Source: Pelosinus sp. UFO1
GTDB lineage: Bacteria; Bacillota; Negativicutes; DSM-13327
Assembly (NCBI RefSeq): GCF_000725345.1
Contig: NZ_CP008852.1
Location: 3,402,001 to 3,466,000, forward strand
Direction of reading: 5' to 3'
DNA: 64,000 nucleotides
The notes under the pieces are model-generated. The model worked only from the letters and a program-made list of their open reading frames with translations. It did no database searches and was not told the DNA's origin. Shown here piece after piece: positions 1-64,000 of this stretch. How positions within the stretch are numbered: the first letter of the stretch is position 1; every line of letters begins with the position of its first letter. Made by a program: the position numbers and the translations under genes.

Positions 1-115
1 ATTTAAGTGTATTCATACCAATGCTGTATTTTTACCCTATAGGAAAAATTTTCTTTTGCTCTTTTCTTATTGTAACATTCAATATAAAATGCTACAACTA
101 TTCCCCAAAAGGAGC

Positions 116-922
116 TTAATCGATCCTATCAAAATCCGTTTCCTCATAAGGAGGCAGCTCTAATAATTCAGGAATTGTAACAAAACTGTAGCCTTGTTTT
201 TTTAATTCATCAATTATCGCAGGTAAAGCTTCCACACTTCCCTCTAAATGAGGATTGACGCCATCATGCTGTAACACAATGTAACCATTTTTCATCTTAG
301 GGATTACTCGCTCTTTCACAGTTGCCGAATCGAAACCCTTCCAATCGTCTGTATCTACTGACCATAGAATAATAAACTGGTTTTTGGAATAAATAACAGA
401 GTCCACGTTCTCATTATGAAAACCAAAAGGCGGTCGCACTAATTTGGGCGTCTTTCCGGTTATGCTATGTATTATGGATGAACATTCTTCTAGTTCTTTT
501 GCTATTGCCTGTTTATCCAGCGTGATTAAACTAGTATGATCTAAAGTATGGTTACCAATCACATGCCCTTCGGCATCAATCTTCTGTAACATTGCGGGAT
601 ATGCTTGCGCTTGTTTACCAATGACAAAAAAAGTAGCTTTTACATTTTTTTCTTTTAGTATCGCCAAAATTTTAGGAGTCCAATGATCCTCTGGACCATC
701 ATCGAAAGTTAACGCAACCTTTTTATCTTCAGCACTACCAGCCCAATATAGTTTTCCAGGAATGTTCTGGCCTCTTTTATACTTATCATGTATTGGCAAG
801 GGTACATCTTCTTTTGCCAAAGGATCTGTCGTATTCTCCGGCTTCTTTAGAGGAGAGCAAGCAGTGACTAATAGAATTAGGATAAGCAAACTATATAGGA
901 TAACAATATTATTTCTTTTCAT
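116..922 (-). CDS. Polysaccharide deacetylase lipoprotein (NodB domain)
   Basis: A 268-residue predicted carbohydrate esterase family 4 enzyme that removes acetyl groups from cell-wall or other polysaccharide. The N-terminus is a lipoprotein signal with lipobox LVTAC (Cys22), so it is probably membrane-anchored outside the cytoplasm. NodB motifs are visible: TFDDGP at 72-77 (catalytic and metal-binding Asp), H125/H129 in the HxxxH metal motif, RPPFG, and a late VLQHDG histidine motif. A short low-complexity linker follows the lipid anchor. It is transcribed alone. A paralogue lies at 21048-21743. Family assignment is secure; the substrate is unknown. Confidence 0.9.
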   Translation of the reverse strand: MKRNNIVILYSLLILILLVTACSPLKKPENTTDPLAKEDVPLPIHDKYKRGQNIPGKLYWAGSAEDKKVALTFDDGPEDHWTPKILAILKEKNVKATFFVIGKQAQAYPAMLQKIDAEGHVIGNHTLDHTSLITLDKQAIAKELEECSSIIHSITGKTPKLVRPPFGFHNENVDSVIYSKNQFIILWSVDTDDWKGFDSATVKERVIPKMKNGYIVLQHDGVNPHLEGSVEALPAIIDELKKQGYSFVTIPELLELPPYEETDFDRID

Positions 923-1003
923 ATCATTCCCCCTCAGTTAGCTTAACACTTGATTAACTCTTTTATACGCCACAATTCACAAGCACGCTGTAAGAACACT
1001 GAA

Positions 1004-1163
1004 TAAGAAAAACGTTACGCGTCCTTTTTTAACCACAAAGACACAAAGGTCACAAAGGGGTTCTATCCATTTCATTCCCATCTTCTTTGTGTGCCGCGAT
1101 AGCGGCATTGTGTCTTTGTGGTTCAATCTTTTTAACTAGAAACTTATAAATTCTGATACCATA
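1004..1163 (+). repeat. Palindromic ACCACAAAG repeat, copy A (family 1)
   Basis: A 160-bp element starting TAAGAAAAACG and ending TTCTGATACCATAAAA. Its core is a long imperfect inverted repeat, ACCACAAAGACACAAAG against CTTTGTGTCTTTGTGGT, with an inner hairpin TGCCGC-GATA-GCGGCA. Near-identical copies are at 29730-30087 (composite) and 39154-39311. The right end directly abuts the A-tract of the terminator that follows the dicarboxylate carrier gene. It has no coding capacity and looks like a non-autonomous mobile element. Confidence 0.85.
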
Positions 1164-1166
1164 AAA

Positions 1167-1201
1167 GAGGAAGCGGCATCTAAAGATGCCGCTTCCTTTT
1201 C
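1167..1201 (-). terminator. Intrinsic terminator after the DASS carrier
   Basis: Perfect GAAGCGGCATC/GATGCCGCTTC stem with a 4-nt loop, flanked by A-rich and T-rich tracts, so it can work in both directions. It lies just past the stop codon of the carrier gene. Confidence 0.85.
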
Positions 1202-1203
1202 TA

Positions 1204-2700
1204 TTACACTAACCCTAGCCATTTCCAATAAGTCGCTCCAAGGATTAAAATCAAAGCATAAGCAATGATTGTTAATGGAATGCCTGTTTTAATAAAGTCT
1301 TTTACTTCAAAAGTATCAGTACCATAGGCTACCATATTTTGCGGTGCATTCACTGGTAAAATAAAACCAAAGCTAACCACATATTGCAGAATCATGGTCA
1401 TGCCTACTACATTAACGCCAGGAGTCTGCACTCCTTGCAGCATGGATATTATGATTGGTATCATCGCGGCTGCCAACGCAGTAGCACTAGCAAAACCAAG
1501 ATGAATGATAATGAGAAATGCTGCAAGAATAGCGAGAATCATTAGAATCGGCATCGTCTGCAAACCAAAAGCAGTAACAATAATTTTTGCAAGCCAGGTA
1601 GCAGCTTTTGTTGAAAGAAGAGCTGAGCCAAGGCTGATACCTACACCAAATAAGAGCAATGTCCCCCAAGGTATCTTAGCTTGCGCTTCCTTCCATGTCA
1701 TAATACCAATACCAGGTAATAACATAATTGCAATCGCAGCAATGGTAGTCGAAGAGGTATCAAAAGGATGAACAATCTTTTCCGTAGCCCACAAAAAGAG
1801 AAGTATTACTGATATTATCATTAACTTTTTCTCATTTGTTTTCATAGGGCCAAGTTCGATCAATGCCTTCGCAACGGCCTCTTTCCCACCAGCAATTTCA
1901 TCCGTTTCTGGAGGCATAAGCTTCATTAATACATAGTACAAAGCTACAGACATAAAAACTGCAAAAGGCACCGCAGCGATGAACCAATCAAGCCAGCTAA
2001 TATAAATGCCAAGTTGTTTCTCAATAAAACCTAAAGCAATCATATTTTGCGCAGCTGCTGTTTTAATCCCTACATTCCAAATGCTATCTGCTTGTGCAAC
2101 CGCAATCATCATCATACCAGCAAACTTACTTTTAAAATCTACACCAAAGGCCCCGATAATCCCCATAACAATAGGAACCATACAAGACACACGAGCTGTA
2201 GTACTTGGAACAAAAAAACTAAGGATAAATCCTACTAAAATTACGCCAATTAATACTCGATTGGTTTTTGCACCAATTTTTGATAGGACAACCAAGGCAA
2301 TTCGTTTATCTAACCCCGTCTGCATCATAGCAGCGGCAATAAAAAGTGCCCCACCGACTAGGGCCAATGCAGTATTACTAAAACCGTCTAAGGCCATCGT
2401 TAAGCCCTTTGTTGTTCCAATAACTGTTTTTGCATCTGCCACATTTGGTGAAGTACCAATCAAAAATGCCATTAATGCCATAATGACAGCAGCGCTGGCT
2501 GGATAAGAAATGGTATCTGTCATCCAAATAATAACGGAAAATACTAATATAGCGAGCATTCGCTGCCCGGCTATCGGTAACCCTTCAGGAGTAGGCATGA
2601 GTACAATACCAAGCAATATCAATACACCTATAATCAAACCAAAACGCTTAAAAAAGGATTGTTCTACAGGCTGAATACCTAACTTAGTTCCTGTCTGCAT
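1204..2700 (-). CDS. DASS-family divalent anion:Na+ symporter
   Basis: A 498-residue polytopic inner-membrane carrier of the SLC13/DASS family, which imports dicarboxylates (succinate, malate, 2-oxoglutarate) or sulfate with Na+. Hydrophobic helices run the whole length, and the family signature NAPQNMVAYG lies near the C-terminus. A GGAGG site precedes the ATG by 7 nt. It starts 15 bp after the stop of korC and reads the same way, so it is probably the last gene of the kor operon. That context favours a C4/C5 dicarboxylate substrate feeding or draining 2-oxoglutarate metabolism; this is inference. Confidence 0.88.
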   Translation of the reverse strand: MQTGTKLGIQPVEQSFFKRFGLIIGVLILLGIVLMPTPEGLPIAGQRMLAILVFSVIIWMTDTISYPASAAVIMALMAFLIGTSPNVADAKTVIGTTKGLTMALDGFSNTALALVGGALFIAAAMMQTGLDKRIALVVLSKIGAKTNRVLIGVILVGFILSFFVPSTTARVSCMVPIVMGIIGAFGVDFKSKFAGMMMIAVAQADSIWNVGIKTAAAQNMIALGFIEKQLGIYISWLDWFIAAVPFAVFMSVALYYVLMKLMPPETDEIAGGKEAVAKALIELGPMKTNEKKLMIISVILLFLWATEKIVHPFDTSSTTIAAIAIMLLPGIGIMTWKEAQAKIPWGTLLLFGVGISLGSALLSTKAATWLAKIIVTAFGLQTMPILMILAILAAFLIIIHLGFASATALAAAMIPIIISMLQGVQTPGVNVVGMTMILQYVVSFGFILPVNAPQNMVAYGTDTFEVKDFIKTGIPLTIIAYALILILGATYWKWLGLV

Positions 2701-2715
2701 ACGACAACCTCCTTG

Positions 2716-3243
2716 TTATTGACTAACTAAGGATATACCAAGTTGAAGAGCACGTTTATTGATATCTTCTGTTCCTTTAGGAACCCTATGAAGAATCGCT
2801 GCTGTTATGGATTCAACGCTAACTGCTTTCGTTGTTGCAACAATCGCGCCCAAAGCAACGATATTGGCAAATAAGGATTTGCCTAATTCTTCTGTTACTT
2901 TTTCCGTGATTGGCAGCTGGTACACATTTTTTAAATGTTCTGGTACTGTCTTTACAAAAGTAGTATCAATCATCAATATTCCATCCGCAGGCAAATCCTT
3001 AGAATATTTGTCGACAGCTTCCTGTGTCATTGCTAATACAAGATTAGGATTTGTTACTTTTGGATAGTGAATGGCCTTATCAGAAATAATGACTTCCGAC
3101 TTACTAGCACCACCTCTGGCCTCTGGACCGTAAGATTGGGATTGAATCGCCATCTTACCATCAAGTAACGCTGCTTCTGCTAAAATTATACCTGCCAAAA
3201 TTAATCCTTGTCCACCAGAGCCAGATAAACGCATCTCAATCAT
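2716..3243 (-). CDS. korC: 2-oxoacid:ferredoxin oxidoreductase, gamma subunit
   Basis: A 175-residue gamma subunit of a CoA-dependent 2-oxoacid:ferredoxin oxidoreductase. The N-terminal GSGGQG nucleotide-like motif and the SYGPEARGG segment are family hallmarks. It follows the beta subunit gene with essentially no gap (stop at 3245, start at 3243), so the subunits are translationally coupled. The complex makes acyl-CoA and reduced ferredoxin from a 2-oxoacid and runs in reverse in some anaerobes. Subunit order (ferredoxin, alpha, beta, gamma) fits the KorDABC type; 2-ketoisovalerate specificity (Vor) cannot be excluded. Confidence 0.85.
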   Translation of the reverse strand: MIEMRLSGSGGQGLILAGIILAEAALLDGKMAIQSQSYGPEARGGASKSEVIISDKAIHYPKVTNPNLVLAMTQEAVDKYSKDLPADGILMIDTTFVKTVPEHLKNVYQLPITEKVTEELGKSLFANIVALGAIVATTKAVSVESITAAILHRVPKGTEDINKRALQLGISLVSQ

Positions 3244-3244
3244 A

Positions 3245-4063
3245 TTATTTAGCTCCTTTCTGTGCTCTATCGATTACACCTTGGTATTGTTTTGTATATT
3301 CCGGCGCCTCGCTCTTATGTAATACACCAATGGTAAACTTGCCTGCTAACTGCTCAGCACTTAATTTCTTAGCAGCTTCGACAGTTACTGCGTTGTCACG
3401 CTGTGTTTTCAGCATAGTAGAAGCATCACCCTTCTTGTTTTGGCGACCATAATAAATTGGACACTGGGTCACTGCTTCAATCAAGGAGAATCCATCATGG
3501 CTAATGCCTTGGGCAATTACATCCACTAACATCTGGCTATGAAAAGCAGTTCCACGTCCGACAAATGTAGCACCAGCTGCTTTTGCTAATTCAGCAACAT
3601 CAAAAGCACGTTCTAAAGTGCCGTAAGGAGCTGTCGTAGCTTTACTATCCGTCGGTGTAAGAGGTGAATATTGGCCACCTGTCATGCCATAAATATTGTT
3701 ATTAAATAATATGACAGTGAGATTAATATTACGACGTGCTGTATGAATGAAATGATTACCACCGATGGCAGTACCATCTCCATCACCTGTTATAACAATA
3801 ACATTCAGATCAGGATCAGCTAATTTTATCCCTGTAGCCAAAGGCAGTGCACGGCCATGAAGAGAATGAACCGTATCAAAATCAAGGTAGCCAGAGGCTC
3901 TTGAGGAACAGCCAATTCCTGAAACAATGACAGTTTTGTCTTGATCAAGACCTAGTTTATCAATGGCTTTTATAATGGAGCTAGTAACAATCCCGTTACC
4001 ACAGCCCGGACACCAAATATGTGGCAAACGAGGACGATAATACTTTTTAATTAATTTTTCCAT
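3245..4063 (-). CDS. korB: 2-oxoacid:ferredoxin oxidoreductase, beta subunit (TPP-binding)
   Basis: A 272-residue subunit that binds thiamine pyrophosphate. It has an N-terminal WCPGCGNG cysteine motif (iron-sulfur or TPP-proximal). The TPP/Mg2+ motif GDGDG is followed about 30 residues later by NNNIYGMTGGQ, as in 2-oxoglutarate:ferredoxin oxidoreductase beta chains. It lies between korA and korC on the same strand with short spacing, which indicates one operon. Acceptor is probably the small ferredoxin encoded first in the operon. Confidence 0.9.
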   Translation of the reverse strand: MEKLIKKYYRPRLPHIWCPGCGNGIVTSSIIKAIDKLGLDQDKTVIVSGIGCSSRASGYLDFDTVHSLHGRALPLATGIKLADPDLNVIVITGDGDGTAIGGNHFIHTARRNINLTVILFNNNIYGMTGGQYSPLTPTDSKATTAPYGTLERAFDVAELAKAAGATFVGRGTAFHSQMLVDVIAQGISHDGFSLIEAVTQCPIYYGRQNKKGDASTMLKTQRDNAVTVEAAKKLSAEQLAGKFTIGVLHKSEAPEYTKQYQGVIDRAQKGAK

Positions 4064-4081
4064 CTATTGTACCCCCCTAAA

Positions 4082-5209
4082 TTAAAGATTTTTCACAAAC
4101 TCTAGTAATTCTTTTGGTGAGATAGGTTCAGAGTCATATTTAGACATTGGCTTCACTGGAACTTTTCCTTCTACTGATTTCTTAACTTCACCAACCATTT
4201 GGCCATAGTTAAGTTCTGGAACAACAATTACTTTCACTTTTTCAGCCAATTTCGCAATTTCTTTTTCAGGGAATGGCCATACTGAAATTAGTCGGAACAT
4301 CCCGACTTTAATGCCTTGTTCACGGGCCATATCAATCGCCGCATAGGCAGAGCGTGCTGTTCCACCGTAAGTTACAATGGCAATGTCCGCATCTTCTAGC
4401 TTATATTCTTCATACATAGTAATTTCATCAATTGCATTGTCTACCTTATCATGCAGCCTCTTGATTAAGGCTTCTGTCGCTTTAGGCGATCCGTTCGGGA
4501 AGCCGGTTTCATCATGGACCAGACCTGTTACATGACAGCGGTAACCTTTACCAAAATCAGCCATAGGAGGTACACCATCACTATCAGCTTGATAAGGTTT
4601 AAACTCACTAGGTGCCACCCTTGGTCCTTTGCGGACTGGTTTTGCAACGGTATCGTAATCAGGAACTTCTATTTTTTCACGCATATGCCCAATAATCTCA
4701 TCTAGCATTAATAGAACTGGCATACGAAACTTTTCAGAAAGTTCATAGGCTTTAATCGTTAATGTAAAGCATTCAGGTACACTCGCTGGCGTTAAGGCGA
4801 TTACAGGATGATCACCATGAGTTCCCCATCTTGCTTGCATCATATCTCCTTGCGCAGGAGATGTCGGTTGCCCTGTACTTGGACCCACACGTTGTACATT
4901 CGCTATAACAATGGGTACTTCAGCAATCGTAGCATACCCAATAAATTCCTGTTTTAAAGAAAAACCAGGCCCACTTGTGGCCGTCAACACTTTTTTACCT
5001 GTTAAAGAAGCACCAATGACCGCTCCAATACCAGCGATCTCATCTTCCATTTGAATAAATTTTCCACCAACCTCTGGTAGACGTTTTGCCATTATTTCAG
5101 CAATTTCCGTTGACGGTGTAATTGGATAACCTGCAAAAAATGTAACACCTGCAGCTATCGCACCTTCAGCGCAAGCTTGATTCCCTTGCAAGAGCAGTAC
5201 TTTTCCCAC
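4082..5209 (-). CDS. korA: 2-oxoacid:ferredoxin oxidoreductase, alpha subunit
   Basis: A 375-residue alpha chain carrying the pyrimidine-binding domain (GYPITPSTEI, TSGPGFSLKQE, QMEDEIAG) and a C-terminal transketolase-like domain (ADIAIVTYGG). The residues match 2-oxoglutarate ferredoxin oxidoreductase alpha more than pyruvate oxidoreductase, and the protein lacks the long gamma-alpha fusion of some archaea. It is preceded by the ferredoxin gene and followed by korB. The complex would link 2-oxoglutarate and succinyl-CoA to low-potential ferredoxin in the cytoplasm. Confidence 0.88.
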   Translation of the reverse strand: MGKVLLLQGNQACAEGAIAAGVTFFAGYPITPSTEIAEIMAKRLPEVGGKFIQMEDEIAGIGAVIGASLTGKKVLTATSGPGFSLKQEFIGYATIAEVPIVIANVQRVGPSTGQPTSPAQGDMMQARWGTHGDHPVIALTPASVPECFTLTIKAYELSEKFRMPVLLMLDEIIGHMREKIEVPDYDTVAKPVRKGPRVAPSEFKPYQADSDGVPPMADFGKGYRCHVTGLVHDETGFPNGSPKATEALIKRLHDKVDNAIDEITMYEEYKLEDADIAIVTYGGTARSAYAAIDMAREQGIKVGMFRLISVWPFPEKEIAKLAEKVKVIVVPELNYGQMVGEVKKSVEGKVPVKPMSKYDSEPISPKELLEFVKNL

Positions 5210-5224
5210 TATTAAATCACTCCT

Positions 5225-5407
5225 CTATTTTTCTACAAATATTGCATAATCAGGACAACGTGTTTCACATTGTTTACACTTAATACATTTTGTTTCATCA
5301 GTAATAGCAATTTTCCCAAGAGCATCTAGCCCCAGTACTTGTTTAGGACAGAATGTAACACAAACTCCACAGCCTTTACAATGTTTCCCTATTGTTTTAA
5401 TAGCCAT
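5225..5407 (-). CDS. korD: 2x[4Fe-4S] ferredoxin subunit of the 2-oxoacid oxidoreductase
   Basis: A 60-residue ferredoxin with two CxxCxxCxxxC clusters (from Cys10 and near Cys41). I place the start at the ATG at 5407 because GGAGGTG lies 6 nt upstream; the longer reading from 5434 would run through that site. It is the first gene of the korDABC-carrier operon and is the expected electron-accepting delta subunit. The 196 bp upstream are AT-rich and must hold the operon promoter, though I cannot single out one site. Confidence 0.88.
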   Translation of the reverse strand: MAIKTIGKHCKGCGVCVTFCPKQVLGLDALGKIAITDETKCIKCKQCETRCPDYAIFVEK

Positions 5408-5603
5408 GCCTTTCACCTCCATTATCCTTCCCATATTCTATGTACTTTTCTACATGTAATTATATATGGTATAAGAGATAATATAATATAAATACACAAA
5501 ACTGTAAAGGAAAGCAACCTTAAAAAAACGAATGTCTTTATCTTTTTTGTAAATTATTACCATACATTTTAGGGATTCGACTATTCCCTTTGTAAGAAAC
5601 TCA

Positions 5604-6590
5604 CTATCTCTCATCCGCTGGAAACCGAAGACCAATCTGCCTTCTGCACTCATCCATAATTTCAATTACCTCTAACGATAGTTGAAAAGAATTAATTGTT
5701 GATTCTATCTTATTATTTTTAATTAAACTAATAAATTCTTGCACTTCATAAAACATAAAATCATTTGATTGGTCTTGCTGTAATTCTTCATTTGAGCCAT
5801 CTCTATAAATAATTTTTACCTGTTTGGGCGTTGACATTTTATTAATTACAATGACTCCCTTTTCCCCCTGTATTTCATTGATCGCTGCTGAGTTTGTTAT
5901 TTTCGAATGAGATATGATGACTTCCATTTCAGAATAATGAAGAATAATGCTACCTGCACCATCAATCCCAGAATCAAGCATAATTGCATTTGCCGAGACC
6001 CTTTCAGGCTTGCCAAAAAGATAAACTGCTGGATAAATACAGTAGACACCAATATCCATAATAGAACCATTGGATAAGGCCGGATTAAAGGCATTCAGTA
6101 TTTTCCCCGCCTTATACTCATCATACCGAGAGGAATACTGACAAAAGTTCGAAAAGAATTTCCTCACTGTTCCTATTTTGTGGATGTTTTGTTTTATAGC
6201 TTGAAAATTAGGCAAAAAAGTCGTCTTTAATGCTTCCATCAATAATACTTGATATTTTTTAGAAGCTTCTACCATAAGGGAAACTTCTTTATGATTAGAC
6301 GCCATCGGTTTCTCACAAAGTACATGCTTGCCATGAGACATAAATAATATTGCTTGGCCCGCGTGTAGGGAATTAGGACTAGCAATATAGACGGCATCAA
6401 TAAGATTACTTTGGGCCATCTCCTCTAGATTGGTAAAAACATTTTTGGCCCCATGCTTATCAGCAAAAACTCTTCCCTGCTCTTCTGTTCTAGAATAAAC
6501 TGCTTGTAAAAAGAATTCACCATGTAAACTAGCACATCGAATAAATTCGTCGGTAATCGAACTCGTACCTATAACACCAAAACGAATCAT
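5604..6590 (-). CDS. Gfo/Idh/MocA family NAD(P)-dependent oxidoreductase
   Basis: A 328-residue predicted sugar or inositol dehydrogenase. The Rossmann motif starts at residue 5 (GVIGTSSI) and the substrate/cofactor motif CEKPMASN sits near residue 94. The rest is a C-terminal beta-sheet domain. A GGGGGGA site precedes the ATG. The neighbours (kor operon, chromate transporter) give no substrate clue. This superfamily acts on glucose-fructose, myo-inositol, dihydrodiols and others, so the reaction is unassigned. Confidence 0.85.
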   Translation of the reverse strand: MIRFGVIGTSSITDEFIRCASLHGEFFLQAVYSRTEEQGRVFADKHGAKNVFTNLEEMAQSNLIDAVYIASPNSLHAGQAILFMSHGKHVLCEKPMASNHKEVSLMVEASKKYQVLLMEALKTTFLPNFQAIKQNIHKIGTVRKFFSNFCQYSSRYDEYKAGKILNAFNPALSNGSIMDIGVYCIYPAVYLFGKPERVSANAIMLDSGIDGAGSIILHYSEMEVIISHSKITNSAAINEIQGEKGVIVINKMSTPKQVKIIYRDGSNEELQQDQSNDFMFYEVQEFISLIKNNKIESTINSFQLSLEVIEIMDECRRQIGLRFPADER

Positions 6591-6621
6591 AATCTCCCCC
6601 CCTAAAAATAATATTCTCTAT

Positions 6622-7800
6622 TTATATAATGGATAAGAAACACGCTAATAAAACCACGCACCAAGGCGGAACCTTCCAATACTGCAATAAACCAAAGCAT
6701 AATAGCCCAATGGCAAAATCTTTAGAATTCCCGATAGAGTTTATCCAAACTGGATTGTATAAGGCAGCAAGTAATATACCAACAACAGCAGCATTAACAG
6801 CCCATAATACTTTTTGAAATTGAATTTGCTTACGAATTTGATTCCAAAATGGCATTACACCCCAAACCAACAGAAAAGAAGGTAGAAAAATGGCTATGGT
6901 TGCTACCATTGCACCCATCCAGCCATGAATTACAACACCTAAATAAGCAGCAAAAGTAAATAAGGGGCCTGGCACTGCTTGAGCAAGCCCATATCCCACA
7001 AGAAATTGACTACTGTCAACCCAGCCCGTAGGTACCATCTCTTTTTCAAGCATAGGTAGTACCACATGCCCACCACCAAATACTAAGGAACCAATACGAA
7101 AAAAAACATCAATTACATGAATCCACTCGCCGCCAAAGATCTGGCGCAGTATTGGTAAGCCTAATAATAAAATGAATAGCAATAAAAGTAACAAAAGGCC
7201 GGCTTGACGGCTTACCGGAAATGCTACCACCTGACCTTGACTTATCTTAACCGTATCTGCAAAAAACAATCCTAGGATTCCTGCAGCTACTAACACTATA
7301 ATCTGAATATAAGCAGCAGGCCATAATAAAGTGACCATAGCCGCAGCCAAGACAATGGTAGCACGTTTCTTGTCAGGAGCTAACTTTGTCCCCATACCCC
7401 ATACCGCTTGTGAAATAACCGCAACAGCCACGATTTTTAGACCATGTATAAAGTTTAATTGCTCCTCTCCTATTTCTTGCAAACCATAATAGGCATAAAC
7501 AAGAAGCAACACAGAGGGTATCGTAAAACCAAGCCAAGCTAAAATTCCGCCAAGATAACCACCCCGATAAGTTCCAATGGCAATTCCAATTTGACTACTA
7601 GCTGGCCCAGGAAGAAACTGGCATAAAGCCACAATATCTGCATAAAAGACTTCATCAACCCATTTTCTCTTCTTTACGTACTCCTTATGAAAATATCCTA
7701 AGTGCGCTAAAGGCCCACCGAAAGACATCACTCCAAGATAGGTAGCTACTGCGAGAATTTCCCATAAGCGCCTTACATAAGACTCTTCTTTGTATTGCAT
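6622..7800 (-). CDS. chrA: Chromate transporter, ChrA-type with two CHR domains
   Basis: A roughly 392-residue inner-membrane protein of the CHR superfamily, which exports chromate or transports related anions. Both halves are present. The N-terminal half has SFGGPLAHLGYF and LPGPASSQ. The C-terminal half has VFGGGHVVLPMLEKE and VPGPLFTFAAYLG. This gives the full-length duplicated form. The start is uncertain: GGGGGGAG touches two consecutive ATGs at 7803 and 7800, and I choose the second. An upstream ATG at 7869 has no ribosome site. The actual substrate was not tested here. Confidence 0.88.
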   Translation of the reverse strand: MQYKEESYVRRLWEILAVATYLGVMSFGGPLAHLGYFHKEYVKKRKWVDEVFYADIVALCQFLPGPASSQIGIAIGTYRGGYLGGILAWLGFTIPSVLLLVYAYYGLQEIGEEQLNFIHGLKIVAVAVISQAVWGMGTKLAPDKKRATIVLAAAMVTLLWPAAYIQIIVLVAAGILGLFFADTVKISQGQVVAFPVSRQAGLLLLLLLFILLLGLPILRQIFGGEWIHVIDVFFRIGSLVFGGGHVVLPMLEKEMVPTGWVDSSQFLVGYGLAQAVPGPLFTFAAYLGVVIHGWMGAMVATIAIFLPSFLLVWGVMPFWNQIRKQIQFQKVLWAVNAAVVGILLAALYNPVWINSIGNSKDFAIGLLCFGLLQYWKVPPWCVVLLACFLSII

Positions 7801-8059
7801 CATCTCCCCCCCTGGAAACAAAATATCTCTATGAATAAGCATTCTTCTTCTACTTGTAATCACCTGCATATCTATTAAAAGATAGCATAATAAAATAATA
7901 GAGATCCAAGGGATAGCTTTTTAATTTTCCACTATAAATAATTGGCCAAAATTAGTAATGCATAAATTACTAGTAAAAGGTCAATCTATATCTTAAGGAA
8001 TATAAAAACTGTGTATAAATACGAAAAAAATGTTTTGCTAATGACAAAAGGAGGTTCTT

Positions 8060-8533
8060 ATGAAAACCACACATAACCAAAAATGGCTCAGTATTTTCCT
8101 CGGATTAGCATTGACAGCAATGTTGCTACTAGGTGGATGTACAAATATTACCCCTACGGAACCTACTCCTAGTCCTACTTCTCCTACTTCCCCCTCTCCC
8201 ACTTCTCCTGCTAAACCAGTAACGGATGTAACGGTTGTTCGAGTCACCTATAGTTATGGTGCTACAGACAAAGTCCAGCTCTCTAACAATAATCTTGTAT
8301 TAAAAGTTGGGCAAACATTAATTTTAGAGCCTGCACCAGGCCTTACTACAAATACACGTTTCACCTCTTCAGGGGAAAACTTCTTTGGTAATGTTATGAA
8401 GCAAGATGCAACTGGACAAGATAACACCAAAGCAAGCTTTACCGCAATTGCTCCAGGGAAAGGTAAACTTACCATCATTCCAAATACTAATGATACCGCT
8501 AGGGCTACCGACCTTTGGGTCACTGTTCAATAA
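8060..8533 (+). CDS. Small lipoprotein with Pro/Ser/Thr linker, unknown function
   Basis: A 157-residue protein with a lipoprotein signal (LLGGC lipobox near residue 27). A spacer of repeated T-P/S-P-T units follows, then a compact beta-rich domain of about 100 residues. The domain has the look of a small Ig-like or chagasin-type fold (KVGQTLILEPAPG ... APGKGKLTIIP), but I cannot confirm that. A strong AAAGGAGG site precedes the ATG by 7 nt. It is monocistronic and closed by the terminator at 8541-8590. Probably an envelope protein exposed beyond the membrane by its flexible linker. Confidence 0.75.
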   Translation: MKTTHNQKWLSIFLGLALTAMLLLGGCTNITPTEPTPSPTSPTSPSPTSPAKPVTDVTVVRVTYSYGATDKVQLSNNNLVLKVGQTLILEPAPGLTTNTRFTSSGENFFGNVMKQDATGQDNTKASFTAIAPGKGKLTIIPNTNDTARATDLWVTVQ

Positions 8534-8540
8534 GAAAAAC

Positions 8541-8590
8541 AAAGCCGCTCTAAGACTTCTCTTTAAAAAGAGAGACCTTAGAGCGGTTTC
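8541..8590 (+). terminator. Terminator between the lipoprotein and DMT genes
   Basis: Long stem CCGCTCTAAG/CTTAGAGCGG with an inner TCTCTTT/AAAGAGA pairing, between two convergent genes. The same arm sequence recurs at 36191-36438 around the 101-bp tandem repeats. Confidence 0.8.
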
Positions 8591-8613
8591 ATCATGTAAC
8601 TTTATAAAATTAG

Positions 8614-9567
8614 TTATTTTTCTTGGCAACACGCGGAGTTTGTTAATCCACTATCATTAGGCCTCTCTTTGTTTTTTCGATTTCCTATATTCAGACGCTG
8701 CTCTAACATACCTGTTGTTAAGTATACACCACAAAATACTAGCAAGCCTCCAACCCCTTGTGCTCCGGTAACTCTTTCTCCTAATATACCACTAATAATA
8801 GCCGTAAAGACAGGAATCAAATTTAAAAATACACCTGCCTTACTAACTCCAATCTTCTGGACTGACAGATTCCAGAAAACAAAAGAACCTACAGAGGGGA
8901 ATAATACCATATAAAGAATACCTGTAATGGCTATTGTGCCAATTTGCCCAATCTGTATACCCTGATTATAGGCAAAGGGGGCCATCAAGAGCACGGCAAT
9001 CCCTGTAGATATCGCCGTTGCTGTAATCGGTGGTGTGGATATTCTTCTTGCAATTAGTGTATATAAAGTCCATATTATAACTGCCCCTACCATCAATAAA
9101 TCACCCCGGTTGAACTGCAATTGAAGCAAACGCCCCATTTCACCATTTGTTAATACCACTAAAGCACCAATAAGGGAAAGTATCAACCCTAATGTCTGTA
9201 AGATAGAAATACGTTCTCGATATAAAATGATGGAACAAATGACGATGACCCCAGGATTTAGGGCGCTCACCAATGCGGCATTCGTTGGCGTTGTATATCC
9301 TAAGGCCGAATATAAAAATATATTATAACCGATAACCCCTAGTACCCCCATGCAAGACAATAAAAACCATTCCTTTTTCGCCCTATGCCATACAGGTTTT
9401 TCAATGTAGTGTGCAATAGGAACTAGAAAAAACATAGCCAAGCTCCATCGAGAAAAAGTAATCCAAAGTGGTGTTATATCTGCAATAACATACTTTCCAA
9501 AAACATAATTACCCGCCCAAAATAGATTGCAAATTACAAGTAGAAACCAAACCCGGTATTTTGACAT
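8614..9567 (-). CDS. EamA/DMT family transporter
   Basis: A 317-residue ten-helix membrane protein with two EamA domains, the drug/metabolite transporter superfamily exporting amino acids, nucleobases or other small metabolites. The first repeat starts at the N-terminal NLFWAGNYVFGK motif and the second near the middle (GAVIIWTLYTLIARR). The ATG at 9567 has AAGGGGTGG upstream; a reading from 9633 would add 22 residues without a good site. Its substrate cannot be told from sequence. Confidence 0.87.
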   Translation of the reverse strand: MSKYRVWFLLVICNLFWAGNYVFGKYVIADITPLWITFSRWSLAMFFLVPIAHYIEKPVWHRAKKEWFLLSCMGVLGVIGYNIFLYSALGYTTPTNAALVSALNPGVIVICSIILYRERISILQTLGLILSLIGALVVLTNGEMGRLLQLQFNRGDLLMVGAVIIWTLYTLIARRISTPPITATAISTGIAVLLMAPFAYNQGIQIGQIGTIAITGILYMVLFPSVGSFVFWNLSVQKIGVSKAGVFLNLIPVFTAIISGILGERVTGAQGVGGLLVFCGVYLTTGMLEQRLNIGNRKNKERPNDSGLTNSACCQEK

Positions 9568-9619
9568 ATTCTTTCCACCCCTTACCTTCTGACACCTATA
9601 ACCTTTTCTTCCTATAAAT

Positions 9620-9656
9620 AAAAATGAGCCCAAGGATGGTTAGTCCTTGAGCTCCA
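9620..9656 (-). terminator. Terminator after the 50-residue protein gene
   Basis: On the minus strand GAGCTCAAGGAC pairs with a near-complement and is followed by ATTTTTATTT. It lies 57 bp past the stop of the small gene at 9713, so that gene has a defined 3' end of its own. Confidence 0.75.
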
Positions 9657-9712
9657 TTGCTTTAAATACTTATTTGTACTATATCATATTGGGATTGTTT
9701 TGTCACATACTA

Positions 9713-9865
9713 TTATGACATCACTCCCTGATCCCAAAACCATTGTTGCTGTGTAATATCCACTAATTTTGTTTCATTCTTTTCATTATTTAACGTTTCT
9801 TCCGAAATTTCCTCTTCATTCTTATCAGCTACTCCCCGATCTAGAACGTTAGTATACCCGCTCAT
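9713..9865 (-). CDS. Unannotated 50-residue acidic protein echoing the LysR tail
   Basis: An ATG preceded by TAGGAGGAG at good spacing opens 50 codons ending in TAA. The middle is acidic (about residues 14-31, Glu/Asn-rich). The C-terminus reads DITQQQWFWDQGVMS. The adjacent LysR regulator ends DITQNQWFWDNATPS, and the underlying DNA is about 28/30 identical there. It lies about 230 bp downstream of the lysR stop on the same strand and has its own terminator. I do not recognise a family. It could be a regulatory peptide, a peptide precursor, or a duplicated fragment kept as a gene. Confidence 0.6.
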   Translation of the reverse strand: MSGYTNVLDRGVADKNEEEISEETLNNEKNETKLVDITQQQWFWDQGVMS

Positions 9866-10095
9866 GAATGACTCCTCCTAATCTTTCTTTGCCTACTTTA
9901 ATCTACTTATAACCTTTACTATTGCCTTAATTGTATATCTCTTATAAATTTAAGTGAAATATCAATTCAGTATATATCGCATTTAGATTATGAATAAGTA
10001 GATTTAAAATAGCCAAAAGAGCATAGGATTTGCGCTAATCTATATGTATACGCTTTTAAAATATATTTATTGCTAAAACATAAATAATACTTTTT

Positions 10096-11043
10096 TTATG
10101 ATGGCGTTGCATTATCCCAAAACCATTGGTTCTGTGTAATATCAAACTCTTTATTATTGAAATCCATCCTAGTTTTTACAAATTGCAGCCATTCTTCAGT
10201 CGCATGAGAAATATACCTCTCTTTTTTCCATGCCATGGCCAACTGCAAATATACTTGAGGATTGGCCATAGGAATAGAAATTAACGCCTTACAATCCAGG
10301 TGCTGGCAAACTGTACTCGGTAAAAGAGCTATGCCAAAATGATCTGCTACAAGTTGTGTCATAAGTTCAAGCTGCAACGTTTCGAAAATAACTTTAGGAC
10401 GAAACCCTGCCTGCATGCACCGCTCAATAATTACATCATTTAGACTAAAATCACTGCTATAAAGCACAAAGGATTCATTAATAAGACTAGCATAATCAAT
10501 AACTTCGCATTTAGCAAAAGGGTGTCCAGGATACACTACAAGTCGTAGTGGATCTTGGATACTGCAAATCATTTCATAAAGTTCCTTCTCTCTAGGGGGA
10601 ATACATATTATACCTACATCGAGTGTCCCATCTAGAATACCAATTTCAATTTTTTTAGATCCAAACTCGAACAAATCCAAATGGATGTTTGGGTATGCCT
10701 TTCTAAAAGGTCCAAATAAACGAGCAAAGGTTGTAAGGCCAGTAATCGGTGGAATACCGATCCTTATTTTTCCTGACTTTAATTTTGATCCACCAATCAG
10801 ATTAACGTTTATATTTTGAAAAGATGAAACGATTTTAACTGCTTGTTCTAAAATGATTCCACCTGCATCAGTCAATTCAACATACTTTGTGCTACGGTAA
10901 AAAAGAGTAACTCCAAACTGATTTTCAATATCTTTGATTACTTTACTGATAGATGGTTGAGAAATATGCATTTCTTCAGCCGCCTTACTAAAACTCTTTT
11001 GTCGTGCTACTTCTATGAAATATTCCAAATGCCGTATCTCCAT
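10096..11043 (-). CDS. LysR-type transcriptional regulator with a 20-residue C-terminal tail
   Basis: A 315-residue LysR-family activator/repressor. The N-terminal winged helix-turn-helix is typical (MEIRHLEYFIEVARQKSFSKAA, then HISQPSISKVIKDIE), followed by a linker and a periplasmic-binding-like effector domain. The usual fold ends near residue 290. Beyond it is an extra tail, DFNNKEFDITQNQWFWDNATPS, shared with the small protein at 9713-9865. It diverges from the secreted-protein gene at 11339, a possible target. The effector is unknown. Confidence 0.88.
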   Translation of the reverse strand: MEIRHLEYFIEVARQKSFSKAAEEMHISQPSISKVIKDIENQFGVTLFYRSTKYVELTDAGGIILEQAVKIVSSFQNINVNLIGGSKLKSGKIRIGIPPITGLTTFARLFGPFRKAYPNIHLDLFEFGSKKIEIGILDGTLDVGIICIPPREKELYEMICSIQDPLRLVVYPGHPFAKCEVIDYASLINESFVLYSSDFSLNDVIIERCMQAGFRPKVIFETLQLELMTQLVADHFGIALLPSTVCQHLDCKALISIPMANPQVYLQLAMAWKKERYISHATEEWLQFVKTRMDFNNKEFDITQNQWFWDNATPS

Positions 11044-11338
11044 GTCGACCTCCTTTCAGATAAAGGTAAATACTTTTATCTGCCACTTTCTCACTATATC
11101 AACATAGATCCCTCTATTTTAAAATAACTCTGCAAGGCAATTATAATGAAAATTCAATTTAATTACAACTATAGAAATTTTTAACTTATAGGTTGAAATT
11201 TTGCACAAAAAAGCTTAACTAAGTAACTAACTGCAAGGCAACTCTAAACAGACTTCCCATTTATAAATTCAAAAGGAAAAACAATCTTTTTGTAGAAGAT
11301 ACAAGAAAATGAGCAAAACGATAAGGAGTACTAAATCT
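11044..11338. other. Divergent intergenic region with a direct repeat
   Basis: A 295-bp AT-rich region between lysR (minus) and the secreted-protein gene (plus). The 11-mer CTGCAAGGCAA occurs at 11130-11140 and 11231-11241, exactly 101 bp apart. These might be regulator contacts, but I see no clean LysR box. No small gene is evident. Confidence 0.4.
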
Positions 11339-11776
11339 ATGAGAAAATCGATTCTGTTAATTATACTATTTTGCTTATTCACTTTAGTAACATCTTTAGC
11401 TAGCGCTGGGCCTGCACCAAATTTATCAAACGTCCAGATTACACATGTTGGTGCTGACAATACTGGTTGGATAGACGTTAAACAAATTCCGATGACGACT
11501 TTGTATGGACAAAATTTTTATGTAGCTGTTCGTTTTACTGGATATCCTAATCCAAATCGTATTTTCTTATATCAAAATGGAGCACAAATTCCAGTTGAGC
11601 AAGTAACGGAACCTTTTGGTAGAGAAGGTATTGGTAATCCTTTTACTGGCTGGGTTTACCAATTTAAAGTTCCTATTTCCTATGGAACAGGAATTATTGC
11701 GGTACAAGCTGACGGTATACGCACGGGTACATATTATAGTACTGTATATGGAGTTAAAGCAAAACCTCAGCCTTAA
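11339..11776 (+). CDS. Small secreted protein, unknown family
   Basis: A 145-residue protein with a clear Sec signal (MRKSILLIILFCLFTLVTS, cleavage near ASA-G). The mature domain is about 120 residues and beta-rich (aromatic and Gly-Tyr repeats, no cysteines). The ATG at 11339 has AAGGAG 10 nt upstream; an earlier in-frame ATG at 11309 lacks a site and would bury the signal. It ends at a strong terminator. The divergent LysR gene may control it. No recognisable catalytic motif. Confidence 0.72.
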   Translation: MRKSILLIILFCLFTLVTSLASAGPAPNLSNVQITHVGADNTGWIDVKQIPMTTLYGQNFYVAVRFTGYPNPNRIFLYQNGAQIPVEQVTEPFGREGIGNPFTGWVYQFKVPISYGTGIIAVQADGIRTGTYYSTVYGVKAKPQP

Positions 11777-11793
11777 CTGAAAAAAGATAAAAA

Positions 11794-11826
11794 GAAGTAG
11801 GAGTGTATATCTCCTACTTTTTTTAT
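11794..11826 (+). terminator. Terminator after the secreted-protein gene
   Basis: AAGTAGGAG/CTCCTACTT stem with an 8-nt loop followed by a T run. Confidence 0.9.
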
Positions 11827-11881
11827 CTCTACGCTTATCTCTTTTTCTTACTGTAATTCGAATACATTAACATGATATCGT

Positions 11882-13195
11882 TTATTTCTTATTTAGCATG
11901 ATTTGCAAAATCTGGCCATCCGTCTGAACCATTCCTTGGCAAGCCAATTCTCCCAAATTGGCAATTGATTGATCCACATCCTCAGCAACGATACCTTCAT
12001 TTTCAGTAACACGAATCCCTTCTAGGGCCATTAGTACTGCCTTATATCCAGACATAACTGAGGTAGAAACCTTCATTGCACAGCTATTCGATGCCCCATC
12101 ACAGATAAGCCCTGCCACATCACCAATCATATTAGAAATAGCCATGCTGACCGCCTTAAAGTCTCCTTTCAGCAGCCAAGCCATTCCTGCTGCTGATCCC
12201 ATAGAAGCAGTCGTAACGGCACAGAGGGCTGATAACTTAGGAAGCTTATCATGGATATAGATCGCCATCATGTGCGATAGTATCAAAGCCCTTGTTAGGG
12301 TCTCTTCATTGGCTTTTACATGCTCGGCTACCACAAGGACAGGCATTGTTGCCGATATACCTTGATTACCAGAACCAGAATTGGTCATAGCAGGCAGAGC
12401 GGCCCCGCCCATGCGCGCATCTGAAGCCGCAGTAGTACGCATCAAGATCTGAGTCAAGAGACCTTCCGGCAAAAGTCCTTGGTTCATCTGAAAATCCATT
12501 GTTGCGCCAATACGCAATCCATAGCGTCCGCTCATTCCTTCTTGAGATAGTGAGTTATTCAATATAGCAGCTTCACGGATAAAACCAATCAAATCTAATG
12601 GTGCATTGATGGCAAAATCATATACTTCCTGAGCTTTTAGACCAACCAAAGAAATTTCTTCTTCCTTCGTATCCTTTGCAGGATTCTCTGACTCCACTTG
12701 GAATACTATCTTGCCATTTTCCTCAATTTGTATCACATTTGTATGGCTATCAGCAATAGAGACTGTCACCCACTTGTCTTGACATATAACCTTTGCTTCT
12801 GAATATAAAATATGGGGTACATCCGCAATCGTTATTTGGACCCGCCCCTCTGCAATCATGCGCTTGCCTGTATCAACCTGTTCTGGCGTCAGGTTTTTAA
12901 GCACCTCTAGTTTTCCTTCGGGATCGCCGCCGATAGCACCTACAGCAGCTGCAATAAAGAGCCCTGTTGTACCAGTCCCCGGTACAGTAACCCCCATGCC
13001 ATTTTTCATTAAATTTGCCGAGACCTTGGCTTCAATTTTTTCAACTGGTTTTCCTAACCTCTGAGCAGCGATAGCGGCAGCCAATGCTAAAGAAATTGGC
13101 TCCGTGCATCCTAAAGCAGGCACTACCTCCTTTTTTAAAACTTTGATGAATTTTAACCATAAGGGATTGATCTCTTTAGAAGCTATATTTTCCAT
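11882..13195 (-). CDS. cyuA: L-cysteine desulfidase / serine dehydratase alpha-like (UPF0597)
   Basis: A 437-residue protein of the UPF0597/CyuA family, cytoplasmic Fe-S enzymes that break cysteine into sulfide, ammonia and pyruvate. Family motifs are present: VVPALGCTEPISLALAAA near the N-terminus, GSGNQGI in the middle, and the late CDGASNSCAMK cysteine motif that with the first Cys probably ligates the cluster. I prefer the ATG at 13195 (AAAGGA upstream) to the one at 13207. It is monocistronic. Cysteine desulfidase is more likely than true serine deaminase, but family activity is mixed. Confidence 0.8.
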   Translation of the reverse strand: MENIASKEINPLWLKFIKVLKKEVVPALGCTEPISLALAAAIAAQRLGKPVEKIEAKVSANLMKNGMGVTVPGTGTTGLFIAAAVGAIGGDPEGKLEVLKNLTPEQVDTGKRMIAEGRVQITIADVPHILYSEAKVICQDKWVTVSIADSHTNVIQIEENGKIVFQVESENPAKDTKEEEISLVGLKAQEVYDFAINAPLDLIGFIREAAILNNSLSQEGMSGRYGLRIGATMDFQMNQGLLPEGLLTQILMRTTAASDARMGGAALPAMTNSGSGNQGISATMPVLVVAEHVKANEETLTRALILSHMMAIYIHDKLPKLSALCAVTTASMGSAAGMAWLLKGDFKAVSMAISNMIGDVAGLICDGASNSCAMKVSTSVMSGYKAVLMALEGIRVTENEGIVAEDVDQSIANLGELACQGMVQTDGQILQIMLNKK

Positions 13196-13272
13196 GCTAT
13201 TTAACATCCTTTCAAACTCTATTTAATTTTCAAATACGTAGTAAACAAAAATACACAGGGAGTGAGTAACAT

Positions 13273-13902
13273 CTATATTGTTGGGATTCCTACAATATCT
13301 AAAAGCTCTCTTGGATGACTTAACTTTATCTTCGCATTGAGATTCGGATCTTTCGCTCCCCATAATGCAAGAGCAAAATCAACACTTGCATTATGGGCAC
13401 TTTGCATGTCATAGCTAGTATCACCGATGTAAATCGCTTCAGCTGGAGATAATTTAGCCATTTTTAAACACTTTAATATCGGTTCTGGATCAGGCTTATG
13501 TTTCGTAGTGTCATCAGCACAAACTATATAATCAAAATAGTCATGTAAGCCAAAAGGGTAAAAATCGTCAATTAGCTCTTGCTTTGTTTTTGATGTTACA
13601 ATACCTGTTTTAATCTTTAGATGATGCAAGTGTTTTATGATTTCTTCTAAATCGGGAAAAACCCGTATAGAGTTATAAAATTCCTTTAAATACTCATTCC
13701 ACTTATCACATGCTTTTTCAGTATCTGCAATGTTTAACTGTTTTAATGCATCAAGTCCTGGAATGCCTAATACGAAAGACAATTCATTCGATGGGTAATC
13801 AATACCGGTCTCTACTTTTAATAATCTTTGTAATGAACCGATAACCGCTTTTTCTGTATCAATAATTGTTCCATCGATATCAAATATCAGATATTTGTAC
13901 AT
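13273..13902 (-). CDS. HAD-superfamily phosphatase (phosphoglycolate phosphatase-like)
   Basis: A 209-residue HAD hydrolase with all four motifs: FDIDGTIID (nucleophile and acid/base Asp), TSKTK (Thr/Ser phosphate contact), K in HKPDPEPI, and IGDTSYDMQ (Mg2+ Asp). A helical cap lies between motifs I and II, as in Gph/PpaX-type enzymes. A GGAGG site precedes the ATG. Substrate is probably a small phosphate ester or pyrophosphate; it cannot be fixed from sequence. Confidence 0.87.
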   Translation of the reverse strand: MYKYLIFDIDGTIIDTEKAVIGSLQRLLKVETGIDYPSNELSFVLGIPGLDALKQLNIADTEKACDKWNEYLKEFYNSIRVFPDLEEIIKHLHHLKIKTGIVTSKTKQELIDDFYPFGLHDYFDYIVCADDTTKHKPDPEPILKCLKMAKLSPAEAIYIGDTSYDMQSAHNASVDFALALWGAKDPNLNAKIKLSHPRELLDIVGIPTI

Positions 13903-13982
13903 GATTCATCCTCCATCCAAATTCTTAGTCTGACCAGTTTCAGACTAACTCTCGTGAACATGCCTAATACTATATTTACCAA

Positions 13983-14033
13983 TAAAAAACAAACTCCTGC
14001 AAGCTTCTTTATGTTTACAGGAATTTGTTTTTT
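13983..14033 (-). terminator. Terminator after the 92-residue protein gene
   Basis: AAACAAACTCCTG and CAGGAATTTGTTTTTT form a stem with A/T tracts on both sides, just downstream of the minus-strand gene ending at 14068. Confidence 0.75.
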
Positions 14034-14067
14034 CCTTCTAGTTATAGAGCTGTCAATTTTAGTTTTG

Positions 14068-14346
14068 TTACCTAAAAGAACGCAATCCACACTCTTTAAT
14101 ACAATCTTGATATGCATCATATGCAGCTTGCTTTTGTGCAGGAGTATTGGCAGTTTGCAGAGCTCGATCGTATAGCATTTTACATCTGTCTAGACATATA
14201 TTTACCTGTACATATATAGCTTGACTATACGGGAATGACAATAATCGTTTTAATGTATCGTAGTGGTAATAAAATTCATCCATAGTTAATGCAAATTGAT
14301 GGTCATACAATCGATTTATACTGTCTGTCTTATCATAATTCCGCAT
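14068..14346 (-). CDS. Hypothetical 92-residue helical protein
   Basis: A small, wholly helical, charged protein with three spaced cysteines in its second half (CLDRC ... QDCIKEC) and many Tyr. AAAGGAG sits well before the ATG and a terminator follows, so it is a genuine monocistronic gene. No signal peptide or membrane segment. Not recognised; the paired cysteines suggest a metal-binding or disulfide-linked protein, but that is a guess. Confidence 0.65.
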   Translation of the reverse strand: MRNYDKTDSINRLYDHQFALTMDEFYYHYDTLKRLLSFPYSQAIYVQVNICLDRCKMLYDRALQTANTPAQKQAAYDAYQDCIKECGLRSFR

Positions 14347-14473
14347 TAAAAAACACTCCTTTTATCACTTTGTAACATCTTATGAAAAATAGCAGTATGA
14401 TGTTCTAGGTTACTATAACGGTATTTGCCAAAAGCGCCATAGGAGGTGTATTTAGCTGATGACAATATTACAA

Positions 14474-14511
14474 GAAAAAGAAGCATTTGCCTTAAACAAA
14501 TACTTCTTTTT
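14474..14511 (-). terminator. Terminator after the SIMPL gene
   Basis: AAAAAGAAG-ATTTG and CAAAT-CTTCTTTTT arms, bidirectional, 50 bp past the stop of the minus-strand gene. Confidence 0.8.
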
Positions 14512-14560
14512 ACTATATTAGTCTGCCCTAGTATTTGATTTTTTTGTGCCTTACTAAAAA

Positions 14561-15259
14561 CTATTCCAATTCAACAGTTACTTGAACGGTAGCTCCGATG
14601 GTTACTTTACCGGCTTGAATATTCGGTGCAGCCCCATCCATACTTGCTGCTTTTAGCATTCTGCTTTCCATCATAACTGGGTGATAAAACACACCAGACT
14701 CATTCACAAGGGTTACTCTAGCAACTCTTTTATTCAGCGTATTGGCAATTATTTCGGCTTTTTTCATCGCATCTGCAACAGCATCTTTTAATGCTTCGTT
14801 TTTGCTGTCTGTTTCATTTGCTGTTTCAAAACGAATCGAATTTATCTCATTGGCACCTGCGTTAGTAACTTCATTAACTAAAATTCCTACTTTATCAATA
14901 GAAGTACGGATTTCTAGGCCATTAGTTACACGGTACCCTTCCAGCTTAGGTAACTTATCTTTTTCATAGTTGTAAATTGGATCCACCTGGTATGTATTTG
15001 TTTTGATTTGTTCGTTTGTTACTCCCTGATCATTTAGACTAGCAAATACACGATTTACGATTTGAGTATTTTCATTCTTTGCTTTGTCTAGACTGGCATT
15101 AACCGAGTTCACGGAAAGCGTAATTTTGGCTACATCAGGAATAACTTCCTTTTGACTATTTCCAGTTACCTGTACCACTGTTTTGGAAGCCTCACTCGCA
15201 AAGGCTGGAACAGCTAACAGCAAGCTCATGGCCACCAATAGAATTGTTTTCTTAAACAT
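14561..15259 (-). CDS. SIMPL-domain (DUF541) envelope protein
   Basis: A 232-residue exported protein with a Sec signal (MFKKTILLVAMSLLLAVPAFA) and a SIMPL/DUF541 domain covering the rest (VTGNSQKEVIPDVAKITLSV ... TIGATVQVTVELE). The family (Bp26, YggE) is linked to oxidative and envelope stress. The ATG has GGAGG 7 nt upstream; the TTG before it would overlap that site. A perfect copy of the ECF motif CGTTAC-N16-CGTTTA stands 67 bp upstream (15326-15353), which places it in the regulon of the sigma factor at 17981. Confidence 0.88.
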   Translation of the reverse strand: MFKKTILLVAMSLLLAVPAFASEASKTVVQVTGNSQKEVIPDVAKITLSVNSVNASLDKAKNENTQIVNRVFASLNDQGVTNEQIKTNTYQVDPIYNYEKDKLPKLEGYRVTNGLEIRTSIDKVGILVNEVTNAGANEINSIRFETANETDSKNEALKDAVADAMKKAEIIANTLNKRVARVTLVNESGVFYHPVMMESRMLKAASMDGAAPNIQAGKVTIGATVQVTVELE

Positions 15260-15325
15260 TTTATATACCTCCAAATAATTTGATTTTGAACTAACAACAT
15301 TGTTTGTTGTACCCTTCTACTCCTT

Positions 15326-15353
15326 TAAACGTTTGCTTTTGAAAAAGGTAACG
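15326..15353 (-). promoter_or_regulatory. ECF-type promoter of the SIMPL gene
   Basis: CGTTAC, 16 bp, then CGTTTA on the minus strand, identical in hexamers and spacing to the sites before the sigma gene and before the gene at 15444. The layout matches Bacillus SigW-type promoters (AAC element, N16, CGT element). Confidence 0.7.
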
Positions 15354-15443
15354 GCAATATTAACCTTTTTTATCTAGCAAATTTTTAGGGAAGGACAGGA
15401 AGTAACCTGCCCTTCTACTCTTCTATTCTAAATCAAGTAGTAA

Positions 15444-16823
15444 TTACCCCTTAATTGTTAGCTTATTTTTACTTAACACCTTACCCTTTTGATCAACAAA
15501 AGTAATATTCATAGTGCCACGTTCCCGCAGGATACTGGAATCAATCGTAACATAGTCATCAGGATAAATGATATTCATTGTAATGATTTCATCCGGGCGT
15601 GGACTTTTGGTATGAACATATACTGTCATATCATTTCCATGTAAAGTTACTTTTTCAATACCAATATCAGATTGAGCAGAAGAAGCTCCCATATTTGCAA
15701 ACAGAACTATTTTATTATTAAACTCTGGTCTTTTGAACTTATTTATTATATTTTCTGAAACACGATTGTCATAGGCTAATTGTCCATCAGAATTGACGAT
15801 AGTAGCAAAAAACATATCTTGAGGATACTCAGATTTATAGAATTTCCAATCTTCATACTTACTTGTCTCAAACAATATTTTCGTTTTCGATGGTTGTTCA
15901 GGTACATTATCGATTAATTGTGCTTTATAGGTTGTCCAAATTGCATCTGGACCGCCAAAAGGTTTAACTAAGATCATTGAATATTTTTTTCCCTGATGAA
16001 TTACCTCAAAATCGATTTCCCCATGACGAGAAATTGCGCTACTACTTTGCTTTTTGACGATCGTAAAAGTATCTAGCTCGGTAAAGCCATAATTTTTCCC
16101 TTCGATTTTCGCAACTTGCATAGGGTCAAGACGCCAAAGTTCTCTGCCTTCATCTACGTTTTGTTGCCACCTGATTACTTTATCATAGTTAAGGCCTTCC
16201 ACTCCTAGTCCTACGTCTGGCTTATGATGGTTATGAGTAGCCGTTGCCTTAACTTCCTTAATGGATATGATTTGCCAAATTTTGTTGCCAGATGATCCTG
16301 CTGGTTGCATTAATTCTACTACATAATATTTTGTACCGTGGCTTACAAGTACCTTTTTTCTGCCTTCAGTTTGTTCTAAAGGTGATACTAGGGTAATGGA
16401 ATCATTCTGCCCATCAAAGCCGTATTTTTCTGCATCATTGCGTACTACTTCTACTGGATCCAATAACCAAGTTTGCTCCCCAGCATCCACAGCTTGCTGC
16501 CTTTTTGCCGCTAATTCTTTATCAACGGCAACAGCTACTGCCTTTTCATTTCCGTTCTCTTCTATAATGATTCTTTTGGCTTCTCCATCTTTGTTAAGAA
16601 CTACGACTCCACCAACTACTTCCTCCTCTATAGGAGTAGCTATCTCTACATCATTAGAACTATCGTTTGTTTCTACCTTTGTTTCTGTAGAAACGGATGG
16701 CCTTAAATTAACCCATTTTGCTGCTGCAGCAACGCGCTCTGGCATGAATACTGGCATTGTAGCTGCAGTCAATATCGCTGCACCTGCTGCGAAGGATGCG
16801 ATTTTTTTCATCTTACTGTTCAT
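15444..16823 (-). CDS. Exported protein with duplicated domain, ECF-sigma target
   Basis: A 459-residue exported protein (signal to about residue 34, ending VAAA). After an acidic linker come two copies of a roughly 90-residue domain, near 110-195 and 213-300. Both begin RQQ/WQQ-x-VD-x-G-xxx-W-x-LDP-xx-V and run to YGF and an exposed beta segment with K-Y/K-Y-x-V/M. A separate beta domain of about 150 residues ends the protein. Not recognised. A perfect ECF motif stands about 45 bp upstream and the gene follows the anti-sigma gene, so it is probably an envelope-stress effector. GGAAG precedes the ATG. Confidence 0.7.
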   Translation of the reverse strand: MNSKMKKIASFAAGAAILTAATMPVFMPERVAAAAKWVNLRPSVSTETKVETNDSSNDVEIATPIEEEVVGGVVVLNKDGEAKRIIIEENGNEKAVAVAVDKELAAKRQQAVDAGEQTWLLDPVEVVRNDAEKYGFDGQNDSITLVSPLEQTEGRKKVLVSHGTKYYVVELMQPAGSSGNKIWQIISIKEVKATATHNHHKPDVGLGVEGLNYDKVIRWQQNVDEGRELWRLDPMQVAKIEGKNYGFTELDTFTIVKKQSSSAISRHGEIDFEVIHQGKKYSMILVKPFGGPDAIWTTYKAQLIDNVPEQPSKTKILFETSKYEDWKFYKSEYPQDMFFATIVNSDGQLAYDNRVSENIINKFKRPEFNNKIVLFANMGASSAQSDIGIEKVTLHGNDMTVYVHTKSPRPDEIITMNIIYPDDYVTIDSSILRERGTMNITFVDQKGKVLSKNKLTIKG

Positions 16824-16867
16824 CTTATCTTTCTTCCTTTCACTGACTGATTAGTCATTCATAGTGA

Positions 16868-16895
16868 TAAACGTAATACAATCCAAAAAGTAACG
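16868..16895 (-). promoter_or_regulatory. ECF-type promoter of the duplicated-domain gene
   Basis: Second perfect CGTTAC-N16-CGTTTA. It overlaps a hairpin (GTAATACAATCC at 16873-16884 against GGATTGTATTAC at 16895-16906) that lies just after the anti-sigma stop codon. The same DNA may therefore act as end of one unit and start of the next. Confidence 0.7.
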
Positions 16896-16918
16896 GATTG
16901 TATTACTATTTTTTTTAC

Positions 16919-17968
16919 TTACTGTTCCATCTCTTTTTCAACCAGCGATTCTGTTATATTTTTCAGATCTTCCGATGTTTTTGCACCTTCGATTGTAATA
17001 TCATACTTGTCAACCTTCGTAGTTAACCTGTTCATTGTCTCTTTTGTCTTTTCTGTCTCTTTTGCATTTTTAGCGAGAGGTTCTATTACTGTGCTTTTAA
17101 CTCCCCTCTGCTCTTTCTCTTGTTTAGAAACTTGCCTACTCTTCACGTTACTCTCATCTTGTAGTTTTTGAGTAATAATTATTTCATCGTGATTACCCAA
17201 ACTGTAAACCTGCTTGATTATCCCGGTAGTATTATCAATGGTTGTCGACGTTGCTGTTTGGTTAGGCATTGCCATGATCTTAGTAGATTTTCTTTCGGGT
17301 TGAATTGTTCTTTCTTCTTGCTCGGAATTAGTGAATGCTTTCGCCATAGAAACATTCTTTCGCATGGTTATATCCTTAGGCGTTTCTTCTTGAAGTAAAG
17401 CTACTGATTTTTGCTCTATTTCTGGCGATTGAGCCACATTTACGATTTCAGCAAGTGCCTTGGAAGCAGATGTAGTAGCTTTTTCTTCAACTGGTACAAC
17501 CACAGGTGGTGCTTCTGTTTTCTCCTTAGATGGAGCCTGCCGAGTAACTACAGTGTCCATTGGTTTTGTACTCTTTGTTTCTTCGGATTGTTTTGCATTA
17601 GCTACCACTTTGGGTGCTTCTATACTACCATCCATTTGCTGGGCAATATTTTGATCAACTGACTGGGGCAATACAAACTGGACAAATGCCGCAATTACTA
17701 CAGCGGCTGCTGTTCCTAGGAAGCCGCTATACAACCAATGTGTACGACGTTTCTGTTTTTTTGCCTGCAATTCAGCTGCGATATTATCAACAACTTCATC
17801 AATCAAAACACGTGGTAGTTCCTCCTGGTTATAAGACTGATTGATGAAAACAGCTAGGTCAGTTAATTGTTTTAGTTCTTCATCCTCCACACTAGGATGC
17901 CTACCTGCATTTATGCTATCCAAATATTGATTCAGTTCTTCTGCCTCGTTACATTCTTTTTGGCTCAT
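16919..17968 (-). CDS. Membrane-anchored anti-sigma factor
   Basis: A 349-residue protein with a cytoplasmic helical N-terminal domain of about 80 residues, one transmembrane helix near 84-106 (LYSGFLGTAAAVVIAAFVQFVLP) and a long, low-complexity, Lys/Glu/Thr-rich outer region. It lacks the His-x3-Cys-x2-Cys zinc motif, having only one cysteine, so it would be a non-zinc anti-sigma domain. It starts 12 bp after the sigma gene and is co-transcribed. By position and topology it should hold the sigma factor at the membrane until a signal triggers release. Confidence 0.75.
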   Translation of the reverse strand: MSQKECNEAEELNQYLDSINAGRHPSVEDEELKQLTDLAVFINQSYNQEELPRVLIDEVVDNIAAELQAKKQKRRTHWLYSGFLGTAAAVVIAAFVQFVLPQSVDQNIAQQMDGSIEAPKVVANAKQSEETKSTKPMDTVVTRQAPSKEKTEAPPVVVPVEEKATTSASKALAEIVNVAQSPEIEQKSVALLQEETPKDITMRKNVSMAKAFTNSEQEERTIQPERKSTKIMAMPNQTATSTTIDNTTGIIKQVYSLGNHDEIIITQKLQDESNVKSRQVSKQEKEQRGVKSTVIEPLAKNAKETEKTKETMNRLTTKVDKYDITIEGAKTSEDLKNITESLVEKEMEQ

Positions 17969-17980
17969 CTCCCCACCTCC

Positions 17981-18538
17981 TTATCTCAATATGCCTACAT
18001 CAAGACACATTTTACGTAAATTTTTTAATGCTCGCTGCTGAAGCATCTTGATTGCAGACTCCGTTTTATTCATCTGCAGGGCAACATCGCGAATCGATAA
18101 GCCTAAAATAACTCTTAATTTTACCGTTTCACGCTGCTCCTCAGGTAAACTTTCTACTAAATTAGCTATTTGTTCTTGCCCTTCAAGGCGAAGAGTATGT
18201 TCTTCTGGGTTTTCCCTTTTATCAAGAATTGATTCCTGATATTCGGTAATATTGACACTCTGTGGTGTACGGCCTTTCTTCCGCCAAAAATCTGTCACTG
18301 AATTTATGGCGATCCGTCCTAAATAACTTTTAAATGATACATCTTGAATTTTATATTGTGGTAGTGAACGAAATGCCTTCATAAAAGTGTCCTGAGTAAT
18401 TTCCTTCGCATCATCTTCATTACCAAGTTTGCTATAAATAAACCGATAAATTGGTTGCCAATAGCTGGAAACCAAGGTATCCAGTGCTTCCCTATCTCCC
18501 TCTTGCGCTTTTGTAATAAGTATTTTTTCATCAGTCAC
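17981..18538 (-). CDS. ECF RNA polymerase sigma factor (sigma-70 family)
   Basis: A sigma factor of about 185 residues. Region 2 is TLVSSYWQPIYRFIYSKLGNEDDAKEITQDTFMKAF with DFWRKKGR after it. Region 4 is LPEEQRETVKLRVILGLSIRDVALQMNKTESAIKM. The open frame runs to 18598, but that ATG lies inside the promoter motif at 18585-18612. The start should therefore be a GTG at 18538 (or 18550) behind AAGGTGG. Followed directly by its anti-sigma gene. The upstream motif recurs before two envelope genes, implying autoregulation and a small stress regulon. Confidence 0.85.
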   Translation of the reverse strand: MTDEKILITKAQEGDREALDTLVSSYWQPIYRFIYSKLGNEDDAKEITQDTFMKAFRSLPQYKIQDVSFKSYLGRIAINSVTDFWRKKGRTPQSVNITEYQESILDKRENPEEHTLRLEGQEQIANLVESLPEEQRETVKLRVILGLSIRDVALQMNKTESAIKMLQQRALKNLRKMCLDVGILR

Positions 18539-18584
18539 CGCCCTGGTCACCCACCTTCTATCAGAAAACATCTGACATCTATTA

Positions 18585-18612
18585 TAAACGCTACACATTG
18601 AAAAAAGTAACG
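18585..18612 (-). promoter_or_regulatory. Autoregulatory ECF promoter of the sigma/anti-sigma operon
   Basis: Perfect CGTTAC-N16-CGTTTA, also followed by a T run after the -35 element as in the other two copies. Transcription would start near 18577 and fits the downstream GTG start of the sigma gene. Confidence 0.7.
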
Positions 18613-18745
18613 CAATCTTCTACTTTATTTATCAATATTACTTTTTTAATAAAAAAACTCGTTTTCCCCGCAATAGGCAGGTGTAATATACCTTTAGCTA
18701 ATGTAATCAAGATACATTTAAATAACATTTACGGTTCTTTCCAAT

Positions 18746-18775
18746 TTGACAAAAGTATTAATAAAATAGTACAAT
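18746..18775 (+). promoter_or_regulatory. Sigma-A type promoter before the DUF3100 pair
   Basis: TTGACA, 18 bp, TACAAT, about 100 bp upstream of the first gene, leaving an untranslated leader of roughly 90 nt. Confidence 0.6.
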
Positions 18776-18871
18776 CATTTTTATGGTAATATTTTGGTTA
18801 AAAAAAATCAGAATATCCTAATGAAGAAGCAAAATATGTACTAGAAGTTACACTATTAAGGAGGGTCTATA

Positions 18872-19693
18872 TTGAGTATTTTAAAAGATTGGAAAATTCA
18901 TGTTGCTGCTTTCATCATTGTTGTTATCTGCGAGTTAATTGGAGCACATAAAGTGCAAATGGGTCCTGGTGTATTGTTGTTTTTACCTATGTTATACGCC
19001 ATGGTATTAGGGGGCATCGTAAGCTGGCCACGGCTTAAGATTATTAATCTGCAAGAAATGAATGCTGCTTCCACTGTCTTGAGTTTGACTACCTTTATTT
19101 TAGTTGCCAAATTAGGATTAATTATCGGTCCATCCCTAGTTAAAGTGGTTCAATCTGGCCTAGCCCTATCACTGCAAGAGTTAGGACATTTCTTGGGTAC
19201 CGTAATTTTAGGCTTACCTTTAGCAATCTTCTTAGGACTGGGTCGTGAGGCGATCGGAGCAACTTTCTCCATTGACCGTGAACCGAACATTGCTATTATT
19301 GCTGAAAAGTACGGAATGGATTCACCAGAAGGACGAGGTGTTATGTCCGTATATATTTGTGGCACCTTGTTTGGTGCCGTGTGGCTTGGATTATTAGCAG
19401 GATATTTAGCAGCTCTCAATCTGTTTCATCCTTACGCATTAGCCATGGGGGCAGGGGTTGGCTCGGGCAGTATGATGGCAGCTGCATCAGGTGCTATTAT
19501 AGCAGTATTCCCTGAGAATAAAAATGAAATCTTAATGTATGCTGGGGCAAGTAATTTGTTAACAACAATTATCGGAATTTATTTCTGCTTATTTGTTTCA
19601 TTACCTTTAACCGAACGGTTATATAAAATTCTTACACCAATCATCGGTAAAAATCAAGCCAACCCGAAAACTCATGGAGGTGTGGCAAAATGA
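18872..19693 (+). CDS. DUF3100 membrane protein
   Basis: A 273-residue polytopic inner-membrane protein that I match to DUF3100 (transporter-like, function unknown). Around eight hydrophobic segments are seen, with a soluble loop (IDREPNIAIIAEKYGMDSPEGRGVMS) and a Gly-rich helix GAGVGSGSMMAAASGA. The start is TTG behind AAGGAGGG at 6 nt. It overlaps the next gene by ATGA, so the two are translationally coupled. The pair resembles a two-gene carrier whose halves are made separately; the substrate is unknown. Confidence 0.75.
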   Translation: MSILKDWKIHVAAFIIVVICELIGAHKVQMGPGVLLFLPMLYAMVLGGIVSWPRLKIINLQEMNAASTVLSLTTFILVAKLGLIIGPSLVKVVQSGLALSLQELGHFLGTVILGLPLAIFLGLGREAIGATFSIDREPNIAIIAEKYGMDSPEGRGVMSVYICGTLFGAVWLGLLAGYLAALNLFHPYALAMGAGVGSGSMMAAASGAIIAVFPENKNEILMYAGASNLLTTIIGIYFCLFVSLPLTERLYKILTPIIGKNQANPKTHGGVAK

Positions 19694-20136
19694 AAACAGG
19701 TGAAACAGTTTTAGTATTACTACTTATGGGAGTTATGATTGTTGTGGGCAATACGATTGGCTATCATTACCCGATCACAGATGCTATGATCGGGTATTTA
19801 ATGATTATGGCCGTTACACTTATAGGAATGGGCCTTGCTAAAATTATGCCAATTAAATTACCAATGGTATTTTGGATTTCCCTTATTGCTTTGTTAGCAA
19901 CATCACCTATATCGCCCTATGCTGGATTGATTACCGCTTATACCAATAAGGTCGATTTTCTGGCATTGATTACACCTATTTTGGCTTATGCCGGTCTATC
20001 AGTTGGTAAAGATTTAGTTATGTTTAAGAAAATGTCATGGCGTATTGTCATCGTAGCATTGACCGTATATACAGGAACATTTGTATGCGCAACTGCCGTC
20101 GCTCAACTTATGCTAAAATTAGAAGGTATCATATAA
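19690..20136 (+). CDS. Small membrane protein coupled to the DUF3100 gene
   Basis: A 148-residue protein with four to five transmembrane helices and almost no soluble domain. Its ATG overlaps the stop of the preceding gene (ATGA), with AGGTG upstream. Always-together expression suggests it forms a complex with the DUF3100 protein. No family name recognised. The 3' side holds a family 2 repeat and then a terminator. Confidence 0.7.
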   Translation: MKTGETVLVLLLMGVMIVVGNTIGYHYPITDAMIGYLMIMAVTLIGMGLAKIMPIKLPMVFWISLIALLATSPISPYAGLITAYTNKVDFLALITPILAYAGLSVGKDLVMFKKMSWRIVIVALTVYTGTFVCATAVAQLMLKLEGII

Positions 20137-20153
20137 CACTACCTACATAATAT

Positions 20154-20249
20154 AAGAAAAGACTTGGTTTGTGCCAAGTCCTCGGACGCAGGCAGAAGCC
20201 TTAGTCGTTCTTACTTGGAATCAAGAAAGTGTTATACTTTCTGATTCCG
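20154..20249 (+). repeat. Structured 96-bp repeat, copy 1 (family 2)
   Basis: Starts AAGAAAAGACTTGG, ends CTGATTCCG. It has two clear hairpins: GACTTGG-TTTG-TGCCAAGTC-like at the left and GGAATCAAGAAAGT/ACTTTCTGATTCC at the right. It lies between a stop codon and that gene's terminator; the CCG end abuts the terminator A-tract. Six further copies occur in the window. Confidence 0.9.
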
Positions 20250-20255
20250 CTAAAA

Positions 20256-20294
20256 AGCAAGCAAGGAGTTTTAATACTCTTTGCTTGCTTTAAT
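20256..20294 (+). terminator. Terminator after the DUF3100 pair
   Basis: GCAAGCAAGGAGT pairs with ACTCTTTGCTTGC, followed by TTTAATTC; directly next to the family 2 repeat. Confidence 0.8.
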
Positions 20295-20405
20295 TCTATA
20301 TATATATCACAGTCATTTTTCTATCAATTAATTTTTTTCATCTCTTTCTCTAATTATTGCTATAGTTTCAGGTTAAACTAACAGTAAATATCGGAGGTGT
20401 TTTAC

Positions 20406-20579
20406 TTGGAAAATTCCACTACTAATGACATTCTCAATGCCTATAATAAAGAGCAGTCGGAAAATGAGCCTCAATATATGACAGCGCAAAATGGAGTTCA
20501 GGAAAATCCCGATGCGCCACCTCAGCAGAAAGAAATGCATACTATAGAACCGCCTAAAGTTACTACGCAACATTACTAG
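20406..20579 (+). CDS. Hypothetical 57-residue hydrophilic protein
   Basis: A TTG start 8 nt behind GGAGG opens 57 codons. A GTG nine bases earlier overlaps the ribosome site and is less likely. The product is Asn/Gln/Glu/Pro-rich, without hydrophobic segment or cysteines, and probably disordered. It sits alone between two same-orientation family 2 repeats (20154 and 20634). Function unknown. The good ribosome site and private terminator argue that it is real. Confidence 0.55.
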   Translation: MENSTTNDILNAYNKEQSENEPQYMTAQNGVQENPDAPPQQKEMHTIEPPKVTTQHY

Positions 20580-20633
20580 AATGCTAGACCTAAGTAATAT
20601 TTTCATAGAATGTCTCTTAATTGGAAATTGCAT

Positions 20634-20729
20634 AAGAAAAGACTTGGCTTGTGCCAAGTCCTCGGACGCAGGCAGAAGCCTTAGTCGTTCTTACTTGGAA
20701 TCAAGAAAGTGTTATACTTTCTGATTCCG
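20634..20729 (+). repeat. Structured 96-bp repeat, copy 2 (family 2)
   Basis: Nearly identical to copy 1, same orientation, 55 bp after the small gene's stop. The CCG end runs directly into the A-tract of the terminator at 20731. Confidence 0.9.
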
Positions 20730-20730
20730 T

Positions 20731-20765
20731 AAAAAAGTATTTGCATCAGGCAAATACTTTTTTAT
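20731..20765 (+). terminator. Terminator after the 57-residue protein gene
   Basis: AAAAAAGTATTTGC/GCAAATACTTTTTT perfect stem with a 4-nt loop. The following 280 bp to the next gene are AT-rich and I see nothing else in them. Confidence 0.85.
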
Positions 20766-21047
20766 TTTCTGTAAAAAAAATAAAGCACATTGATAAAGCT
20801 GTTGGATCATTAAAAAGACCTAAATTTTAAGATAACGAAGTGGGTATTATTACCATTTATCATAATTCTAAGACAGTTCTACTAACACTTTTTCAAACAT
20901 AAAAATCCCTATAAGAGGTGCTTATCTTTAAAATCTAGTACAAAAGTTATTTTTCATTTCATTAACCAGCTATCTTTTTACGCAAATCATCTAAGCACAT
21001 TTACTGAAAACTGGATACATAATTACTTCATCAATAAGGAGCTCACC

Positions 21048-21743
21048 ATGAAATTATACAAGGGACTGTTATGCGCATTTGTTTTTTCTTTAATAATTTC
21101 CATGAAGATTGAAGACCATTTAGTCGATATATCACCAGTTATCTCGCAAGTTCCTACCTCTCAGAAAGTAGTCGCCTTAACTTTTGATGATGGGCCCCTA
21201 GGCGAAAGTACAGCTGAAATTCTAGGCATTTTAAGAGAAAAAAATGCGAAGGCCACCTTTTTTGTAGTCGGCGAGCAAGTTGAAAGGTATCCAAAGCTTG
21301 TAGAGCAAGAAATTGCAGAAGGGCATGAAGTTGGTAACCACAGCTATAGCCATCCAGAATTAACTAAACTACGCAAAGGTAAAATTAAAGAAGAACTGGC
21401 TAAAACAGAAAAAGCGATTTTGAAAGTAGCCCCCAAACCTACTCTTTTTCGTCCACCGGGCGGTTTCTATAATGACACAATCTTACAGCTGAATAGAGAC
21501 AATGAATACATCACAATTTTATGGTCAATTGATCCCTTTGATTGGCGATCTCCTTCCGTCGGAGAAATCGTTGATACAATCTTAAAAGATATTAAACCAG
21601 GAAGTATTATTCTTTTGCATGATGGAAAATATCCCTCGGCGACACCTGAGGCAGTTGAGTTCATTATTGATAGTCTTCAATCTCGCGGTTATCAATTCGT
21701 TACAATTAGTGAACTACTACAATATTATGAAAAAAAACCTTGA
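21048..21743 (+). CDS. Polysaccharide deacetylase (NodB domain), exported
   Basis: A 231-residue carbohydrate esterase 4 enzyme with an N-terminal hydrophobic signal or anchor (residues 5-19, no lipobox). Motifs: TFDDGP at 45-50, metal histidines H98 and H102 in NHSYSH, RPPGGFYN, WSIDPFDW and ILLHDG. It is close in layout to PdaA/PdaB-type peptidoglycan or spore deacetylases and shorter than the lipoprotein paralogue at 116. AAGGAG precedes the ATG. Monocistronic. Confidence 0.9.
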   Translation: MKLYKGLLCAFVFSLIISMKIEDHLVDISPVISQVPTSQKVVALTFDDGPLGESTAEILGILREKNAKATFFVVGEQVERYPKLVEQEIAEGHEVGNHSYSHPELTKLRKGKIKEELAKTEKAILKVAPKPTLFRPPGGFYNDTILQLNRDNEYITILWSIDPFDWRSPSVGEIVDTILKDIKPGSIILLHDGKYPSATPEAVEFIIDSLQSRGYQFVTISELLQYYEKKP

Positions 21744-21778
21744 TTCCCAATCCGATCCCAGCATCTAGCTATAAAAAA

Positions 21779-21811
21779 ACGCGCAACCCTTTTAAAGGGA
21801 TAAGCGCGTAA
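21779..21811 (-). terminator. Hairpin ending the minus-strand 21-bp repeat unit, copy 1
   Basis: ACGCGC...GCGCGT stem with inner CCCTTT/AAAGGG. On the minus strand it is followed by a run of T, as expected of an intrinsic terminator. The second copy of the unit has a hairpin in the same place with a different stem sequence. Confidence 0.65.
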
Positions 21812-21834
21812 TTGCTTACTACAATATGTAATTG

Positions 21835-22233
21835 TATAAAGAGCCCGTAATGATCTACGCTACAGCCAATACCGATCATTACATACCTATACGCAATCTT
21901 TCGACTACCCACAAGCATTACACAACCGATACTGACCTTTGCTCGACTGCCACAGATACCTACCGAACCGGTCGCAATCTCCCGACAACGGCCGACCCCT
22001 ATATCTTCAGCACCCATGACAGTCTTAGCTCGACCGTTATACATCCCTTTTGACCACACGACAACAGTTGGGCTGCCGTACAGCCTTACAAGACATATAA
22101 CGATCTGCCCGCCGACTACTGCCGAACCTTTCGACCCGACAATAATCTTTGGCCGACCAATACCGAACCCTATTAAGATCCGGCACCAGTCTTGGCTCAA
22201 CCATTACGAACCCTCTACAATAAATAGTATGGC
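21835..22233 (-). repeat. 399-bp block of degenerate 21-bp tandem repeats, copy 1 (family 3)
   Basis: Same length as and about four substitutions from 28038-28436. It is richer in G+C than its flanks. On the minus strand, units of about 21 bp begin with GGTCG/GGGTCG-like strings. Read in one minus frame this gives seven-residue steps such as GRPKIIV, GSKGSAV, GRAKTVM, GAEDIGV, GSRAKVS. No frame has a convincing start. Three of the four differences would change amino acids, so coding is doubtful. A minus-strand terminator follows it. Confidence 0.8.
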
Positions 22234-22401
22234 TTTTAAACAGAACTCAATACCTGGTAAATTTTTTTTATTTGTTCCTATACAATGGAATAGGAACAAC
22301 AAACTTGCTAGAGAAAGAACTGGAAAATTATATAAAGGATTTTTCTTTATTTCATGGAAGTTATATCCTAAATGATGAAAAATAGAAGAAGGTGTCGCAA
22401 T

Positions 22402-23343
22402 ATGCAAATAGGGCAACAAGCTGGACAACCTATACAAGCTATTTCCCCACTTGCTCGGAGTAGATGGGGCATCTGGTGGAAGCTACTTCGACCACACACT
22501 CTAACAGCATCCTTTATCCCAGTAGCAATCGGTACAGTTTTAGCATTCCCTTCTCAGCATTTTCGTCTAGATTTATTTATTATTATGCTTATAGCTAGTA
22601 TTTTGATTCAAGTTGCTACGAATATATTCAATGAATATTATGACTACAAACGCGGTTTGGATCATGAACATTCCGTTGGGATTGGGGGTGCCATTGTTCG
22701 GTACGGGGTTTCCCCCAGGAAGATATTATCAGTTGCCCAATATACCACGGCTACCGCTATCCTGTTAGGTCTATACCTTTGCTATGAGAGTAGTTGGTAT
22801 CTGTTACCGATTGGTCTTTGCTGCGCTGCTGTAGGCTATCTCTATTCTGGTGGTCCTTTTCCCATTTCTGCAACACCTTTTGGTGAGTTAGTTTCAGGAG
22901 TTTGTATGGGCCTCGTAATTATTGTTATTTCCTTCTTTCTTCAAACTGGTACTGTTACGAATATCGCCATTATGGGTTCTATATCTACCTCTGTTCTTAT
23001 TGGTGCCATATTAATGTCTAACAATTTGCGTGATTTAGAAGACGATAAAAACCATGGTCGACAAACGCTAGCGATTCTCTTAAAACGCTCTAAAGCAACA
23101 TACTGCTTAATGGGAATGTTTATTTTTTCCTACCTATGGATTATCTTCTTGGCAGCAATCGAAATATTACCTTATTGGTCTCTTTTAACTTTTATTAGTA
23201 TACCTAAAGCAATCCAAGCATCTCGAGGGTTTCAAAAGAATATAACTCCAGAATCCCTAGCGCCTGCCATGGTGGCTACAGCGCAAACCAACACTCTTTT
23301 TGGCTTCTCCTTGATTCTCGGTTTACTTTTTCATTATTGGTGA
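22402..23343 (+). CDS. menA: 1,4-dihydroxy-2-naphthoate polyprenyltransferase (UbiA family)
   Basis: A roughly 313-residue integral membrane prenyltransferase that attaches the isoprenoid tail to dihydroxynaphthoate in menaquinone synthesis. The first Asp-rich motif is NEYYDYKRGLD and the second is NNLRDLEDDKNHGRQT; the N-terminal RPHTLTASFIPVAIG is typical of MenA. I favour the ATG at 22402 (AAGGTG 7 nt upstream); ATG codons at 22372/22375 are possible. No other menaquinone genes are nearby, so MenA rather than another UbiA member is by similarity only. Confidence 0.82.
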   Translation: MQIGQQAGQPIQAISPLARSRWGIWWKLLRPHTLTASFIPVAIGTVLAFPSQHFRLDLFIIMLIASILIQVATNIFNEYYDYKRGLDHEHSVGIGGAIVRYGVSPRKILSVAQYTTATAILLGLYLCYESSWYLLPIGLCCAAVGYLYSGGPFPISATPFGELVSGVCMGLVIIVISFFLQTGTVTNIAIMGSISTSVLIGAILMSNNLRDLEDDKNHGRQTLAILLKRSKATYCLMGMFIFSYLWIIFLAAIEILPYWSLLTFISIPKAIQASRGFQKNITPESLAPAMVATAQTNTLFGFSLILGLLFHYW

Positions 23344-23478
23344 ATACAATACAAAATATCAAAATAGGCCTATATCAAGAAATAGTAGGCTTCATTGCTA
23401 TTTTTTTGCTATGTTACTCCCTTAATCACTAATGTGTGCATATTATGTATTAATATTGGAAAAAGGGGGTAAGCCAAT

Positions 23479-24102
23479 ATGATCAAAAAATCCGATTGGG
23501 ACGAATCTTTCATCTGTGAAGATGACTGTGACGATTTGATGGATTCTTATCAAGAGTGCTTTACTAAAGCGGAGGTTGATTTAAGAGATTGTATGCGTCT
23601 GCTTTGGCAACAACATGTGTATTGGACAAGAATGACAATCATAAGCATTGTGAATGAATTACCTGACGAAGAAGCAACAACCAAGCGGCTCCTACGTAAT
23701 GCCAAGGATTTTGAAATGGTTTTTAAGCACTTTTATGGCCATAGAGCAGCCCATGAATTTGGTTGTTTAATTACGGACCATCTAGTTATCGCGGCTGAAC
23801 TCGTCAAAGCTGCTAAAGCTGGTCAAAGCCAAGCAGCAGCAGATGCCGAGAAACGATGGTATGCCAATGCTGATGATATTGTTTGCTTTCTAGCTCACAT
23901 CAATCCCTATTGGACTAAGAAATGTATGAGACAAATGTGGTATAAACATTTGTCATTAACGAAAGCAGAAGCCGTTGCAATCATTGCCAAAGATTATACA
24001 AAGAGTATCGCAATCTTTGAGCAAATTGAAGAAGAGGCTTTAATTATGGCAGACATCTTCGCCAATGGCATTGTAAAACAATTCCCGGAAAGATTTGTAT
24101 AA
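23479..24102 (+). CDS. Helical protein with two-fold internal repeat, unknown function
   Basis: A 207-residue soluble helical protein. Residues 41-87 (LLWQQHVYWTRM ... DFEMVFKHFYG) and 149-195 (QMWYKHLSLTKAEA ... LIMADIFANG) look like related halves, each starting with Trp-x-x-His. I recall close relatives in spore-forming Firmicutes carrying the LLRNxxDF and GIIKQFP-like motifs and often named acetylglutamate kinase, but no kinase motif is present here, so I do not use that name. GGGGG precedes the ATG. Conserved His residues could bind metal. Confidence 0.65.
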   Translation: MIKKSDWDESFICEDDCDDLMDSYQECFTKAEVDLRDCMRLLWQQHVYWTRMTIISIVNELPDEEATTKRLLRNAKDFEMVFKHFYGHRAAHEFGCLITDHLVIAAELVKAAKAGQSQAAADAEKRWYANADDIVCFLAHINPYWTKKCMRQMWYKHLSLTKAEAVAIIAKDYTKSIAIFEQIEEEALIMADIFANGIVKQFPERFV

Positions 24103-24103
24103 A

Positions 24104-24156
24104 GAAAACTAAGATTTAGGTGGAGCTAAATTCTACCCAAATCTTAGTTTTTATTT
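24104..24156 (+). terminator. Terminator after the helical repeat protein
   Basis: AAAACTAAGATTT/AAATCTTAGTTTT stem plus T-rich tail. The CCG end of the inverted family 2 repeat follows this T tract directly. Confidence 0.85.
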
Positions 24157-24158
24157 TA

Positions 24159-24254
24159 CGGAATCAGAAAGTATAACACTTTCTTGATTCCAAGTAAGAA
24201 CGACTAAGGCTTCTGCCTGCGTCCGAGGACTTGGCACAAGCCAAGTCTTTTCTT
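24159..24254 (-). repeat. Structured 96-bp repeat, copy 3, inverted (family 2)
   Basis: Reverse-orientation copy. Its CCG end touches the T tract of the terminator before it. Read in this direction the element itself ends with GACTTGGC-ACAA-GCCAAGTC-TTTTCTT, a good terminator. Confidence 0.9.
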
Positions 24255-24268
24255 ATCTTTTTTTAAAA

Positions 24269-24298
24269 GAGCCGAAGGCTCTCACAATTTTTTTATTT
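24269..24298. terminator. Bidirectional terminator
   Basis: AGAGCC-GAA-GGCTCT hairpin with A and T tracts either side, ending the minus-strand zinc-ribbon gene and overlapping its stop region. Confidence 0.75.
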
Positions 24299-24484
24299 AT
24301 TACGTACAAAATGTAGTATGGAGCATTTTGTAGTACTTATCTTTTCGGATGGATCATTAGAACCAACTACTACAAGACCACATTTAGAGCATCGGGTAAA
24401 ACATCTTTTTTCCATCATGCCAACTGGCGTAATATCTACCGTCTCAAAAAGAGTACTGCCGCAACGGCACTTTCTTTTACTCAT
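24293..24484 (-). CDS. Small zinc-ribbon-like protein
   Basis: A 63-residue protein with KCRCGS near the N-terminus and CFTRCSKCGLVVVG in the middle: two Cys pairs spaced as a zinc ribbon. A further Cys lies near the C-terminus. GGAAGG precedes the ATG by 8 nt. It could be a nucleic-acid or protein-binding adaptor. Transcribed alone, convergent with the preceding gene. Confidence 0.65.
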   Translation of the reverse strand: MSKRKCRCGSTLFETVDITPVGMMEKRCFTRCSKCGLVVVGSNDPSEKISTTKCSILHFVRNK

Positions 24485-24526
24485 AGTAATACCTTCCTTA
24501 TATTTAAGCGCTAGCCCACAAAGAAA

Positions 24527-25855
24527 CTAGCGTAAATCCATTATTTTTACATCTTTAATCTGGGAGCCAAGATCCAGCGACGTTTCGATAATCAATTGTA
24601 AATTACCATTTTGTGTGTTAATCGTTAGCTCAGGATATGCCGCCAGTAATGCCTTATGCACTGATTCTTTGCTTGGTTTACCTTCAACTGTAATCGTCAT
24701 TGTATCGCCAAGCCCTTCTTTAGCTACTGTCAATTTTATCCGACCAGTAGCATTAGAGACCTTACTTATCGCATCAGCAATTACACGACCATAAAGGTTC
24801 ATGTCGCCTGCAACGATCATGTCATCAGTACGTCCTTTAATCTTAATAGCCCTAAGTGGCAGCCAGCATTTACATTCCGCCCAGCTTGCCTTATCTCCAG
24901 ATCGATAACGAAGTAATGGCATACCTTCCCTACGGATGGTGGTAAATACTAATTCCCCTTCCTCCGCTGGTTGACCAGTGATCGGATCAATAATTTCTGT
25001 GATAAGATGCAGATCATTCAGGTGAAAAGCACTGCATTCTGGCAGAGCAATCGTTTGAGCACTGCCAATTTCCGTTGAACCGTAACTATCAAAAACAGCT
25101 GCACCCCAATATCCAGTAAATAATTCTTTATGCGCTGAAGTCAATAATTCACCAACGAGTATAATTTTATCAAGGTGGTATTGATAACCTATTTCTTGTG
25201 CCTCACGGGTCAAGGCTGTCATATAGGACGGAGAAGAAAAAATAAAGTTAGGTGAAAAGCGCTGCATCCATTTAATGGTTTCCTTCGGGTTGTCAGCACC
25301 AACATTTAACGGTAACCCGCCTGCACGTTCCACCGCACGCTGTACACTGGCGCCGCCAATCCACAGACCATGCCCGATGGGCAGGGCAACCAAAGCAACA
25401 AGTCTTCCTGTATGCACAACACGAATTGCCGCGCCATAAAGATTGGACAGTGTCTGCATTTCACGATAGGTATAATACATTCTTTTGGGTTCACCGGTTG
25501 TACCTGAAGTAGTGAACACAGCAGACATTTTTTCTTCTGGCACACAAAGAAAATCCTGCCATTTTCTTATATCATTTGCAGTAGTAAAGGCAAGCTTATG
25601 TAAATCACCAGCCTTCCTTATATCTTCAGGACGTACTTTACATTGTTCAAACATACGCTGATAAAAAGGTGAATGTGCATACACATACTCTATAACATTG
25701 CGCAGTCGCCGTTCTTGAATGGCAACAATTAACTCCGGCTTTAGTCCGTGTTCCATCATGTTACGCAAAAAATTACCGGCCTTTTTGACTACTGCCGGCT
25801 GATAGTTACGTTCTTCAAAACGCCGCAGTGTTTTGTCAATAACTTCTGCAATCAT
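24527..25855 (-). CDS. Phenylacetate-CoA ligase-like adenylate-forming enzyme
   Basis: A 442-residue member of the AMP-binding ligase superfamily nearest the PaaK branch. The P-loop-like core is TTSGTTGEPKRM, the A5 motif YGSTEIG, then LRYRSGDKASW and IKGRTDDMI with a catalytic-type region after it; a C-terminal mini-domain follows. It would activate an aryl or acyl acid as adenylate and pass it to CoA or a carrier. It diverges from the LysE gene (149 bp between). No biosynthetic cluster is present, so substrate unknown. AGGAG precedes the ATG. Confidence 0.8.
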   Translation of the reverse strand: MIAEVIDKTLRRFEERNYQPAVVKKAGNFLRNMMEHGLKPELIVAIQERRLRNVIEYVYAHSPFYQRMFEQCKVRPEDIRKAGDLHKLAFTTANDIRKWQDFLCVPEEKMSAVFTTSGTTGEPKRMYYTYREMQTLSNLYGAAIRVVHTGRLVALVALPIGHGLWIGGASVQRAVERAGGLPLNVGADNPKETIKWMQRFSPNFIFSSPSYMTALTREAQEIGYQYHLDKIILVGELLTSAHKELFTGYWGAAVFDSYGSTEIGSAQTIALPECSAFHLNDLHLITEIIDPITGQPAEEGELVFTTIRREGMPLLRYRSGDKASWAECKCWLPLRAIKIKGRTDDMIVAGDMNLYGRVIADAISKVSNATGRIKLTVAKEGLGDTMTITVEGKPSKESVHKALLAAYPELTINTQNGNLQLIIETSLDLGSQIKDVKIMDLR

Positions 25856-26004
25856 AAATCTTCTCCTATATAATCTGGTTATAATCTCATTTTTATCGTC
25901 TTTTTCTAATTATGTCCGAACCGTTAGCCCTTATGCATTCTAAAAGTATATCTGCAAGGCTTTTTGCCGACACTGTTAGTAGATTATTTTATAGGAGAAG
26001 GCAT

Positions 26005-26619
26005 ATGAATTCTGTTCTTCTTATTAAATGTATCATTAGTGGTTTTCTTCTCGCCGCTCCGATTGGACCGGTCAATTTAATCTGCATCCGCTACACCTTA
26101 AGTGAAGGGCGTATATCTGGACTTGCTATCGGCATGGGAGCTGCATTAGCCGATGTAGTATATGGTTCTTCAGCGGCAGCAGGACTCAGTGTTCTAACTG
26201 CCTTTATTCATCAGTACGATGTAGCCTTTCGCTGGGGAGGCGGACTATTCATTATGTACCTTGGATTTCTAACATTTCGCGCTACCCCCACACCCAACGA
26301 CAAGAATAAGAAATGCAACCGTAACCTTTATAACCAATTTGCAGGGATTTTTCTCCTTACACTAACCAATCCTGTTACTATGTTTACTTTTATCGCTGTT
26401 TTTTCATCCTTTGGCATTGCAGTTCTTGTGACAGATCTATTTACAACATTTCTAGCTGCTTTAGGGGTTTTTATTGGCTCAGCCCTTTGGTGGATTGCTC
26501 TCACTAGTATTGTATGTCATTTTCGCAGCAGAGTGACCCCATCCATCATAGTCCTCATTAACAAATCAGCAGGTATTATTATAGCCTTACTAGGCATCGC
26601 TTCTATTATAGGATTATAA
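26005..26619 (+). CDS. LysE/RhtB-family exporter
   Basis: A 204-residue six-helix membrane protein. The N-terminal FLLAAPIGPVNLICIRYTLSEGR is the family signature, and LTLTNPVTMFTF marks the second half. Such proteins export amino acids or related metabolites. I start at the ATG at 26005 behind AGGAGAAGG; the upstream in-frame ATG at 25912 adds a non-homologous stretch. It converges on the MFS gene across a shared hairpin terminator. Confidence 0.87.
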   Translation: MNSVLLIKCIISGFLLAAPIGPVNLICIRYTLSEGRISGLAIGMGAALADVVYGSSAAAGLSVLTAFIHQYDVAFRWGGGLFIMYLGFLTFRATPTPNDKNKKCNRNLYNQFAGIFLLTLTNPVTMFTFIAVFSSFGIAVLVTDLFTTFLAALGVFIGSALWWIALTSIVCHFRSRVTPSIIVLINKSAGIIIALLGIASIIGL

Positions 26620-26634
26620 TTTTATAATAGAAGC
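26599..26634. terminator. Shared hairpin between convergent LysE and MFS genes
   Basis: Perfect GCTTCTATTATA/TATAATAGAAGC inverted repeat with a 12-nt loop, overlapping the last codons of the LysE gene and close to the MFS stop. No strong T run, so efficiency is uncertain. Confidence 0.55.
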
Positions 26635-26639
26635 AGTGC

Positions 26640-27845
26640 CTACTCTTTAAGTGGCAAACATTGAATCTTTTCTTTGTAGATGGAATGGTACACCCAGAAA
26701 GCATTGATCAATAATAATGCTCCTGTAAAGAAAAATACATACCGAATACCAAAAGCAGCAGCTATTTGACCACCGAGAATGGAACCTAAAAACATACCTA
26801 AAAACTGGGCAGACTGGTTATAGCCAAAAGCGCGGCCAGCAATTGCATCCGATGTACTTTGTTTAATAAGACTATTAATGGAAGGCAACAGCCCTGCTGT
26901 AGCGATTCCTAGCAAAAACCGCAGTATCCCCAGCTGCCAAGAGTACTGTACAAACGCTTGCGGGATAAAAAGTATTCCTGCCATAATTAATGCTGCTAGT
27001 AGCACCTTTTGCGGTCCAATTTTATCTGAAAGTTTTCCCAACCTGGAAGCCGCTAGTATACTCGCAAGTCCTGAAGCAGCAAAGACTGCGCCTGAAATAA
27101 GAGCAATATGAGACATATCTGAAGTTAACTGGGTAATATAAACGGTTATAATCGGCTGTATTGACATAAGGCCTAACTGCAACACAAGGGTGGTTATGAA
27201 TAAACATATCATTACTTTCGGATTAGGAAGGCAGTTCCAAACTTGATGGAAATTGAGGACTTCTTGCTTTTCAATAGATTTTTGTTCTTTAACCAAGAAG
27301 AAAGATGCAATAAATGCAATAAAGCACATTACCCCTATGAATATAAATTCTTCTCGAAACCCAATTACCTCTGCTAAGTATCCTCCGAATAATGGTCCTA
27401 GCAAAGTACCACCCACTTGTCCACTGAAAATAACTCCCAAAGCCCATCCAACTCGTTCTTTTGGCGTTTGCGTAGCAACTAGAGTAACAACTGCCGATTG
27501 AAAGCCTGAAAGGGCTCCTTGCAGCATACGCAATCCTGTCAGTTGATATACATTTTCCGCAAATCCCATACATGTCATGATAATTGATAACCAAAGGCTG
27601 GCTCGTAGAATCATAGATTTTCGTCCATACTTATCTGCGAATTTCCCCCAAATAGGAGAAAATATAGCTAAACTAATAAAATTACTGCCATAAACAATTC
27701 CGGACCACTTGGCAATTGACGCTGCATCATGGATACCAAGGTGATCGATATAAAGAGGCAATATGGGGGCCATCTGGCTCATTCCCGATGACACAATAAA
27801 GACGGCAAACCAACAAGCCCATAAATTTTTTCTCCAGATTTCCAT
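26640..27845 (-). CDS. MFS multidrug-type transporter
   Basis: A 401-residue, 12-helix major facilitator protein of the drug:H+ antiporter type. The loop 2-3 motif is GKFADKYGRKSMI, repeated more weakly at SRLGKLSDKIGPQKV in the second half; motif C-like GPLFGGYLAE is in helix 5. AGGTG precedes the ATG. Probably an efflux pump; the substrate is unknown. Its upstream region contains the end of family 3 copy 2. Confidence 0.85.
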   Translation of the reverse strand: MEIWRKNLWACWFAVFIVSSGMSQMAPILPLYIDHLGIHDAASIAKWSGIVYGSNFISLAIFSPIWGKFADKYGRKSMILRASLWLSIIMTCMGFAENVYQLTGLRMLQGALSGFQSAVVTLVATQTPKERVGWALGVIFSGQVGGTLLGPLFGGYLAEVIGFREEFIFIGVMCFIAFIASFFLVKEQKSIEKQEVLNFHQVWNCLPNPKVMICLFITTLVLQLGLMSIQPIITVYITQLTSDMSHIALISGAVFAASGLASILAASRLGKLSDKIGPQKVLLAALIMAGILFIPQAFVQYSWQLGILRFLLGIATAGLLPSINSLIKQSTSDAIAGRAFGYNQSAQFLGMFLGSILGGQIAAAFGIRYVFFFTGALLLINAFWVYHSIYKEKIQCLPLKE

Positions 27846-27987
27846 GTAACACCTGCATATCTTTAATTTTCTTCTATCCTAACTCACAACAAAATTAATT
27901 ACCTTATGCCCATTTCATTATAGTACCACCATTCGGAGAGTGTGACAAATAGAAAACATGTTTCTAATAGAGTGTTCTTAAAAATAA

Positions 27988-28018
27988 AAAACGCTCAACC
28001 ATGTAAGGTGTGAGCGTG
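27988..28018 (-). terminator. Hairpin ending the minus-strand 21-bp repeat unit, copy 2
   Basis: ACGCTCA-ACC/GGT-TGAGCGT stem; on the minus strand it is followed by TTTTTTATTTTT. Same position relative to the repeat block as 21779-21811 but with different bases in both arms, i.e. compensatory change. Confidence 0.65.
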
Positions 28019-28037
28019 ACGAGTACATTTTTTAATA

Positions 28038-28436
28038 TATAAAGAGCCCGTAATGATCTACGCTACAGCCAATACCGATCATTACATACCTATACGCAAT
28101 CTTTCGACTACCCACAAGCATTACACAACCGATACTGACCTTTGCTCGACTGCCACAGATACCTACCGAACCGGTCGCAATCTCCCGACAACGGCCGACC
28201 CCTATAGCTTCAGCACCCATGACAGTCTTAGCTCGACCGTTATACATCCCTTTTGACCATACGACAACAGTTGGGCTGCCGCACAGCCTTACAAGACATA
28301 TAACGATCTGCCCGCCGACTACTGCCGAACCTTTCGACCCGACAATAATCTTTGGCCGACCAATACCGAACCCTTTTAAGATCCGGCACCAGTCTTGGCT
28401 CAACCATTACGAACCCTCTACAATAAATAGTATGGC
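28038..28436 (-). repeat. 399-bp block of degenerate 21-bp tandem repeats, copy 2 (family 3)
   Basis: About 395/399 identical to 21835-22233, without gaps. Flanking similarity on the right fades over about 30 bp. It lies directly downstream of the Tat-exported HD protein gene on the same strand, so it could be part of that transcript or have its own promoter. Confidence 0.8.
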
Positions 28437-28476
28437 CTAAATGCAAAATGCAATGCGTGGTAAATTTTAGATAGTT

Positions 28477-29631
28477 CTAATCTATCATTTCCTTAACTTT
28501 TGCCTTTAATCCTGCCTCACCTTGAGTGACAAGCACTTGATAAGACCGCATAGCCGAAAATTGAGAAAACACATAATTACGAAAGTAATTAAATTTTTTA
28601 CCGTTTAACTCCTGGTCGCTCATTTTATATTCCTGTTTCGCAATATTTTTTAAAGCTGGCAATGTCCATTTTACGGCTGGTCCACTTAAAACCCAGTCAT
28701 GGTCACCTAGATGAGTAACGAAATTCTCTTGGCGGCGAGGAATCGGTAAAGTACTACCATCTGCTGACAAAAGACCTTCCCGTATAGGATCTTTATCGGC
28801 GATTATGCTAGCCGCTTTAATCCACTCAACTACTTCTGCCTCATCTTTATCTGAACCAGGATGATTGTGAGCGCAAGCTTGGGCCACAACGACTTCTGGC
28901 GAAAAACCGCGATAAATCGACTCAGCAATACCTAATACGTGGTGAGCCCCCTGCCCAGCAAGGGTAATCTCTTTTAGACTAGTTCCATCCTCCTGCCATT
29001 GAAAGACCCAGGGCTTATGCAAATCATGCAGAGCTTGGGCCGCAATAACAATATCTCGGTCGAGTTTATAGTCAAAAGTTTCAAAATATGCTTGATACAC
29101 ATTAAGGGACGATCGTATGTTGAATGCAGTGTGTGTTGCCAAACCACCTGGATAGGCATGATGACTCATATATCCACTCCCAGGAGCAGCGAAAAAAGGT
29201 TGCGAAGCCTTTTGGATATTTTCATTGGGTGGTAAAAAATCCATTACCCCAATCGCATCACTTACATAATTAGCAGCAACTAATTTTTGCCATAACATCC
29301 TTTTTGCATCACTAGTAGTGTATCTTTCCATAAATGTAGGGGCAGGATTATGAATGACTTGTAATACTTGATCGCGTAATGCCTGATTTTTTATTTCACC
29401 ACAAATTCCAGTAATATAACTATAAGCAGATTGAACCAAATTCGATCTTTTAGCCATGTCTAACGGAGTTAGATTCAAACATTGATCAAGACCAACTTTT
29501 TCCGTTTTTAAAACTTGGGCCCAGGAAAGATTAGGTAGTGTAGCAACCATCATCGCGGTTGCTGTGCCCGCAGAAACTTGCAAAAATCTGCGCCTTGAAA
29601 GACCATCCTTGTCATTAAACTCTAGTCCCAT
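28477..29631 (-). CDS. Tat-exported HD-domain metal-dependent hydrolase
   Basis: A 384-residue protein with a twin-arginine signal (SRRRFLQVSAGTATAMM), so it is exported folded. An HD-type metal site is visible: HHAYPGGLATHT, ALHDLHKP (the HD pair) and AHHVLGIAE, then a Trp-rich C-terminal part. Members hydrolyse phosphate esters or nucleotides; being outside the cytoplasm is unusual for the fold. I use the ATG at 29631 (GGGAGG 8 nt upstream) over the one at 29640. Substrate and exact subfamily not recognised. Confidence 0.72.
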   Translation of the reverse strand: MGLEFNDKDGLSRRRFLQVSAGTATAMMVATLPNLSWAQVLKTEKVGLDQCLNLTPLDMAKRSNLVQSAYSYITGICGEIKNQALRDQVLQVIHNPAPTFMERYTTSDAKRMLWQKLVAANYVSDAIGVMDFLPPNENIQKASQPFFAAPGSGYMSHHAYPGGLATHTAFNIRSSLNVYQAYFETFDYKLDRDIVIAAQALHDLHKPWVFQWQEDGTSLKEITLAGQGAHHVLGIAESIYRGFSPEVVVAQACAHNHPGSDKDEAEVVEWIKAASIIADKDPIREGLLSADGSTLPIPRRQENFVTHLGDHDWVLSGPAVKWTLPALKNIAKQEYKMSDQELNGKKFNYFRNYVFSQFSAMRSYQVLVTQGEAGLKAKVKEMID

Positions 29632-29729
29632 AACATGCACCTCCCATTATTTTCTATCCTGATTGTAATATTTTCCTTTCCTCCTATTGTTACTTATAGG
29701 TAAATATTTTGTTAACTCTCAACTTGTAA

Positions 29730-30087
29730 TAAGAAAAACGCTACGCGTCCTTTTTGAACCACAAAGACACAAAGGTCACAAAGAAAACATTGGATACGGA
29801 GGGCGTAAAGGATTTGAACCACAGAGGCGCAGAGGACACAGAGAATGGGAGGTGTTCGTATGGCAAACCATATTATAAATGCTACTCTGCGCCCTCTGTG
29901 GTGCTCTGTGTTCTCTGTGGTTCAACGTTTACCAAAGCAGCAAACGCTACGCGTCCCTTGTTGAACCACAAAGATACAAAGGAGTTCTATCCATTTCATT
30001 CCCATCTTCTTTGTGTGCCGCGATAGCGGCATTGTGCCTTTGTGGTTCAATCCTTTTAACTAGAAACTTATAAATTCTGATACCATA
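29730..30087 (+). repeat. Composite ACCACAAAG repeat, copy B (family 1)
   Basis: Begins TAAGAAAAACG and the first arm of family 1. It then contains a second palindrome built of ACCACAGAGG/CCTCTGTGGT units (about 29817-29925), then CGCTACGCGTCC and an almost complete second family 1 copy ending TTCTGATACCATAAAA. It looks like one element nested in or recombined with another. The right end meets the A-tract of the TerC terminator. Confidence 0.85.
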
Positions 30088-30126
30088 AAAAAAGTCCTAC
30101 AAGATAACACCCTGCAGGACTTTATC
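30088..30126 (-). terminator. Terminator after the TerC gene
   Basis: AAAGTCCT-CA...TG-AGGACTTT stem with T-rich/A-rich flanks just past the stop of the TerC gene. Confidence 0.8.
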
Positions 30127-30132
30127 CTTTTT

Positions 30133-30813
30133 TTACTTTAAAACTGAATTCTTGGCCCTAATCTTACCTACCAGCAATACTAAAGCTGTAATTGCAAGAG
30201 GAATCATGAAGTCTGTTAACTCAGAAAGATGTCGTAAATAAGTCCCGACAATCTGATCATTCATGATCATCCCTCCAGCTGTCCAAGCTAGAATAGCGGC
30301 TCCAGCGTAGACAAGTATAGGGTAGGTCACCATCCAGGCCGAAATCCATTTACTACCCCAAATTACAATGGGAACACTAATTAATAATCCGAGTATGACC
30401 AAGAGCATGTTGCCATGAGATGCACCGGCAACAGCAATCACATTATCAATCCCCATAATTGCATCTGCTACAATAATTGTCTGAATCGCCCCTGCAAGGC
30501 TGGAAGAAGCACTGATATTTTCATGGGAATCATCTTGCTTAACTAGTTTAATTGCTACAGGAATCAATAAAATACCACCAAGAACTTGTAAATAAGGAAT
30601 ACGAAGCAACCATAAGGCAATTATCGTCATCAGTGCACGAATGATAATGGCACCGAAAGTCCCCCAGTAAATTGCTTTGGTACGTTGCTCCTCTGGCAAT
30701 TTCCGCGATGCTAGGGCAATTACGACTGCATTATCACCGGCTAAAACAATATCGATAGCTATAATTGATAAAAGAGCAGTTAAAAACTCCGCCTCAAACA
30801 TACTAGTAAACAT
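30133..30813 (-). CDS. TerC-family membrane protein (manganese exporter-like)
   Basis: A 226-residue protein with seven or so helices and the TerC signatures IDIVLAGDNAVVIALASR and IVADAIMGIDNVIAVAGA, whose Asp residues probably bind metal. Bacillus relatives (YjbE, YkoY, MeeF/MeeY) protect against Mn2+ or metalate exported proteins. AGGAGG precedes the ATG at 30813; the open frame runs 10 codons further up. A yybP-ykoY manganese riboswitch lies directly upstream, which supports a manganese role. Confidence 0.9.
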   Translation of the reverse strand: MFTSMFEAEFLTALLSIIAIDIVLAGDNAVVIALASRKLPEEQRTKAIYWGTFGAIIIRALMTIIALWLLRIPYLQVLGGILLIPVAIKLVKQDDSHENISASSSLAGAIQTIIVADAIMGIDNVIAVAGASHGNMLLVILGLLISVPIVIWGSKWISAWMVTYPILVYAGAAILAWTAGGMIMNDQIVGTYLRHLSELTDFMIPLAITALVLLVGKIRAKNSVLK

Positions 30814-30842
30814 GATAAAGACCTCCTCTATTTTTATATACA

Positions 30843-30962
30843 AAATAGACCTTGCCTCCTAAGAGACAAGGTCTTGCATCAATAGTAATATTGACAGTAC
30901 AGCCGGAGAAAATACTCGTAATGACGACATGTACCATAAAGCTACTCCCCTTGCAGGAAATA
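30843..30962 (-). promoter_or_regulatory. yybP-ykoY manganese riboswitch with terminator platform
   Basis: On the minus strand the conserved aptamer strings appear in order: AAGGGGAGTAGC (30941-30952), GTCGTCAT, CTCCGG and GATGCAAGACC. The last string runs into an AGACCTTG/CAAGGTCT hairpin that would be the switching terminator. This class binds Mn2+ and turns on TerC-type genes. The 210 bp further upstream hold no other visible feature. Confidence 0.88.
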
Positions 30963-31177
30963 AGAAATATTTTGTTATAGTTCATTATAGCACAAAAGAT
31001 TAACTTGGCAATTATTATTCCTCTATACCTCCAAAGAAAGAATTTCTTATTCTTTAAATTTTCCAATACTAATCTTATCTGCTACGCTATACTATTCGCA
31101 AATCTAAAGGAAGTCTACTCTTTTCTGAAAAAATTTTATAGACCTATAACTAACAATCTACAAGAATGCATCAAGTT

Positions 31178-31564
31178 TTACAAAATGTTTACGCAAAATT
31201 TCCTCTGCCTAGGTCCATCAAACTCACAGAAATAGATGCCTTGCCAAGTTCCCAAGTACAAAGTTCCATTCACAATGGGGACACTGACTGATGATCCAAC
31301 TAGAGAAGCTTTCACATGGGCTGGTGAATTTCCTTCACCATGCTGATAGGCTAAATCTGGTACCATATGATTTAGAGCAAGCAACATATCCTTTACTACG
31401 TCCGGATCCGCATTTTCATTTATCGTTACCCCGGCTGTCGTATGAGGCACAAACACATGACATAGACGTTTCTCTCCATGACACTGCTCTACAATCTGGG
31501 CCACCTGCTTAGTAATAGTAACAAAACCTTCAGAAGGAGTTTGGATGGTAAACTCTTTCAACAT
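31178..31564 (-). CDS. YjbQ family protein (UPF0047, thiamine phosphate synthase-like)
   Basis: A 128-residue YjbQ/UPF0047 protein. The motif HVFVPHTTAGVTINENADPDV and the late EFDGPRQRKFCV are family hallmarks; histidines form a metal site. Some members have weak thiamin phosphate synthase activity, but the physiological role is unsettled. AGGAGG precedes the ATG. Transcribed with or just after the PhzF gene (53 bp apart). Confidence 0.88.
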   Translation of the reverse strand: MLKEFTIQTPSEGFVTITKQVAQIVEQCHGEKRLCHVFVPHTTAGVTINENADPDVVKDMLLALNHMVPDLAYQHGEGNSPAHVKASLVGSSVSVPIVNGTLYLGTWQGIYFCEFDGPRQRKFCVNIL

Positions 31565-31617
31565 AATTAGCCTCCTATAAATAAGAATTCCCTACTAGCC
31601 TGCTCAGTTCTTTATTA

Positions 31618-32520
31618 TTACAACTCAATCGTAGTTTGAAAAAGAATGACTGCTCTGCCACCAATTTTAACCTCTACTGGTTCGCCTTCTTCCATCTTTA
31701 CCTGGACTTCTACGATTCCACTACGACCAATTGCCTTGCCTTGTTCTCCTTTAAACGAAAAAGAATGATTATTATGCTTTACCAAATCATGCTTTATTAG
31801 GTATGCCCCAAGAGGTCCGTTAGCATTACCCGTCACAGGATCTTCAACAATACCAATTGCTGGAGCAAACATTCTTCCATGAGTTAAAACACCTGGCATT
31901 TCAGCATCTAAGGTAAAAACAAAATATCCATTGCAGCCAATTAATGCACTTAGCTTGCCTAATGAAACCATATCTGGTACTAAGGAATCTAATTTTTTTC
32001 TTGAGTTAATCCCAATCATAACTTTAGAGTGCCCCGTTGATACAATTTGGATGGGGCAGCGCTGGTCAAGATCTTCTTGCGTTAATCCTAATGCTGCCAC
32101 TATGTCCTTCTTCTCTTGTCCTACTATAGGCTCGGCAAATTCAATCTTGCCTTGCGTCATTACGATTAAATAACCCTGTTCTTCCTTAATAATTTCAACT
32201 GGCAATATACCGATACCAATTTTGTGTGATATCGTTGAAGAAGCCATCTGATTTACAGTAGCCCGAACAAAATGAGCAGCTATCGTAGCATGCCCACAAA
32301 CTGGCACCTCCGTCGTGGGGGTAAAGTATCGAATTTTAAGATCATGGTCTGAAGCGTCTGGCGAGAAAACAAATGCAGTCTCTGAATTGTTCAGCTCCCG
32401 GGCAATTGCTAACATTTGTTTTTCAGAAAGCCCATCTGCATTTAATACAACTCCAGCAGGATTTCCTGTAAATTTTTCCCTAGTGAATGAGTCAACCTGA
32501 TATACTTGATATGTTTTCAT
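31618..32520 (-). CDS. PhzF-family isomerase/epimerase
   Basis: A 300-residue protein with the two-lobed diaminopimelate-epimerase fold of PhzF. The N-terminal VDSFTREKFTGNPAGVV contains the conserved region, with the catalytic Glu in NNSETAFV and VCGHATIAAHF following; EDPVTGNANGPLGAYL marks the second half. Phenazine genes are absent, so it is one of the many housekeeping members of unknown substrate. AAGGGA precedes the ATG. Confidence 0.88.
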   Translation of the reverse strand: MKTYQVYQVDSFTREKFTGNPAGVVLNADGLSEKQMLAIARELNNSETAFVFSPDASDHDLKIRYFTPTTEVPVCGHATIAAHFVRATVNQMASSTISHKIGIGILPVEIIKEEQGYLIVMTQGKIEFAEPIVGQEKKDIVAALGLTQEDLDQRCPIQIVSTGHSKVMIGINSRKKLDSLVPDMVSLGKLSALIGCNGYFVFTLDAEMPGVLTHGRMFAPAIGIVEDPVTGNANGPLGAYLIKHDLVKHNNHSFSFKGEQGKAIGRSGIVEVQVKMEEGEPVEVKIGGRAVILFQTTIEL

Positions 32521-32665
32521 ACTATATCCCTTCCCTCCATGAACACATAATAGTTATGTATTCTATTCATGCACCAATTCTTCTTAATCAAACAAGTATT
32601 TTATTATTATTTATTTACCATTACATTACAAACTCCTGCAAATCTCTTTATTGTATATATACGAA

Positions 32666-32698
32666 CTCCAGCAAGTAATTCTTGCTGGAGTTTGTGCG
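32666..32698. terminator. Strong hairpin upstream of reverse rubrerythrin
   Basis: AACTCCAGCAAG/CTTGCTGGAGTT perfect stem with a 5-nt loop. No plus-strand gene ends nearby, so it either insulates the promoter at 32743 or terminates an unseen transcript. Confidence 0.55.
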
Positions 32699-32742
32699 TT
32701 CTCTTTGTAGTAATAGTAAAATAATTTTTACCAATAAAGGTA

Positions 32743-32771
32743 TTGACATTTTCTCAACAAGTTAGTATTAT
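32743..32771 (+). promoter_or_regulatory. Promoter of the reverse rubrerythrin gene
   Basis: TTGACA, 17 bp, TATTAT; near-consensus sigma-A promoter ending 46 bp before the start codon. Confidence 0.75.
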
Positions 32772-32788
32772 AAATAAGGAGTTAGGAA

Positions 32789-32800
32789 TAATAATTATTA
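32789..32800 (+). promoter_or_regulatory. Palindrome between promoter and start, possible PerR/Fur-type site
   Basis: TAATAATTATTA, a perfect 12-bp palindrome resembling half-matched PerR boxes (TTATAATNATTATAA), in the right place to control a peroxide-defence gene. AT richness makes chance possible. Confidence 0.35.
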
Positions 32801-32817
32801 ACAAGGAGAGATTATTA

Positions 32818-33366
32818 ATGAAAAGATTTATCTGTGCAATCTGTGGTTATGCTCACGAAGGAGAGAATGCTCCAGCATCCTGTCCTCAGTGTAAGGCTCC
32901 TGCTGAAAAATTTATTGAAAAATCAACTGCTGGTTTAAACTGGGCAGATGAACATAGAATTGGCGTTGCTGTTGGGATTGATCCTGAAATCGTTGAAGGT
33001 CTGAGAATGAACTTCGTAGGTGAATGTACAGAAATTGGTATGTATTTAGCAATGAGCCGTCAAGCTGACAGAGAAGGCTTTCCTGAAGTAGCGGAAGCTT
33101 ATAAAAGAATTGCCTTTGAAGAAGCCGAACATGCTGCAAAATTTGCTGAACTGCTAGGTGAAGTCGTACATCCTTCCACTAAGAAAAATCTTGAACTTCG
33201 CGTTGAAGCTGAATATGGTGCTTGCGAAGGAAAATTAGGCTTAGCAAAAAAAGCGAAACAATTGAACCTAGATGCAATCCATGACACTGTACATGAAATG
33301 TGTAAGGATGAAGCTCGTCATGGTGCTGCTTTTAAAGGTCTTTTAGACAGATACTTCAGTAAATAA
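32818..33366 (+). CDS. Reverse rubrerythrin (rubredoxin domain first)
   Basis: A 182-residue peroxide-scavenging protein. A rubredoxin-like Fe(Cys)4 domain comes first (CAICGY at residues 6-11 and CPQCKAP near 26), then a four-helix diiron ferritin-like domain with EGECTEIG-type, EEAEHAAKF and DEARHG ligands. The domain order is opposite to classical rubrerythrin and matches the clostridial reverse form, an NADH-dependent peroxidase component. AAGGAGAG precedes the ATG at 32818. The stop codon TAA coincides with the first bases of a family 2 repeat. Confidence 0.9.
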
Positions 33367-33460
33367 GAAAAGACTTGGCTTGTGCCAATTCCTCGGATGC
33401 AGACAGAAGCCTTAGTCGTTCTTACTTGGAATCAAGAAAGTGTTATACTTTCTGATTCCG
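33365..33460 (+). repeat. Structured 96-bp repeat, copy 4 (family 2)
   Basis: The most diverged intact copy (GTGCCAATT and GGATGCAGACAG variants weaken the left hairpin). It begins inside the rubrerythrin stop codon and its CCG end leads into TAAAATAAACAAGC before the terminator. Confidence 0.88.
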
Positions 33461-33473
33461 TAAAATAAACAAG

Positions 33474-33508
33474 CAAAAGCATTGGATTTTTTCCAGTGCT
33501 TTTTTTTA
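33474..33508 (+). terminator. Terminator after reverse rubrerythrin
   Basis: AAAAGCATTGGA/TCCAGTGCTTTT stem followed by eight T. Confidence 0.88.
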
Positions 33509-33633
33509 TTGAAAACTAGTGTCCCCAAAATAAATAGTGTACTATTATCAGATATATATTCTTACATTTATTGGTACTTGCATATACTATATCATCACAC
33601 TCCCCAGTCACTAGTAATAGGAGGTAAGCAAAA

Positions 33634-34047
33634 ATGTTCGATTTAAGAAACGTATTTTCCTTAGGCATGAATCATACCGTACAAAAATTGGTTAATGAAT
33701 CAGACACCGCTACGCATTATGGCAGAGGTTCATTGGGAACATTAATTGCGACTCCCGCATTTGTATCCTTAATGATCGACGCATCAATCGCGACAGTGGA
33801 AAATCGTCTACCAGAAGGTTATGTGACAGTAGGAACCTCCTTTGAATTTACTCATGATGCTCCTACGTGCATGGGTATGACATTACGATTAAAATCGACT
33901 CTCGTTGAAGTCAATGGTGAAAATCTCATTTTTGACATTGTCGCCTCTGATGATTATGGTGATGTTGGTCGCGGACGGCACCAACGTGCCGTTGTCAATC
34001 GTCGGCGTCTATTTGAAAAAGCAGATCAGCGGATTAGCAACTCTTAA
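33634..34047 (+). CDS. FlK-like hotdog thioesterase
   Basis: A 137-residue single-domain hotdog protein resembling fluoroacetyl-CoA thioesterase FlK and related YbaW-like enzymes. Seen: TATHYGRGSLGTLIATPAFVSLMIDASI on the central helix, TVGTSFEFTHDAP and GRGRHQRAVV near the end. It would hydrolyse a small acyl-CoA. AGGAGG precedes the ATG. Monocistronic, closed by the terminator at 34072. Confidence 0.8.
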   Translation: MFDLRNVFSLGMNHTVQKLVNESDTATHYGRGSLGTLIATPAFVSLMIDASIATVENRLPEGYVTVGTSFEFTHDAPTCMGMTLRLKSTLVEVNGENLIFDIVASDDYGDVGRGRHQRAVVNRRRLFEKADQRISNS

Positions 34048-34071
34048 CCGCGCTATTGACACAGCTCGCAA

Positions 34072-34112
34072 AAAAATCCGTCTCTGAGCAATAAGCTTGG
34101 AGGCGGATTTTC
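34072..34112. terminator. Terminator between thioesterase and decarboxylase genes
   Basis: AAAATCCGTCTC and GAGGCGGATTTT arms; serves the two convergent units. Confidence 0.8.
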
Positions 34113-34143
34113 TCTTGCGTTATTATGGCGGCCTTGCTTCATA

Positions 34144-34509
34144 TTATTTAATAGAGAGTATTGGTTGTCCGGTTTGAACTGATTCATTTACTTTAACAAA
34201 TAATTTACTGATCACACCATCAGAGGCTGCAAGAATCGGATTATGCATTTTCATAGCTTCCATAATAAGTAGTTCCTGTCCTTTCTTAACGCTGTCACCC
34301 TCTCGCACCCTAATTTCAATAATTTTGCCGGGCATCGGCGCTGCCACGTTCTCACCCCCGCCCCCTGCTTTCGAAACGGATTTAATTATAGGCATAGGTG
34401 CAGGTGCAGATACTGGAGCTGCATTGATAATGTTTGCTGTATTTACCTTCTTTTTTTCTACAAGAACATCGTAAGATTTCCCATTTACAATAACAGTATA
34501 GTTTGTCAT
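34144..34509 (-). CDS. mmdC: Biotin carrier subunit of Na+-translocating decarboxylase
   Basis: A 121-residue biotinyl carrier. An N-terminal segment is followed by an Ala/Pro-rich flexible linker (about residues 30-50). The biotinyl domain has the modification site in EAMKMHN. It carries CO2 between the carboxyltransferase and the membrane beta subunit. Last gene of the beta-small protein-gamma-carrier cluster. The symbol assumes a methylmalonyl-CoA decarboxylase; oxaloacetate or glutaconyl-CoA enzymes share the same part. The alpha carboxyltransferase gene is not in the window. Confidence 0.82.
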   Translation of the reverse strand: MTNYTVIVNGKSYDVLVEKKKVNTANIINAAPVSAPAPMPIIKSVSKAGGGGENVAAPMPGKIIEIRVREGDSVKKGQELLIMEAMKMHNPILAASDGVISKLFVKVNESVQTGQPILSIK

Positions 34510-34537
34510 AGTAGACCTCCTTATCTATGTGCTTCTT

Positions 34538-34810
34538 CTATCTGAGTAAATTTTGTCGCCCAATGAGTGTCCAATTTTGGGCATACTGTTTAATTTGAAC
34601 TACTTCAAAATCTCCACTTCCCGTAAACTCCTGAATAGCGGCAGTAATCACCGCAATTAGATATTCTTCTTCGGAACCATCTATTAGTTGCGGTGCCAAC
34701 GGAGCGCATTCGGATTCATCACTTTCTTCTATACTTAGTTCCTCACTGGATCTTTTTTTTATCACTACAAGTAAGCAGATGATACCAAGGAGCAAAAATA
34801 GCCACATCAT
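34538..34810 (-). CDS. OadG-family subunit of Na+-translocating decarboxylase
   Basis: A 90-residue protein with one N-terminal transmembrane helix (MMWLFLLLGIICLLVVI), an acidic linker, and a C-terminal soluble part (YLIAVITAAIQEFTGSGDFEVVQIKQ ... WTLIGRQNLLR) as in gamma/delta subunits that tether the complex. Two adjacent ATGs are possible. Lies between the 30-residue membrane peptide gene and the biotin carrier gene. Confidence 0.8.
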   Translation of the reverse strand: MMWLFLLLGIICLLVVIKKRSSEELSIEESDESECAPLAPQLIDGSEEEYLIAVITAAIQEFTGSGDFEVVQIKQYAQNWTLIGRQNLLR

Positions 34811-34827
34811 ACCTATCGCCTCTTCCC

Positions 34828-34920
34828 CTATTTATCATTTTTAGCTTTCCACTTACGGGTGGAAAAGAAATAGTATCCTAGAGTTACTACCAATGCACAA
34901 ACGAATGCTGTCGTATTCAT
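34828..34920 (-). CDS. 30-residue single-span membrane peptide in the decarboxylase cluster
   Basis: ATG behind AGGTAGGTG opens 30 codons: one hydrophobic helix (FVCALVVTLGYYFF) followed by a basic tail ending near KWKAKNDK. It fills the gap between the beta and gamma subunit genes on the same strand. Veillonella-type enzymes have a very small extra subunit (epsilon, MmdE); this could be a reduced counterpart, but I cannot align it. It was missed because of its length. Confidence 0.6.
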   Translation of the reverse strand: MNTTAFVCALVVTLGYYFFSTRKWKAKNDK

Positions 34921-34964
34921 TGTTTTCACCTACCTTCATCAATCAACCTATAACAAATTCCACT

Positions 34965-36095
34965 TTATTTAACTCCGATAAGCGCTAACATGATACCACC
35001 TGATATGGCAGTACCAAAAACACCTGCAAGATTAGGTCCCATCGCATGCATAATCAAAAAATTATACGGATTTTCTTTCAGACCTACCACGTGAGAAACG
35101 CGTGCTGCAATCGGCACAGATGCAATCCCAGCTGAGCCAATTAATGGATTAATTTTGCCACCGCTAATCCAGTTCATCACCTTAGCACCAATCACGCCTG
35201 AAGCTGTCCCGCCAATAAAGGCGATTAATCCAAGGAGGATGATTTGTAATGTTTTTATGTTGAGAAATTGATCGGCTCCCATGGTTGAGCCAACGGCTAC
35301 CGTCAATGTTATGGTAATTACGTTCATCAAGTCATTCGCTGCCGTACTTGCCAAACGGTCAACCATTAACACTTCTCTTAGCATATTGCCAAGCATCAGC
35401 ATAGTAATCAAAGGAGCAACTGGGGGCAGCAAAAGATTTACAATGATGGCAATTACGAAAGGAAAACAAATTTTTTCTAGACGGCTAACTGTTCGACCTT
35501 GTTTCATAACTATTTTTCGTTCTGCAGGAGAGGTTAAAAGCCTCATGATTGGCGGCTGGATCAGGGGCATCAAAGCCATGTAAGAGTACGCCGCCACCGC
35601 AATCTGCGGCAATAAATGAGGGGCAAGTTTCATCGTAACAAAGATAGCCATTGGACCATCAGCGCCGCCAATAATACCAATTGCACCAGCCTCAGCCAAT
35701 GTAAACCCCAATGCTTTTGCCCCAATAAGTGCAATAAATATACCCAAATGAGCTGCCGCACCAAGGATCATCAAACTAGGATTGGCTATCATCGGACCAA
35801 AATCTGTCATAGCACCTACTCCCAAGAAGATGAGAGGTGGAATAATAACCATCTCAACTCCTTTATAGGCGTAGTAGAAGAGTCCACCTGGCTGGGTAAG
35901 ATCAGATCCAGGTACATTGGCAACAATACAAGAAAATCCAATACCAAGCAGCAAAAAGGGCTCATATCTGCGGGATAGTGCAAGATAAACAAGTACTGCC
36001 CCTACGAGTATCATAAAAATATTGCCCCACCATATTTGAGCCAGTCCAGTTTGTTCTGCAAGGCTTATCATAAGAGATGATATTTGCTCGAACAT
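34965..36095 (-). CDS. mmdB: Na+-translocating decarboxylase beta subunit
   Basis: A 376-residue polytopic membrane protein, the ion-pumping subunit that couples decarboxylation of carboxybiotin to Na+ export. The family region GIIGGADGPMAIFVTMKLAP with its essential Asp and the later IGSAGIASVPIAARV motif are intact. AGGAGG precedes the ATG. First gene of the cluster beta, 30-residue peptide, OadG, biotin carrier. The leader contains tandem 101-bp repeats and hairpins that may control it. OadB or GcdB cannot be ruled out. Confidence 0.88.
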   Translation of the reverse strand: MFEQISSLMISLAEQTGLAQIWWGNIFMILVGAVLVYLALSRRYEPFLLLGIGFSCIVANVPGSDLTQPGGLFYYAYKGVEMVIIPPLIFLGVGAMTDFGPMIANPSLMILGAAAHLGIFIALIGAKALGFTLAEAGAIGIIGGADGPMAIFVTMKLAPHLLPQIAVAAYSYMALMPLIQPPIMRLLTSPAERKIVMKQGRTVSRLEKICFPFVIAIIVNLLLPPVAPLITMLMLGNMLREVLMVDRLASTAANDLMNVITITLTVAVGSTMGADQFLNIKTLQIILLGLIAFIGGTASGVIGAKVMNWISGGKINPLIGSAGIASVPIAARVSHVVGLKENPYNFLIMHAMGPNLAGVFGTAISGGIMLALIGVK

Positions 36096-36190
36096 TTGCT
36101 TTCCTCCTAAAGTTACAATTATAAAGAAGACTTGATTTAGATGAGTGTTAACTCCATCTGAATCTTAGTTGCACTTATCCAGGGACTTAG

Positions 36191-36438
36191 CCGCTCTTAA
36201 CTCCCACTTATATAAGTGAGCCTTGGATTCGAAAATCCTTAGAGCGAACTTACTTCGAGTTTACAGACTGTTATCCGGACCAGAGGGCAGGATATTACAG
36301 GCTGTTAACGAGATAAGTGAGCCTTGGATTCGAAAATCCTTAGAGCGAACTTACTTCGAGTTTACAGACTGTTATCCGGACCAGAGGGCAGGATATTACA
36401 GGCTGTTAACGAGATGAAGATGGGAGTCTTAGAGCGGT
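36191..36438. repeat. Inverted repeat enclosing the tandem 101-bp duplication
   Basis: CCGCTCTTAACTCCCA (36191-36206) pairs with TGGGAGTCTTAGAGCGG (36422-36438). Together with the duplication inside, it fills most of the 365-bp leader between a small membrane-protein gene and the beta subunit gene. Confidence 0.7.
36212..36413 (-). repeat. Two tandem 101-bp direct repeats
   Basis: Units 36212-36312 and 36313-36413 appear identical. Each holds GGATT-CGAA-AATCC and GAGCGAA...TTCGAG-type small hairpins. The string CCTTAG-CG-CTTACTT-GA-TGTTAT also occurs, with a few changes, in the family 2 repeats. Noncoding; an ATG frame crossing both units is an accident of the repeat length. Confidence 0.85.
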
Positions 36439-36460
36439 TTAGTCATCGGATAATTTCCTT

Positions 36461-36622
36461 TTAGTGTCCACCTCTTAACTGACTGTCGTCAAGATGTCCA
36501 AGTTTGTTCAAGTAAGGAAAGATGTATAACACAAGACTAATACCCCAGATAATAACAAAACTCAAGAAAAAATCAATTACACTAAGAACATAAGCACCTT
36601 CCATAGTATCTGGTATTGTCAT
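36461..36622 (-). CDS. 53-residue small membrane protein upstream of the decarboxylase cluster
   Basis: ATG behind AAAGGAG opens 53 codons. A short polar N-terminus, one long hydrophobic helix (about residues 14-37, IDFFLSFVIIWGISLVLYIF) and a polar C-terminal tail are seen. It precedes the duplicated leader and the beta subunit gene on the same strand, so it may be the first cistron of that transcript or a remnant of a separate unit. No family recognised. Confidence 0.6.
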   Translation of the reverse strand: MTIPDTMEGAYVLSVIDFFLSFVIIWGISLVLYIFPYLNKLGHLDDSQLRGGH

Positions 36623-36762
36623 GAACATTCACTCCTTTCTATAAGTAATAATTGCTGACATACAACGGTATTTGTTCACTTAATAATACTACTGCCAAAT
36701 ACAGGAAAATATGATTAGTAAATTACTATTTTTAAACCTAATTTATTTCTTTCTGTAAACAA

Positions 36763-36800
36763 AAAAACTATCCACGATAAACGTGAATAGTTTTTATTTG
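36763..36800 (-). terminator. Terminator after the 181-residue exported protein gene
   Basis: AAAAACTAT-CACG/CGTG-ATAGTTTTT stem, A/T tracts both sides, just past the stop. Confidence 0.82.
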
Positions 36801-36826
36801 TGCTGTCTTTAACCGACTCTTTTAAT

Positions 36827-37372
36827 TTATTGTACCAATCTAAACTTATGAGATTGTGGATGCCATCCACTATCACTAATATAGATTTCTCTACGAGGGA
36901 TAGGACGACCATCTATAAACAGATCAAAATCAATAAAACTAGCATTTTCAACGCGGAAGTTTATCCCATCTGATCCACCAGTAGTAGCAAATCTAAATTG
37001 AATCTTATCATTCTCGGAATTTATTTCACGTCCGCCAAAAGAAAAATGTCTTCTGTTATCCTCTGAGGATCTAAGCCAAGGTTTTCCGTCCTCATCTGAT
37101 ACTCTAAAAGCGTCTCCTCTTTCTAAGCTCTGCGGCCTAATGTGATGAAAATTTCCATTTGTTCGAATGACTCCAGTAAAAGTATGCTCTTCACTGCGAG
37201 TTGTTGTCCAAATATGAAAACCATATTCGTCTTGCCAAATATAGTATCCTTTTGCTCCACTCATTTGAAATTGATCTGGTTTACCTTCTATGTTTGCAGA
37301 TCCTGACCATGCAAAAACACTTCCTGTAAAGGACATCATAAGCACCAATGTCATTACCAACCATTTCTTCAT
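36827..37372 (-). CDS. Exported protein of unknown function (181 residues)
   Basis: Sec signal MKKWLVMTLVLMMSFTGSVFA, then a beta-rich domain of about 160 residues with many aromatic residues, no cysteine and a repeated FHIW/FHHI pattern. Charged, soluble, probably periplasmic. Follows the His-rich protein gene at 37388 by 15 bp in one operon. AGGAGG precedes the ATG. No family recognised. Confidence 0.7.
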   Translation of the reverse strand: MKKWLVMTLVLMMSFTGSVFAWSGSANIEGKPDQFQMSGAKGYYIWQDEYGFHIWTTTRSEEHTFTGVIRTNGNFHHIRPQSLERGDAFRVSDEDGKPWLRSSEDNRRHFSFGGREINSENDKIQFRFATTGGSDGINFRVENASFIDFDLFIDGRPIPRREIYISDSGWHPQSHKFRLVQ

Positions 37373-37387
37373 ATCAATCTACCTCCT

Positions 37388-37837
37388 TTATGAACGGTGA
37401 AACCAGGAAAAGTAAAAGGAATCATGATTTTCATAGCTTTCATGATTTTCCCGGAAACTAATAAATACACCATCAGCCATATAACCAACACTCACTATTT
37501 CATCATTTGTATTAAAGAAGAATACTGCATCTTTTACGTAATGCCCATGATGCCAGAATCCTTCATGACCTGACCATCTATAGGCACGTAATCCAGGGAA
37601 TCTATCGTCCATGTCTCGATCATAAACCCGTTCAAGATGATAATTTCCTCTCATAGAATCGTAACGTTCATGCCATGCAAAAGGTAGACCTCTCTCAGCT
37701 TCCACGTCATTATGGTGGGTACGATGCCATCCATTATCATGATTTCCCCGATCCTTATGCCCATGAGCAGCACTTGCCGTAACAGACATCATCATAAGAA
37801 CGGATATGGTTAAAATAAGCATTACTATTCTTTTCAT
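37388..37837 (-). CDS. Exported histidine-rich protein (149 residues)
   Basis: Signal peptide (to about residue 23, ASA) and a mature part with about 15 His and many Arg, Asp and Tyr (HGHKDRGNHDNGWHRTHH; WHHGHYV). Likely a periplasmic or surface metal-binding protein, inferred from composition only. First gene of a pair with the 181-residue exported protein. GGGGG precedes the ATG. No named family. Confidence 0.68.
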   Translation of the reverse strand: MKRIVMLILTISVLMMMSVTASAAHGHKDRGNHDNGWHRTHHNDVEAERGLPFAWHERYDSMRGNYHLERVYDRDMDDRFPGLRAYRWSGHEGFWHHGHYVKDAVFFFNTNDEIVSVGYMADGVFISFRENHESYENHDSFYFSWFHRS

Positions 37838-38305
37838 TTTAATAGCCCCCTCTTGTTTTGTATAATCTCATAGAAAACAATCTTTTAGCTTAACAATGTT
37901 CCTATCACACCCTTTCTAGACTAATCAGTCATAAGTGATTAAAAAAAACTACAACGAGCTCAACCTCTACTGCTATAAGCAACGTACCCACTAGACAATA
38001 TTTTCATCTAATCTCTCATATTGGAGTTATTTCTATTATGAGGAAAATGTATGACAAACTTGTGACAACTTCACCTCTTCAAACATGGAAATTGTAACCA
38101 ATTTCTCTCACGATTCCCCCATCTTTTCGCGGGGACGGTTCTTTCGAGTGGTTTCCATTTCTTCATCCGATATTCTATTGTTTCAAAACAAGGATCCTGC
38201 AATGTTTGCTTACATGCAGGATCTTATTGCTATAGCTTATTAACGACTCTCATCGATTATTATTAAAAAATACAATCTTTAAATAACTCTAACCTTACTA
38301 CAGTA
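37838..38305. other. Intergenic region with one hairpin
   Basis: Holds a GATCCTGCA/TGCAGGATC hairpin (38189-38226) that probably ends the SodA gene, and a string GCGGGGACGGTTCTTT near 38138 of a kind I associate with small dispersed Firmicutes repeats. Otherwise AT-rich with no gene seen. Confidence 0.45.
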
Positions 38306-38980
38306 TTATTCGGGACTACGATCTGCTAACAGCAATGGCAGTTCTCCTCGCATTGCCAGTATAAGTCGGTTTTCAACCTCGCACCAATTAATTAAATGTA
38401 ACCATTTTTTAACATATTGCTCACGATCGTATTGATAATCAAGATAGTAGGCATGTTCCCAAACATCGATTACCAATATGGGAATTGTTCCCCACTGGGT
38501 AAGGTTTTGGTGTTTCTCTGCCGTAAGAATCTCCAAATGCATAAAAGCTGGATTCCAGACGAGTATCCCCCAGCCAGATGCTTCTACTTTTATAGTTGCC
38601 GACACAAGCTGGTCAAGAAATGCATCAAAACTTCCAAAGTATTTATTAATTTCTCTCATTGTACATCGACCAGGCTCACTGTCAAATTCTACAGGTGCCA
38701 TAATTGTCCAATAAATGCTATGCAGAATATGCCCTGACCCATTAAACGCCAATTCATTTTCCCAATATTTTATGAAGGTAAGATTATTTTGCCGCCTAGC
38801 TTCTACTAGCGCTAACTCAGCCTTATTTAGCCCATCTACATAAGACTTGTGGTGATGATCGTGATGAAACCTAAGGGTGTCAGAGCTAATAATTGGCTCA
38901 AGTGCATCATAAGGATAAGGCAATGGCGGTAATTTATGTCTACCTGGTGGAATATAATCATTGATTACGTTGTTAGCCAA
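38306..38980 (-). CDS. sodA: Fe/Mn superoxide dismutase
   Basis: A 224-residue Fe/Mn-SOD. Metal ligands can be placed: His in RFHHDHHHKSYVDGLN, His in GHILHSIYW, and Asp/His in DVWEHAYYLDYQ. LPPLPYPYDALEP is the normal N-terminal region after a short extension. The start is TTG behind AGGAGG. The fold detoxifies superoxide; metal preference cannot be fixed by eye. Fits with rubrerythrin as oxygen defence of an anaerobe. Confidence 0.92.
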   Translation of the reverse strand: MANNVINDYIPPGRHKLPPLPYPYDALEPIISSDTLRFHHDHHHKSYVDGLNKAELALVEARRQNNLTFIKYWENELAFNGSGHILHSIYWTIMAPVEFDSEPGRCTMREINKYFGSFDAFLDQLVSATIKVEASGWGILVWNPAFMHLEILTAEKHQNLTQWGTIPILVIDVWEHAYYLDYQYDREQYVKKWLHLINWCEVENRLILAMRGELPLLLADRSPE

Positions 38981-39057
38981 TATTATTAACCTCCTTTCTT
39001 AATTTAAACGCTTCTATTTTTTATTATATTTCGCTAACATATGAGTGGTTACAAAAT

Positions 39058-39153
39058 AAGAAAAGACTTGGCTTAGGCCAAGTCCTCAGACGCAGGCAGA
39101 AGCCTTAGTCGTTCTTACTTGGAATCAAGAAAGTGTTATACTTTCTGATTCCG
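39058..39153 (+). repeat. Structured 96-bp repeat, copy 5 (family 2)
   Basis: Variant loop (GCTTAGGCCAAGTC). Its CCG end is fused directly to family 1 copy C through TAAAAAAACG, giving a tandem composite upstream of sodA. Confidence 0.9.
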
Positions 39154-39311
39154 TAAAAAAACGTTACGCGTCCTTTCTGAACCACAAAGACACAAAGGTC
39201 ACAAAAGGGTTCTATCCATTTCATTCCCATCTTCTTTGTGTGCCGCGATAGCGGCATTGTGTCTTTGTGGTTCAATCTTTTAATTAGAAACTTATAAATT
39301 CTGATACCATA
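39154..39311 (+). repeat. Palindromic ACCACAAAG repeat, copy C (family 1)
   Basis: Nearly identical to copy A. Its right end TTCTGATACCATAAGAAAAGAC runs straight into a string equal to the left end of family 2. Confidence 0.85.
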
Positions 39312-39349
39312 AGAAAAGACATAAATGAAGGCCTCTACTTAACGGAATT

Positions 39350-40342
39350 TCATTTGTACCACTTCATAATACTGGAAGCCCAGGTTAATCCTCCTCCAAA
39401 ACCGACTAATGCAATAATATCACCTGGCTTAATTACCCCCGATTTTACAGCTTCATCAAGAGCAATGGGAACAGAAGCCGCCGATGTATTTCCATATTTA
39501 TCAACGTTTACCACAACTTTTTCCATTGGTAAACCCAGCCTTTTCGCTGCTGATTTAATAATCCGAATATTAGCTTGATGTGGCACAAGATAGGTTACGT
39601 CAACAGGAGTAAGATTTGCATTCTGCAAAGCTTTGCTTGTAGTTTCTCCCATTATCTTAACTGCAAATTTAAATACCTCGTTGCCATCCATCTGAATATA
39701 ATGTTGTCTTTGTAATACAGTTTCAGCCGTCGCAGGGTTACGCGAACCGCCAGCCGGCACCTTCAGAAGCTCTGCACCACTGCCATTTGAACCCAAATCC
39801 ACTCCTAAAATCCCATAACCCTCCGGCGTTTCACCTAAAACAGCAGCCCCAGCGCCATCACCAAATAACATTCCAGTCTTACGATCACTCCAATCTGTAA
39901 TTCTGGAAAGGGTCTCTGCTCCGATTACTAATACTTTACGATAAACACCTGCTTTGATAAATTGACTACCGGTTACCAGGGCGTAGATAAATCCAGAGCA
40001 AGCTGCAGAAACATCAAAAGCAGCTGCATTTATTGCTTTTAAATTATCTTGCACCAAACATGCTGTTGCAGGGAACGCCATATCGGCGGTACCTGTTGCA
40101 ACAATAATCAAATCTATTTCTGCAGCAGTAATATTAGCATCTTCTAATGCCTTTTGAGCCGCTTTCGTGGCTAAGTCTGACGTAGCTTCATTCTCTGCTG
40201 CGACATGCCGTTTGCGAATACCCGTACGCTCAACGATCCATTCATCAGAGGTATCCATTACTTGTTCTAGGTCCTTATTCGTCATAATCTTCTCAGGCAC
40301 ATAAGACCCTAACCCAATAATACCAACGTATTTATTATTCAC
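39350..40342 (-). CDS. fabH: 3-oxoacyl-ACP synthase III
   Basis: A 330-residue KAS III that condenses acetyl-CoA (or a branched primer) with malonyl-ACP to start fatty acid synthesis. Catalytic Cys in SAACSGFIYAL near residue 112, His in VPHQANIRI and Asn in YGNTSAASV complete the triad; GFGGGLTWAS ends the protein. The start is GTG behind GGGAGGG. It stands alone, away from a fab operon, with a FapR-like palindrome upstream. Confidence 0.92.
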   Translation of the reverse strand: MNNKYVGIIGLGSYVPEKIMTNKDLEQVMDTSDEWIVERTGIRKRHVAAENEATSDLATKAAQKALEDANITAAEIDLIIVATGTADMAFPATACLVQDNLKAINAAAFDVSAACSGFIYALVTGSQFIKAGVYRKVLVIGAETLSRITDWSDRKTGMLFGDGAGAAVLGETPEGYGILGVDLGSNGSGAELLKVPAGGSRNPATAETVLQRQHYIQMDGNEVFKFAVKIMGETTSKALQNANLTPVDVTYLVPHQANIRIIKSAAKRLGLPMEKVVVNVDKYGNTSAASVPIALDEAVKSGVIKPGDIIALVGFGGGLTWASSIMKWYK

Positions 40343-40407
40343 GCGATAGCCCTCCCTTGTTTATGTCCGTTAGTTATTTCAACATTACTAGTATTTTTAT
40401 TATATCA

Positions 40408-40425
40408 CCTGGTACTAATACCAGG
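40408..40425 (-). promoter_or_regulatory. FapR-like operator upstream of fabH
   Basis: CCTGGTACTAATACCAGG, an 18-bp imperfect palindrome sharing ACCTGGTACTAAT with the Firmicutes FapR site. It lies 65 bp before the GTG start, suitable for malonyl-CoA-responsive repression. Confidence 0.55.
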
Positions 40426-40483
40426 CAATAAAACTTTAGTACAATCCAAACATTTCCGCAAACTAGTGTAACTCTTCTAAAAA

Positions 40484-40526
40484 AAAATGGAAGAAATCGT
40501 TTTACGACTTCTCCGCTTTTTTTATT
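40484..40526 (-). terminator. Terminator after the L,D-transpeptidase gene
   Basis: GGAGAAGTCG/CGATTTCTTCC stem followed on the minus strand by a long T run. Confidence 0.8.
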
Positions 40527-40576
40527 TCAGATTCTTTCTTTTTCTTGTCATTCAGAAGCGCTATGTCAACGATCAT

Positions 40577-41293
40577 CTAAAGACCTAATAATTCGAGATT
40601 CTTTTGATCCACTATACCAGTTATCTTGATCCCCTTATCATATTGGAATCGCTTCACGGCCTCTTCTGTATCTCTGTTAAAAAAACCATCCGCTCTGCCT
40701 TCCAAGTAACCTAATTTTTTCAATTTAGCTTGTAGTAGAACTACATCTGCACCAATCGTCTCACTCTTAAGCACACGTTGTATAGGAAATTTCTTGCCCT
40801 CAATACGTACAGGTGTACCTACTGGTACCCATTCAAAAAGTTCTTCAATGTCTTGGTTGCGTAGGCGAATACAACCCTGACTGATAAAATGGCCGACACT
40901 CCACGGCCGGTTAGTGCCATGAATGCCATAGCCCCCCCATGGGACGTCAATGCCTAGAAAACGTGTCCCTAAGATATCAGCTGACCGATAGGCTTTCCAA
41001 ATTACTATCCACTCACCAATCGGGGTTGGTGTACTACTTTTACCAACCGCTATACGGTATTTTTTATGTAATTGTCCATCGCTATATAGTTCTAGAATGC
41101 GTTCTGAAATTTTTACAACAATAGTTACTTTTCCTGTAGGTGCTGTCGATGTTTGATTAGAAATAGATGCTAATTCCTGTTCATCCCAGTATTCAATTCC
41201 TACTATACCCACAAACAAACTAAATAGCAGCAACGAAGCAATTGCGAAATAGGTGCGGCGCCAATTTACTTTTATAGAATATAAATTAACCAT
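40577..41293 (-). CDS. L,D-transpeptidase with C-terminal peptidoglycan-binding domain
   Basis: A 238-residue exported enzyme that cross-links or modifies peptidoglycan. An N-terminal membrane anchor (about residues 14-34) is followed by the YkuD catalytic domain with HGTNRPWSVGHFISQGCIRL, containing the active-site Cys. A PG_binding_1 repeat follows (LLQAKLKKLGYLEGRADGFF ... VKRFQYDKGI). AGGAGG precedes the ATG at 41293; the open frame extends further upstream without a site. Confidence 0.88.
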   Translation of the reverse strand: MVNLYSIKVNWRRTYFAIASLLLFSLFVGIVGIEYWDEQELASISNQTSTAPTGKVTIVVKISERILELYSDGQLHKKYRIAVGKSSTPTPIGEWIVIWKAYRSADILGTRFLGIDVPWGGYGIHGTNRPWSVGHFISQGCIRLRNQDIEELFEWVPVGTPVRIEGKKFPIQRVLKSETIGADVVLLQAKLKKLGYLEGRADGFFNRDTEEAVKRFQYDKGIKITGIVDQKNLELLGL

Positions 41294-41460
41294 ATCATTC
41301 CTCCTGACAGCTATCATTACAATGTATATGCAGAAGGCAGGAATATAATCATTTAAATTAATGAGATAAATCTCTACCATAATTTACATGCCTGTAAAAT
41401 CTTTCTATTAAGATAACTCTATCAGCATTATTTCCTATAATTTTTCTAACAACCATCCCT

Positions 41461-41489
41461 TTTCAAGAACATATGTTCTGTATTATAAT
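41461..41489 (+). promoter_or_regulatory. SOS promoter: LexA box between -35 and -10
   Basis: A perfect Gram-positive LexA (DinR) box, GAACATATGTTC at 41467-41478, occupies the spacer between TTTCAA (41461-41466) and TATAAT (41484-41489), which are 17 bp apart. It is 38 bp before the start of the radical SAM gene. Confidence 0.85.
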
Positions 41490-41515
41490 AAAGATAAATA
41501 AGGAGCTGATTTTAC

Positions 41516-42844
41516 GTGGATGTTTTTGAGAAGCTGAAGATTTTGACCGATGCAGCTAAATATGATGTGGCCTGCACTTCCAGCGGCGTGAATAAAAAAA
41601 CTGCACCCGGAGGAATTGGCAGTGCAGCCGCAGCCGGCATCTGTCACAGCTTTGCAGGGGACGGACGGTGTATTTCACTACTAAAAGTGTTGATGACGAA
41701 TGTTTGCGCCTATGACTGTAAGTACTGCGTTAATCGTAAGTCAAATGATACGCCCCGGGCTTCCTTCACGCCACGTGAACTAGCAGAGTTGACGATTAAT
41801 TTTTATCGACGCAATTACATTGAGGGCCTTTTCTTGAGCTCCGGCGTACTGAAAAACCCGGACTATACAACAGAGCAAATGATTGAGGCTCTGCGTATCT
41901 TACGAGAAGAATATCGCTTCTCCGGATACATCCATGCCAAAGCCATTCCTGGAACAGACAGTACTCTCATTTCCCACCTTGGCATGCTGGCAGACCGTAT
42001 GAGTGTAAATATTGAGCTGCCCTCTCAGAGCAGTTTGCAAATATTAGCACCAGATAAGTCAAAACATTCTATTTTGGCACCTATGGGATACATTAAAAAC
42101 CGGATACAAGAAAACTCTACAGATATCATTAAGTATCGGCATGCCCCTAAGTTTGTACCTGCGGGACAAAGCACGCAGATGATTATCGGTGCTACGCCAG
42201 ATACTGATTTTCAAATTTTAAATTTAACGGAAGGCCTTTATAAAAAATATAAGCTAAAACGCGTCTTTTTTTCTGCCTATATGCCTGTAGCCGAAAATAC
42301 CATGCTTCCTACTATAGATACAAAACCGCCACTCTGGCGTGAGCATAGGCTTTACCAAGCGGATTGGTTACTTAGGTTTTACGGCTTCGCAGCAAACGAG
42401 CTACTCGATCAAAATCACCAAAGTTTTAATCCTTATGTAGACCCAAAATGCAATTGGGCTCTCAATCACATGGAGTTTTTTCCGATGAATGTAAACCGTG
42501 CGCCCTATAGCGATTTACTACGGGTGCCAGGCATCGGTGTAAATAGCGCAATGCGAATTGTAAAGGCTCGGCGCACGGCTACACTCAATTTTGATGGTCT
42601 TAAGAAACTGGGAGTTGTACTTAAAAGGGCTCAATATTTCATCACTTGCGGCGGCAAAGCCCTCGAAGGTTTAAAAATCACACAAGATGCGGTATTACGC
42701 TCTTTAATGTCGGAAAAAACGTATCTTGAAAATTTTCCTCACCAGCCTAAGTCAGAGCAGTTATCTCTTTTTGAACAGCTACCGATGATCCAGTCTTCAT
42801 TAACACAGGAGGACATACTAAAATGTTTGACCAGTCCAACTTAA
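41516..42844 (+). CDS. Putative DNA modification/repair radical SAM protein
   Basis: A 442-residue radical SAM enzyme. The cluster motif CAYDCKYC (Cx3Cx2C) is near residue 64, GLFLSSGV gives a SAM-contact region, and a helix-hairpin-helix-like segment (LLRVPGIGVNSAMRIVKARR) near the C-terminus suggests DNA binding. I match it to the TIGR03916 type, which travels with a DUF4130 partner; here they overlap by 22 bp. Start is GTG behind AAGGAG. LexA control supports a DNA damage role; the chemistry is unknown. Confidence 0.85.
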   Translation: MDVFEKLKILTDAAKYDVACTSSGVNKKTAPGGIGSAAAAGICHSFAGDGRCISLLKVLMTNVCAYDCKYCVNRKSNDTPRASFTPRELAELTINFYRRNYIEGLFLSSGVLKNPDYTTEQMIEALRILREEYRFSGYIHAKAIPGTDSTLISHLGMLADRMSVNIELPSQSSLQILAPDKSKHSILAPMGYIKNRIQENSTDIIKYRHAPKFVPAGQSTQMIIGATPDTDFQILNLTEGLYKKYKLKRVFFSAYMPVAENTMLPTIDTKPPLWREHRLYQADWLLRFYGFAANELLDQNHQSFNPYVDPKCNWALNHMEFFPMNVNRAPYSDLLRVPGIGVNSAMRIVKARRTATLNFDGLKKLGVVLKRAQYFITCGGKALEGLKITQDAVLRSLMSEKTYLENFPHQPKSEQLSLFEQLPMIQSSLTQEDILKCLTSPT

Positions 42845-43626
42845 TATATCGCTATGATGGAAGCTTTGACGGGCTGCTATGCTGCGTGTTTGAAAGCTAT
42901 GATCAAAATGAAATCCCTGTAGATATTGTTCTGCCCGTCTCGCCCGAAACGATGCTCTTTTCTATGAAAGAAATAAGGACTGATTCCCCAAAAGCAAATC
43001 GCGTGCTAGCTTCCATTCCGAAGAAAATGGGCGTCGATGCCCTTGATTTCGTACGGCGGGCCTTTTTAACCTGCCTTCCTAAAAAGGAGCTATACATCCT
43101 TTTATTCCTGCGTTTGGGCTATCGACATGGCCCATCCGTGATGAATATGCTAACTGACGACGTAGTAGATAAGCTGGTTAAAGCCGTTAAACATTTAGAT
43201 AAAGAAAGTCACCTATTAAAAGGCTTCCTCCGCTTTTCTATTTTTAGCAATATCCTCGTGGGTGAAATCGAACCAAAAAATTACGTACTCCCTCTAATGT
43301 CACAGCATTTTTGCGAACGATATCCTGAAGAGCGCTTTTTAATCTACGATAAAACCCATGGTATGGCACTGGTATATCAACCTTACCAATCTGCTGTTAT
43401 TCCCATTGAAGATCTTGAGCTGCCGGAGCCAGATGAGACGGAGCAATCTTATCGCGAACTGTGGCGCCTTTTCTATGATACTATCGAAGTAGAGGGTCGC
43501 CATAATCCGAAATGCCGAATGAGTCAAATGCCAAAGCGTTATTGGAAATATATGACAGAGTTCGGCAGTTCGCAAAAAACTTCTCCATTAAAACTAGAAA
43601 ATACCACCAAACTCCTTATACCATGA
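42823..43626 (+). CDS. TIGR03915-type DNA repair partner (DUF4130)
   Basis: A 267-residue protein matched to TIGR03915/DUF4130, distantly uracil-DNA-glycosylase-like. The late RMSQMPKRYWKYMTEF helix and the WRLFYDTIEVEGRHNPKC segment are typical. It starts inside the radical SAM gene with GGAGG before the ATG and so shares its SOS promoter. Probably acts with the SAM enzyme on a damaged base. The end overlaps the convergent MATE gene by 11 bp. Confidence 0.83.
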   Translation: MFDQSNLIYRYDGSFDGLLCCVFESYDQNEIPVDIVLPVSPETMLFSMKEIRTDSPKANRVLASIPKKMGVDALDFVRRAFLTCLPKKELYILLFLRLGYRHGPSVMNMLTDDVVDKLVKAVKHLDKESHLLKGFLRFSIFSNILVGEIEPKNYVLPLMSQHFCERYPEERFLIYDKTHGMALVYQPYQSAVIPIEDLELPEPDETEQSYRELWRLFYDTIEVEGRHNPKCRMSQMPKRYWKYMTEFGSSQKTSPLKLENTTKLLIP

Positions 43627-44947
43627 CTTTGGCCTTCCAGGCACCGCTTTTCCAACGCCATAGCATACATAACCCGCGAAGCCACTCATCTACCAGCATA
43701 AGAGCCCAAATAGCTGGCAGACCAAATCCTAAAACTACCCCTAGATAATATCCTAGCCCAATGGTAACAGACCACATGGAAAGTATAGCAACGATAACAG
43801 GAAAATTGACATCTCCTGCTCCCCTTAAACCATAAATAAAGACAATGTTAAAGGTTCTCCCTGGTTCTAACAAAGCATCAATTGCAAAAATCATCGTGCC
43901 AAGGGTAATAATCGCAGTATCTTTCGTAAAGATCCCGATAAATTGATACCTAAATAAAAACAACAGTAAACCAATTACCCAGGCAGAGCCAAAAGCAATC
44001 AAGAAATTATGCATCCCAGCTTTTTCGGCCTCTGCAAACTTTTTGGCACCTACTAATTGTCCGATCATGATAACATTAGCCTGTCCTATAGCTAAGGAAA
44101 ATAAAAAAGCCATTTTAATAATAGACCATGCATAAGTCCGCGTTATATAAGCATCTGCACCCAAATGAACAATAATAATTGTCATTAGCACCGTTTGACT
44201 CATATTGTAAGACATGTTCTCCATGGCAGAAGGGAAACCGATCTTTAACAGTTGTTTCAATTGTGCCTTAGGAAATTGAAGTAAATGACGCAGAATATCA
44301 AATTTGAGGAGCTTGGTAAACAAGTATACCAATGCAGAACATACTGCAATCCCCTTACTTATTACAGCTGCAATAGCAACGCCTTGAACTCCCATCGCCG
44401 GAAGCCCTGCCACTCCGAGGCCCAATACCACAGATACAATCAAGTTTAAAACATTCATAAACGACGTAACGGCAAGGCATTGCCTCGTTTTGCCAAAACC
44501 CTTGAGAATTGCATCAACCGACGATAACAATGCATCAAAAAAAATAAAACCACCTGCCAAGCGCAGATAGGTATGAGCGTAAGATAATAAATTATCAGCA
44601 ATCCCCATAAACATCAAGATCTTTTTCCCACCAAATAATAGGGTCATACTGGCCACCATACCCAAGATAGCAGTAAAAAATAGGGATACAGCTGCTACCT
44701 TATCAATTTCTTCTGGCCTTTTAGCGCCTACATTCTGTGCCACTAACACCGAGGTTCCTATAGAAATAATTGCAAATACCAAAAGAAAATTCCATAAAAT
44801 TTGAATGGTCGCTTCCACAGCGGCCGCCGCAACGCTGTCATACTTGCTTAATATAAATACATTGACAAACCCCACCAATGTAATCAGAAACAATTCTAAA
44901 AATATTGGCCAGGCTAGTTTAAATAACGATAATTGGTTCAAAGTCAT
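43616..44947 (-). CDS. MATE-family efflux transporter
   Basis: A protein of about 443 residues with 12 helices in two similar halves, as in Na+- or H+-driven multidrug and toxin exporters (NorM type). First-half markers are FVLSKYDSV-like and GTSVLVAQNVGAKR; the second has IGQANVIMIGQLVGAKK. The start is uncertain: an ATG at 44947 touches GGGGGAG, and a TTG at 44941 has better spacing. Substrate unknown. Confidence 0.85.
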   Translation of the reverse strand: MTLNQLSLFKLAWPIFLELFLITLVGFVNVFILSKYDSVAAAAVEATIQILWNFLLVFAIISIGTSVLVAQNVGAKRPEEIDKVAAVSLFFTAILGMVASMTLLFGGKKILMFMGIADNLLSYAHTYLRLAGGFIFFDALLSSVDAILKGFGKTRQCLAVTSFMNVLNLIVSVVLGLGVAGLPAMGVQGVAIAAVISKGIAVCSALVYLFTKLLKFDILRHLLQFPKAQLKQLLKIGFPSAMENMSYNMSQTVLMTIIIVHLGADAYITRTYAWSIIKMAFLFSLAIGQANVIMIGQLVGAKKFAEAEKAGMHNFLIAFGSAWVIGLLLFLFRYQFIGIFTKDTAIITLGTMIFAIDALLEPGRTFNIVFIYGLRGAGDVNFPVIVAILSMWSVTIGLGYYLGVVLGFGLPAIWALMLVDEWLRGLCMLWRWKSGAWKAKVMV

Positions 44948-45173
44948 CTCCCCCAAATTCCCATAAACACGATGTAAAGTATAATTTATTTATCCTATCA
45001 AGAAACGGTGATATTGTCAAAGTTAATTAAATTGTTTAATCAAGCCCATCCAACGTTTGTAGTTCTGTTATTAGTACTTTTCATTGAAAATTTCATGTGA
45101 TTATGTGATATTGTTTTATGCGATCGGTAACTATAATCGTTAAAGACCCAGTAAGAATATAAGGGGTGCTACA

Positions 45174-45389
45174 ATGATTACCGAAAATGATAAAATTGCA
45201 GACGTGTTAACTAAGTATCCTCACTTGAAAGAAAAGCTGATACAACGATCACCTAAATTCTCCAACCTAAGCAATCCCATTGTCTTTAAAGTAGTAGGTA
45301 AATTTGCTCAGATTAAAGATGTAGCCAAAAATACAGGCGAAGATTTAGAGGAACTATTATCTTTCTTGAATCAGCATCGAAGTGAATAA
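45174..45389 (+). CDS. DUF1858 small protein
   Basis: A 71-residue helical protein with a DUF1858-like start (ITENDKIADVLTKYPHLKEKLI) and a VKNTGEDLEELL-type second half. The family often fuses to redox or hybrid-cluster proteins; here it is free-standing with no Cys. Monocistronic, followed by a perfect terminator. Function unknown. Confidence 0.75.
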   Translation: MITENDKIADVLTKYPHLKEKLIQRSPKFSNLSNPIVFKVVGKFAQIKDVAKNTGEDLEELLSFLNQHRSE

Positions 45390-45408
45390 TGGTCAAGTAG
45401 CAAATTAC

Positions 45409-45440
45409 AAAGTCCTGCAAGGCCTCTTGCAGGACTTTTC
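45409..45440 (+). terminator. Terminator after the DUF1858 gene
   Basis: AAAGTCCTGCAA/TTGCAGGACTTT perfect 12-bp stem and T run. Confidence 0.9.
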
Positions 45441-45467
45441 CTATTGAGCCCACCATAATCATTGTAT

Positions 45468-45519
45468 GTTAACCAATTTGTTTTATATAGTTGACTACAC
45501 GATCAGATTAATTTATACT
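45468..45519 (+). promoter_or_regulatory. BirA-type biotin operator overlapping the bioY promoter
   Basis: GTTAACC-N14-AGTTGAC (45468-45495) matches the arms and spacing of Firmicutes BirA operators. Its right arm overlaps the -35 of a promoter TTGACT-N17-TATACT (45491-45519), so bound BirA would block polymerase. The ATG is 63 bp further on. Confidence 0.75.
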
Positions 45520-45582
45520 TTTTCTTAGATATTGTGAATTTTAACACGAAAAATATGATTTACTGTAGTATGGAGGAAAAGA

Positions 45583-46128
45583 ATGACTAAAAGAAATCAA
45601 GTAACTGACTATGTTTATGCAGCACTTTTCGCAGCATTAATCGCTGTGCTTGGACTGGTTGCCATCCCACTACCAATCAGCCCTGTTCCCATAACAGGCC
45701 AATCTTTGGCAATTATGCTGACAGGCAGCATCTTAAACGCTAGACAAGCCGCCTTTAGTGTCCTGACCTTTCTACTAATAGGTGCCGTAGGAGTGCCTGT
45801 TTTTGCAGGTATGACAGGAGGCATTGGAATCCTTGTTGGCCCTAGAGGTGGTTATTTGCTTGGATATTTGGTAGGTGCGGTTGTCATTGCCCTACTAAAA
45901 AAAGAAAATAGCAAATGGCGGCTGGCTTTAGCTAATGTAGTCGGCGGCATTCTTGTTGTTTATGCTTTCGGTGTCCCCTGGCTACATTTTGTTACAGGCA
46001 TGGGATTAGAAAAAGCATTTATGGTCGGTGCCCTTCCTTTTATACCAGGAGATTTATTCAAAGCATTTGCAGCTACCCTCATCGCGGTTGCCGTAAATAG
46101 ACAATTACAGAAAACCAGGCTACGCTAA
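45583..46128 (+). CDS. bioY: Biotin transporter substrate-binding protein BioY
   Basis: A 181-residue six-helix S-component of the ECF-type biotin importer. Characteristic segments are PLPISPVPITGQSLAIML, GAVGVPVFAGMTGGIGILVGPRGGYLLGY and LPFIPGDLFKA. No energising ATPase is adjacent, so it works with shared ECF components or alone. GGAGG precedes the ATG. The next gene starts at the last base of its stop. The biotin-responsive operator lies upstream. The gene order resembles B. subtilis yhfU-T-S, also BirA-controlled. Confidence 0.92.
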   Translation: MTKRNQVTDYVYAALFAALIAVLGLVAIPLPISPVPITGQSLAIMLTGSILNARQAAFSVLTFLLIGAVGVPVFAGMTGGIGILVGPRGGYLLGYLVGAVVIALLKKENSKWRLALANVVGGILVVYAFGVPWLHFVTGMGLEKAFMVGALPFIPGDLFKAFAATLIAVAVNRQLQKTRLR

Positions 46129-47282
46129 TGAGGCAAGTATATATGATCGGCGGTCTGAGAACACCAATCGGAAAAACTGGTGGATTTTTGAAGGATTTGC
46201 TGCCTGAGCAACTAGCTGCGTCAGTATTAAATGAAGTACTCGACAAATACAAATTATTACCTAATCATATCGACCAAGTCATACTGGGAAATGCGGTAGG
46301 CCCGGGTGGCAATATTGCCCGAGTTTCTGTACTGGAGGCCGGTTGGCCTTACAGCACCCCGGCATTAACCGTAGATACACAATGTGGCTCAGGATTAAGT
46401 GCTGTCAACTTAGCCTACGGCCAAATTTTGTCAGGTCAGGCAGAATTGATTCTTGCAGGAGGCGTGGAAAGTACCAGCATGTCTCCTAGGCGCCAGTTCA
46501 ATCCTGCGGACCCTCGCTTTCAAGGGGAAAATGTATATTACGAAAGGGCCCCTTTTTCTACCCCTGCAGTGGGAGACCCTGATATCGGTGAAACAGCAGA
46601 GTATCTCGCTAAAAATATGGCTATCACTAGAGAAGCAATGGATTTATTAGCCCTTGAAAGTCATAGGCGAGCAACCCTCACCCAAGAACAAGGGCTTTTT
46701 AACGATATCATTATCCCTGTCAAAGCAGCAGGGATAATAATCAGCTCCGATGAATGTATTAGAAGCCGTATAACCCTTAAACTACTAGAAAGAATGAAAC
46801 CAGTTTTTGTAGATGGAGGCAAAATCACAGCAGGAAATACCTGTTTGAAACATGATGGGGCTGCAGTCGTTTTACTTGCCTCTCCTACTGCTGTAAAAAA
46901 ATATAATTTGCAACCACAAGCCATGATTACAGGAGCATCCACCTGCGGTTGTGACCCCAATGTCTTTCCTTTAGGGCCTGTTCCTTCCATTCAAAAATTA
47001 TTGTTAAAAGGCAATCTGCAAGTGGATGATGTGGATGCTCTTGAAATAAACGAGGCCTTTGCCGTTAAGATATTGGCTTGTTGTCAACAGCTAGAATTTA
47101 GCCTGCAGAAGACAAATATTCTAGGAGGCGCATTAGCCTATGGACATCCTTATGGCGCCTCGGGAGCCATCATCTTATTGCATTTATTGAAAGCATTGCA
47201 ACAAGTGAATGGCCGGCGAGGCATCGCTGCCATCGGAGCAGTAGGAGGCCAGGGAATTGCAACGCTAATCGAAAGGTGTTGA
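46128..47282 (+). CDS. Thiolase-family acyltransferase (YhfS-like)
   Basis: A 384-residue thiolase-fold protein. The nucleophilic Cys is in VDTQCGSGLSAVN near residue 87 and the His in GHPYGASGA is kept. The usual second cysteine (CxGGGQG) is replaced: the motif reads IGAVGGQGIA. That should alter reversible thiolysis and may favour condensation or another reaction. Overlaps bioY by one base and precedes the ligase gene; the trio parallels B. subtilis yhfU/yhfS/yhfT, suspected to serve pimeloyl or biotin precursor supply. Role inferred. Confidence 0.82.
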   Translation: MRQVYMIGGLRTPIGKTGGFLKDLLPEQLAASVLNEVLDKYKLLPNHIDQVILGNAVGPGGNIARVSVLEAGWPYSTPALTVDTQCGSGLSAVNLAYGQILSGQAELILAGGVESTSMSPRRQFNPADPRFQGENVYYERAPFSTPAVGDPDIGETAEYLAKNMAITREAMDLLALESHRRATLTQEQGLFNDIIIPVKAAGIIISSDECIRSRITLKLLERMKPVFVDGGKITAGNTCLKHDGAAVVLLASPTAVKKYNLQPQAMITGASTCGCDPNVFPLGPVPSIQKLLLKGNLQVDDVDALEINEAFAVKILACCQQLEFSLQKTNILGGALAYGHPYGASGAIILLHLLKALQQVNGRRGIAAIGAVGGQGIATLIERC

Positions 47283-48610
47283 ACAATGTGCTGATTCAAA
47301 ATTGTATCAATGAAAGCTTAGGAAATAAAATTTGCCTTATACAAGGCAATGTACAGCTTACCTACCACGAATTCACACAACAAATAAATGACCTAGCTTA
47401 TCGTCTGGCAACTGAGTTAAAAAAAGGTGACAAGGTATTACTCAAGCTTTCAAACCCTCTCGACCAGCTGCTCTATTTCTTTGGAATCTTAAAAGCAGGA
47501 GCTTCCTGCGTCTTCGTAGATTTAGCGACTCCAGAGGAAATATGTAAGAATCTAATGGCTACCCATAACATCAACATATATATGGATAAGAACTTTCCAC
47601 TTCCCAGTAACAAAGTGTCTTCTCTGCCAGAGAGCAACGAACAGGACCTCTTTTTAGGAGCGTTAAGTTCAGGAAGCACTGGCACTCCTAAGTTAATATG
47701 GCGCAATCACGAAAGCTGGTTTCGGGCCTTTCCTAGCCAAAGTATTATTTTTCATCTATCAAATGCAGATACTCTGTATTTAGTAAGTTCCCTTTCTTAC
47801 ACAGCGAATCTAAATGCTTGCCTGCATATTCTTTATGAGGGCGGTACCGTGATCTTCTCGGGAAATAGCATGCCCCGCACCTGGGTACAAGAGATCATCG
47901 ACCACCAGGTAACTGCGATCTTTATGGTTCCCGCTAACTACAAGATTTTGCTTAAGAATATAAAAACACCTCTTCCCCAGGTAACATCACTTGTAACTTG
48001 CGGCGCAAAAATGGATTTACCTACCGTTAAGGCTCTAGCAGAGTACTTTCCTGTTGCAGAAATCTGTGAGTATTATGGAGCCAGTGAACTTGGACACGTG
48101 AGTTACTCCACGAAGGAAGACCTTTTAGAGCGGCCTAATTCTGTAGGCAGAGCCTTCCCCCATGTAACCATCTCGATTGAGGATGAAACAATATGGGTAG
48201 AGAGCCCCTATGTAGCTCCAAGTTATAGACCCAAAGCAACAGTCGGAGATTTGGGGAAATTAGATACTAAGGGTTATTTATATTTATTGGGACGAAAACA
48301 TGGTATGATTAACACAAGCGGTGTGAAAGTGATCCCTGAACAGGTAGAGACAGTCCTACTTCAGTGTCCTGGAATCAGCGAAGCCGTTGTGGGCGGCATT
48401 GATGACCCCATCAGGGGACAAAAAGTATGTGCATGGATTGTGAAGAGCAGAGCTGCTTTAACTGCAGCAGACATCTACGATTTTTGCAAAGCAAAAATGC
48501 GTTCTCACCATTGTCCCCAAAGAATCATTTTTCTTGACGAAATTCCAATGAATCAAAATGGAAAGATTGATAGAATCCGATTAAAAGATTCCATAATCAA
48601 GAAGACTTGA
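47276..48610 (+). CDS. Acyl-CoA ligase (AMP-forming, YhfT-like)
   Basis: A roughly 440-residue adenylate-forming enzyme. Motifs: SSGSTGTPKLIWRNHES (A3 P-loop), YYGASELG (A5), VGDLGKLDTKGYLYLLGRKHGMINTSG (A7-A8) and the C-terminal lysine in NQNGKIDR. Overlaps the thiolase gene by a few bases. The start may be GTG at 47276 or GTG at 47288 (better spaced from AAAGG). Third gene of the BirA-controlled unit; likely activates a dicarboxylic or fatty acid. Followed by a family 2 repeat. Confidence 0.84.
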   Translation: MLNNVLIQNCINESLGNKICLIQGNVQLTYHEFTQQINDLAYRLATELKKGDKVLLKLSNPLDQLLYFFGILKAGASCVFVDLATPEEICKNLMATHNINIYMDKNFPLPSNKVSSLPESNEQDLFLGALSSGSTGTPKLIWRNHESWFRAFPSQSIIFHLSNADTLYLVSSLSYTANLNACLHILYEGGTVIFSGNSMPRTWVQEIIDHQVTAIFMVPANYKILLKNIKTPLPQVTSLVTCGAKMDLPTVKALAEYFPVAEICEYYGASELGHVSYSTKEDLLERPNSVGRAFPHVTISIEDETIWVESPYVAPSYRPKATVGDLGKLDTKGYLYLLGRKHGMINTSGVKVIPEQVETVLLQCPGISEAVVGGIDDPIRGQKVCAWIVKSRAALTAADIYDFCKAKMRSHHCPQRIIFLDEIPMNQNGKIDRIRLKDSIIKKT

Positions 48611-48613
48611 TTT

Positions 48614-48709
48614 AAGAAAAGACTTGGCTTGTGCCAAGTCTTCAGACGCAGGCAGAAGCCTTAGTCGTTCTTACTTGGGATCAAGAAAGTGTTATACTTT
48701 CTGATTCCG
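48614..48709 (+). repeat. Structured 96-bp repeat, copy 6 (family 2)
   Basis: Begins four bases after the ligase stop codon. The CCG end continues as CAAAAAAAA into the terminator. Confidence 0.9.
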
Positions 48710-48712
48710 CAA

Positions 48713-48755
48713 AAAAAAGGCCAGACTCTCTAGTGCTTGAGAATCTGGCCTTTTG
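48713..48755 (+). terminator. Terminator after the ligase gene
   Basis: AAAGGCCAGA-TCTC/GAGA-TCTGGCCTTTT stem with an 8-nt loop. It separates the bioY-ligase unit from the dehydratase-like gene. Confidence 0.88.
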
Positions 48756-48810
48756 CTCCTTTGGAGCCCATTCGCGTTACAATCCATTATGATGATCGGA
48801 GGTTTCTTAA

Positions 48811-49221
48811 GTGACAGATATTGAAACACTACTTCCCCAACGATACCCCTTTTTATTTGTTGATAAAATTATTTCAGCTGACCTGGACGAAATAATCGGG
48901 ACAAAAACGTATGAAACATCCTTTTTATATTTCCAAGAGCATGCAGAGCATCAAAAAATCGTCCCCAGTACAATACTGATTGAATCCATCGTACAATGCG
49001 GCGGTGCAGGAATCAACAAAATAGGTCTCTGCAGAAAGTCTTTATGGGGATTAGCTTCTATCGAAAATGTACGTATTTTGGGTTTTGTCCAGCCTAACAC
49101 AATGGTTAAAATGATTGTGAAAAACTGTAAAGTATCCGACAAAATACTAAAGCAAACGGGAACAGCTTACTGTAAAGGCAAGGCCGTTCTAGAAGCAACT
49201 TGGATGTGTCTAAGGCTATAA
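48811..49221 (+). CDS. FabZ/FabA-like hotdog protein with altered active site
   Basis: A 136-residue hotdog protein. The start LPQRYPFLFVDKI copies FabZ (LPHRYPFLLVDR), but the catalytic stretch HFPxxPxxPG-x-L-x-x-E is reduced to HAEHQKIVPSTILIES. The N-terminal His is Gln and the motif glycine is lost. It may be an inactive or differently acting dehydratase, perhaps serving the bioY-linked pathway just upstream. Start is GTG behind GGAGG. The end overlaps the convergent HAD gene by 6 bp. Confidence 0.75.
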   Translation: MTDIETLLPQRYPFLFVDKIISADLDEIIGTKTYETSFLYFQEHAEHQKIVPSTILIESIVQCGGAGINKIGLCRKSLWGLASIENVRILGFVQPNTMVKMIVKNCKVSDKILKQTGTAYCKGKAVLEATWMCLRL

Positions 49222-50088
49222 GTTTAATGGGCCATTTTCCAGCAGCCTATATATCATATGTGCCACGCCCATTTCATCATTCGAAAGGGACACATATTTA
49301 GATACTTTCTTTACTTCTTCTTCCGCATTCCCTACTGCTACACTCACGCCGACCTTCTTAAGCATAGAAATGTCATTATAGTTATCACCAAATGCCATTA
49401 CCTCTTGCATGGCAACGTCCAAATGTGCCACCAATTGTTCCAATGCGTTGCCTTTTGAAACGGAGGGATGAATCATTTCAAAAATATTATTACCTGCTAT
49501 AGTCATGGACATCCCCTCATAACTACTGAAATACTCCCGCCCCAAACTTAATTTATCGTGATCAAGAGTAATCGCTGAAATATTGCCAAAAGTGAGGTCT
49601 TGCTCCAGAATTTCATTAAAGTCGTTGATAAACACTGCACTATCTAATTTCAGAAATATGTCAATGCCTTCTTTAAGCTCCTCTGGCGTCATTTTCCTAA
49701 CATGGTTTGTCGCATTATCATAATCACTGGTAAGGATTTCATTTGCATTATCCGGCATGTAAACAACATGATCCGTGCACAAGGTGTAGAAATAGTTACG
49801 ATGTGCCAGCCAATCAAGGGCACCCTTTATATAGCTTTTTTCTAAACCAATCCCTTTGATCAGATTACCATCTTTATTATAAACAAAGGCACCATTGTTT
49901 GATATTACATGAGGTTTTAATCCTGCACGCAAACACAAGGCCAAAACGTTACCATAATTTCGCCCTGTCGCAATTGCAATTTCCATTCCTTTATCCTGAG
50001 CTGCTTTAAGAGCTCTTACATTTTCTTCAATGACTTCGTGCTTCGAATTCAAAAAGGTACCATCCAAATCAGATATGATAAGTTTCAT
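49216..50088 (-). CDS. Cof-type HAD hydrolase
   Basis: A 290-residue HAD phosphatase of the Cof/YidA group with a C2 cap. Motif I is SDLDGTFLNS, motif II ATGRN, motif III Lys in HPSVSKGNAL, and motif IV GDNYNDISML. Such enzymes dephosphorylate sugar phosphates, FMN or pyridoxal phosphate. Substrate not determinable. Twelve-base gap upstream region to the YczE gene suggests possible co-transcription. Confidence 0.9.
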   Translation of the reverse strand: MKLIISDLDGTFLNSKHEVIEENVRALKAAQDKGMEIAIATGRNYGNVLALCLRAGLKPHVISNNGAFVYNKDGNLIKGIGLEKSYIKGALDWLAHRNYFYTLCTDHVVYMPDNANEILTSDYDNATNHVRKMTPEELKEGIDIFLKLDSAVFINDFNEILEQDLTFGNISAITLDHDKLSLGREYFSSYEGMSMTIAGNNIFEMIHPSVSKGNALEQLVAHLDVAMQEVMAFGDNYNDISMLKKVGVSVAVGNAEEEVKKVSKYVSLSNDEMGVAHMIYRLLENGPLNL

Positions 50089-50119
50089 AATACTTTACCT
50101 CACAAAAATAAATCATTAA

Positions 50120-50809
50120 CTAGCTGATATCCCCTTCTGAAGCTTCTTCCATTACTGTACTTTCTAAACTATCAATTTGCCGACGCCAGAAATGCAATGA
50201 AGCTTGCATAATAGGGCCCACTAAAAATACAGCGACGAATGTTCCCATAGAAATGGGCCCGCCAGCAATCCAACCACAAAATAATGCAGTAACTTCCAGA
50301 AACGTACGTACTAAACGCACAGATTTCCCCGACATAGTAGCTAACACTAAAGTCAAGCCATCCCTTGGTCCGGCACCAAGTTCAGTAGCCACATACATAC
50401 CTGATCCCCAGCCCATCAAAGAGACACCGCCTATCAACAGTAAAATGCTCTTCCATAACGCATTTGCCGCAGGCAGTATATGACTGCCTAATATCCAATT
50501 GAGAGAAAAACCGATCAAAAGAATATTGACCGCACTACCAACTTGAGGTTGCTTACGTTCTAAAAGTGCTGTTAATAAAACCATGCCTATACCAATGATT
50601 TGCACCCAGGTCCCAATCGATAGCACACCCTGTTTTGCTAAACCAATATGCAGAACGTCCCAAGATGCCACGCCTAAATTCGCCGTAATTAACGAGGCCG
50701 CTCCCAATGTCAGAAAAAATATACCTAAAATAAATATAACTACCTTTGCAGTCAATACGATAATATTTGACCGTAGGGAGGTTTTTTCAGTGTTATCCTC
50801 TTGTTTCAT
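50120..50809 (-). CDS. YczE-family membrane protein
   Basis: A 229-residue protein with about five to six helices, matching the YczE/YyaS/YitT-related family (GVASWDVLHIGLAKQ, WGSGMYVATELGAGPRDGLTLVLA). Function is unknown; Bacillus relatives were linked to transport or secondary metabolism. It follows the MarR gene on the same strand with 29 bp between, so MarR probably controls it. Confidence 0.82.
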   Translation of the reverse strand: MKQEDNTEKTSLRSNIIVLTAKVVIFILGIFFLTLGAASLITANLGVASWDVLHIGLAKQGVLSIGTWVQIIGIGMVLLTALLERKQPQVGSAVNILLIGFSLNWILGSHILPAANALWKSILLLIGGVSLMGWGSGMYVATELGAGPRDGLTLVLATMSGKSVRLVRTFLEVTALFCGWIAGGPISMGTFVAVFLVGPIMQASLHFWRRQIDSLESTVMEEASEGDIS

Positions 50810-50838
50810 TTTCTTCCTTCTTTACCTTTACTATTCAT

Positions 50839-51249
50839 TTATTCTTGAAGATTGTCCTTCATGTGCTGTAACACCCGAGTAAACACTTCTAAATCTGCCT
50901 TATCGATAGAAGTAAGAGCTTTTATTTCCAATTGATCTGAGATTTGATCCCAATGGGAAAACTGCTCATAAGCACGAGGTGACAAACGTACTTTGCGTTC
51001 TCGCCGATCGCTGCCTTCCTCCTTGATAACCCAACCAGCCTCTTCCATACGGGCTAAGGTTCTTGTGACAGTCGGCGGCTCAATGCTTAGATATTCACTT
51101 AATTCCTTCTGTGTACTGGAACCTTTTTCATACAAATATAAAATAAAGCCCCATTGGGAACTAAAAAGCCCAGTGTTCACCAAATCCTCATTAAATCGCT
51201 TCATGAACAACCGGGCTAACTGATTGACTCTATGACCATATAAAAACAT
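50839..51249 (-). CDS. MarR-family transcriptional regulator
   Basis: A 136-residue winged-helix regulator: KGSSTQKELSEYLSIEPPTVTRTLARMEEAGWV is the recognition region and RRERKVRLSPRAYE the wing. A perfect palindrome 26 bp upstream (51275-51290) is the obvious autoregulatory site. Probably represses itself and the YczE gene; the ligand is unknown. GGAAGG precedes the ATG. Confidence 0.9.
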   Translation of the reverse strand: MFLYGHRVNQLARLFMKRFNEDLVNTGLFSSQWGFILYLYEKGSSTQKELSEYLSIEPPTVTRTLARMEEAGWVIKEEGSDRRERKVRLSPRAYEQFSHWDQISDQLEIKALTSIDKADLEVFTRVLQHMKDNLQE

Positions 51250-51274
51250 AGATTACCTTCCACCCTCAGCAATT

Positions 51275-51290
51275 AATTACCTAGGTAATT
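51275..51290 (-). promoter_or_regulatory. MarR operator
   Basis: AATTACCTAGGTAATT, a perfect 16-bp palindrome directly upstream of the MarR gene. Confidence 0.7.
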
Positions 51291-51369
51291 ATACGGTAGG
51301 AATAGCATTACGTCAACCTTCCCCAAAAACACCAATGACGTAATCACGTGGACGGTTCCATTGAGTCAA

Positions 51370-51415
51370 GGCAAACGCCTGCAAAATCTCATTTGATTTT
51401 TGCAGGCGTTTCCTT
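51370..51415. terminator. Terminator between MarR upstream region and DUF523 gene
   Basis: AAACGCCTGCAAAAT/ATTTTTGCAGGCGTTT stem. The T-rich side faces the plus strand, but it lies downstream of the minus-strand DUF523 gene. Confidence 0.7.
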
Positions 51416-51442
51416 TTTGAATCGTGTTATTTTTTTATATTG

Positions 51443-51865
51443 TTAAGCACTTATAAACATTTCTTCTGTACTTACTTCAATCCCATTTTCCTTGAGAAGC
51501 TTCGAAAAAACGCCTTCTCCTTGCACTAATTTCCCGGAAAATGTTCCATCATAAATTCGGCCGCAGCCACAGGTAGGTGAATTTGATTTCAAGATAGCCT
51601 TCTTGCAGTGACTTAATAATGCTATCTCTAGTCCTATTTTTGCTCCTGTTATATAATCTTCCGTCTGATCCTGGCCAGTTGCCGAAACAATTTTCCCTTT
51701 GACTTGTTCCACTGGTGGACGTGGTGTTGGTAAGCCAGCAAGTATTTCTGGACAAATTGGGATAGCTTCTCCCTTTATCACCAGATCTACCACTTTAGGA
51801 ATGGTCGCGGAAGATCCATTATATCTGCACTCTACTCCAGCTAAACAAGCACTTACTATGATCAT
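51443..51865 (-). CDS. DUF523 protein
   Basis: A 140-residue protein with the DUF523 cysteine pattern: SACLAGVECRYNG at the N-terminus, CPEILAGLPTPRPPVE in the middle and NSPTCGCGRIYDG later. The conserved Cys probably bind metal or an Fe-S cluster. I start at the ATG at 51865 (GGAAGGG 9 nt upstream); the open frame extends 16 codons further. The family is unassigned. The 295 bp to the next gene hold nothing I can identify. Confidence 0.85.
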   Translation of the reverse strand: MIIVSACLAGVECRYNGSSATIPKVVDLVIKGEAIPICPEILAGLPTPRPPVEQVKGKIVSATGQDQTEDYITGAKIGLEIALLSHCKKAILKSNSPTCGCGRIYDGTFSGKLVQGEGVFSKLLKENGIEVSTEEMFISA

Positions 51866-52160
51866 AACATTCAGCCCTTCCCTTTCATTATTACTGCTTT
51901 CTCTCTTATTCATCTACTTAGCAAATAGAAATCTCATTACAACACTATTTACTCATAAAAATCCCAAACTCCTGCAAAAGCTTGTGTAGGAACTTAGTTA
52001 TTCGGTTCTTACTTCCAGGTATTTGTCTTTTCATTTTTCTTTTTTTAAATGAGATTAAATTCACGTATTCATAATACATGGTTTTCTAACCCCAAAACCT
52101 ATTGCCTAAGACTAACATATTCTCATATAATGAAAAAAACTGGAAGGAGCGATACATAGA

Positions 52161-53453
52161 ATGGATTTTAAAAGTATGAATGATACAACCTTGCAAGAAT
52201 ACTATTCCTCATTGTCCAATCAATACGAGGACTTCCGAGCTCAAAAATTAAATTTAGATATGTCACGAGGCAAACCCTGTACAGAGCAACTAGACCTTTC
52301 TAGTGATCTTTTGGAGAGTCTTAGCAAAACTGACTACAAAACTGTAGCAGGCGTTGACTGTAGAAACTATGGCGGCGTGGATGGCATTCCTGAAGCAAAA
52401 GAACTTTTTTCCTGGATGTTAGATGCTAACCCCCAAGAAATTATGATTGGGGGAAATTCGAGTTTAACCATGATGCATGATCTTCTTTCTCGTGCTATGC
52501 TGCACGGTTTTTTAGAAAGCGAAACACCTTGGGCCAAATTACCAACCGTTAAGTTTCTCTGCCCAAGTCCAGGATATGATCGGCACTTTGCCATTTGCGA
52601 GCACCTAGGAATTGAAATGATACCTGTTGATTATCAAGAAGATGGACCAGATATGGAACAAGTGGAGAAACTAGTTGCTGCGGATCTAGCTATTAAAGGA
52701 ATTTGGTGCGTGCCCAAATATAGTAATCCTACTGGCATTACCTACTCTGATTCAGTCGTAAAGCGATTGGCAGCAATGCCGACGAAAGCGCCTGATTTTC
52801 GGATTTTCTGGGATAATGCCTATTCGGTGCATCATCTTACAAATACCCCCGATCAATTACTAGATATTTTAAAGACTTGTACACAAGCGGGTCACCCAGA
52901 TCGGGTTTTCGAATTTGCCTCCACCTCCAAAATTAGCTTTCCTGGTGCCGGTATTGCGATGCTCGTTAGCAGTGCCAATAATATCAATTGGCTTAAAAAG
53001 CATCTCAATATTCAAACCATTGGACCAGATAAACTAAATCAGCTGCGCCATGTCCGCTTCTTTAAAGATCAAGCAGGCATAGAAACACATATGCACAAGC
53101 ATGCAGCAATTATTAAACCTAAATTTGATATCGTACTGGAGATTTTAGAATCTGAGCTAGGCGATAAAAATCTTGCTTCTTGGAGTAAACCACAAGGTGG
53201 ATACTTTATCAGTTTAGACACATTGCCAGGCTGCGCTCAGAAGATAGTTGCAACGGCCGCTGCTGCCGGAGTCCTGCTCACACCTGCGGGAGCTACCTTT
53301 CCCTATGGCAATGACCCTGAAGATAAAAACATTCGCCTCTCTCCTACCTTTCCCCCAATATCAGAGCTAAAACAAGCGATGGAGCTAGTCGTTCTTTGTG
53401 TTCAATTAGTAAGTGCAGAGCAAGAATTGGTAAAAAGAAAATTACTCTCCTAG
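52161..53453 (+). CDS. Fold-type I aminotransferase (aspartate aminotransferase-like)
   Basis: A 430-residue PLP enzyme of the divergent aspartate aminotransferase group (Pfam Asp_aminotransf). The N-terminal LDMSRGKPC and DCRNYGGVDGIPEAK are typical, WCVPKYSNPTGITYS provides Asn, WDNAYSVHH the Asp/Tyr pair, and ASTSKISFPGAG the PLP lysine. It transfers amino groups between aspartate and 2-oxoacids or a related pair. GGAAGGAG precedes the ATG. Monocistronic. Confidence 0.88.
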   Translation: MDFKSMNDTTLQEYYSSLSNQYEDFRAQKLNLDMSRGKPCTEQLDLSSDLLESLSKTDYKTVAGVDCRNYGGVDGIPEAKELFSWMLDANPQEIMIGGNSSLTMMHDLLSRAMLHGFLESETPWAKLPTVKFLCPSPGYDRHFAICEHLGIEMIPVDYQEDGPDMEQVEKLVAADLAIKGIWCVPKYSNPTGITYSDSVVKRLAAMPTKAPDFRIFWDNAYSVHHLTNTPDQLLDILKTCTQAGHPDRVFEFASTSKISFPGAGIAMLVSSANNINWLKKHLNIQTIGPDKLNQLRHVRFFKDQAGIETHMHKHAAIIKPKFDIVLEILESELGDKNLASWSKPQGGYFISLDTLPGCAQKIVATAAAAGVLLTPAGATFPYGNDPEDKNIRLSPTFPPISELKQAMELVVLCVQLVSAEQELVKRKLLS

Positions 53454-53556
53454 AAATCATTTATTATACTTAAAATTATTAAAAAATAACTATTATTTAC
53501 TAGGGAAAGTGGTATAATATAGGTAATAAATTAAAACTATGGATGAGGTGTTGATA

Positions 53557-54156
53557 ATGTCCAAGGATTTTTACACAGCTTTACAAGGAAGACGTTCGGT
53601 ATATGGTCTTAGCAAAGAATCAGTGATCTCCGATGAAAAAATACAGGAAGTAATTGAAGCTGCTGTTAAACATACCCCCTCTGCCTTTAACTCACAAAGT
53701 GGGAGAGTGCTTCTTTTATTAGGAGGACAGCATGATAAATTGTGGGATATTACGAAAGAAGCCCTCCGAAAGATCGTCCCCGCAGATGCTTTTGCCCCTA
53801 CTGAAGAAAAAATAAATTCCTTTAAGAGCGGTTATGGAACAGTATTATTCTTTGAGGATGAAACTGTTATAAAAGAACTACAGAGCAAATTCGCTCTCTA
53901 TAAAGATAATTTCCCCATTTGGTCACATCACGCTTCTGGAATGTTACAGTTTGTCGTTTGGACAGGATTAGAAGCAGAAGGATTGGGTGCCTCCTTACAA
54001 CATTATGGGGCTCTTATCGAGGATCAAGTCAGTCAGCAGTGGAATGTTCCATCTACATGGAAATTGATTGCTCAAATGCCTTTTGGCAAAACTACCGCTC
54101 AGCCTGGCGATAAAGAATTTAAGCCACTAGAAGAACGAATTAAAGTTTTTAAATAA
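53557..54156 (+). CDS. Nitroreductase-family flavoprotein (Frm2-like)
   Basis: A 199-residue FMN enzyme. The N-terminal ALQGRRSVYGLSKES and HTPSAFNSQSGRVLLL, and the later GLGASLQHYG and PFGKTTAQPGDKE, place it with the short Frm2/Hbn1-like nitroreductases. The start is ATG at 53557 with GAGGTG 6 nt upstream. A TATAAT at about 53515 is the likely -10. Reduces nitro compounds or quinones with NAD(P)H; true substrate unknown. Confidence 0.88.
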   Translation: MSKDFYTALQGRRSVYGLSKESVISDEKIQEVIEAAVKHTPSAFNSQSGRVLLLLGGQHDKLWDITKEALRKIVPADAFAPTEEKINSFKSGYGTVLFFEDETVIKELQSKFALYKDNFPIWSHHASGMLQFVVWTGLEAEGLGASLQHYGALIEDQVSQQWNVPSTWKLIAQMPFGKTTAQPGDKEFKPLEERIKVFK

Positions 54157-54163
54157 GTAACGT

Positions 54164-54203
54164 AAAAAGCAGCTCTAAACCAAGTTGGTTTGGAACTGCT
54201 TTT
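54164..54203 (+). terminator. Terminator after the nitroreductase gene
   Basis: AAAAAGCAG-TC-AAACC against GGTTT-GA-CTGCTTTT. Confidence 0.85.
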
Positions 54204-54257
54204 CGCTATTTGAATACACTAAGGATGTAATCCCCCATTGAACATCTATTCAATTAA

Positions 54258-54320
54258 ATGCAAAAACATGGCATTGGAGTAAAACCAGTTAGAGAAGTTA
54301 TTCTCGATAAAGAACTATAG
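54258..54320 (+). pseudogene. Possible C-terminal gene remnant
   Basis: A frame MQKHGIGVKPVREVILDKEL followed by a stop, with protein-like codon use but no ribosome site and no upstream body. It could be the end of a gene lost from this spot. Chance is quite possible. Confidence 0.2.
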
Positions 54321-54340
54321 TTAGCTTAGATCAACTGATA

Positions 54341-54384
54341 AATGCCCAAAAGGCCGCAAAATCTTGCGTCCTTTTGGGCATTTA
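54341..54384 (-). terminator. Terminator after the porin gene
   Basis: AATGCCCAAAAGG-CGCAA/TTGCG-CCTTTTGGGCATT with a 4-nt loop; A and T tracts on both sides. Confidence 0.88.
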
Positions 54385-54419
54385 TTATTACTTCATTTTT
54401 AAATTTTAAAAATAATTTC

Positions 54420-55370
54420 TTAGAAGCTATGAGTAAATGTTGCTTCCAGTTTCGTATTATGCTGTCCACTACTGATTTGTTTTTGGTCTTTGTAGACAAG
54501 CTCTAGTTCTTGGTTTTCACTTAACTTATGGATTACACCATAGTAAAAACCTCGGTTGTCATTATCAAAATCACTCTGTCCGCCCATATCACCATTGGTT
54601 TCTACCCTAAAGTTAGTGATATAAGCTGCCGTTTTATCATTGAAGCCATAGTTGAAGCTTGCTGCGTAGGCTTTGTTATCTACATTACTGCTTGATTTTG
54701 CAAACTCTGCCGTTACACTGTTTTTCCCAAATTTATAGGTTCCATCAGTGGCCCAATGATTGGTGCTTTCGCCACCATTATATTGGTATCGTCCTAATGT
54801 AACTCCCCAGCTTAGATCTTCATTTGCCTTAAAGCCAGTCCGAATTGCATATATTTTATTGTCCTCTGACCCTATGTTATCTTCCTTGGCAAAAAGGGCT
54901 GATACATCAACAACACCCACTGTACCAGAAGCACTCAAGCCATCAACAAAAACATTTTTTCCAATATTAGAATCCGCTCTACTATATAAAAGCGCGGTTG
55001 CTCCTACTGTTGCATCTTGGCGTCCAAGCTTGTAGACAACTTGGTCTTTCTTGTAATTCACTCCAAATTGATCTAAGGCAATCACTGCCTTCTTTCCTGC
55101 TCCATATGTATCTCCATTAAAATCTCCAAGGGAAGGATTCGATGCATATTGGCCGCCAAGACGTCCATACAATGACCAACCAGCCCCTAGATCTGTTTCT
55201 CCTTTCAGCTTGAAGGTATAGATACCACCAGAAACATTAGGATTGCCTTCCGCTGTCTCCCTTGCTAGCTTGACTGATACATCACCAGATAAATCAACTG
55301 GCGCAGCAAAAGCCACTGAAGTTAAAGATACACTTAAACTAGCTAACGTCATTGCTATAACTTTTTTCAT
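54420..55370 (-). CDS. Outer-membrane porin
   Basis: A 316-residue protein with a Sec signal (MKKVIAMTLASLSVSLTSVAFA) and a mature part of alternating, amphipathic beta strands (GAGWSLYGRLGGQYAS, YKLGRQDATVG, YAASFNYGFNDKTAAYIT). It ends in aromatic residue F (THSF) as beta-barrel proteins do. This implies an outer membrane in an otherwise Firmicutes-type genome. GGGTGG precedes the ATG at 55370. A perfect Fur box 41 bp upstream suggests iron control. Confidence 0.85.
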   Translation of the reverse strand: MKKVIAMTLASLSVSLTSVAFAAPVDLSGDVSVKLARETAEGNPNVSGGIYTFKLKGETDLGAGWSLYGRLGGQYASNPSLGDFNGDTYGAGKKAVIALDQFGVNYKKDQVVYKLGRQDATVGATALLYSRADSNIGKNVFVDGLSASGTVGVVDVSALFAKEDNIGSEDNKIYAIRTGFKANEDLSWGVTLGRYQYNGGESTNHWATDGTYKFGKNSVTAEFAKSSSNVDNKAYAASFNYGFNDKTAAYITNFRVETNGDMGGQSDFDNDNRGFYYGVIHKLSENQELELVYKDQKQISSGQHNTKLEATFTHSF

Positions 55371-55410
55371 TTCATCCACCCTTTTTGATATTTTATTATA
55401 ATAGCGATAT

Positions 55411-55425
55411 TGATAATCATTATCA
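55411..55425 (-). promoter_or_regulatory. Fur box before the porin gene
   Basis: TGATAATCATTATCA, a perfect 7-1-7 match to the Fur consensus (TGATAATNATTATCA). Confidence 0.85.
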
Positions 55426-55440
55426 TTTTATATAATAAAA

Positions 55441-55474
55441 CAATCCTCTTAGATTGTCAACCTAAGAGGATGAA
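55441..55474 (-). terminator. Terminator after the ArsR gene
   Basis: ATCCTCTTAG/CTAAGAGGAT stem followed on the minus strand by TGTTTTATT. Confidence 0.82.
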
Positions 55475-55498
55475 TTCTAGTACTGTAAAGTTTTTCTA

Positions 55499-55834
55499 CT
55501 ACAATAAGGACTCTTTTTGAAAACGATCTAGCATGCTAATCGTATTAATTAGGTGATTATTAAAAATTTGACGTGCTATCTTTAATAATTCCTCTATCAT
55601 TGGATCTTGCAGGGAATAAAGTACTCTTGTTCCTTCTTTCCGAGTTGTAACAATATTTTTATTGCGTAGAATCGCCAATTGCTGGGAAACTGCTGCCCCC
55701 TCGACTCCGCATAATGACTGTAGTTCATTGACATTCTTATCTCCATCACACAAAAACTCTAAGATTCTAACGCGCAAAGGATGGGATAAGGCTTTAAAAA
55801 AGTCAGCTTTAAACTGTTGAACTTCTCTGTTCAT
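55499..55834 (-). CDS. ArsR-family regulator
   Basis: A 111-residue winged-helix repressor: FFKALSHPLRVRILEFLCDGDKNVNELQSLCGVEGAAVSQQLAILRNKNIV, then a beta hairpin. Cys in FLCDG and SLCGV are placed like the sensing Cys pair of BigR/SqrR-type sulfide or redox sensors rather than arsenic sensors; inference. AAGGAG precedes the ATG at 55834. It diverges from the SulP gene across a perfect long inverted repeat, which is its likely operator. Confidence 0.87.
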   Translation of the reverse strand: MNREVQQFKADFFKALSHPLRVRILEFLCDGDKNVNELQSLCGVEGAAVSQQLAILRNKNIVTTRKEGTRVLYSLQDPMIEELLKIARQIFNNHLINTISMLDRFQKESLL

Positions 55835-55864
55835 ATACTTCTCCTTTGTTATCAATGCATAGCG

Positions 55865-55908
55865 ATATATATTCAAATATAGGGATATAACATTATTTGA
55901 ATATATAT
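55865..55908. promoter_or_regulatory. Operator of the divergent arsR/sulP pair
   Basis: ATATATATTCAAAT and ATTTGAATATATAT, perfect 14-bp arms separated by 16 bp, centred between the two genes. Two ArsR dimers or one dimer on each arm could bind. Confidence 0.7.
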
Positions 55909-56016
55909 TACTATGTATTAATGAAAATATCAATATATTATTATTGCACATTTTTTTTATATGGGTGTATAATAATGATCTATCAGTTGTTGTTTAAAGA
56001 GAAAGGGGACTTTTCC

Positions 56017-57738
56017 ATGACACGCGCTATTAGAGTACCACTAAAGCGTTATTTTACTAGTTTTTTCAAAAAAGATCTACTAGCAGGTCTTACAGTTGGC
56101 GTCATTTCACTACCACTTGCCATGGCCTTTGCCATTGCCTCTGGCGCAAATCCCGAAAACGGAATCTACACTACCATTATTGCAGCTTGCATTGTCGCTC
56201 TTTTTGGTGGCAGCAAATATCAAGTAGCTGGCCCTACTGGTGCCTTTATTCCTATCCTACTATCTATCGTATTGACATACGGGTATGAAAACCTGCTCAT
56301 CGCTGGATTTTTGTCTGGAATACTCCTTATTATTATGGGACTCTTCGATATGGGTTCACTGATTAAATTTATCCCTCGTTCGGTAACGATAGGCTTTACA
56401 GCGGGGATTGCTGTCAACATCTTTACAGGGCAAATCGCTAATTTTCTTGGTCTTACAGGGCTAGAACGTCATGAGAGCTTTCTTGCTACTATGGAGGATA
56501 TTATTAACCACCTTACTACAATAAATCCTTATAGCACGCTAACGGCTGTAATCTGTTTGGCAATCATTTTAATTACACCCCGATTTTTACCTAAGGTCCC
56601 CGGTTCTCTTCTTGGACTTATCACTTCAACAGTCATCTCTTCCGTATTTTTCCCCAATGATGTCACTACCATAGCTTCTGCGTTCGGTGGAATTCCTGGG
56701 AATTTGCCCCACATGAAATTTCCTGATTTTACTCTAGATAAATTACAGTTACTTCTGCAACCAGCCCTTACCATTGCACTATTAGGAGCCATTGAATCCT
56801 TACTGTCCGCTGTTGTTGCAGATGGTATGACAGGCACCAGGCATAATAGTAATAAAGAATTAATGGGACAAGGTCTGGCGAATATGATTATTCCATTGTT
56901 CGGAGGCATTCCTGCTACTGGTGCCATCGCCCGCACTGCGACCAATATCAAATCAGGAGCCGCCACACGTTATTCCATCGTCATTTCCGCCCTATTTGTC
57001 TTAGTGGCCATGTTAGTTCTTGCGCCCTATGCCGGTCTGATCCCCCTTGCGAGTATGGCTCCAGTACTTATGATTGTTGCTTACAACATGAGTCAACACC
57101 AAGCTTTTGTTGGTATCTTAAAAGTCCGAACTTTTAGTGCTGGTGTATTACTGATTACATTTTTTCTCACCGTCCTGACTAATTTAACAATTGCTGTTGA
57201 AATCGGCTTGCTACTAGCCATGGTGCTTTTTGTTAAACGAATGAGTCAGGCTATGGTAGTAACCCAAGTCATCCCTGACCAGGAACACAACCTAGTCGAA
57301 GTCTTGGATCAAGACATGCCCAACTCCCAGGATTGTTCACAAATTAGTATTTACAGTATTGAAGGTCCATTATTTTTCGGAGCTGCGCAAATGTTTTCGG
57401 AAAGCATTATGAATACGATTCACTATGATCCTAAAATTGTTATCTTACGTATGAGCAAAGTTCCTTTGATTGATATTACAGGTGAAAACCATTTACGCAC
57501 CATTGTTGAAACTCTGCAAAAAAAAGGAACTATGGTATTAGTGTGCGGCTTAAATCAACAACCAGAGAAAAAGTTGAAAAGCACAGGACTTTATAAAAAA
57601 ATCGGCGCGCACCATTTCTTCCCTCATACAAATCATGCATTAACTTACGCACTAGAAAATGTCAATCAAAGTTACTGCCGAAACTGCCAAGGGGATGTTT
57701 TCAAACAATGTGCACTGATTCGAGAACAGACTTCCTAA
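56017..57738 (+). CDS. SulP-family anion transporter with STAS domain
   Basis: A 573-residue SulP/SLC26 carrier. The transmembrane part starts near residue 20 (DLLAGLTVGVISLPLAMAFAIASG) and holds the VAGPTGAF motif. The C-terminal STAS domain is at about 450-550 (FFGAAQMFSESIMNTI, PLIDITGENHLRTI). The tail carries a Cys cluster (YCRNCQGDVFKQC) not usual for the family. Imports sulfate, bicarbonate or another anion. ATG at 56017 behind AAAGGGGA. Likely repressed by the divergent ArsR protein. Confidence 0.88.
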   Translation: MTRAIRVPLKRYFTSFFKKDLLAGLTVGVISLPLAMAFAIASGANPENGIYTTIIAACIVALFGGSKYQVAGPTGAFIPILLSIVLTYGYENLLIAGFLSGILLIIMGLFDMGSLIKFIPRSVTIGFTAGIAVNIFTGQIANFLGLTGLERHESFLATMEDIINHLTTINPYSTLTAVICLAIILITPRFLPKVPGSLLGLITSTVISSVFFPNDVTTIASAFGGIPGNLPHMKFPDFTLDKLQLLLQPALTIALLGAIESLLSAVVADGMTGTRHNSNKELMGQGLANMIIPLFGGIPATGAIARTATNIKSGAATRYSIVISALFVLVAMLVLAPYAGLIPLASMAPVLMIVAYNMSQHQAFVGILKVRTFSAGVLLITFFLTVLTNLTIAVEIGLLLAMVLFVKRMSQAMVVTQVIPDQEHNLVEVLDQDMPNSQDCSQISIYSIEGPLFFGAAQMFSESIMNTIHYDPKIVILRMSKVPLIDITGENHLRTIVETLQKKGTMVLVCGLNQQPEKKLKSTGLYKKIGAHHFFPHTNHALTYALENVNQSYCRNCQGDVFKQCALIREQTS

Positions 57739-57812
57739 TAAAACTCTGGCAAAGTTCTGGAACAGAACCATCTTTGCAGGATTTTGCCGTTGTTTTATGA
57801 CAGTGTTAATCA

Positions 57813-57908
57813 AAGAACGACTAAGGCTTGTGCCAAGTCCTCGGACGCAGGCAGAAGCCTTAGTCGTTCTTACTTGGAATCAAGAAAGTGTTAACCTTTC
57901 TGATTCCG
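57813..57908 (+). repeat. Structured repeat, copy 7, rearranged left end (family 2)
   Basis: The right two thirds match the family. The left hairpin is replaced by AAAGAACGACTAAGGCTT, the reverse complement of the inner AAGCCTTAGTCGTTCTT. This makes a long palindrome and looks like an inversion or hybrid of two copies. The CCG end joins the terminator A-tract. Confidence 0.82.
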
Positions 57909-57950
57909 CAAAAAAGAGACTTGATACAATTGTATCAAGTCTCTTTTGCC
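57908..57950. terminator. Bidirectional terminator between sulP and clpB
   Basis: Perfect palindrome: AAAAGAGACTTGATACAA/TTGTATCAAGTCTCTTTT. Serves both convergent genes. Confidence 0.92.
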
Positions 57951-57953
57951 TTT

Positions 57954-60533
57954 TTATCGATTAGACAAGGTAATAACGCCTGCCTGCACGTTAAGTTTTA
58001 CAGTGCTGCCTTCCATAACTTCTCCCCGGACAATTTTTTTACTCAATTCCGTTTCAATTGCCCTGCTAATTTGCCTACGAAGTGGTCTAGCACCAAATGC
58101 TGGATCATAACCATCTTTCGCCAAGAGTGCCAATACGGACTGGTCCCAATCTAAGGTAATATTCATCTGTTTTTGTAAACGTTTGTTTAGCCCCTTCAAT
58201 AAGATGTCAGCTATGCTGCCTACTTGTTCTTTTGTCAGAGCACTAAAGACAATGACATCATCGATACGGTTTAAAAATTCCGGTCTAAAGTGTGTTTTCA
58301 GCATACTAAGTACTCTTTCTTTTGCCACTTCAAACTCATGCTGCAAGATTTCACTTGATCCAAGATTAGATGTCATGATAACAACCGTATTTTTAAAGTT
58401 TACGGTCCGCCCCTTCCCATCTGTCAGACGGCCATCATCTAACACCTGTAACAAAATATTAAATACATCACTATGGGCCTTTTCAATTTCATCTAACAAG
58501 ATCACACTGTAAGGACGACGGCGTACTGCTTCCGTCAACTGCCCACCTTCATCATGACCAATATACCCAGGAGGTGCACCAACCAAACGCGCTACAGTAT
58601 GTTTTTCCATATATTCGCTCATGTCCAAGCGAATCATGCTGCGTTCATCATCAAACAATACTTCCGCCAATGTTTTCGCTAATTCTGTTTTACCAACCCC
58701 TGTCGGACCTAGAAAAATGAAGGAACCAATCGGACGATTTGGATCTTTAATCCCTGCTCTTGCCCTAATGATAGCCTCACTTACGGCCTGCACAGCATCA
58801 TCTTGTCCAATTACCCGCTCATGAAGAATGGTTTCCAAATTCGCCAATTTTTCTCGTTCGCCAGCTAACATACGACTGACAGGTATCCCCGTCCAACGGC
58901 TAACAATCTTGGCAATATCATCTTCGCCTACTTCTTCTTTTAACATAACCTTATGATCATGTTTTTGATTCAAAAGCTCGTCTTCCTTCTTCAGACGCCC
59001 TTCCAATGCTGGTAACTTACCGTACTTTAGCTCCGCTAAATGATTGAGATCATAAGCTCGTTCTGCCATCTCCATTTCTTTCTTGACGGCTTCAATTTCC
59101 TTCTTAAGACTACGCAAACGTAAAATCGCTTGTTTTTCCCCTTCCCACTGGGCTTTTAAGACATCAGTTTCCTGACGATGTTTTTTCAATTCTTCCTCAA
59201 TACCAGCCAGTTTTTCAACGGAAGAAACATCACTTTCCTTTTTAAGGGCTTGTTCTTCAATTTCCAGCTGCATTACTCGACGCAAAATTTCATCCAATTC
59301 GCTAGGCATAGAATCAATTTCAGTACGCAGCTTAGCGGCTGCTTCATCCATCAAGTCGATTGCCTTATCAGGCAAAAATCGGTCAGAGATATAACGATCA
59401 GACAATACAGCTGCCGCAACAAGTGCCGAATCTTTAATGCGAACGCCATGATGAATCTCATAACGTTCTTTCAAACCGCGTAAAATAGAAATCGTATCTT
59501 CAACTGTCGGCTGATCAACAAGTACTGGCTGAAAGCGCCGTTCTAAGGCAGCATCTTTTTCAATGTATTTGCGATATTCATTCAAGGTCGTAGCACCGAT
59601 GCAGCGCAGTTCCCCTCTAGCCAGCATAGGTTTTAGAATATTGCCAGCATCCATCGAACCCTCAGAAGCTCCAGCACCTACTACTGTATGAAGTTCATCA
59701 ATAAACAGCAGGATTTTCCCTTCGGATTTAACAATTTCATTTAAGACATTTTTTAGACGTTCTTCAAATTCCCCTCTGTATTTGGCGCCAGCTACCAAGG
59801 AACTAAGATCCAAGGAATATAAGCTTTTATTCTTCAGAGTTTCTGGTACATCTCCAGCTACAATACGACGAGCTAATCCTTCGGCAATCGCTGTTTTTCC
59901 CACACCAGGCTCACCAATAAGCACTGGATTGTTCTTTGTACGGCGAGACAAAATTTCTACCGTCCTTCGAATTTCCTCATCCCGCCCAATGACCGGATCT
60001 AGTTTTCCCTGTTTAGCCATCTCTGTCAAATCCCGTCCATATTTGGACAAGGCTTGGTAACCCTCTTCTGGATTGTCACTCGTTATCCGTTGCCCCTTAC
60101 GATAATTTGCTACAATCTGCTGAATGCGGCTGCGGTGCAGCCCAAATTCCCGGCAAACCTCCACTACATCACTATCACCATCATCCACAACAGCCAGTAA
60201 TAAATGTTCAGTGCTGACATATTCGTCCTTCATGCTAGCAGCTATTTTTTCAGCTAACCCTAATACCCGAATCATGGCTGTATTCATCCGCAGACCACCT
60301 TCTTGTCCACGGACAGAAGGCTGATTGCTGATGATTTTTTCTAATTTAGCTTTGAGAAGTTTCTCATCAATTTTGCACTCGGCGAGAATCTGCCCAATCA
60401 TTCCGTCCTCTTCTTTTACTAATGCCAGCAATAAATGACGTGTAGTCATCTCTTGGTGATAATGTAAAGCAGTTAACTGCTGTGCCTCTGAAACAGCAGC
60501 CATTGCCCTTTGTGTATATTTTTCTTGCCCCAT
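57954..60533 (-). CDS. clpB: ATP-dependent protein disaggregase ClpB
   Basis: An 859-residue AAA+ Hsp100 disaggregase. An N-terminal double Clp_N repeat (residues 1-145) is followed by the first AAA+ module with GEPGVGKT near 207, the coiled-coil middle domain (about 410-530), and the second AAA+ module with GPTGVGKTE near 605 and its DEIEKAH Walker B. The middle domain separates ClpB from ClpC/A. Works with DnaK/DnaJ on aggregates in the cytosol. GGAGGGG precedes the ATG. A DnaJ-like gene lies just upstream; no CIRCE element is visible. Confidence 0.95.
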
Positions 60534-60672
60534 AATAAATCCCCTCCAATAATCTTTCTATCTAAGTTACAAATATGTTTAAGGCCAATCGTCAGAAATG
60601 GATGCCCTATATCTCATTTCTGGCAGACCAACAATATAAAGTGAATTCATTCTATATAAGCCCTACTTGATC

Positions 60673-61674
60673 TTATTTATGCCTTAATGCAGAGATCTTT
60701 TTATAAAGTTCAATTTCCTCAGGAGTTTGATTACCCGGTATATCGATATAAACCTTTATATACAAATCACCCAAGGTACCATCCTGCCCTTTAAACCCTC
60801 TGCCTTTAAGGCGCAGTTTTTGACCGGAACGAATTCCTGGTTGTATCTTTATTTCTAGGGTGCCATCAGGTGTAGGTATAGATGCAGTGTCCCCTAAAAC
60901 AGCTTGTTCAGGATAGATAAGCAACTCGCCTTCCATATTGATCTGATCTACGATTTGCCATTTTGGATGAGACTTAGCCTGCACATGAAGATACAAGTCA
61001 CCTGCCAGTCCTCCTCTGAGTCCCTTACCCCCTAGGCCTTTTAAGCGTAATACAGTACCGGGATAGGTCTTGTTCGGAATCTTGACCTTTAATTTTTTAG
61101 TTTCTTCCATCACTCCCATGCCGCCGCAAGCAGGGCATATGCCATTTCCAGCAAAACGACGGCCTTCGCAGGTACTACAGACAGTTGGTAAACTAACCTG
61201 AATCTCTTTCTCAATTCCCGCAATCAACTCTTCTATCGTTAGGCTGATTTCGACTTCCACATCTTCCCCTTGCTGTGTTCCTGGCTGCCTTGTCTGGTAT
61301 CTGCCAGCATTTCCTGCCCGCTGCTGGGAAAACCCTTGCCCAAAAATAGAAGAGAAGAAGTCGCTAAAGCCAAAATCATCCATTCCATCCATATGATACG
61401 TCTGATAGCTAGTTCCGCCAGGTGGTGGTTGAAACTCCTGACCACCCCGCCAATTCTGCCCTAACATATCATATTTTTTTCGGTTTTCACTATCGCCTAA
61501 TACCTCATAAGCTTCGTTTATCTTTTTAAACTTCTCTTCCGCCTCTTTCCGATCGCCTCCTTGATGCAAATCAGGATGATGCTGCCGAGCTAATTTACGA
61601 TATGCATTTTTTATTTCTTTATCTGTGGCACTCTTGGTTACACCTAGCACCTCATAATAATCAATAAACTTCAT
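60673..61674 (-). CDS. DnaJ-like co-chaperone with half zinc finger
   Basis: A 333-residue Hsp40. The J domain at the N-terminus carries HPD in RQHHPDLHQGG. A Gly/Phe-rich region follows (about residues 70-135), then two beta CTD domains. Only two of the four CxxCxGxG repeats remain (CSTCEGRR, CPACGGMG), which could bind a single zinc. That is between DnaJ and CbpA. It lies upstream of clpB on the same strand. I start at the ATG at 61674; a GTG at 61683 is possible. Confidence 0.88.
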   Translation of the reverse strand: MKFIDYYEVLGVTKSATDKEIKNAYRKLARQHHPDLHQGGDRKEAEEKFKKINEAYEVLGDSENRKKYDMLGQNWRGGQEFQPPPGGTSYQTYHMDGMDDFGFSDFFSSIFGQGFSQQRAGNAGRYQTRQPGTQQGEDVEVEISLTIEELIAGIEKEIQVSLPTVCSTCEGRRFAGNGICPACGGMGVMEETKKLKVKIPNKTYPGTVLRLKGLGGKGLRGGLAGDLYLHVQAKSHPKWQIVDQINMEGELLIYPEQAVLGDTASIPTPDGTLEIKIQPGIRSGQKLRLKGRGFKGQDGTLGDLYIKVYIDIPGNQTPEEIELYKKISALRHK

Positions 61675-61814
61675 GTCCTTCACCCACTTTCAGAGTAGTC
61701 ATAATGAAAGAAAGTATCTTTGATCTCATTTCAATGAACCCCTACATCTAGTTTACCAAAATTTCGCATTAATAGTCAATGTTTTTAATTCGACTATTTG
61801 ACCTTTGTTTTTAA

Positions 61815-61845
61815 GAAAAAAGAACCATCTGGTTCTTTGAAGCTT
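61815..61845 (-). terminator. Terminator after the CBO0543-like gene
   Basis: AAAGAACCA-TC-TGGTTCTTT hairpin with a T-rich tail on the minus strand. Confidence 0.75.
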
Positions 61846-61932
61846 CTATTTTCCCCAAACATGATAGTACCTAGCAATAAAAGTACACAACTCTCAGAAT
61901 TGACTTATTAGATTTCCTCCAGTATTAATATA

Positions 61933-62418
61933 TTATCGAGTATTAAAATGGTCACACCCCCAGCGAAAAAAGGCAATAAAAGTCCTAGATAATAAAAATG
62001 TAATATTAAGGGTGTAAAAGGTAGTGAGCCAAGTCCAATCTATATATCGAATTAGATCGGTATATAATTCAAGAGGATATTCGATGGCCGTAATACCCGC
62101 ACTAAATAGCAGGGAGTAACCAATGATTGGCCAAAAACCCCGTTCCCTAGTCACCTGGTTATATAATACACACAACGTAGGAAATACCCATAGTTCAAAT
62201 AATATGCTGGTTTCGTAGTAATGAGGTAATAATCTAATCGGATATTCTATTAACTTCAGGTTTTGAACAGGACTTCCCCAAAGAAAGTCAAGACAAGATT
62301 TAAATAAAAACACAACAATCCAATCGCGAAAATACCGCCAATCCACCGCAAAGATCAATAATAATAACGTAATCACAATGGATACTATCGTAATAATAGT
62401 TTCTAGACTCAAATTCAT
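61933..62418 (-). CDS. CBO0543-like membrane protein
   Basis: A 161-residue protein of four to five helices. The ITAIEYPLELYTDLIRYIDWTW segment is characteristic of the CBO0543 family of Firmicutes membrane proteins, function unknown. The N-terminal helix runs through residues 8-26. AGGAGG-like GGAGGAG precedes the ATG. Monocistronic. Confidence 0.7.
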   Translation of the reverse strand: MNLSLETIITIVSIVITLLLLIFAVDWRYFRDWIVVFLFKSCLDFLWGSPVQNLKLIEYPIRLLPHYYETSILFELWVFPTLCVLYNQVTRERGFWPIIGYSLLFSAGITAIEYPLELYTDLIRYIDWTWLTTFYTLNITFLLSRTFIAFFRWGCDHFNTR

Positions 62419-62537
62419 TTTCTCCTCCTGCGAGGTTTCATTTCATAGCTATTATTTTGTACTAAAATGGCTGATTTATTCTTTGTTTTGTAGGCTAGCA
62501 AGAGTTTGTTCAGCTAGCTATATAATCTAAAAAACAA

Positions 62538-62586
62538 AAAAATTACCTCCGATTGTAGAGTCTATCGACAATCGGAGGTAATTTTT
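62538..62586 (-). terminator. Terminator after arsA
   Basis: ATTACCTCCGATTGT/ACAATCGGAGGTAAT perfect 15-bp stem followed by a T run. Confidence 0.92.
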
Positions 62587-64000
62587 ATTCAAGGAATTTC
62601 GTTAATATTTCCGAGGTAATGTCTGCGGAAAACCAAGGCAAGAGAACTATATTTCCTTGGGCTATATCATACACCTTATTGATCCAAACCTTTTCAGATT
62701 TAGCTTTTGCTTGTAACAACTTATTTTCTGTATTCACAATGCTGAAACTAGAGTTAATAATCCACCAGTTTGTGTAGATACCAGCTCTTGTAAGATCTTC
62801 TTCTAACCTTTTGGCTTCAAAGACCGGAGTAGCTTCCGGTAATGTGATGATTACTACTTCAGTTTCTTCTGCATTTCTAAGCCTAGGCAGCAGTTTTATG
62901 ACTGATTCTGGCATAATACCTTGTACTCTTTCAATTTCTTTATGATAATTTTCCGTAGCATCTAACAGTAAAAGTGTATGACCTGTTGGCGCTGTATCAA
63001 TGACTACTACCTCTTCGTCACACTTATCTACGATGCTCGCAAACACATGAAAAATAGCAATCTCTTGGGTGCAAGGAGACCGCAAATCTTCTTCAATATA
63101 AGCCAAATCTTCTTCACTCATTGTTTTTTTTGCTTTACTTAGGATTTCTTCTTTGTATTTTTCTAAAGCTTCTTCCGGGTTAATACTACTCAAGGTATAT
63201 CCGTCCATGGAATTTGCTAACAAACTTAAGTGATTAGCTGGATCCGTTGTTGTAAGATGCACCTTTTTCCCTTTCTTCACTAAACCTAATGCAATGCTGG
63301 CAGCTAATGTCGTTTTTCCTACGCCCCCCTTTCCCATGGTGAATATAACCCTTTTATTGTTATCTGCTAGGTATGCTACTAATTCACTCAGCTTATGATA
63401 CCCTTTAATCTGGGCAGCTTCTTCGCTAGGAAGGGCAGCTTTTGAAGTAAGCATTCGCCTGATACTTTCTATACCCGTAACGTTATAATCACGCAGAGGA
63501 ATCTTATAGATTGGCAGCTTGCCAATTCCCTTTGGGATATTTTCAAGAGCCTTTGTTTGCTTTGCTAGGAGACTGCTCGATATATCACAGGAATTAACAT
63601 CGCCTTCAAAGATGCCATTGACAACCAGTAGCTGGTTATCAATTCCCAGCTCTCTTAGTTCAAGGGAGGTTTTATCGGCTTCGATAAGCGGAGAGTACTC
63701 TGGTCTAGCAACGAGCACTAAGGTCGTTAGCTGGGCATCTGCCAGGGTGCTCACCGCATTTTTGTACATATCCTTCTTATCTTCAAGTCCTGCCAGTTGT
63801 CCTAAACAGCTAGCACCATGCTCATTTTTGTTAATAAAATTTGACCAAGCCGATGGCAGCTGCAACATTCTTAGTGTATGCCCTGTAGGTGCCGTATCAA
63901 AGATAATATAGTCGAACTTTCCTTCCAATTCTTTATTCGTAAGGAAATTAGAAAACTCATTAAATGCAGCAATCTCTACAGTACAGGCCCCTGATAATTG
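62585..64000 (-). CDS. arsA: ArsA-family arsenite efflux ATPase, 5' end beyond window
   Basis: The open frame runs past an internal TTG at 63928 to the window edge without stop, and the extra codons read LSGACTVEIAAFNEF, a true ArsA segment. The gene is therefore cut at its 5' end. It is a tandem two-domain ATPase: both halves keep DTAPTGHTL, and the second half has its P-loop GKGGVGKTT. The first P-loop lies outside. Cysteines in SGAC, NSCDIS and SPCTQE match the three arsenite-binding positions. Drives arsenite export with ArsB, or acts as a GET3-like factor. Confidence 0.9.
   Translation of the reverse strand, partial: QLSGACTVEIAAFNEFSNFLTNKELEGKFDYIIFDTAPTGHTLRMLQLPSAWSNFINKNEHGASCLGQLAGLEDKKDMYKNAVSTLADAQLTTLVLVARPEYSPLIEADKTSLELRELGIDNQLLVVNGIFEGDVNSCDISSSLLAKQTKALENIPKGIGKLPIYKIPLRDYNVTGIESIRRMLTSKAALPSEEAAQIKGYHKLSELVAYLADNNKRVIFTMGKGGVGKTTLAASIALGLVKKGKKVHLTTTDPANHLSLLANSMDGYTLSSINPEEALEKYKEEILSKAKKTMSEEDLAYIEEDLRSPCTQEIAIFHVFASIVDKCDEEVVVIDTAPTGHTLLLLDATENYHKEIERVQGIMPESVIKLLPRLRNAEETEVVIITLPEATPVFEAKRLEEDLTRAGIYTNWWIINSSFSIVNTENKLLQAKAKSEKVWINKVYDIAQGNIVLLPWFSADITSEILTKFLE

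Follow-up and report, generated by a model that had tools for sequence, protein, structure and literature searches.

Short repeat units stacked head to tail behind intrinsic terminators in a Pelosinus genome: putative PATE-like non-autonomous elements

At positions 39057 to 39333 of the window (the whole stretch of 64,000 nt that was analysed, bases 3402001-3466000 of a 5.1 Mb single-contig genome), two short repeat units are packed between two genes. The initial annotation described them as a tandem fusion of a family 2 (F2) and a family 1 (F1) element, overlapping at shared termini and followed by a partial family 2 end. This raises the question of what these units are and how they came to be stacked. 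Our analysis confirmed that F2 and F1 lie head to tail here (39057-39309) and that both are repeat families, with seven F2 copies (six direct, one inverted) and three F1 copies in the window. The locus was compared with that of a sister genome of the same genus (G006), which aligns to most of the window at 87–96% identity, mostly about 94–95%. The features of the locus are as follows.

38306..38980, minus strand: iron/manganese superoxide dismutase gene, downstream of the stack in the element sense
39057..39153, minus strand: F2 unit of 97 nt, CGG...TTTTCTTA, with three hairpins, the last of them terminator-like; apparently common to G006
39154..39309, minus strand: F1 unit of 156 nt, TGG...TTTTTTTA, around a long palindrome AACCACAAAGACACAA...; missing at the orthologous site of G006
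39310..39333, minus strand: right arm and T-tract (GGCCTTCATTTATGTCTTTTCTTA) of a native intrinsic terminator; the G006 arm, split by an F2, ends a rubrerythrin-like gene
39350..40342, minus strand: 3-oxoacyl-ACP synthase III (FabH) gene, upstream of the stack in the element sense

On the minus strand, which is that of the genes, F2 spans 97 nt as CGG...TTTTCTTA, and F1 mostly 156–159 nt as TGG...TTTTTCTTA. In the sense direction F2 has the structure CGGAATCAG...GACTTGGC-loop-GCCAAGTC-TTTTCTTA, and F1 has the structure TGGTATCAG...ACGC-GTA-GCGT-TTTTCTTA. Of 59 short units, 54 are 97 nt long, and of 21 long units, 17 measure 156–159 nt; the 97-nt period is visible at one locus (L156). The unit ends, TAAGAAAAG and CTGATTCCG, are not inverted repeats of each other. 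Palindromes are found near both termini in F2, and the terminal hairpins of F1 are weak. Across the genome there were 119 matches to the F2 core (59 + 60 on the two strands; 0 + 0 with the reversed pattern as control) and 27 matches to the F1 end (control 0 + 3). The F2 copies are near identical, since 40 of the 41 listed matches are at 96–100% identity (165 candidates, 40 scored). The long palindrome of F1 is also found elsewhere in the genome without F1 ends, which makes F1 look like a frame into which a repeat is nested, and G006 has F1 frames with other nested palindromes. The other units of the window are listed below.

1004..1161, minus strand: F1 unit, common to G006
20153..20249, minus strand: F2 unit, empty site in G006 (GCTTTTAG^TACTATG)
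20633..20729, minus strand: F2 unit, empty site in G006
24159..24255, plus strand: F2 unit, common to G006
29730..30085, minus strand: composite F1 unit of 356 nt with palindromes nested inside; the G006 site lacks the unit and has diverged flanks
33364..33460, minus strand: F2 unit; G006 has an F1-type unit at the same terminator
48613..48709, minus strand: F2 unit, common to G006
57812..57908, minus strand: rearranged F2 unit with part of its interior also present as an inverted copy; the left border is approximate, and G006 has a deleted form

As a separate observation, F1 frames with further nested palindromes (of the AACCACAGAGGCGCAGAGG type) occur at 29730-30085 and in the G006 insertion opposite position 14479 of the window, which gives the impression that palindromic repeats are drawn to the frame. 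None of the 100 listed F2 cores (of 119) lies in G000:C1 1.75–2.56 Mb, near the presumed replication terminus.

The comparison with G006 showed that the units are mobile. Ten sites were called empty, eight in G006 and two in the present genome, and seven of these are clean. The three set aside were w0 12581, where G006 carries another F2 remnant, and 46729 and 110438, both with diverged flanks. At the seven clean sites there is no target duplication, the element ends are constant, and the insertion lies directly 3′ of the T-tract of a terminator, as in TTTTTTTG^TTTACAG, TTTATTA^TTCTA and CTTTTAG^TACTATG (element sense); no bases were duplicated or lost beyond small differences. Other copies of the elements are common to both species. 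The mobile, terminator-targeted nature of F1 and F2 is therefore well supported.

The target was analysed in 80 distinct sampled units of the present genome, counting hairpins of −8 kcal/mol or better. All 80 have a T-rich upstream flank, and in 71 of them a hairpin is adjacent upstream, versus 10 when everything but the T tail of the flank was shuffled; the downstream flank has such a hairpin in 15 units. Nine units have no clear upstream hairpin. The base directly before the unit is A in 62 cases, G in 16 and T in 2. Units without a TGG start (mainly F2) are preceded by TTTA in 40 of 62 cases and by TTTG in 14, and TGG-start units (mainly F1) by CTTA in 8 of 18. By length, CTTA precedes 8 of 21 F1-length versus 2 of 59 F2-length units. 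Five of these eight F1-length units stand behind the end of another element and three behind host sequence. The unit at L042 follows an F2 end with CCTA, as read by eye.

The neighbouring genes are oriented accordingly. Next to the right end of the listed F2 copies on the plus strand there is mostly an A-tract with a hairpin and a T-tract behind it, the host terminator of a gene reading towards F2; at 25 of 30 loci the gene on this side points at F2. This makes gene, terminator hairpin, T-tract, element the best order in which to read both families. Of 77 units, 61 have their nearest upstream ORF on the sense strand of the element, and the median distance for these is 66 nt. In a related subfamily (G106/G110), 16 of 17 copies have the T-rich flank and 11 of 17 the upstream hairpin (3 of 17 shuffled), so this subfamily has either weaker terminator targeting or older copies.

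Tandem junctions like that of the reported locus recur elsewhere, with five direct junctions among 84 distinct sampled units of the present genome and three among 37 sampled units in G006. The five are, from upstream to downstream in the gene sense, three F2-F1, one F2-F2 and one F1-F2, the last being the reported locus. There are further cases, beyond these 5 + 3, of F1 behind truncated F2 ends. The terminal overlap of the elements, as initially proposed, is not real. With the units set by the empty sites (TAAG...CCG and TAAG...CCA on the plus strand), the eight junctions have a gap of 0 in six cases and of −1 in two. The reported locus scores −1, with one base lost from the start of F1 (TAAGAAAAACG to TAAAAAAACG). 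The apparent likeness between the F2 end and the F1 start is due to the A-rich stretch, from the host or the next element, that follows the F2 right end. Thus the shared termini are no overlap of homologous sequence; both families generally insert behind terminator T-tracts, and the F2 end is terminator-like.

The initial annotation had also suggested that one element used the end of another as its target. In G006, a 150-nt F1-type unit sits exactly at an F2 end, ...GCCAAGTCTTTTCTTA^TCGCA (TTTTCTTA^TCGCA), and the orthologous F2 in the present genome has nothing behind it. One element has thus used the end of another as its target, the reason being that a hairpin and a T-rich tail make up this end. 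More generally, F2 is itself a target and head-to-tail stacks arise because it ends in a terminator-like hairpin. This part of the suggestion holds for G006, but it does not describe the order at the reported locus.

The reported locus reads differently. In G006 the FabH gene is followed by a rubrerythrin-like gene (PF02915) and by its terminator, which has one F2 inside the right hairpin arm; behind the T-tract comes a second F2, internally deleted, and then the downstream flank TTTTGTCACCACTCAT. The present genome has kept the terminator arm CCTTCATTTATGTCTTTT, followed by F1 and then by F2 with the downstream flank of G006, one base different. This flank of the F2 at 39057..39153 is TTTTGT(A/C)ACCACTCAT and otherwise the same in G006. 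The supposed partial family 2 end at 39310-39333 turned out to be mostly the right arm and T-tract of the native terminator, G006 carrying the same arm, and at most its final CTTA could derive from an element. The simplest reading seems to be that F2 is old here and common to G006, and that F1 was inserted afterwards, in the T-tract that separates the host terminator from F2. The T-tracts look exchanged, with TGTCTTTTCTTA before F1 (G006: TGTCTTTTTTA), and F1 ends here in TTTTTTTA, usually TTTTTCTTA. A single F1 insertion cut 4 nt earlier would give both exchanged tails. Recombination, also raised initially as a source of the junction, may account for details of the T-tracts. A further observation concerns the rubrerythrin-family gene that lies between FabH and the stack in G006 (L092 2763-3272); it is missing here, with its terminator arm kept.

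How the units move was approached through their folding. As single-strand DNA, F2 folds far better than shuffled sequences (z −6.3), in a structure where TAAGAA pairs with the TTCTTA at the end, enclosing the last two hairpins. CTTA, the last four bases, can pair with TAAG in 54 of 55 F2 units; of 300 shuffles, 10 pair at all four bases. For F1, guide pairing was predicted in 0 of 21 units. The left hairpin of F2 begins 1 nt from the tip, leaving no room 5′ for a left guide, and the 3′ end lies 8 nt behind the last hairpin. RNAalifold on 42 related copies (39 distinct) gave changes on both sides at 7 of 21 pairs; it recovered four pairs of the TAAGAA/TTCTTA helix and elsewhere disagreed with the single-sequence fold. 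Among 100 listed F2 copies, 81 have their sense on the G-rich strand, as do 22 of the 27 F1; this is the direction expected for lagging-template insertion, but gene orientation shows the same bias.

For IS200/IS605 elements, a guide tetranucleotide 5′ of a palindrome is described as selecting the cut site through base pairing, and there are no inverted repeats and no duplication (PMC8266576, PMC6006769, PMC7290912). The IS200 group is further described as having a right-end hairpin about 8 nt from the tip and inserting 3′ of a short motif (PMC7290912). F1 and F2 resemble this group in lacking inverted repeats and target duplication, in the right-end hairpin about 8 nt from the tip and in going in 3′ of a short motif, and in this class IS200 copies are likewise found behind terminators. 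Unlike IS200, they carry no tnpA, their ends are not homologous to those of the IS200 copies, and the left hairpin of F2 is at the very tip. The ends, the target and, for F2, the complementarity of guide and cleavage site fit non-autonomous, PATE-like single-strand elements of IS200/IS605 type.

The reading that we prefer, with a probability of about 0.7, is that F1 and F2 are non-autonomous elements inserted in one orientation and without target duplication 3′ of intrinsic terminators, most likely by Y1 single-strand chemistry in trans, with stacking on F2 ends, and with F2 first and F1 later at the reported locus. Y1 chemistry is what we infer as the best explanation of the ends and target. 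The reaction would be single-strand 'peel and paste', with a Y1 (HUH) transposase of IS200/IS605 type supplied in trans. The right end of F2 would consist of the guide TAAG, hairpins, a T-rich stretch, CTTA and the cut, and host terminators, which resemble it, would serve as landing sites, made up of a hairpin, a T-tract, then A or G, the cut and mostly T. By its own terminator-like end each F2 would offer a new target and give rise to head-to-tail stacks. At the reported locus F2 would have come first, and F1 would have entered later into the T-tract between the host terminator and F2. Several results count against this reading: no IS200-type transposase turned up in the present genome and no F1 or F2 ends at 30 Y1 loci, F1 has no predicted guide pairing and F2 no room for a left guide, the strand bias is confounded with gene orientation, and an upstream hairpin is not clear in 9 of 80 units, is present in 11 of 17 copies of the G106/G110 subfamily, and a terminator-like site precedes 12 of 23 Y1 loci in a general scan.

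The PATE elements of Haloquadratum, as described in PMC3119063, are like F1 and F2 short, without terminal inverted repeats, target duplication or gene, and with small repeats nested inside. They have near-terminal palindromes, as does F2, F1 showing weak terminal hairpins. F1 and F2 are, as PATE, too short for a transposase gene. Unlike PATE, they are bacterial and terminator-targeted with a terminator-like hairpin end, and a search for a partner transposon sharing their ends found none. At 30 Y1 loci (L160–L189) there were no convincing F1 or F2 ends and no F2 core, and the PATE trait of ends like those of an IS605-type transposon was thus not seen there. Our verdict is that F1 and F2 are PATE-like non-autonomous elements with terminator targeting and self-stacking.

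Other routes were weighed against this. One is that F1 and F2 are mobilised by the resident Y1 protein, the role proposed for RAYTs with regard to REPs. No IS200-type transposase was found in the present genome; at E up to 0.001, PF01797 matches a single gene there, of 253 aa and REP/TIR-associated type (L061 1468-2229, G000:C1 about 398 kb). It is the only Y1 gene found there, and an orthologue 96% identical is kept in G006 (L226), a genome that also has insertions unshared with the present one. However, the gene is flanked by a GGGGACGG-like motif and not by F2 or F1 ends or a terminator, and it was rejected as a parent. Moreover, each of the seven other genomes of the genus has a Y1 gene of similar length (253–292 aa), and in five of these genomes the pattern for the F2 core gives 0 or 1 match. 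REPs are described as high-copy palindromic extragenic sequences of 20–40 bp with a GTAG tetranucleotide, in tandem groups and linked to Y1 enzymes (PMC8266576, PMC3733652). F1 and F2 resemble REPs and BIMEs with RAYT (TnpAREP) as high-copy palindromic extragenic repeats in tandem groups; unlike REPs, F2 is 97 nt long, has TAAG and does not flank the RAYT-like gene. We regard mobilisation by this protein as unlikely.

Quite improbable, in our view, is an RNA-mediated insertion like that of group IIC introns, in which RNA ending in the terminator U-tract would be reverse transcribed into new terminators. Group II introns start with GTGYG, and F2 and F1 start with CGG and TGG instead. Robart et al. 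reportedly described group IIC introns behind intrinsic terminators in 2007. The terminator target and fixed orientation given for these introns (PMC3898094) are shared by F1 and F2 (hairpin in 71/80 units), and the 3′ end of the element, 8 nt past the last hairpin, is where an intrinsic terminator would release the RNA; but such introns need a ribozyme and a reverse transcriptase, and neither was found here (0 matches to PF00078 in the present genome, none to Rfam at gathering score over the whole window). A route without any transposase, in which the units spread and stack because similar terminator tails recombine or allow template switching, is very improbable. T-tracts and terminator hairpins are indeed alike between sites, the F2 at 57812-57908 has an inverted internal piece, and the T-tracts of the reported locus look exchanged; against this stand the clean empty sites at unrelated terminators, the 119 core matches, near identical where scored, and the length of 97 nt in 54/59 short units.

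Further searches concerned the presumed Y1 enzyme and relatives. The present genome has no match to the TnpB family PF07282. G008 has F2 copies and no PF01797 match in its 89%-complete draft, and IS200-length Y1 types were found in G004, G005 and G009. For the F2/F1 region, all Rfam matches at the E-value threshold were sub-gathering; around three related copies it gave 5S rRNA at its gathering score and otherwise sub-gathering matches only. No F2 was found in plasmids and phages, and the exact core was not found in viral contigs. A 28-nt hairpin match in other genomes was rejected as an element. It is an ordinary terminator hairpin, found for example (by eye) behind a gene ending ...RYRSILEKLNLRK, which we take to be rpsO, and therefore this hairpin alone says nothing on kinship.

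The F2 core is present in 17 of 200 genomes of the class. Named carriers of the core include a Pelosinus MAG and Sporomusa acidovorans. Conservation across the class extends to the segment TAAGAACGACTAAGGCTTCTGCC; other families keep TAAG and the following core, and their left hairpin is completely different. In another class family, as read from the rows, the terminal CTTA is kept in 18 of 20 fetched copies; L245 is interrupted and L251 is without CTTA. In most copies an unrelated sequence with a similar shape stands in place of the left hairpin (AGTCTACCAGAATTTATAACGCAATTCTG in G106). One F2-like copy with the same flanks occurs in three genomes of the genus (L071, L072, L073) with its left hairpin swapped, and may be an old fixed copy.

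We also looked at the autonomous IS200-type elements of the class. Copies with a usable left border lie directly behind terminators in 20 of 20 cases from four genomes: 9/9 in G055, 3/3 in G035, 7/7 fetched in G052 and 1/1 readable in G024, by eye. These cover all nine listed copies of G055, all three of G035, seven of the eight PF01797 matches of G052 and one of 19 in G024, where a second copy, L173, is without flank. The left borders in G052 were set by the left-end motif, 6/6 being computed and L216 read by eye from L231; with the G052 borders displaced by an indel, 12 of 19 copies have a hairpin (4 shuffled). Single IS200 loci behind terminators are L178, L179, L181 and L183. A general scan, in which most left borders were unset, gave a terminator-like site within 320 nt upstream in 12 of 23 Y1 loci with an ORF (of 24; L175 has none). 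The ends of the IS200 copies differ from those of F1 and F2.

These data make it about an even chance that Y1 single-strand transposons of the class, both autonomous IS200 and their gene-less derivatives, use host intrinsic terminators as landing pads, the hairpin and T-tract mimicking their own right end, and that the gene-less elements spare genes, create their own targets and build stacks. We found no description of IS200 or PATE elements at intrinsic terminators in the titles and abstracts that our searches of open-access papers listed. If true, terminator targeting by group IIC introns would have a DNA-based counterpart, reached independently of them: the ends of transcription units would be a safe and abundant target, defined by structure, for a family of single-strand transposons. 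It would account for the high-copy, near-identical intergenic repeats in these bacteria and offer a ready model for direct tests of structure-based target recognition. The units may also add terminators and 3′-end hairpins to about a hundred transcripts.

Two other repeats were noted in the window. Positions 36212-36413 hold an exact head-to-tail duplication of 101 nt, apparently one copy in G006, and 21824-22123 and 28027-28326 form a 300-nt direct repeat, 97% identical and 6.2 kb apart.
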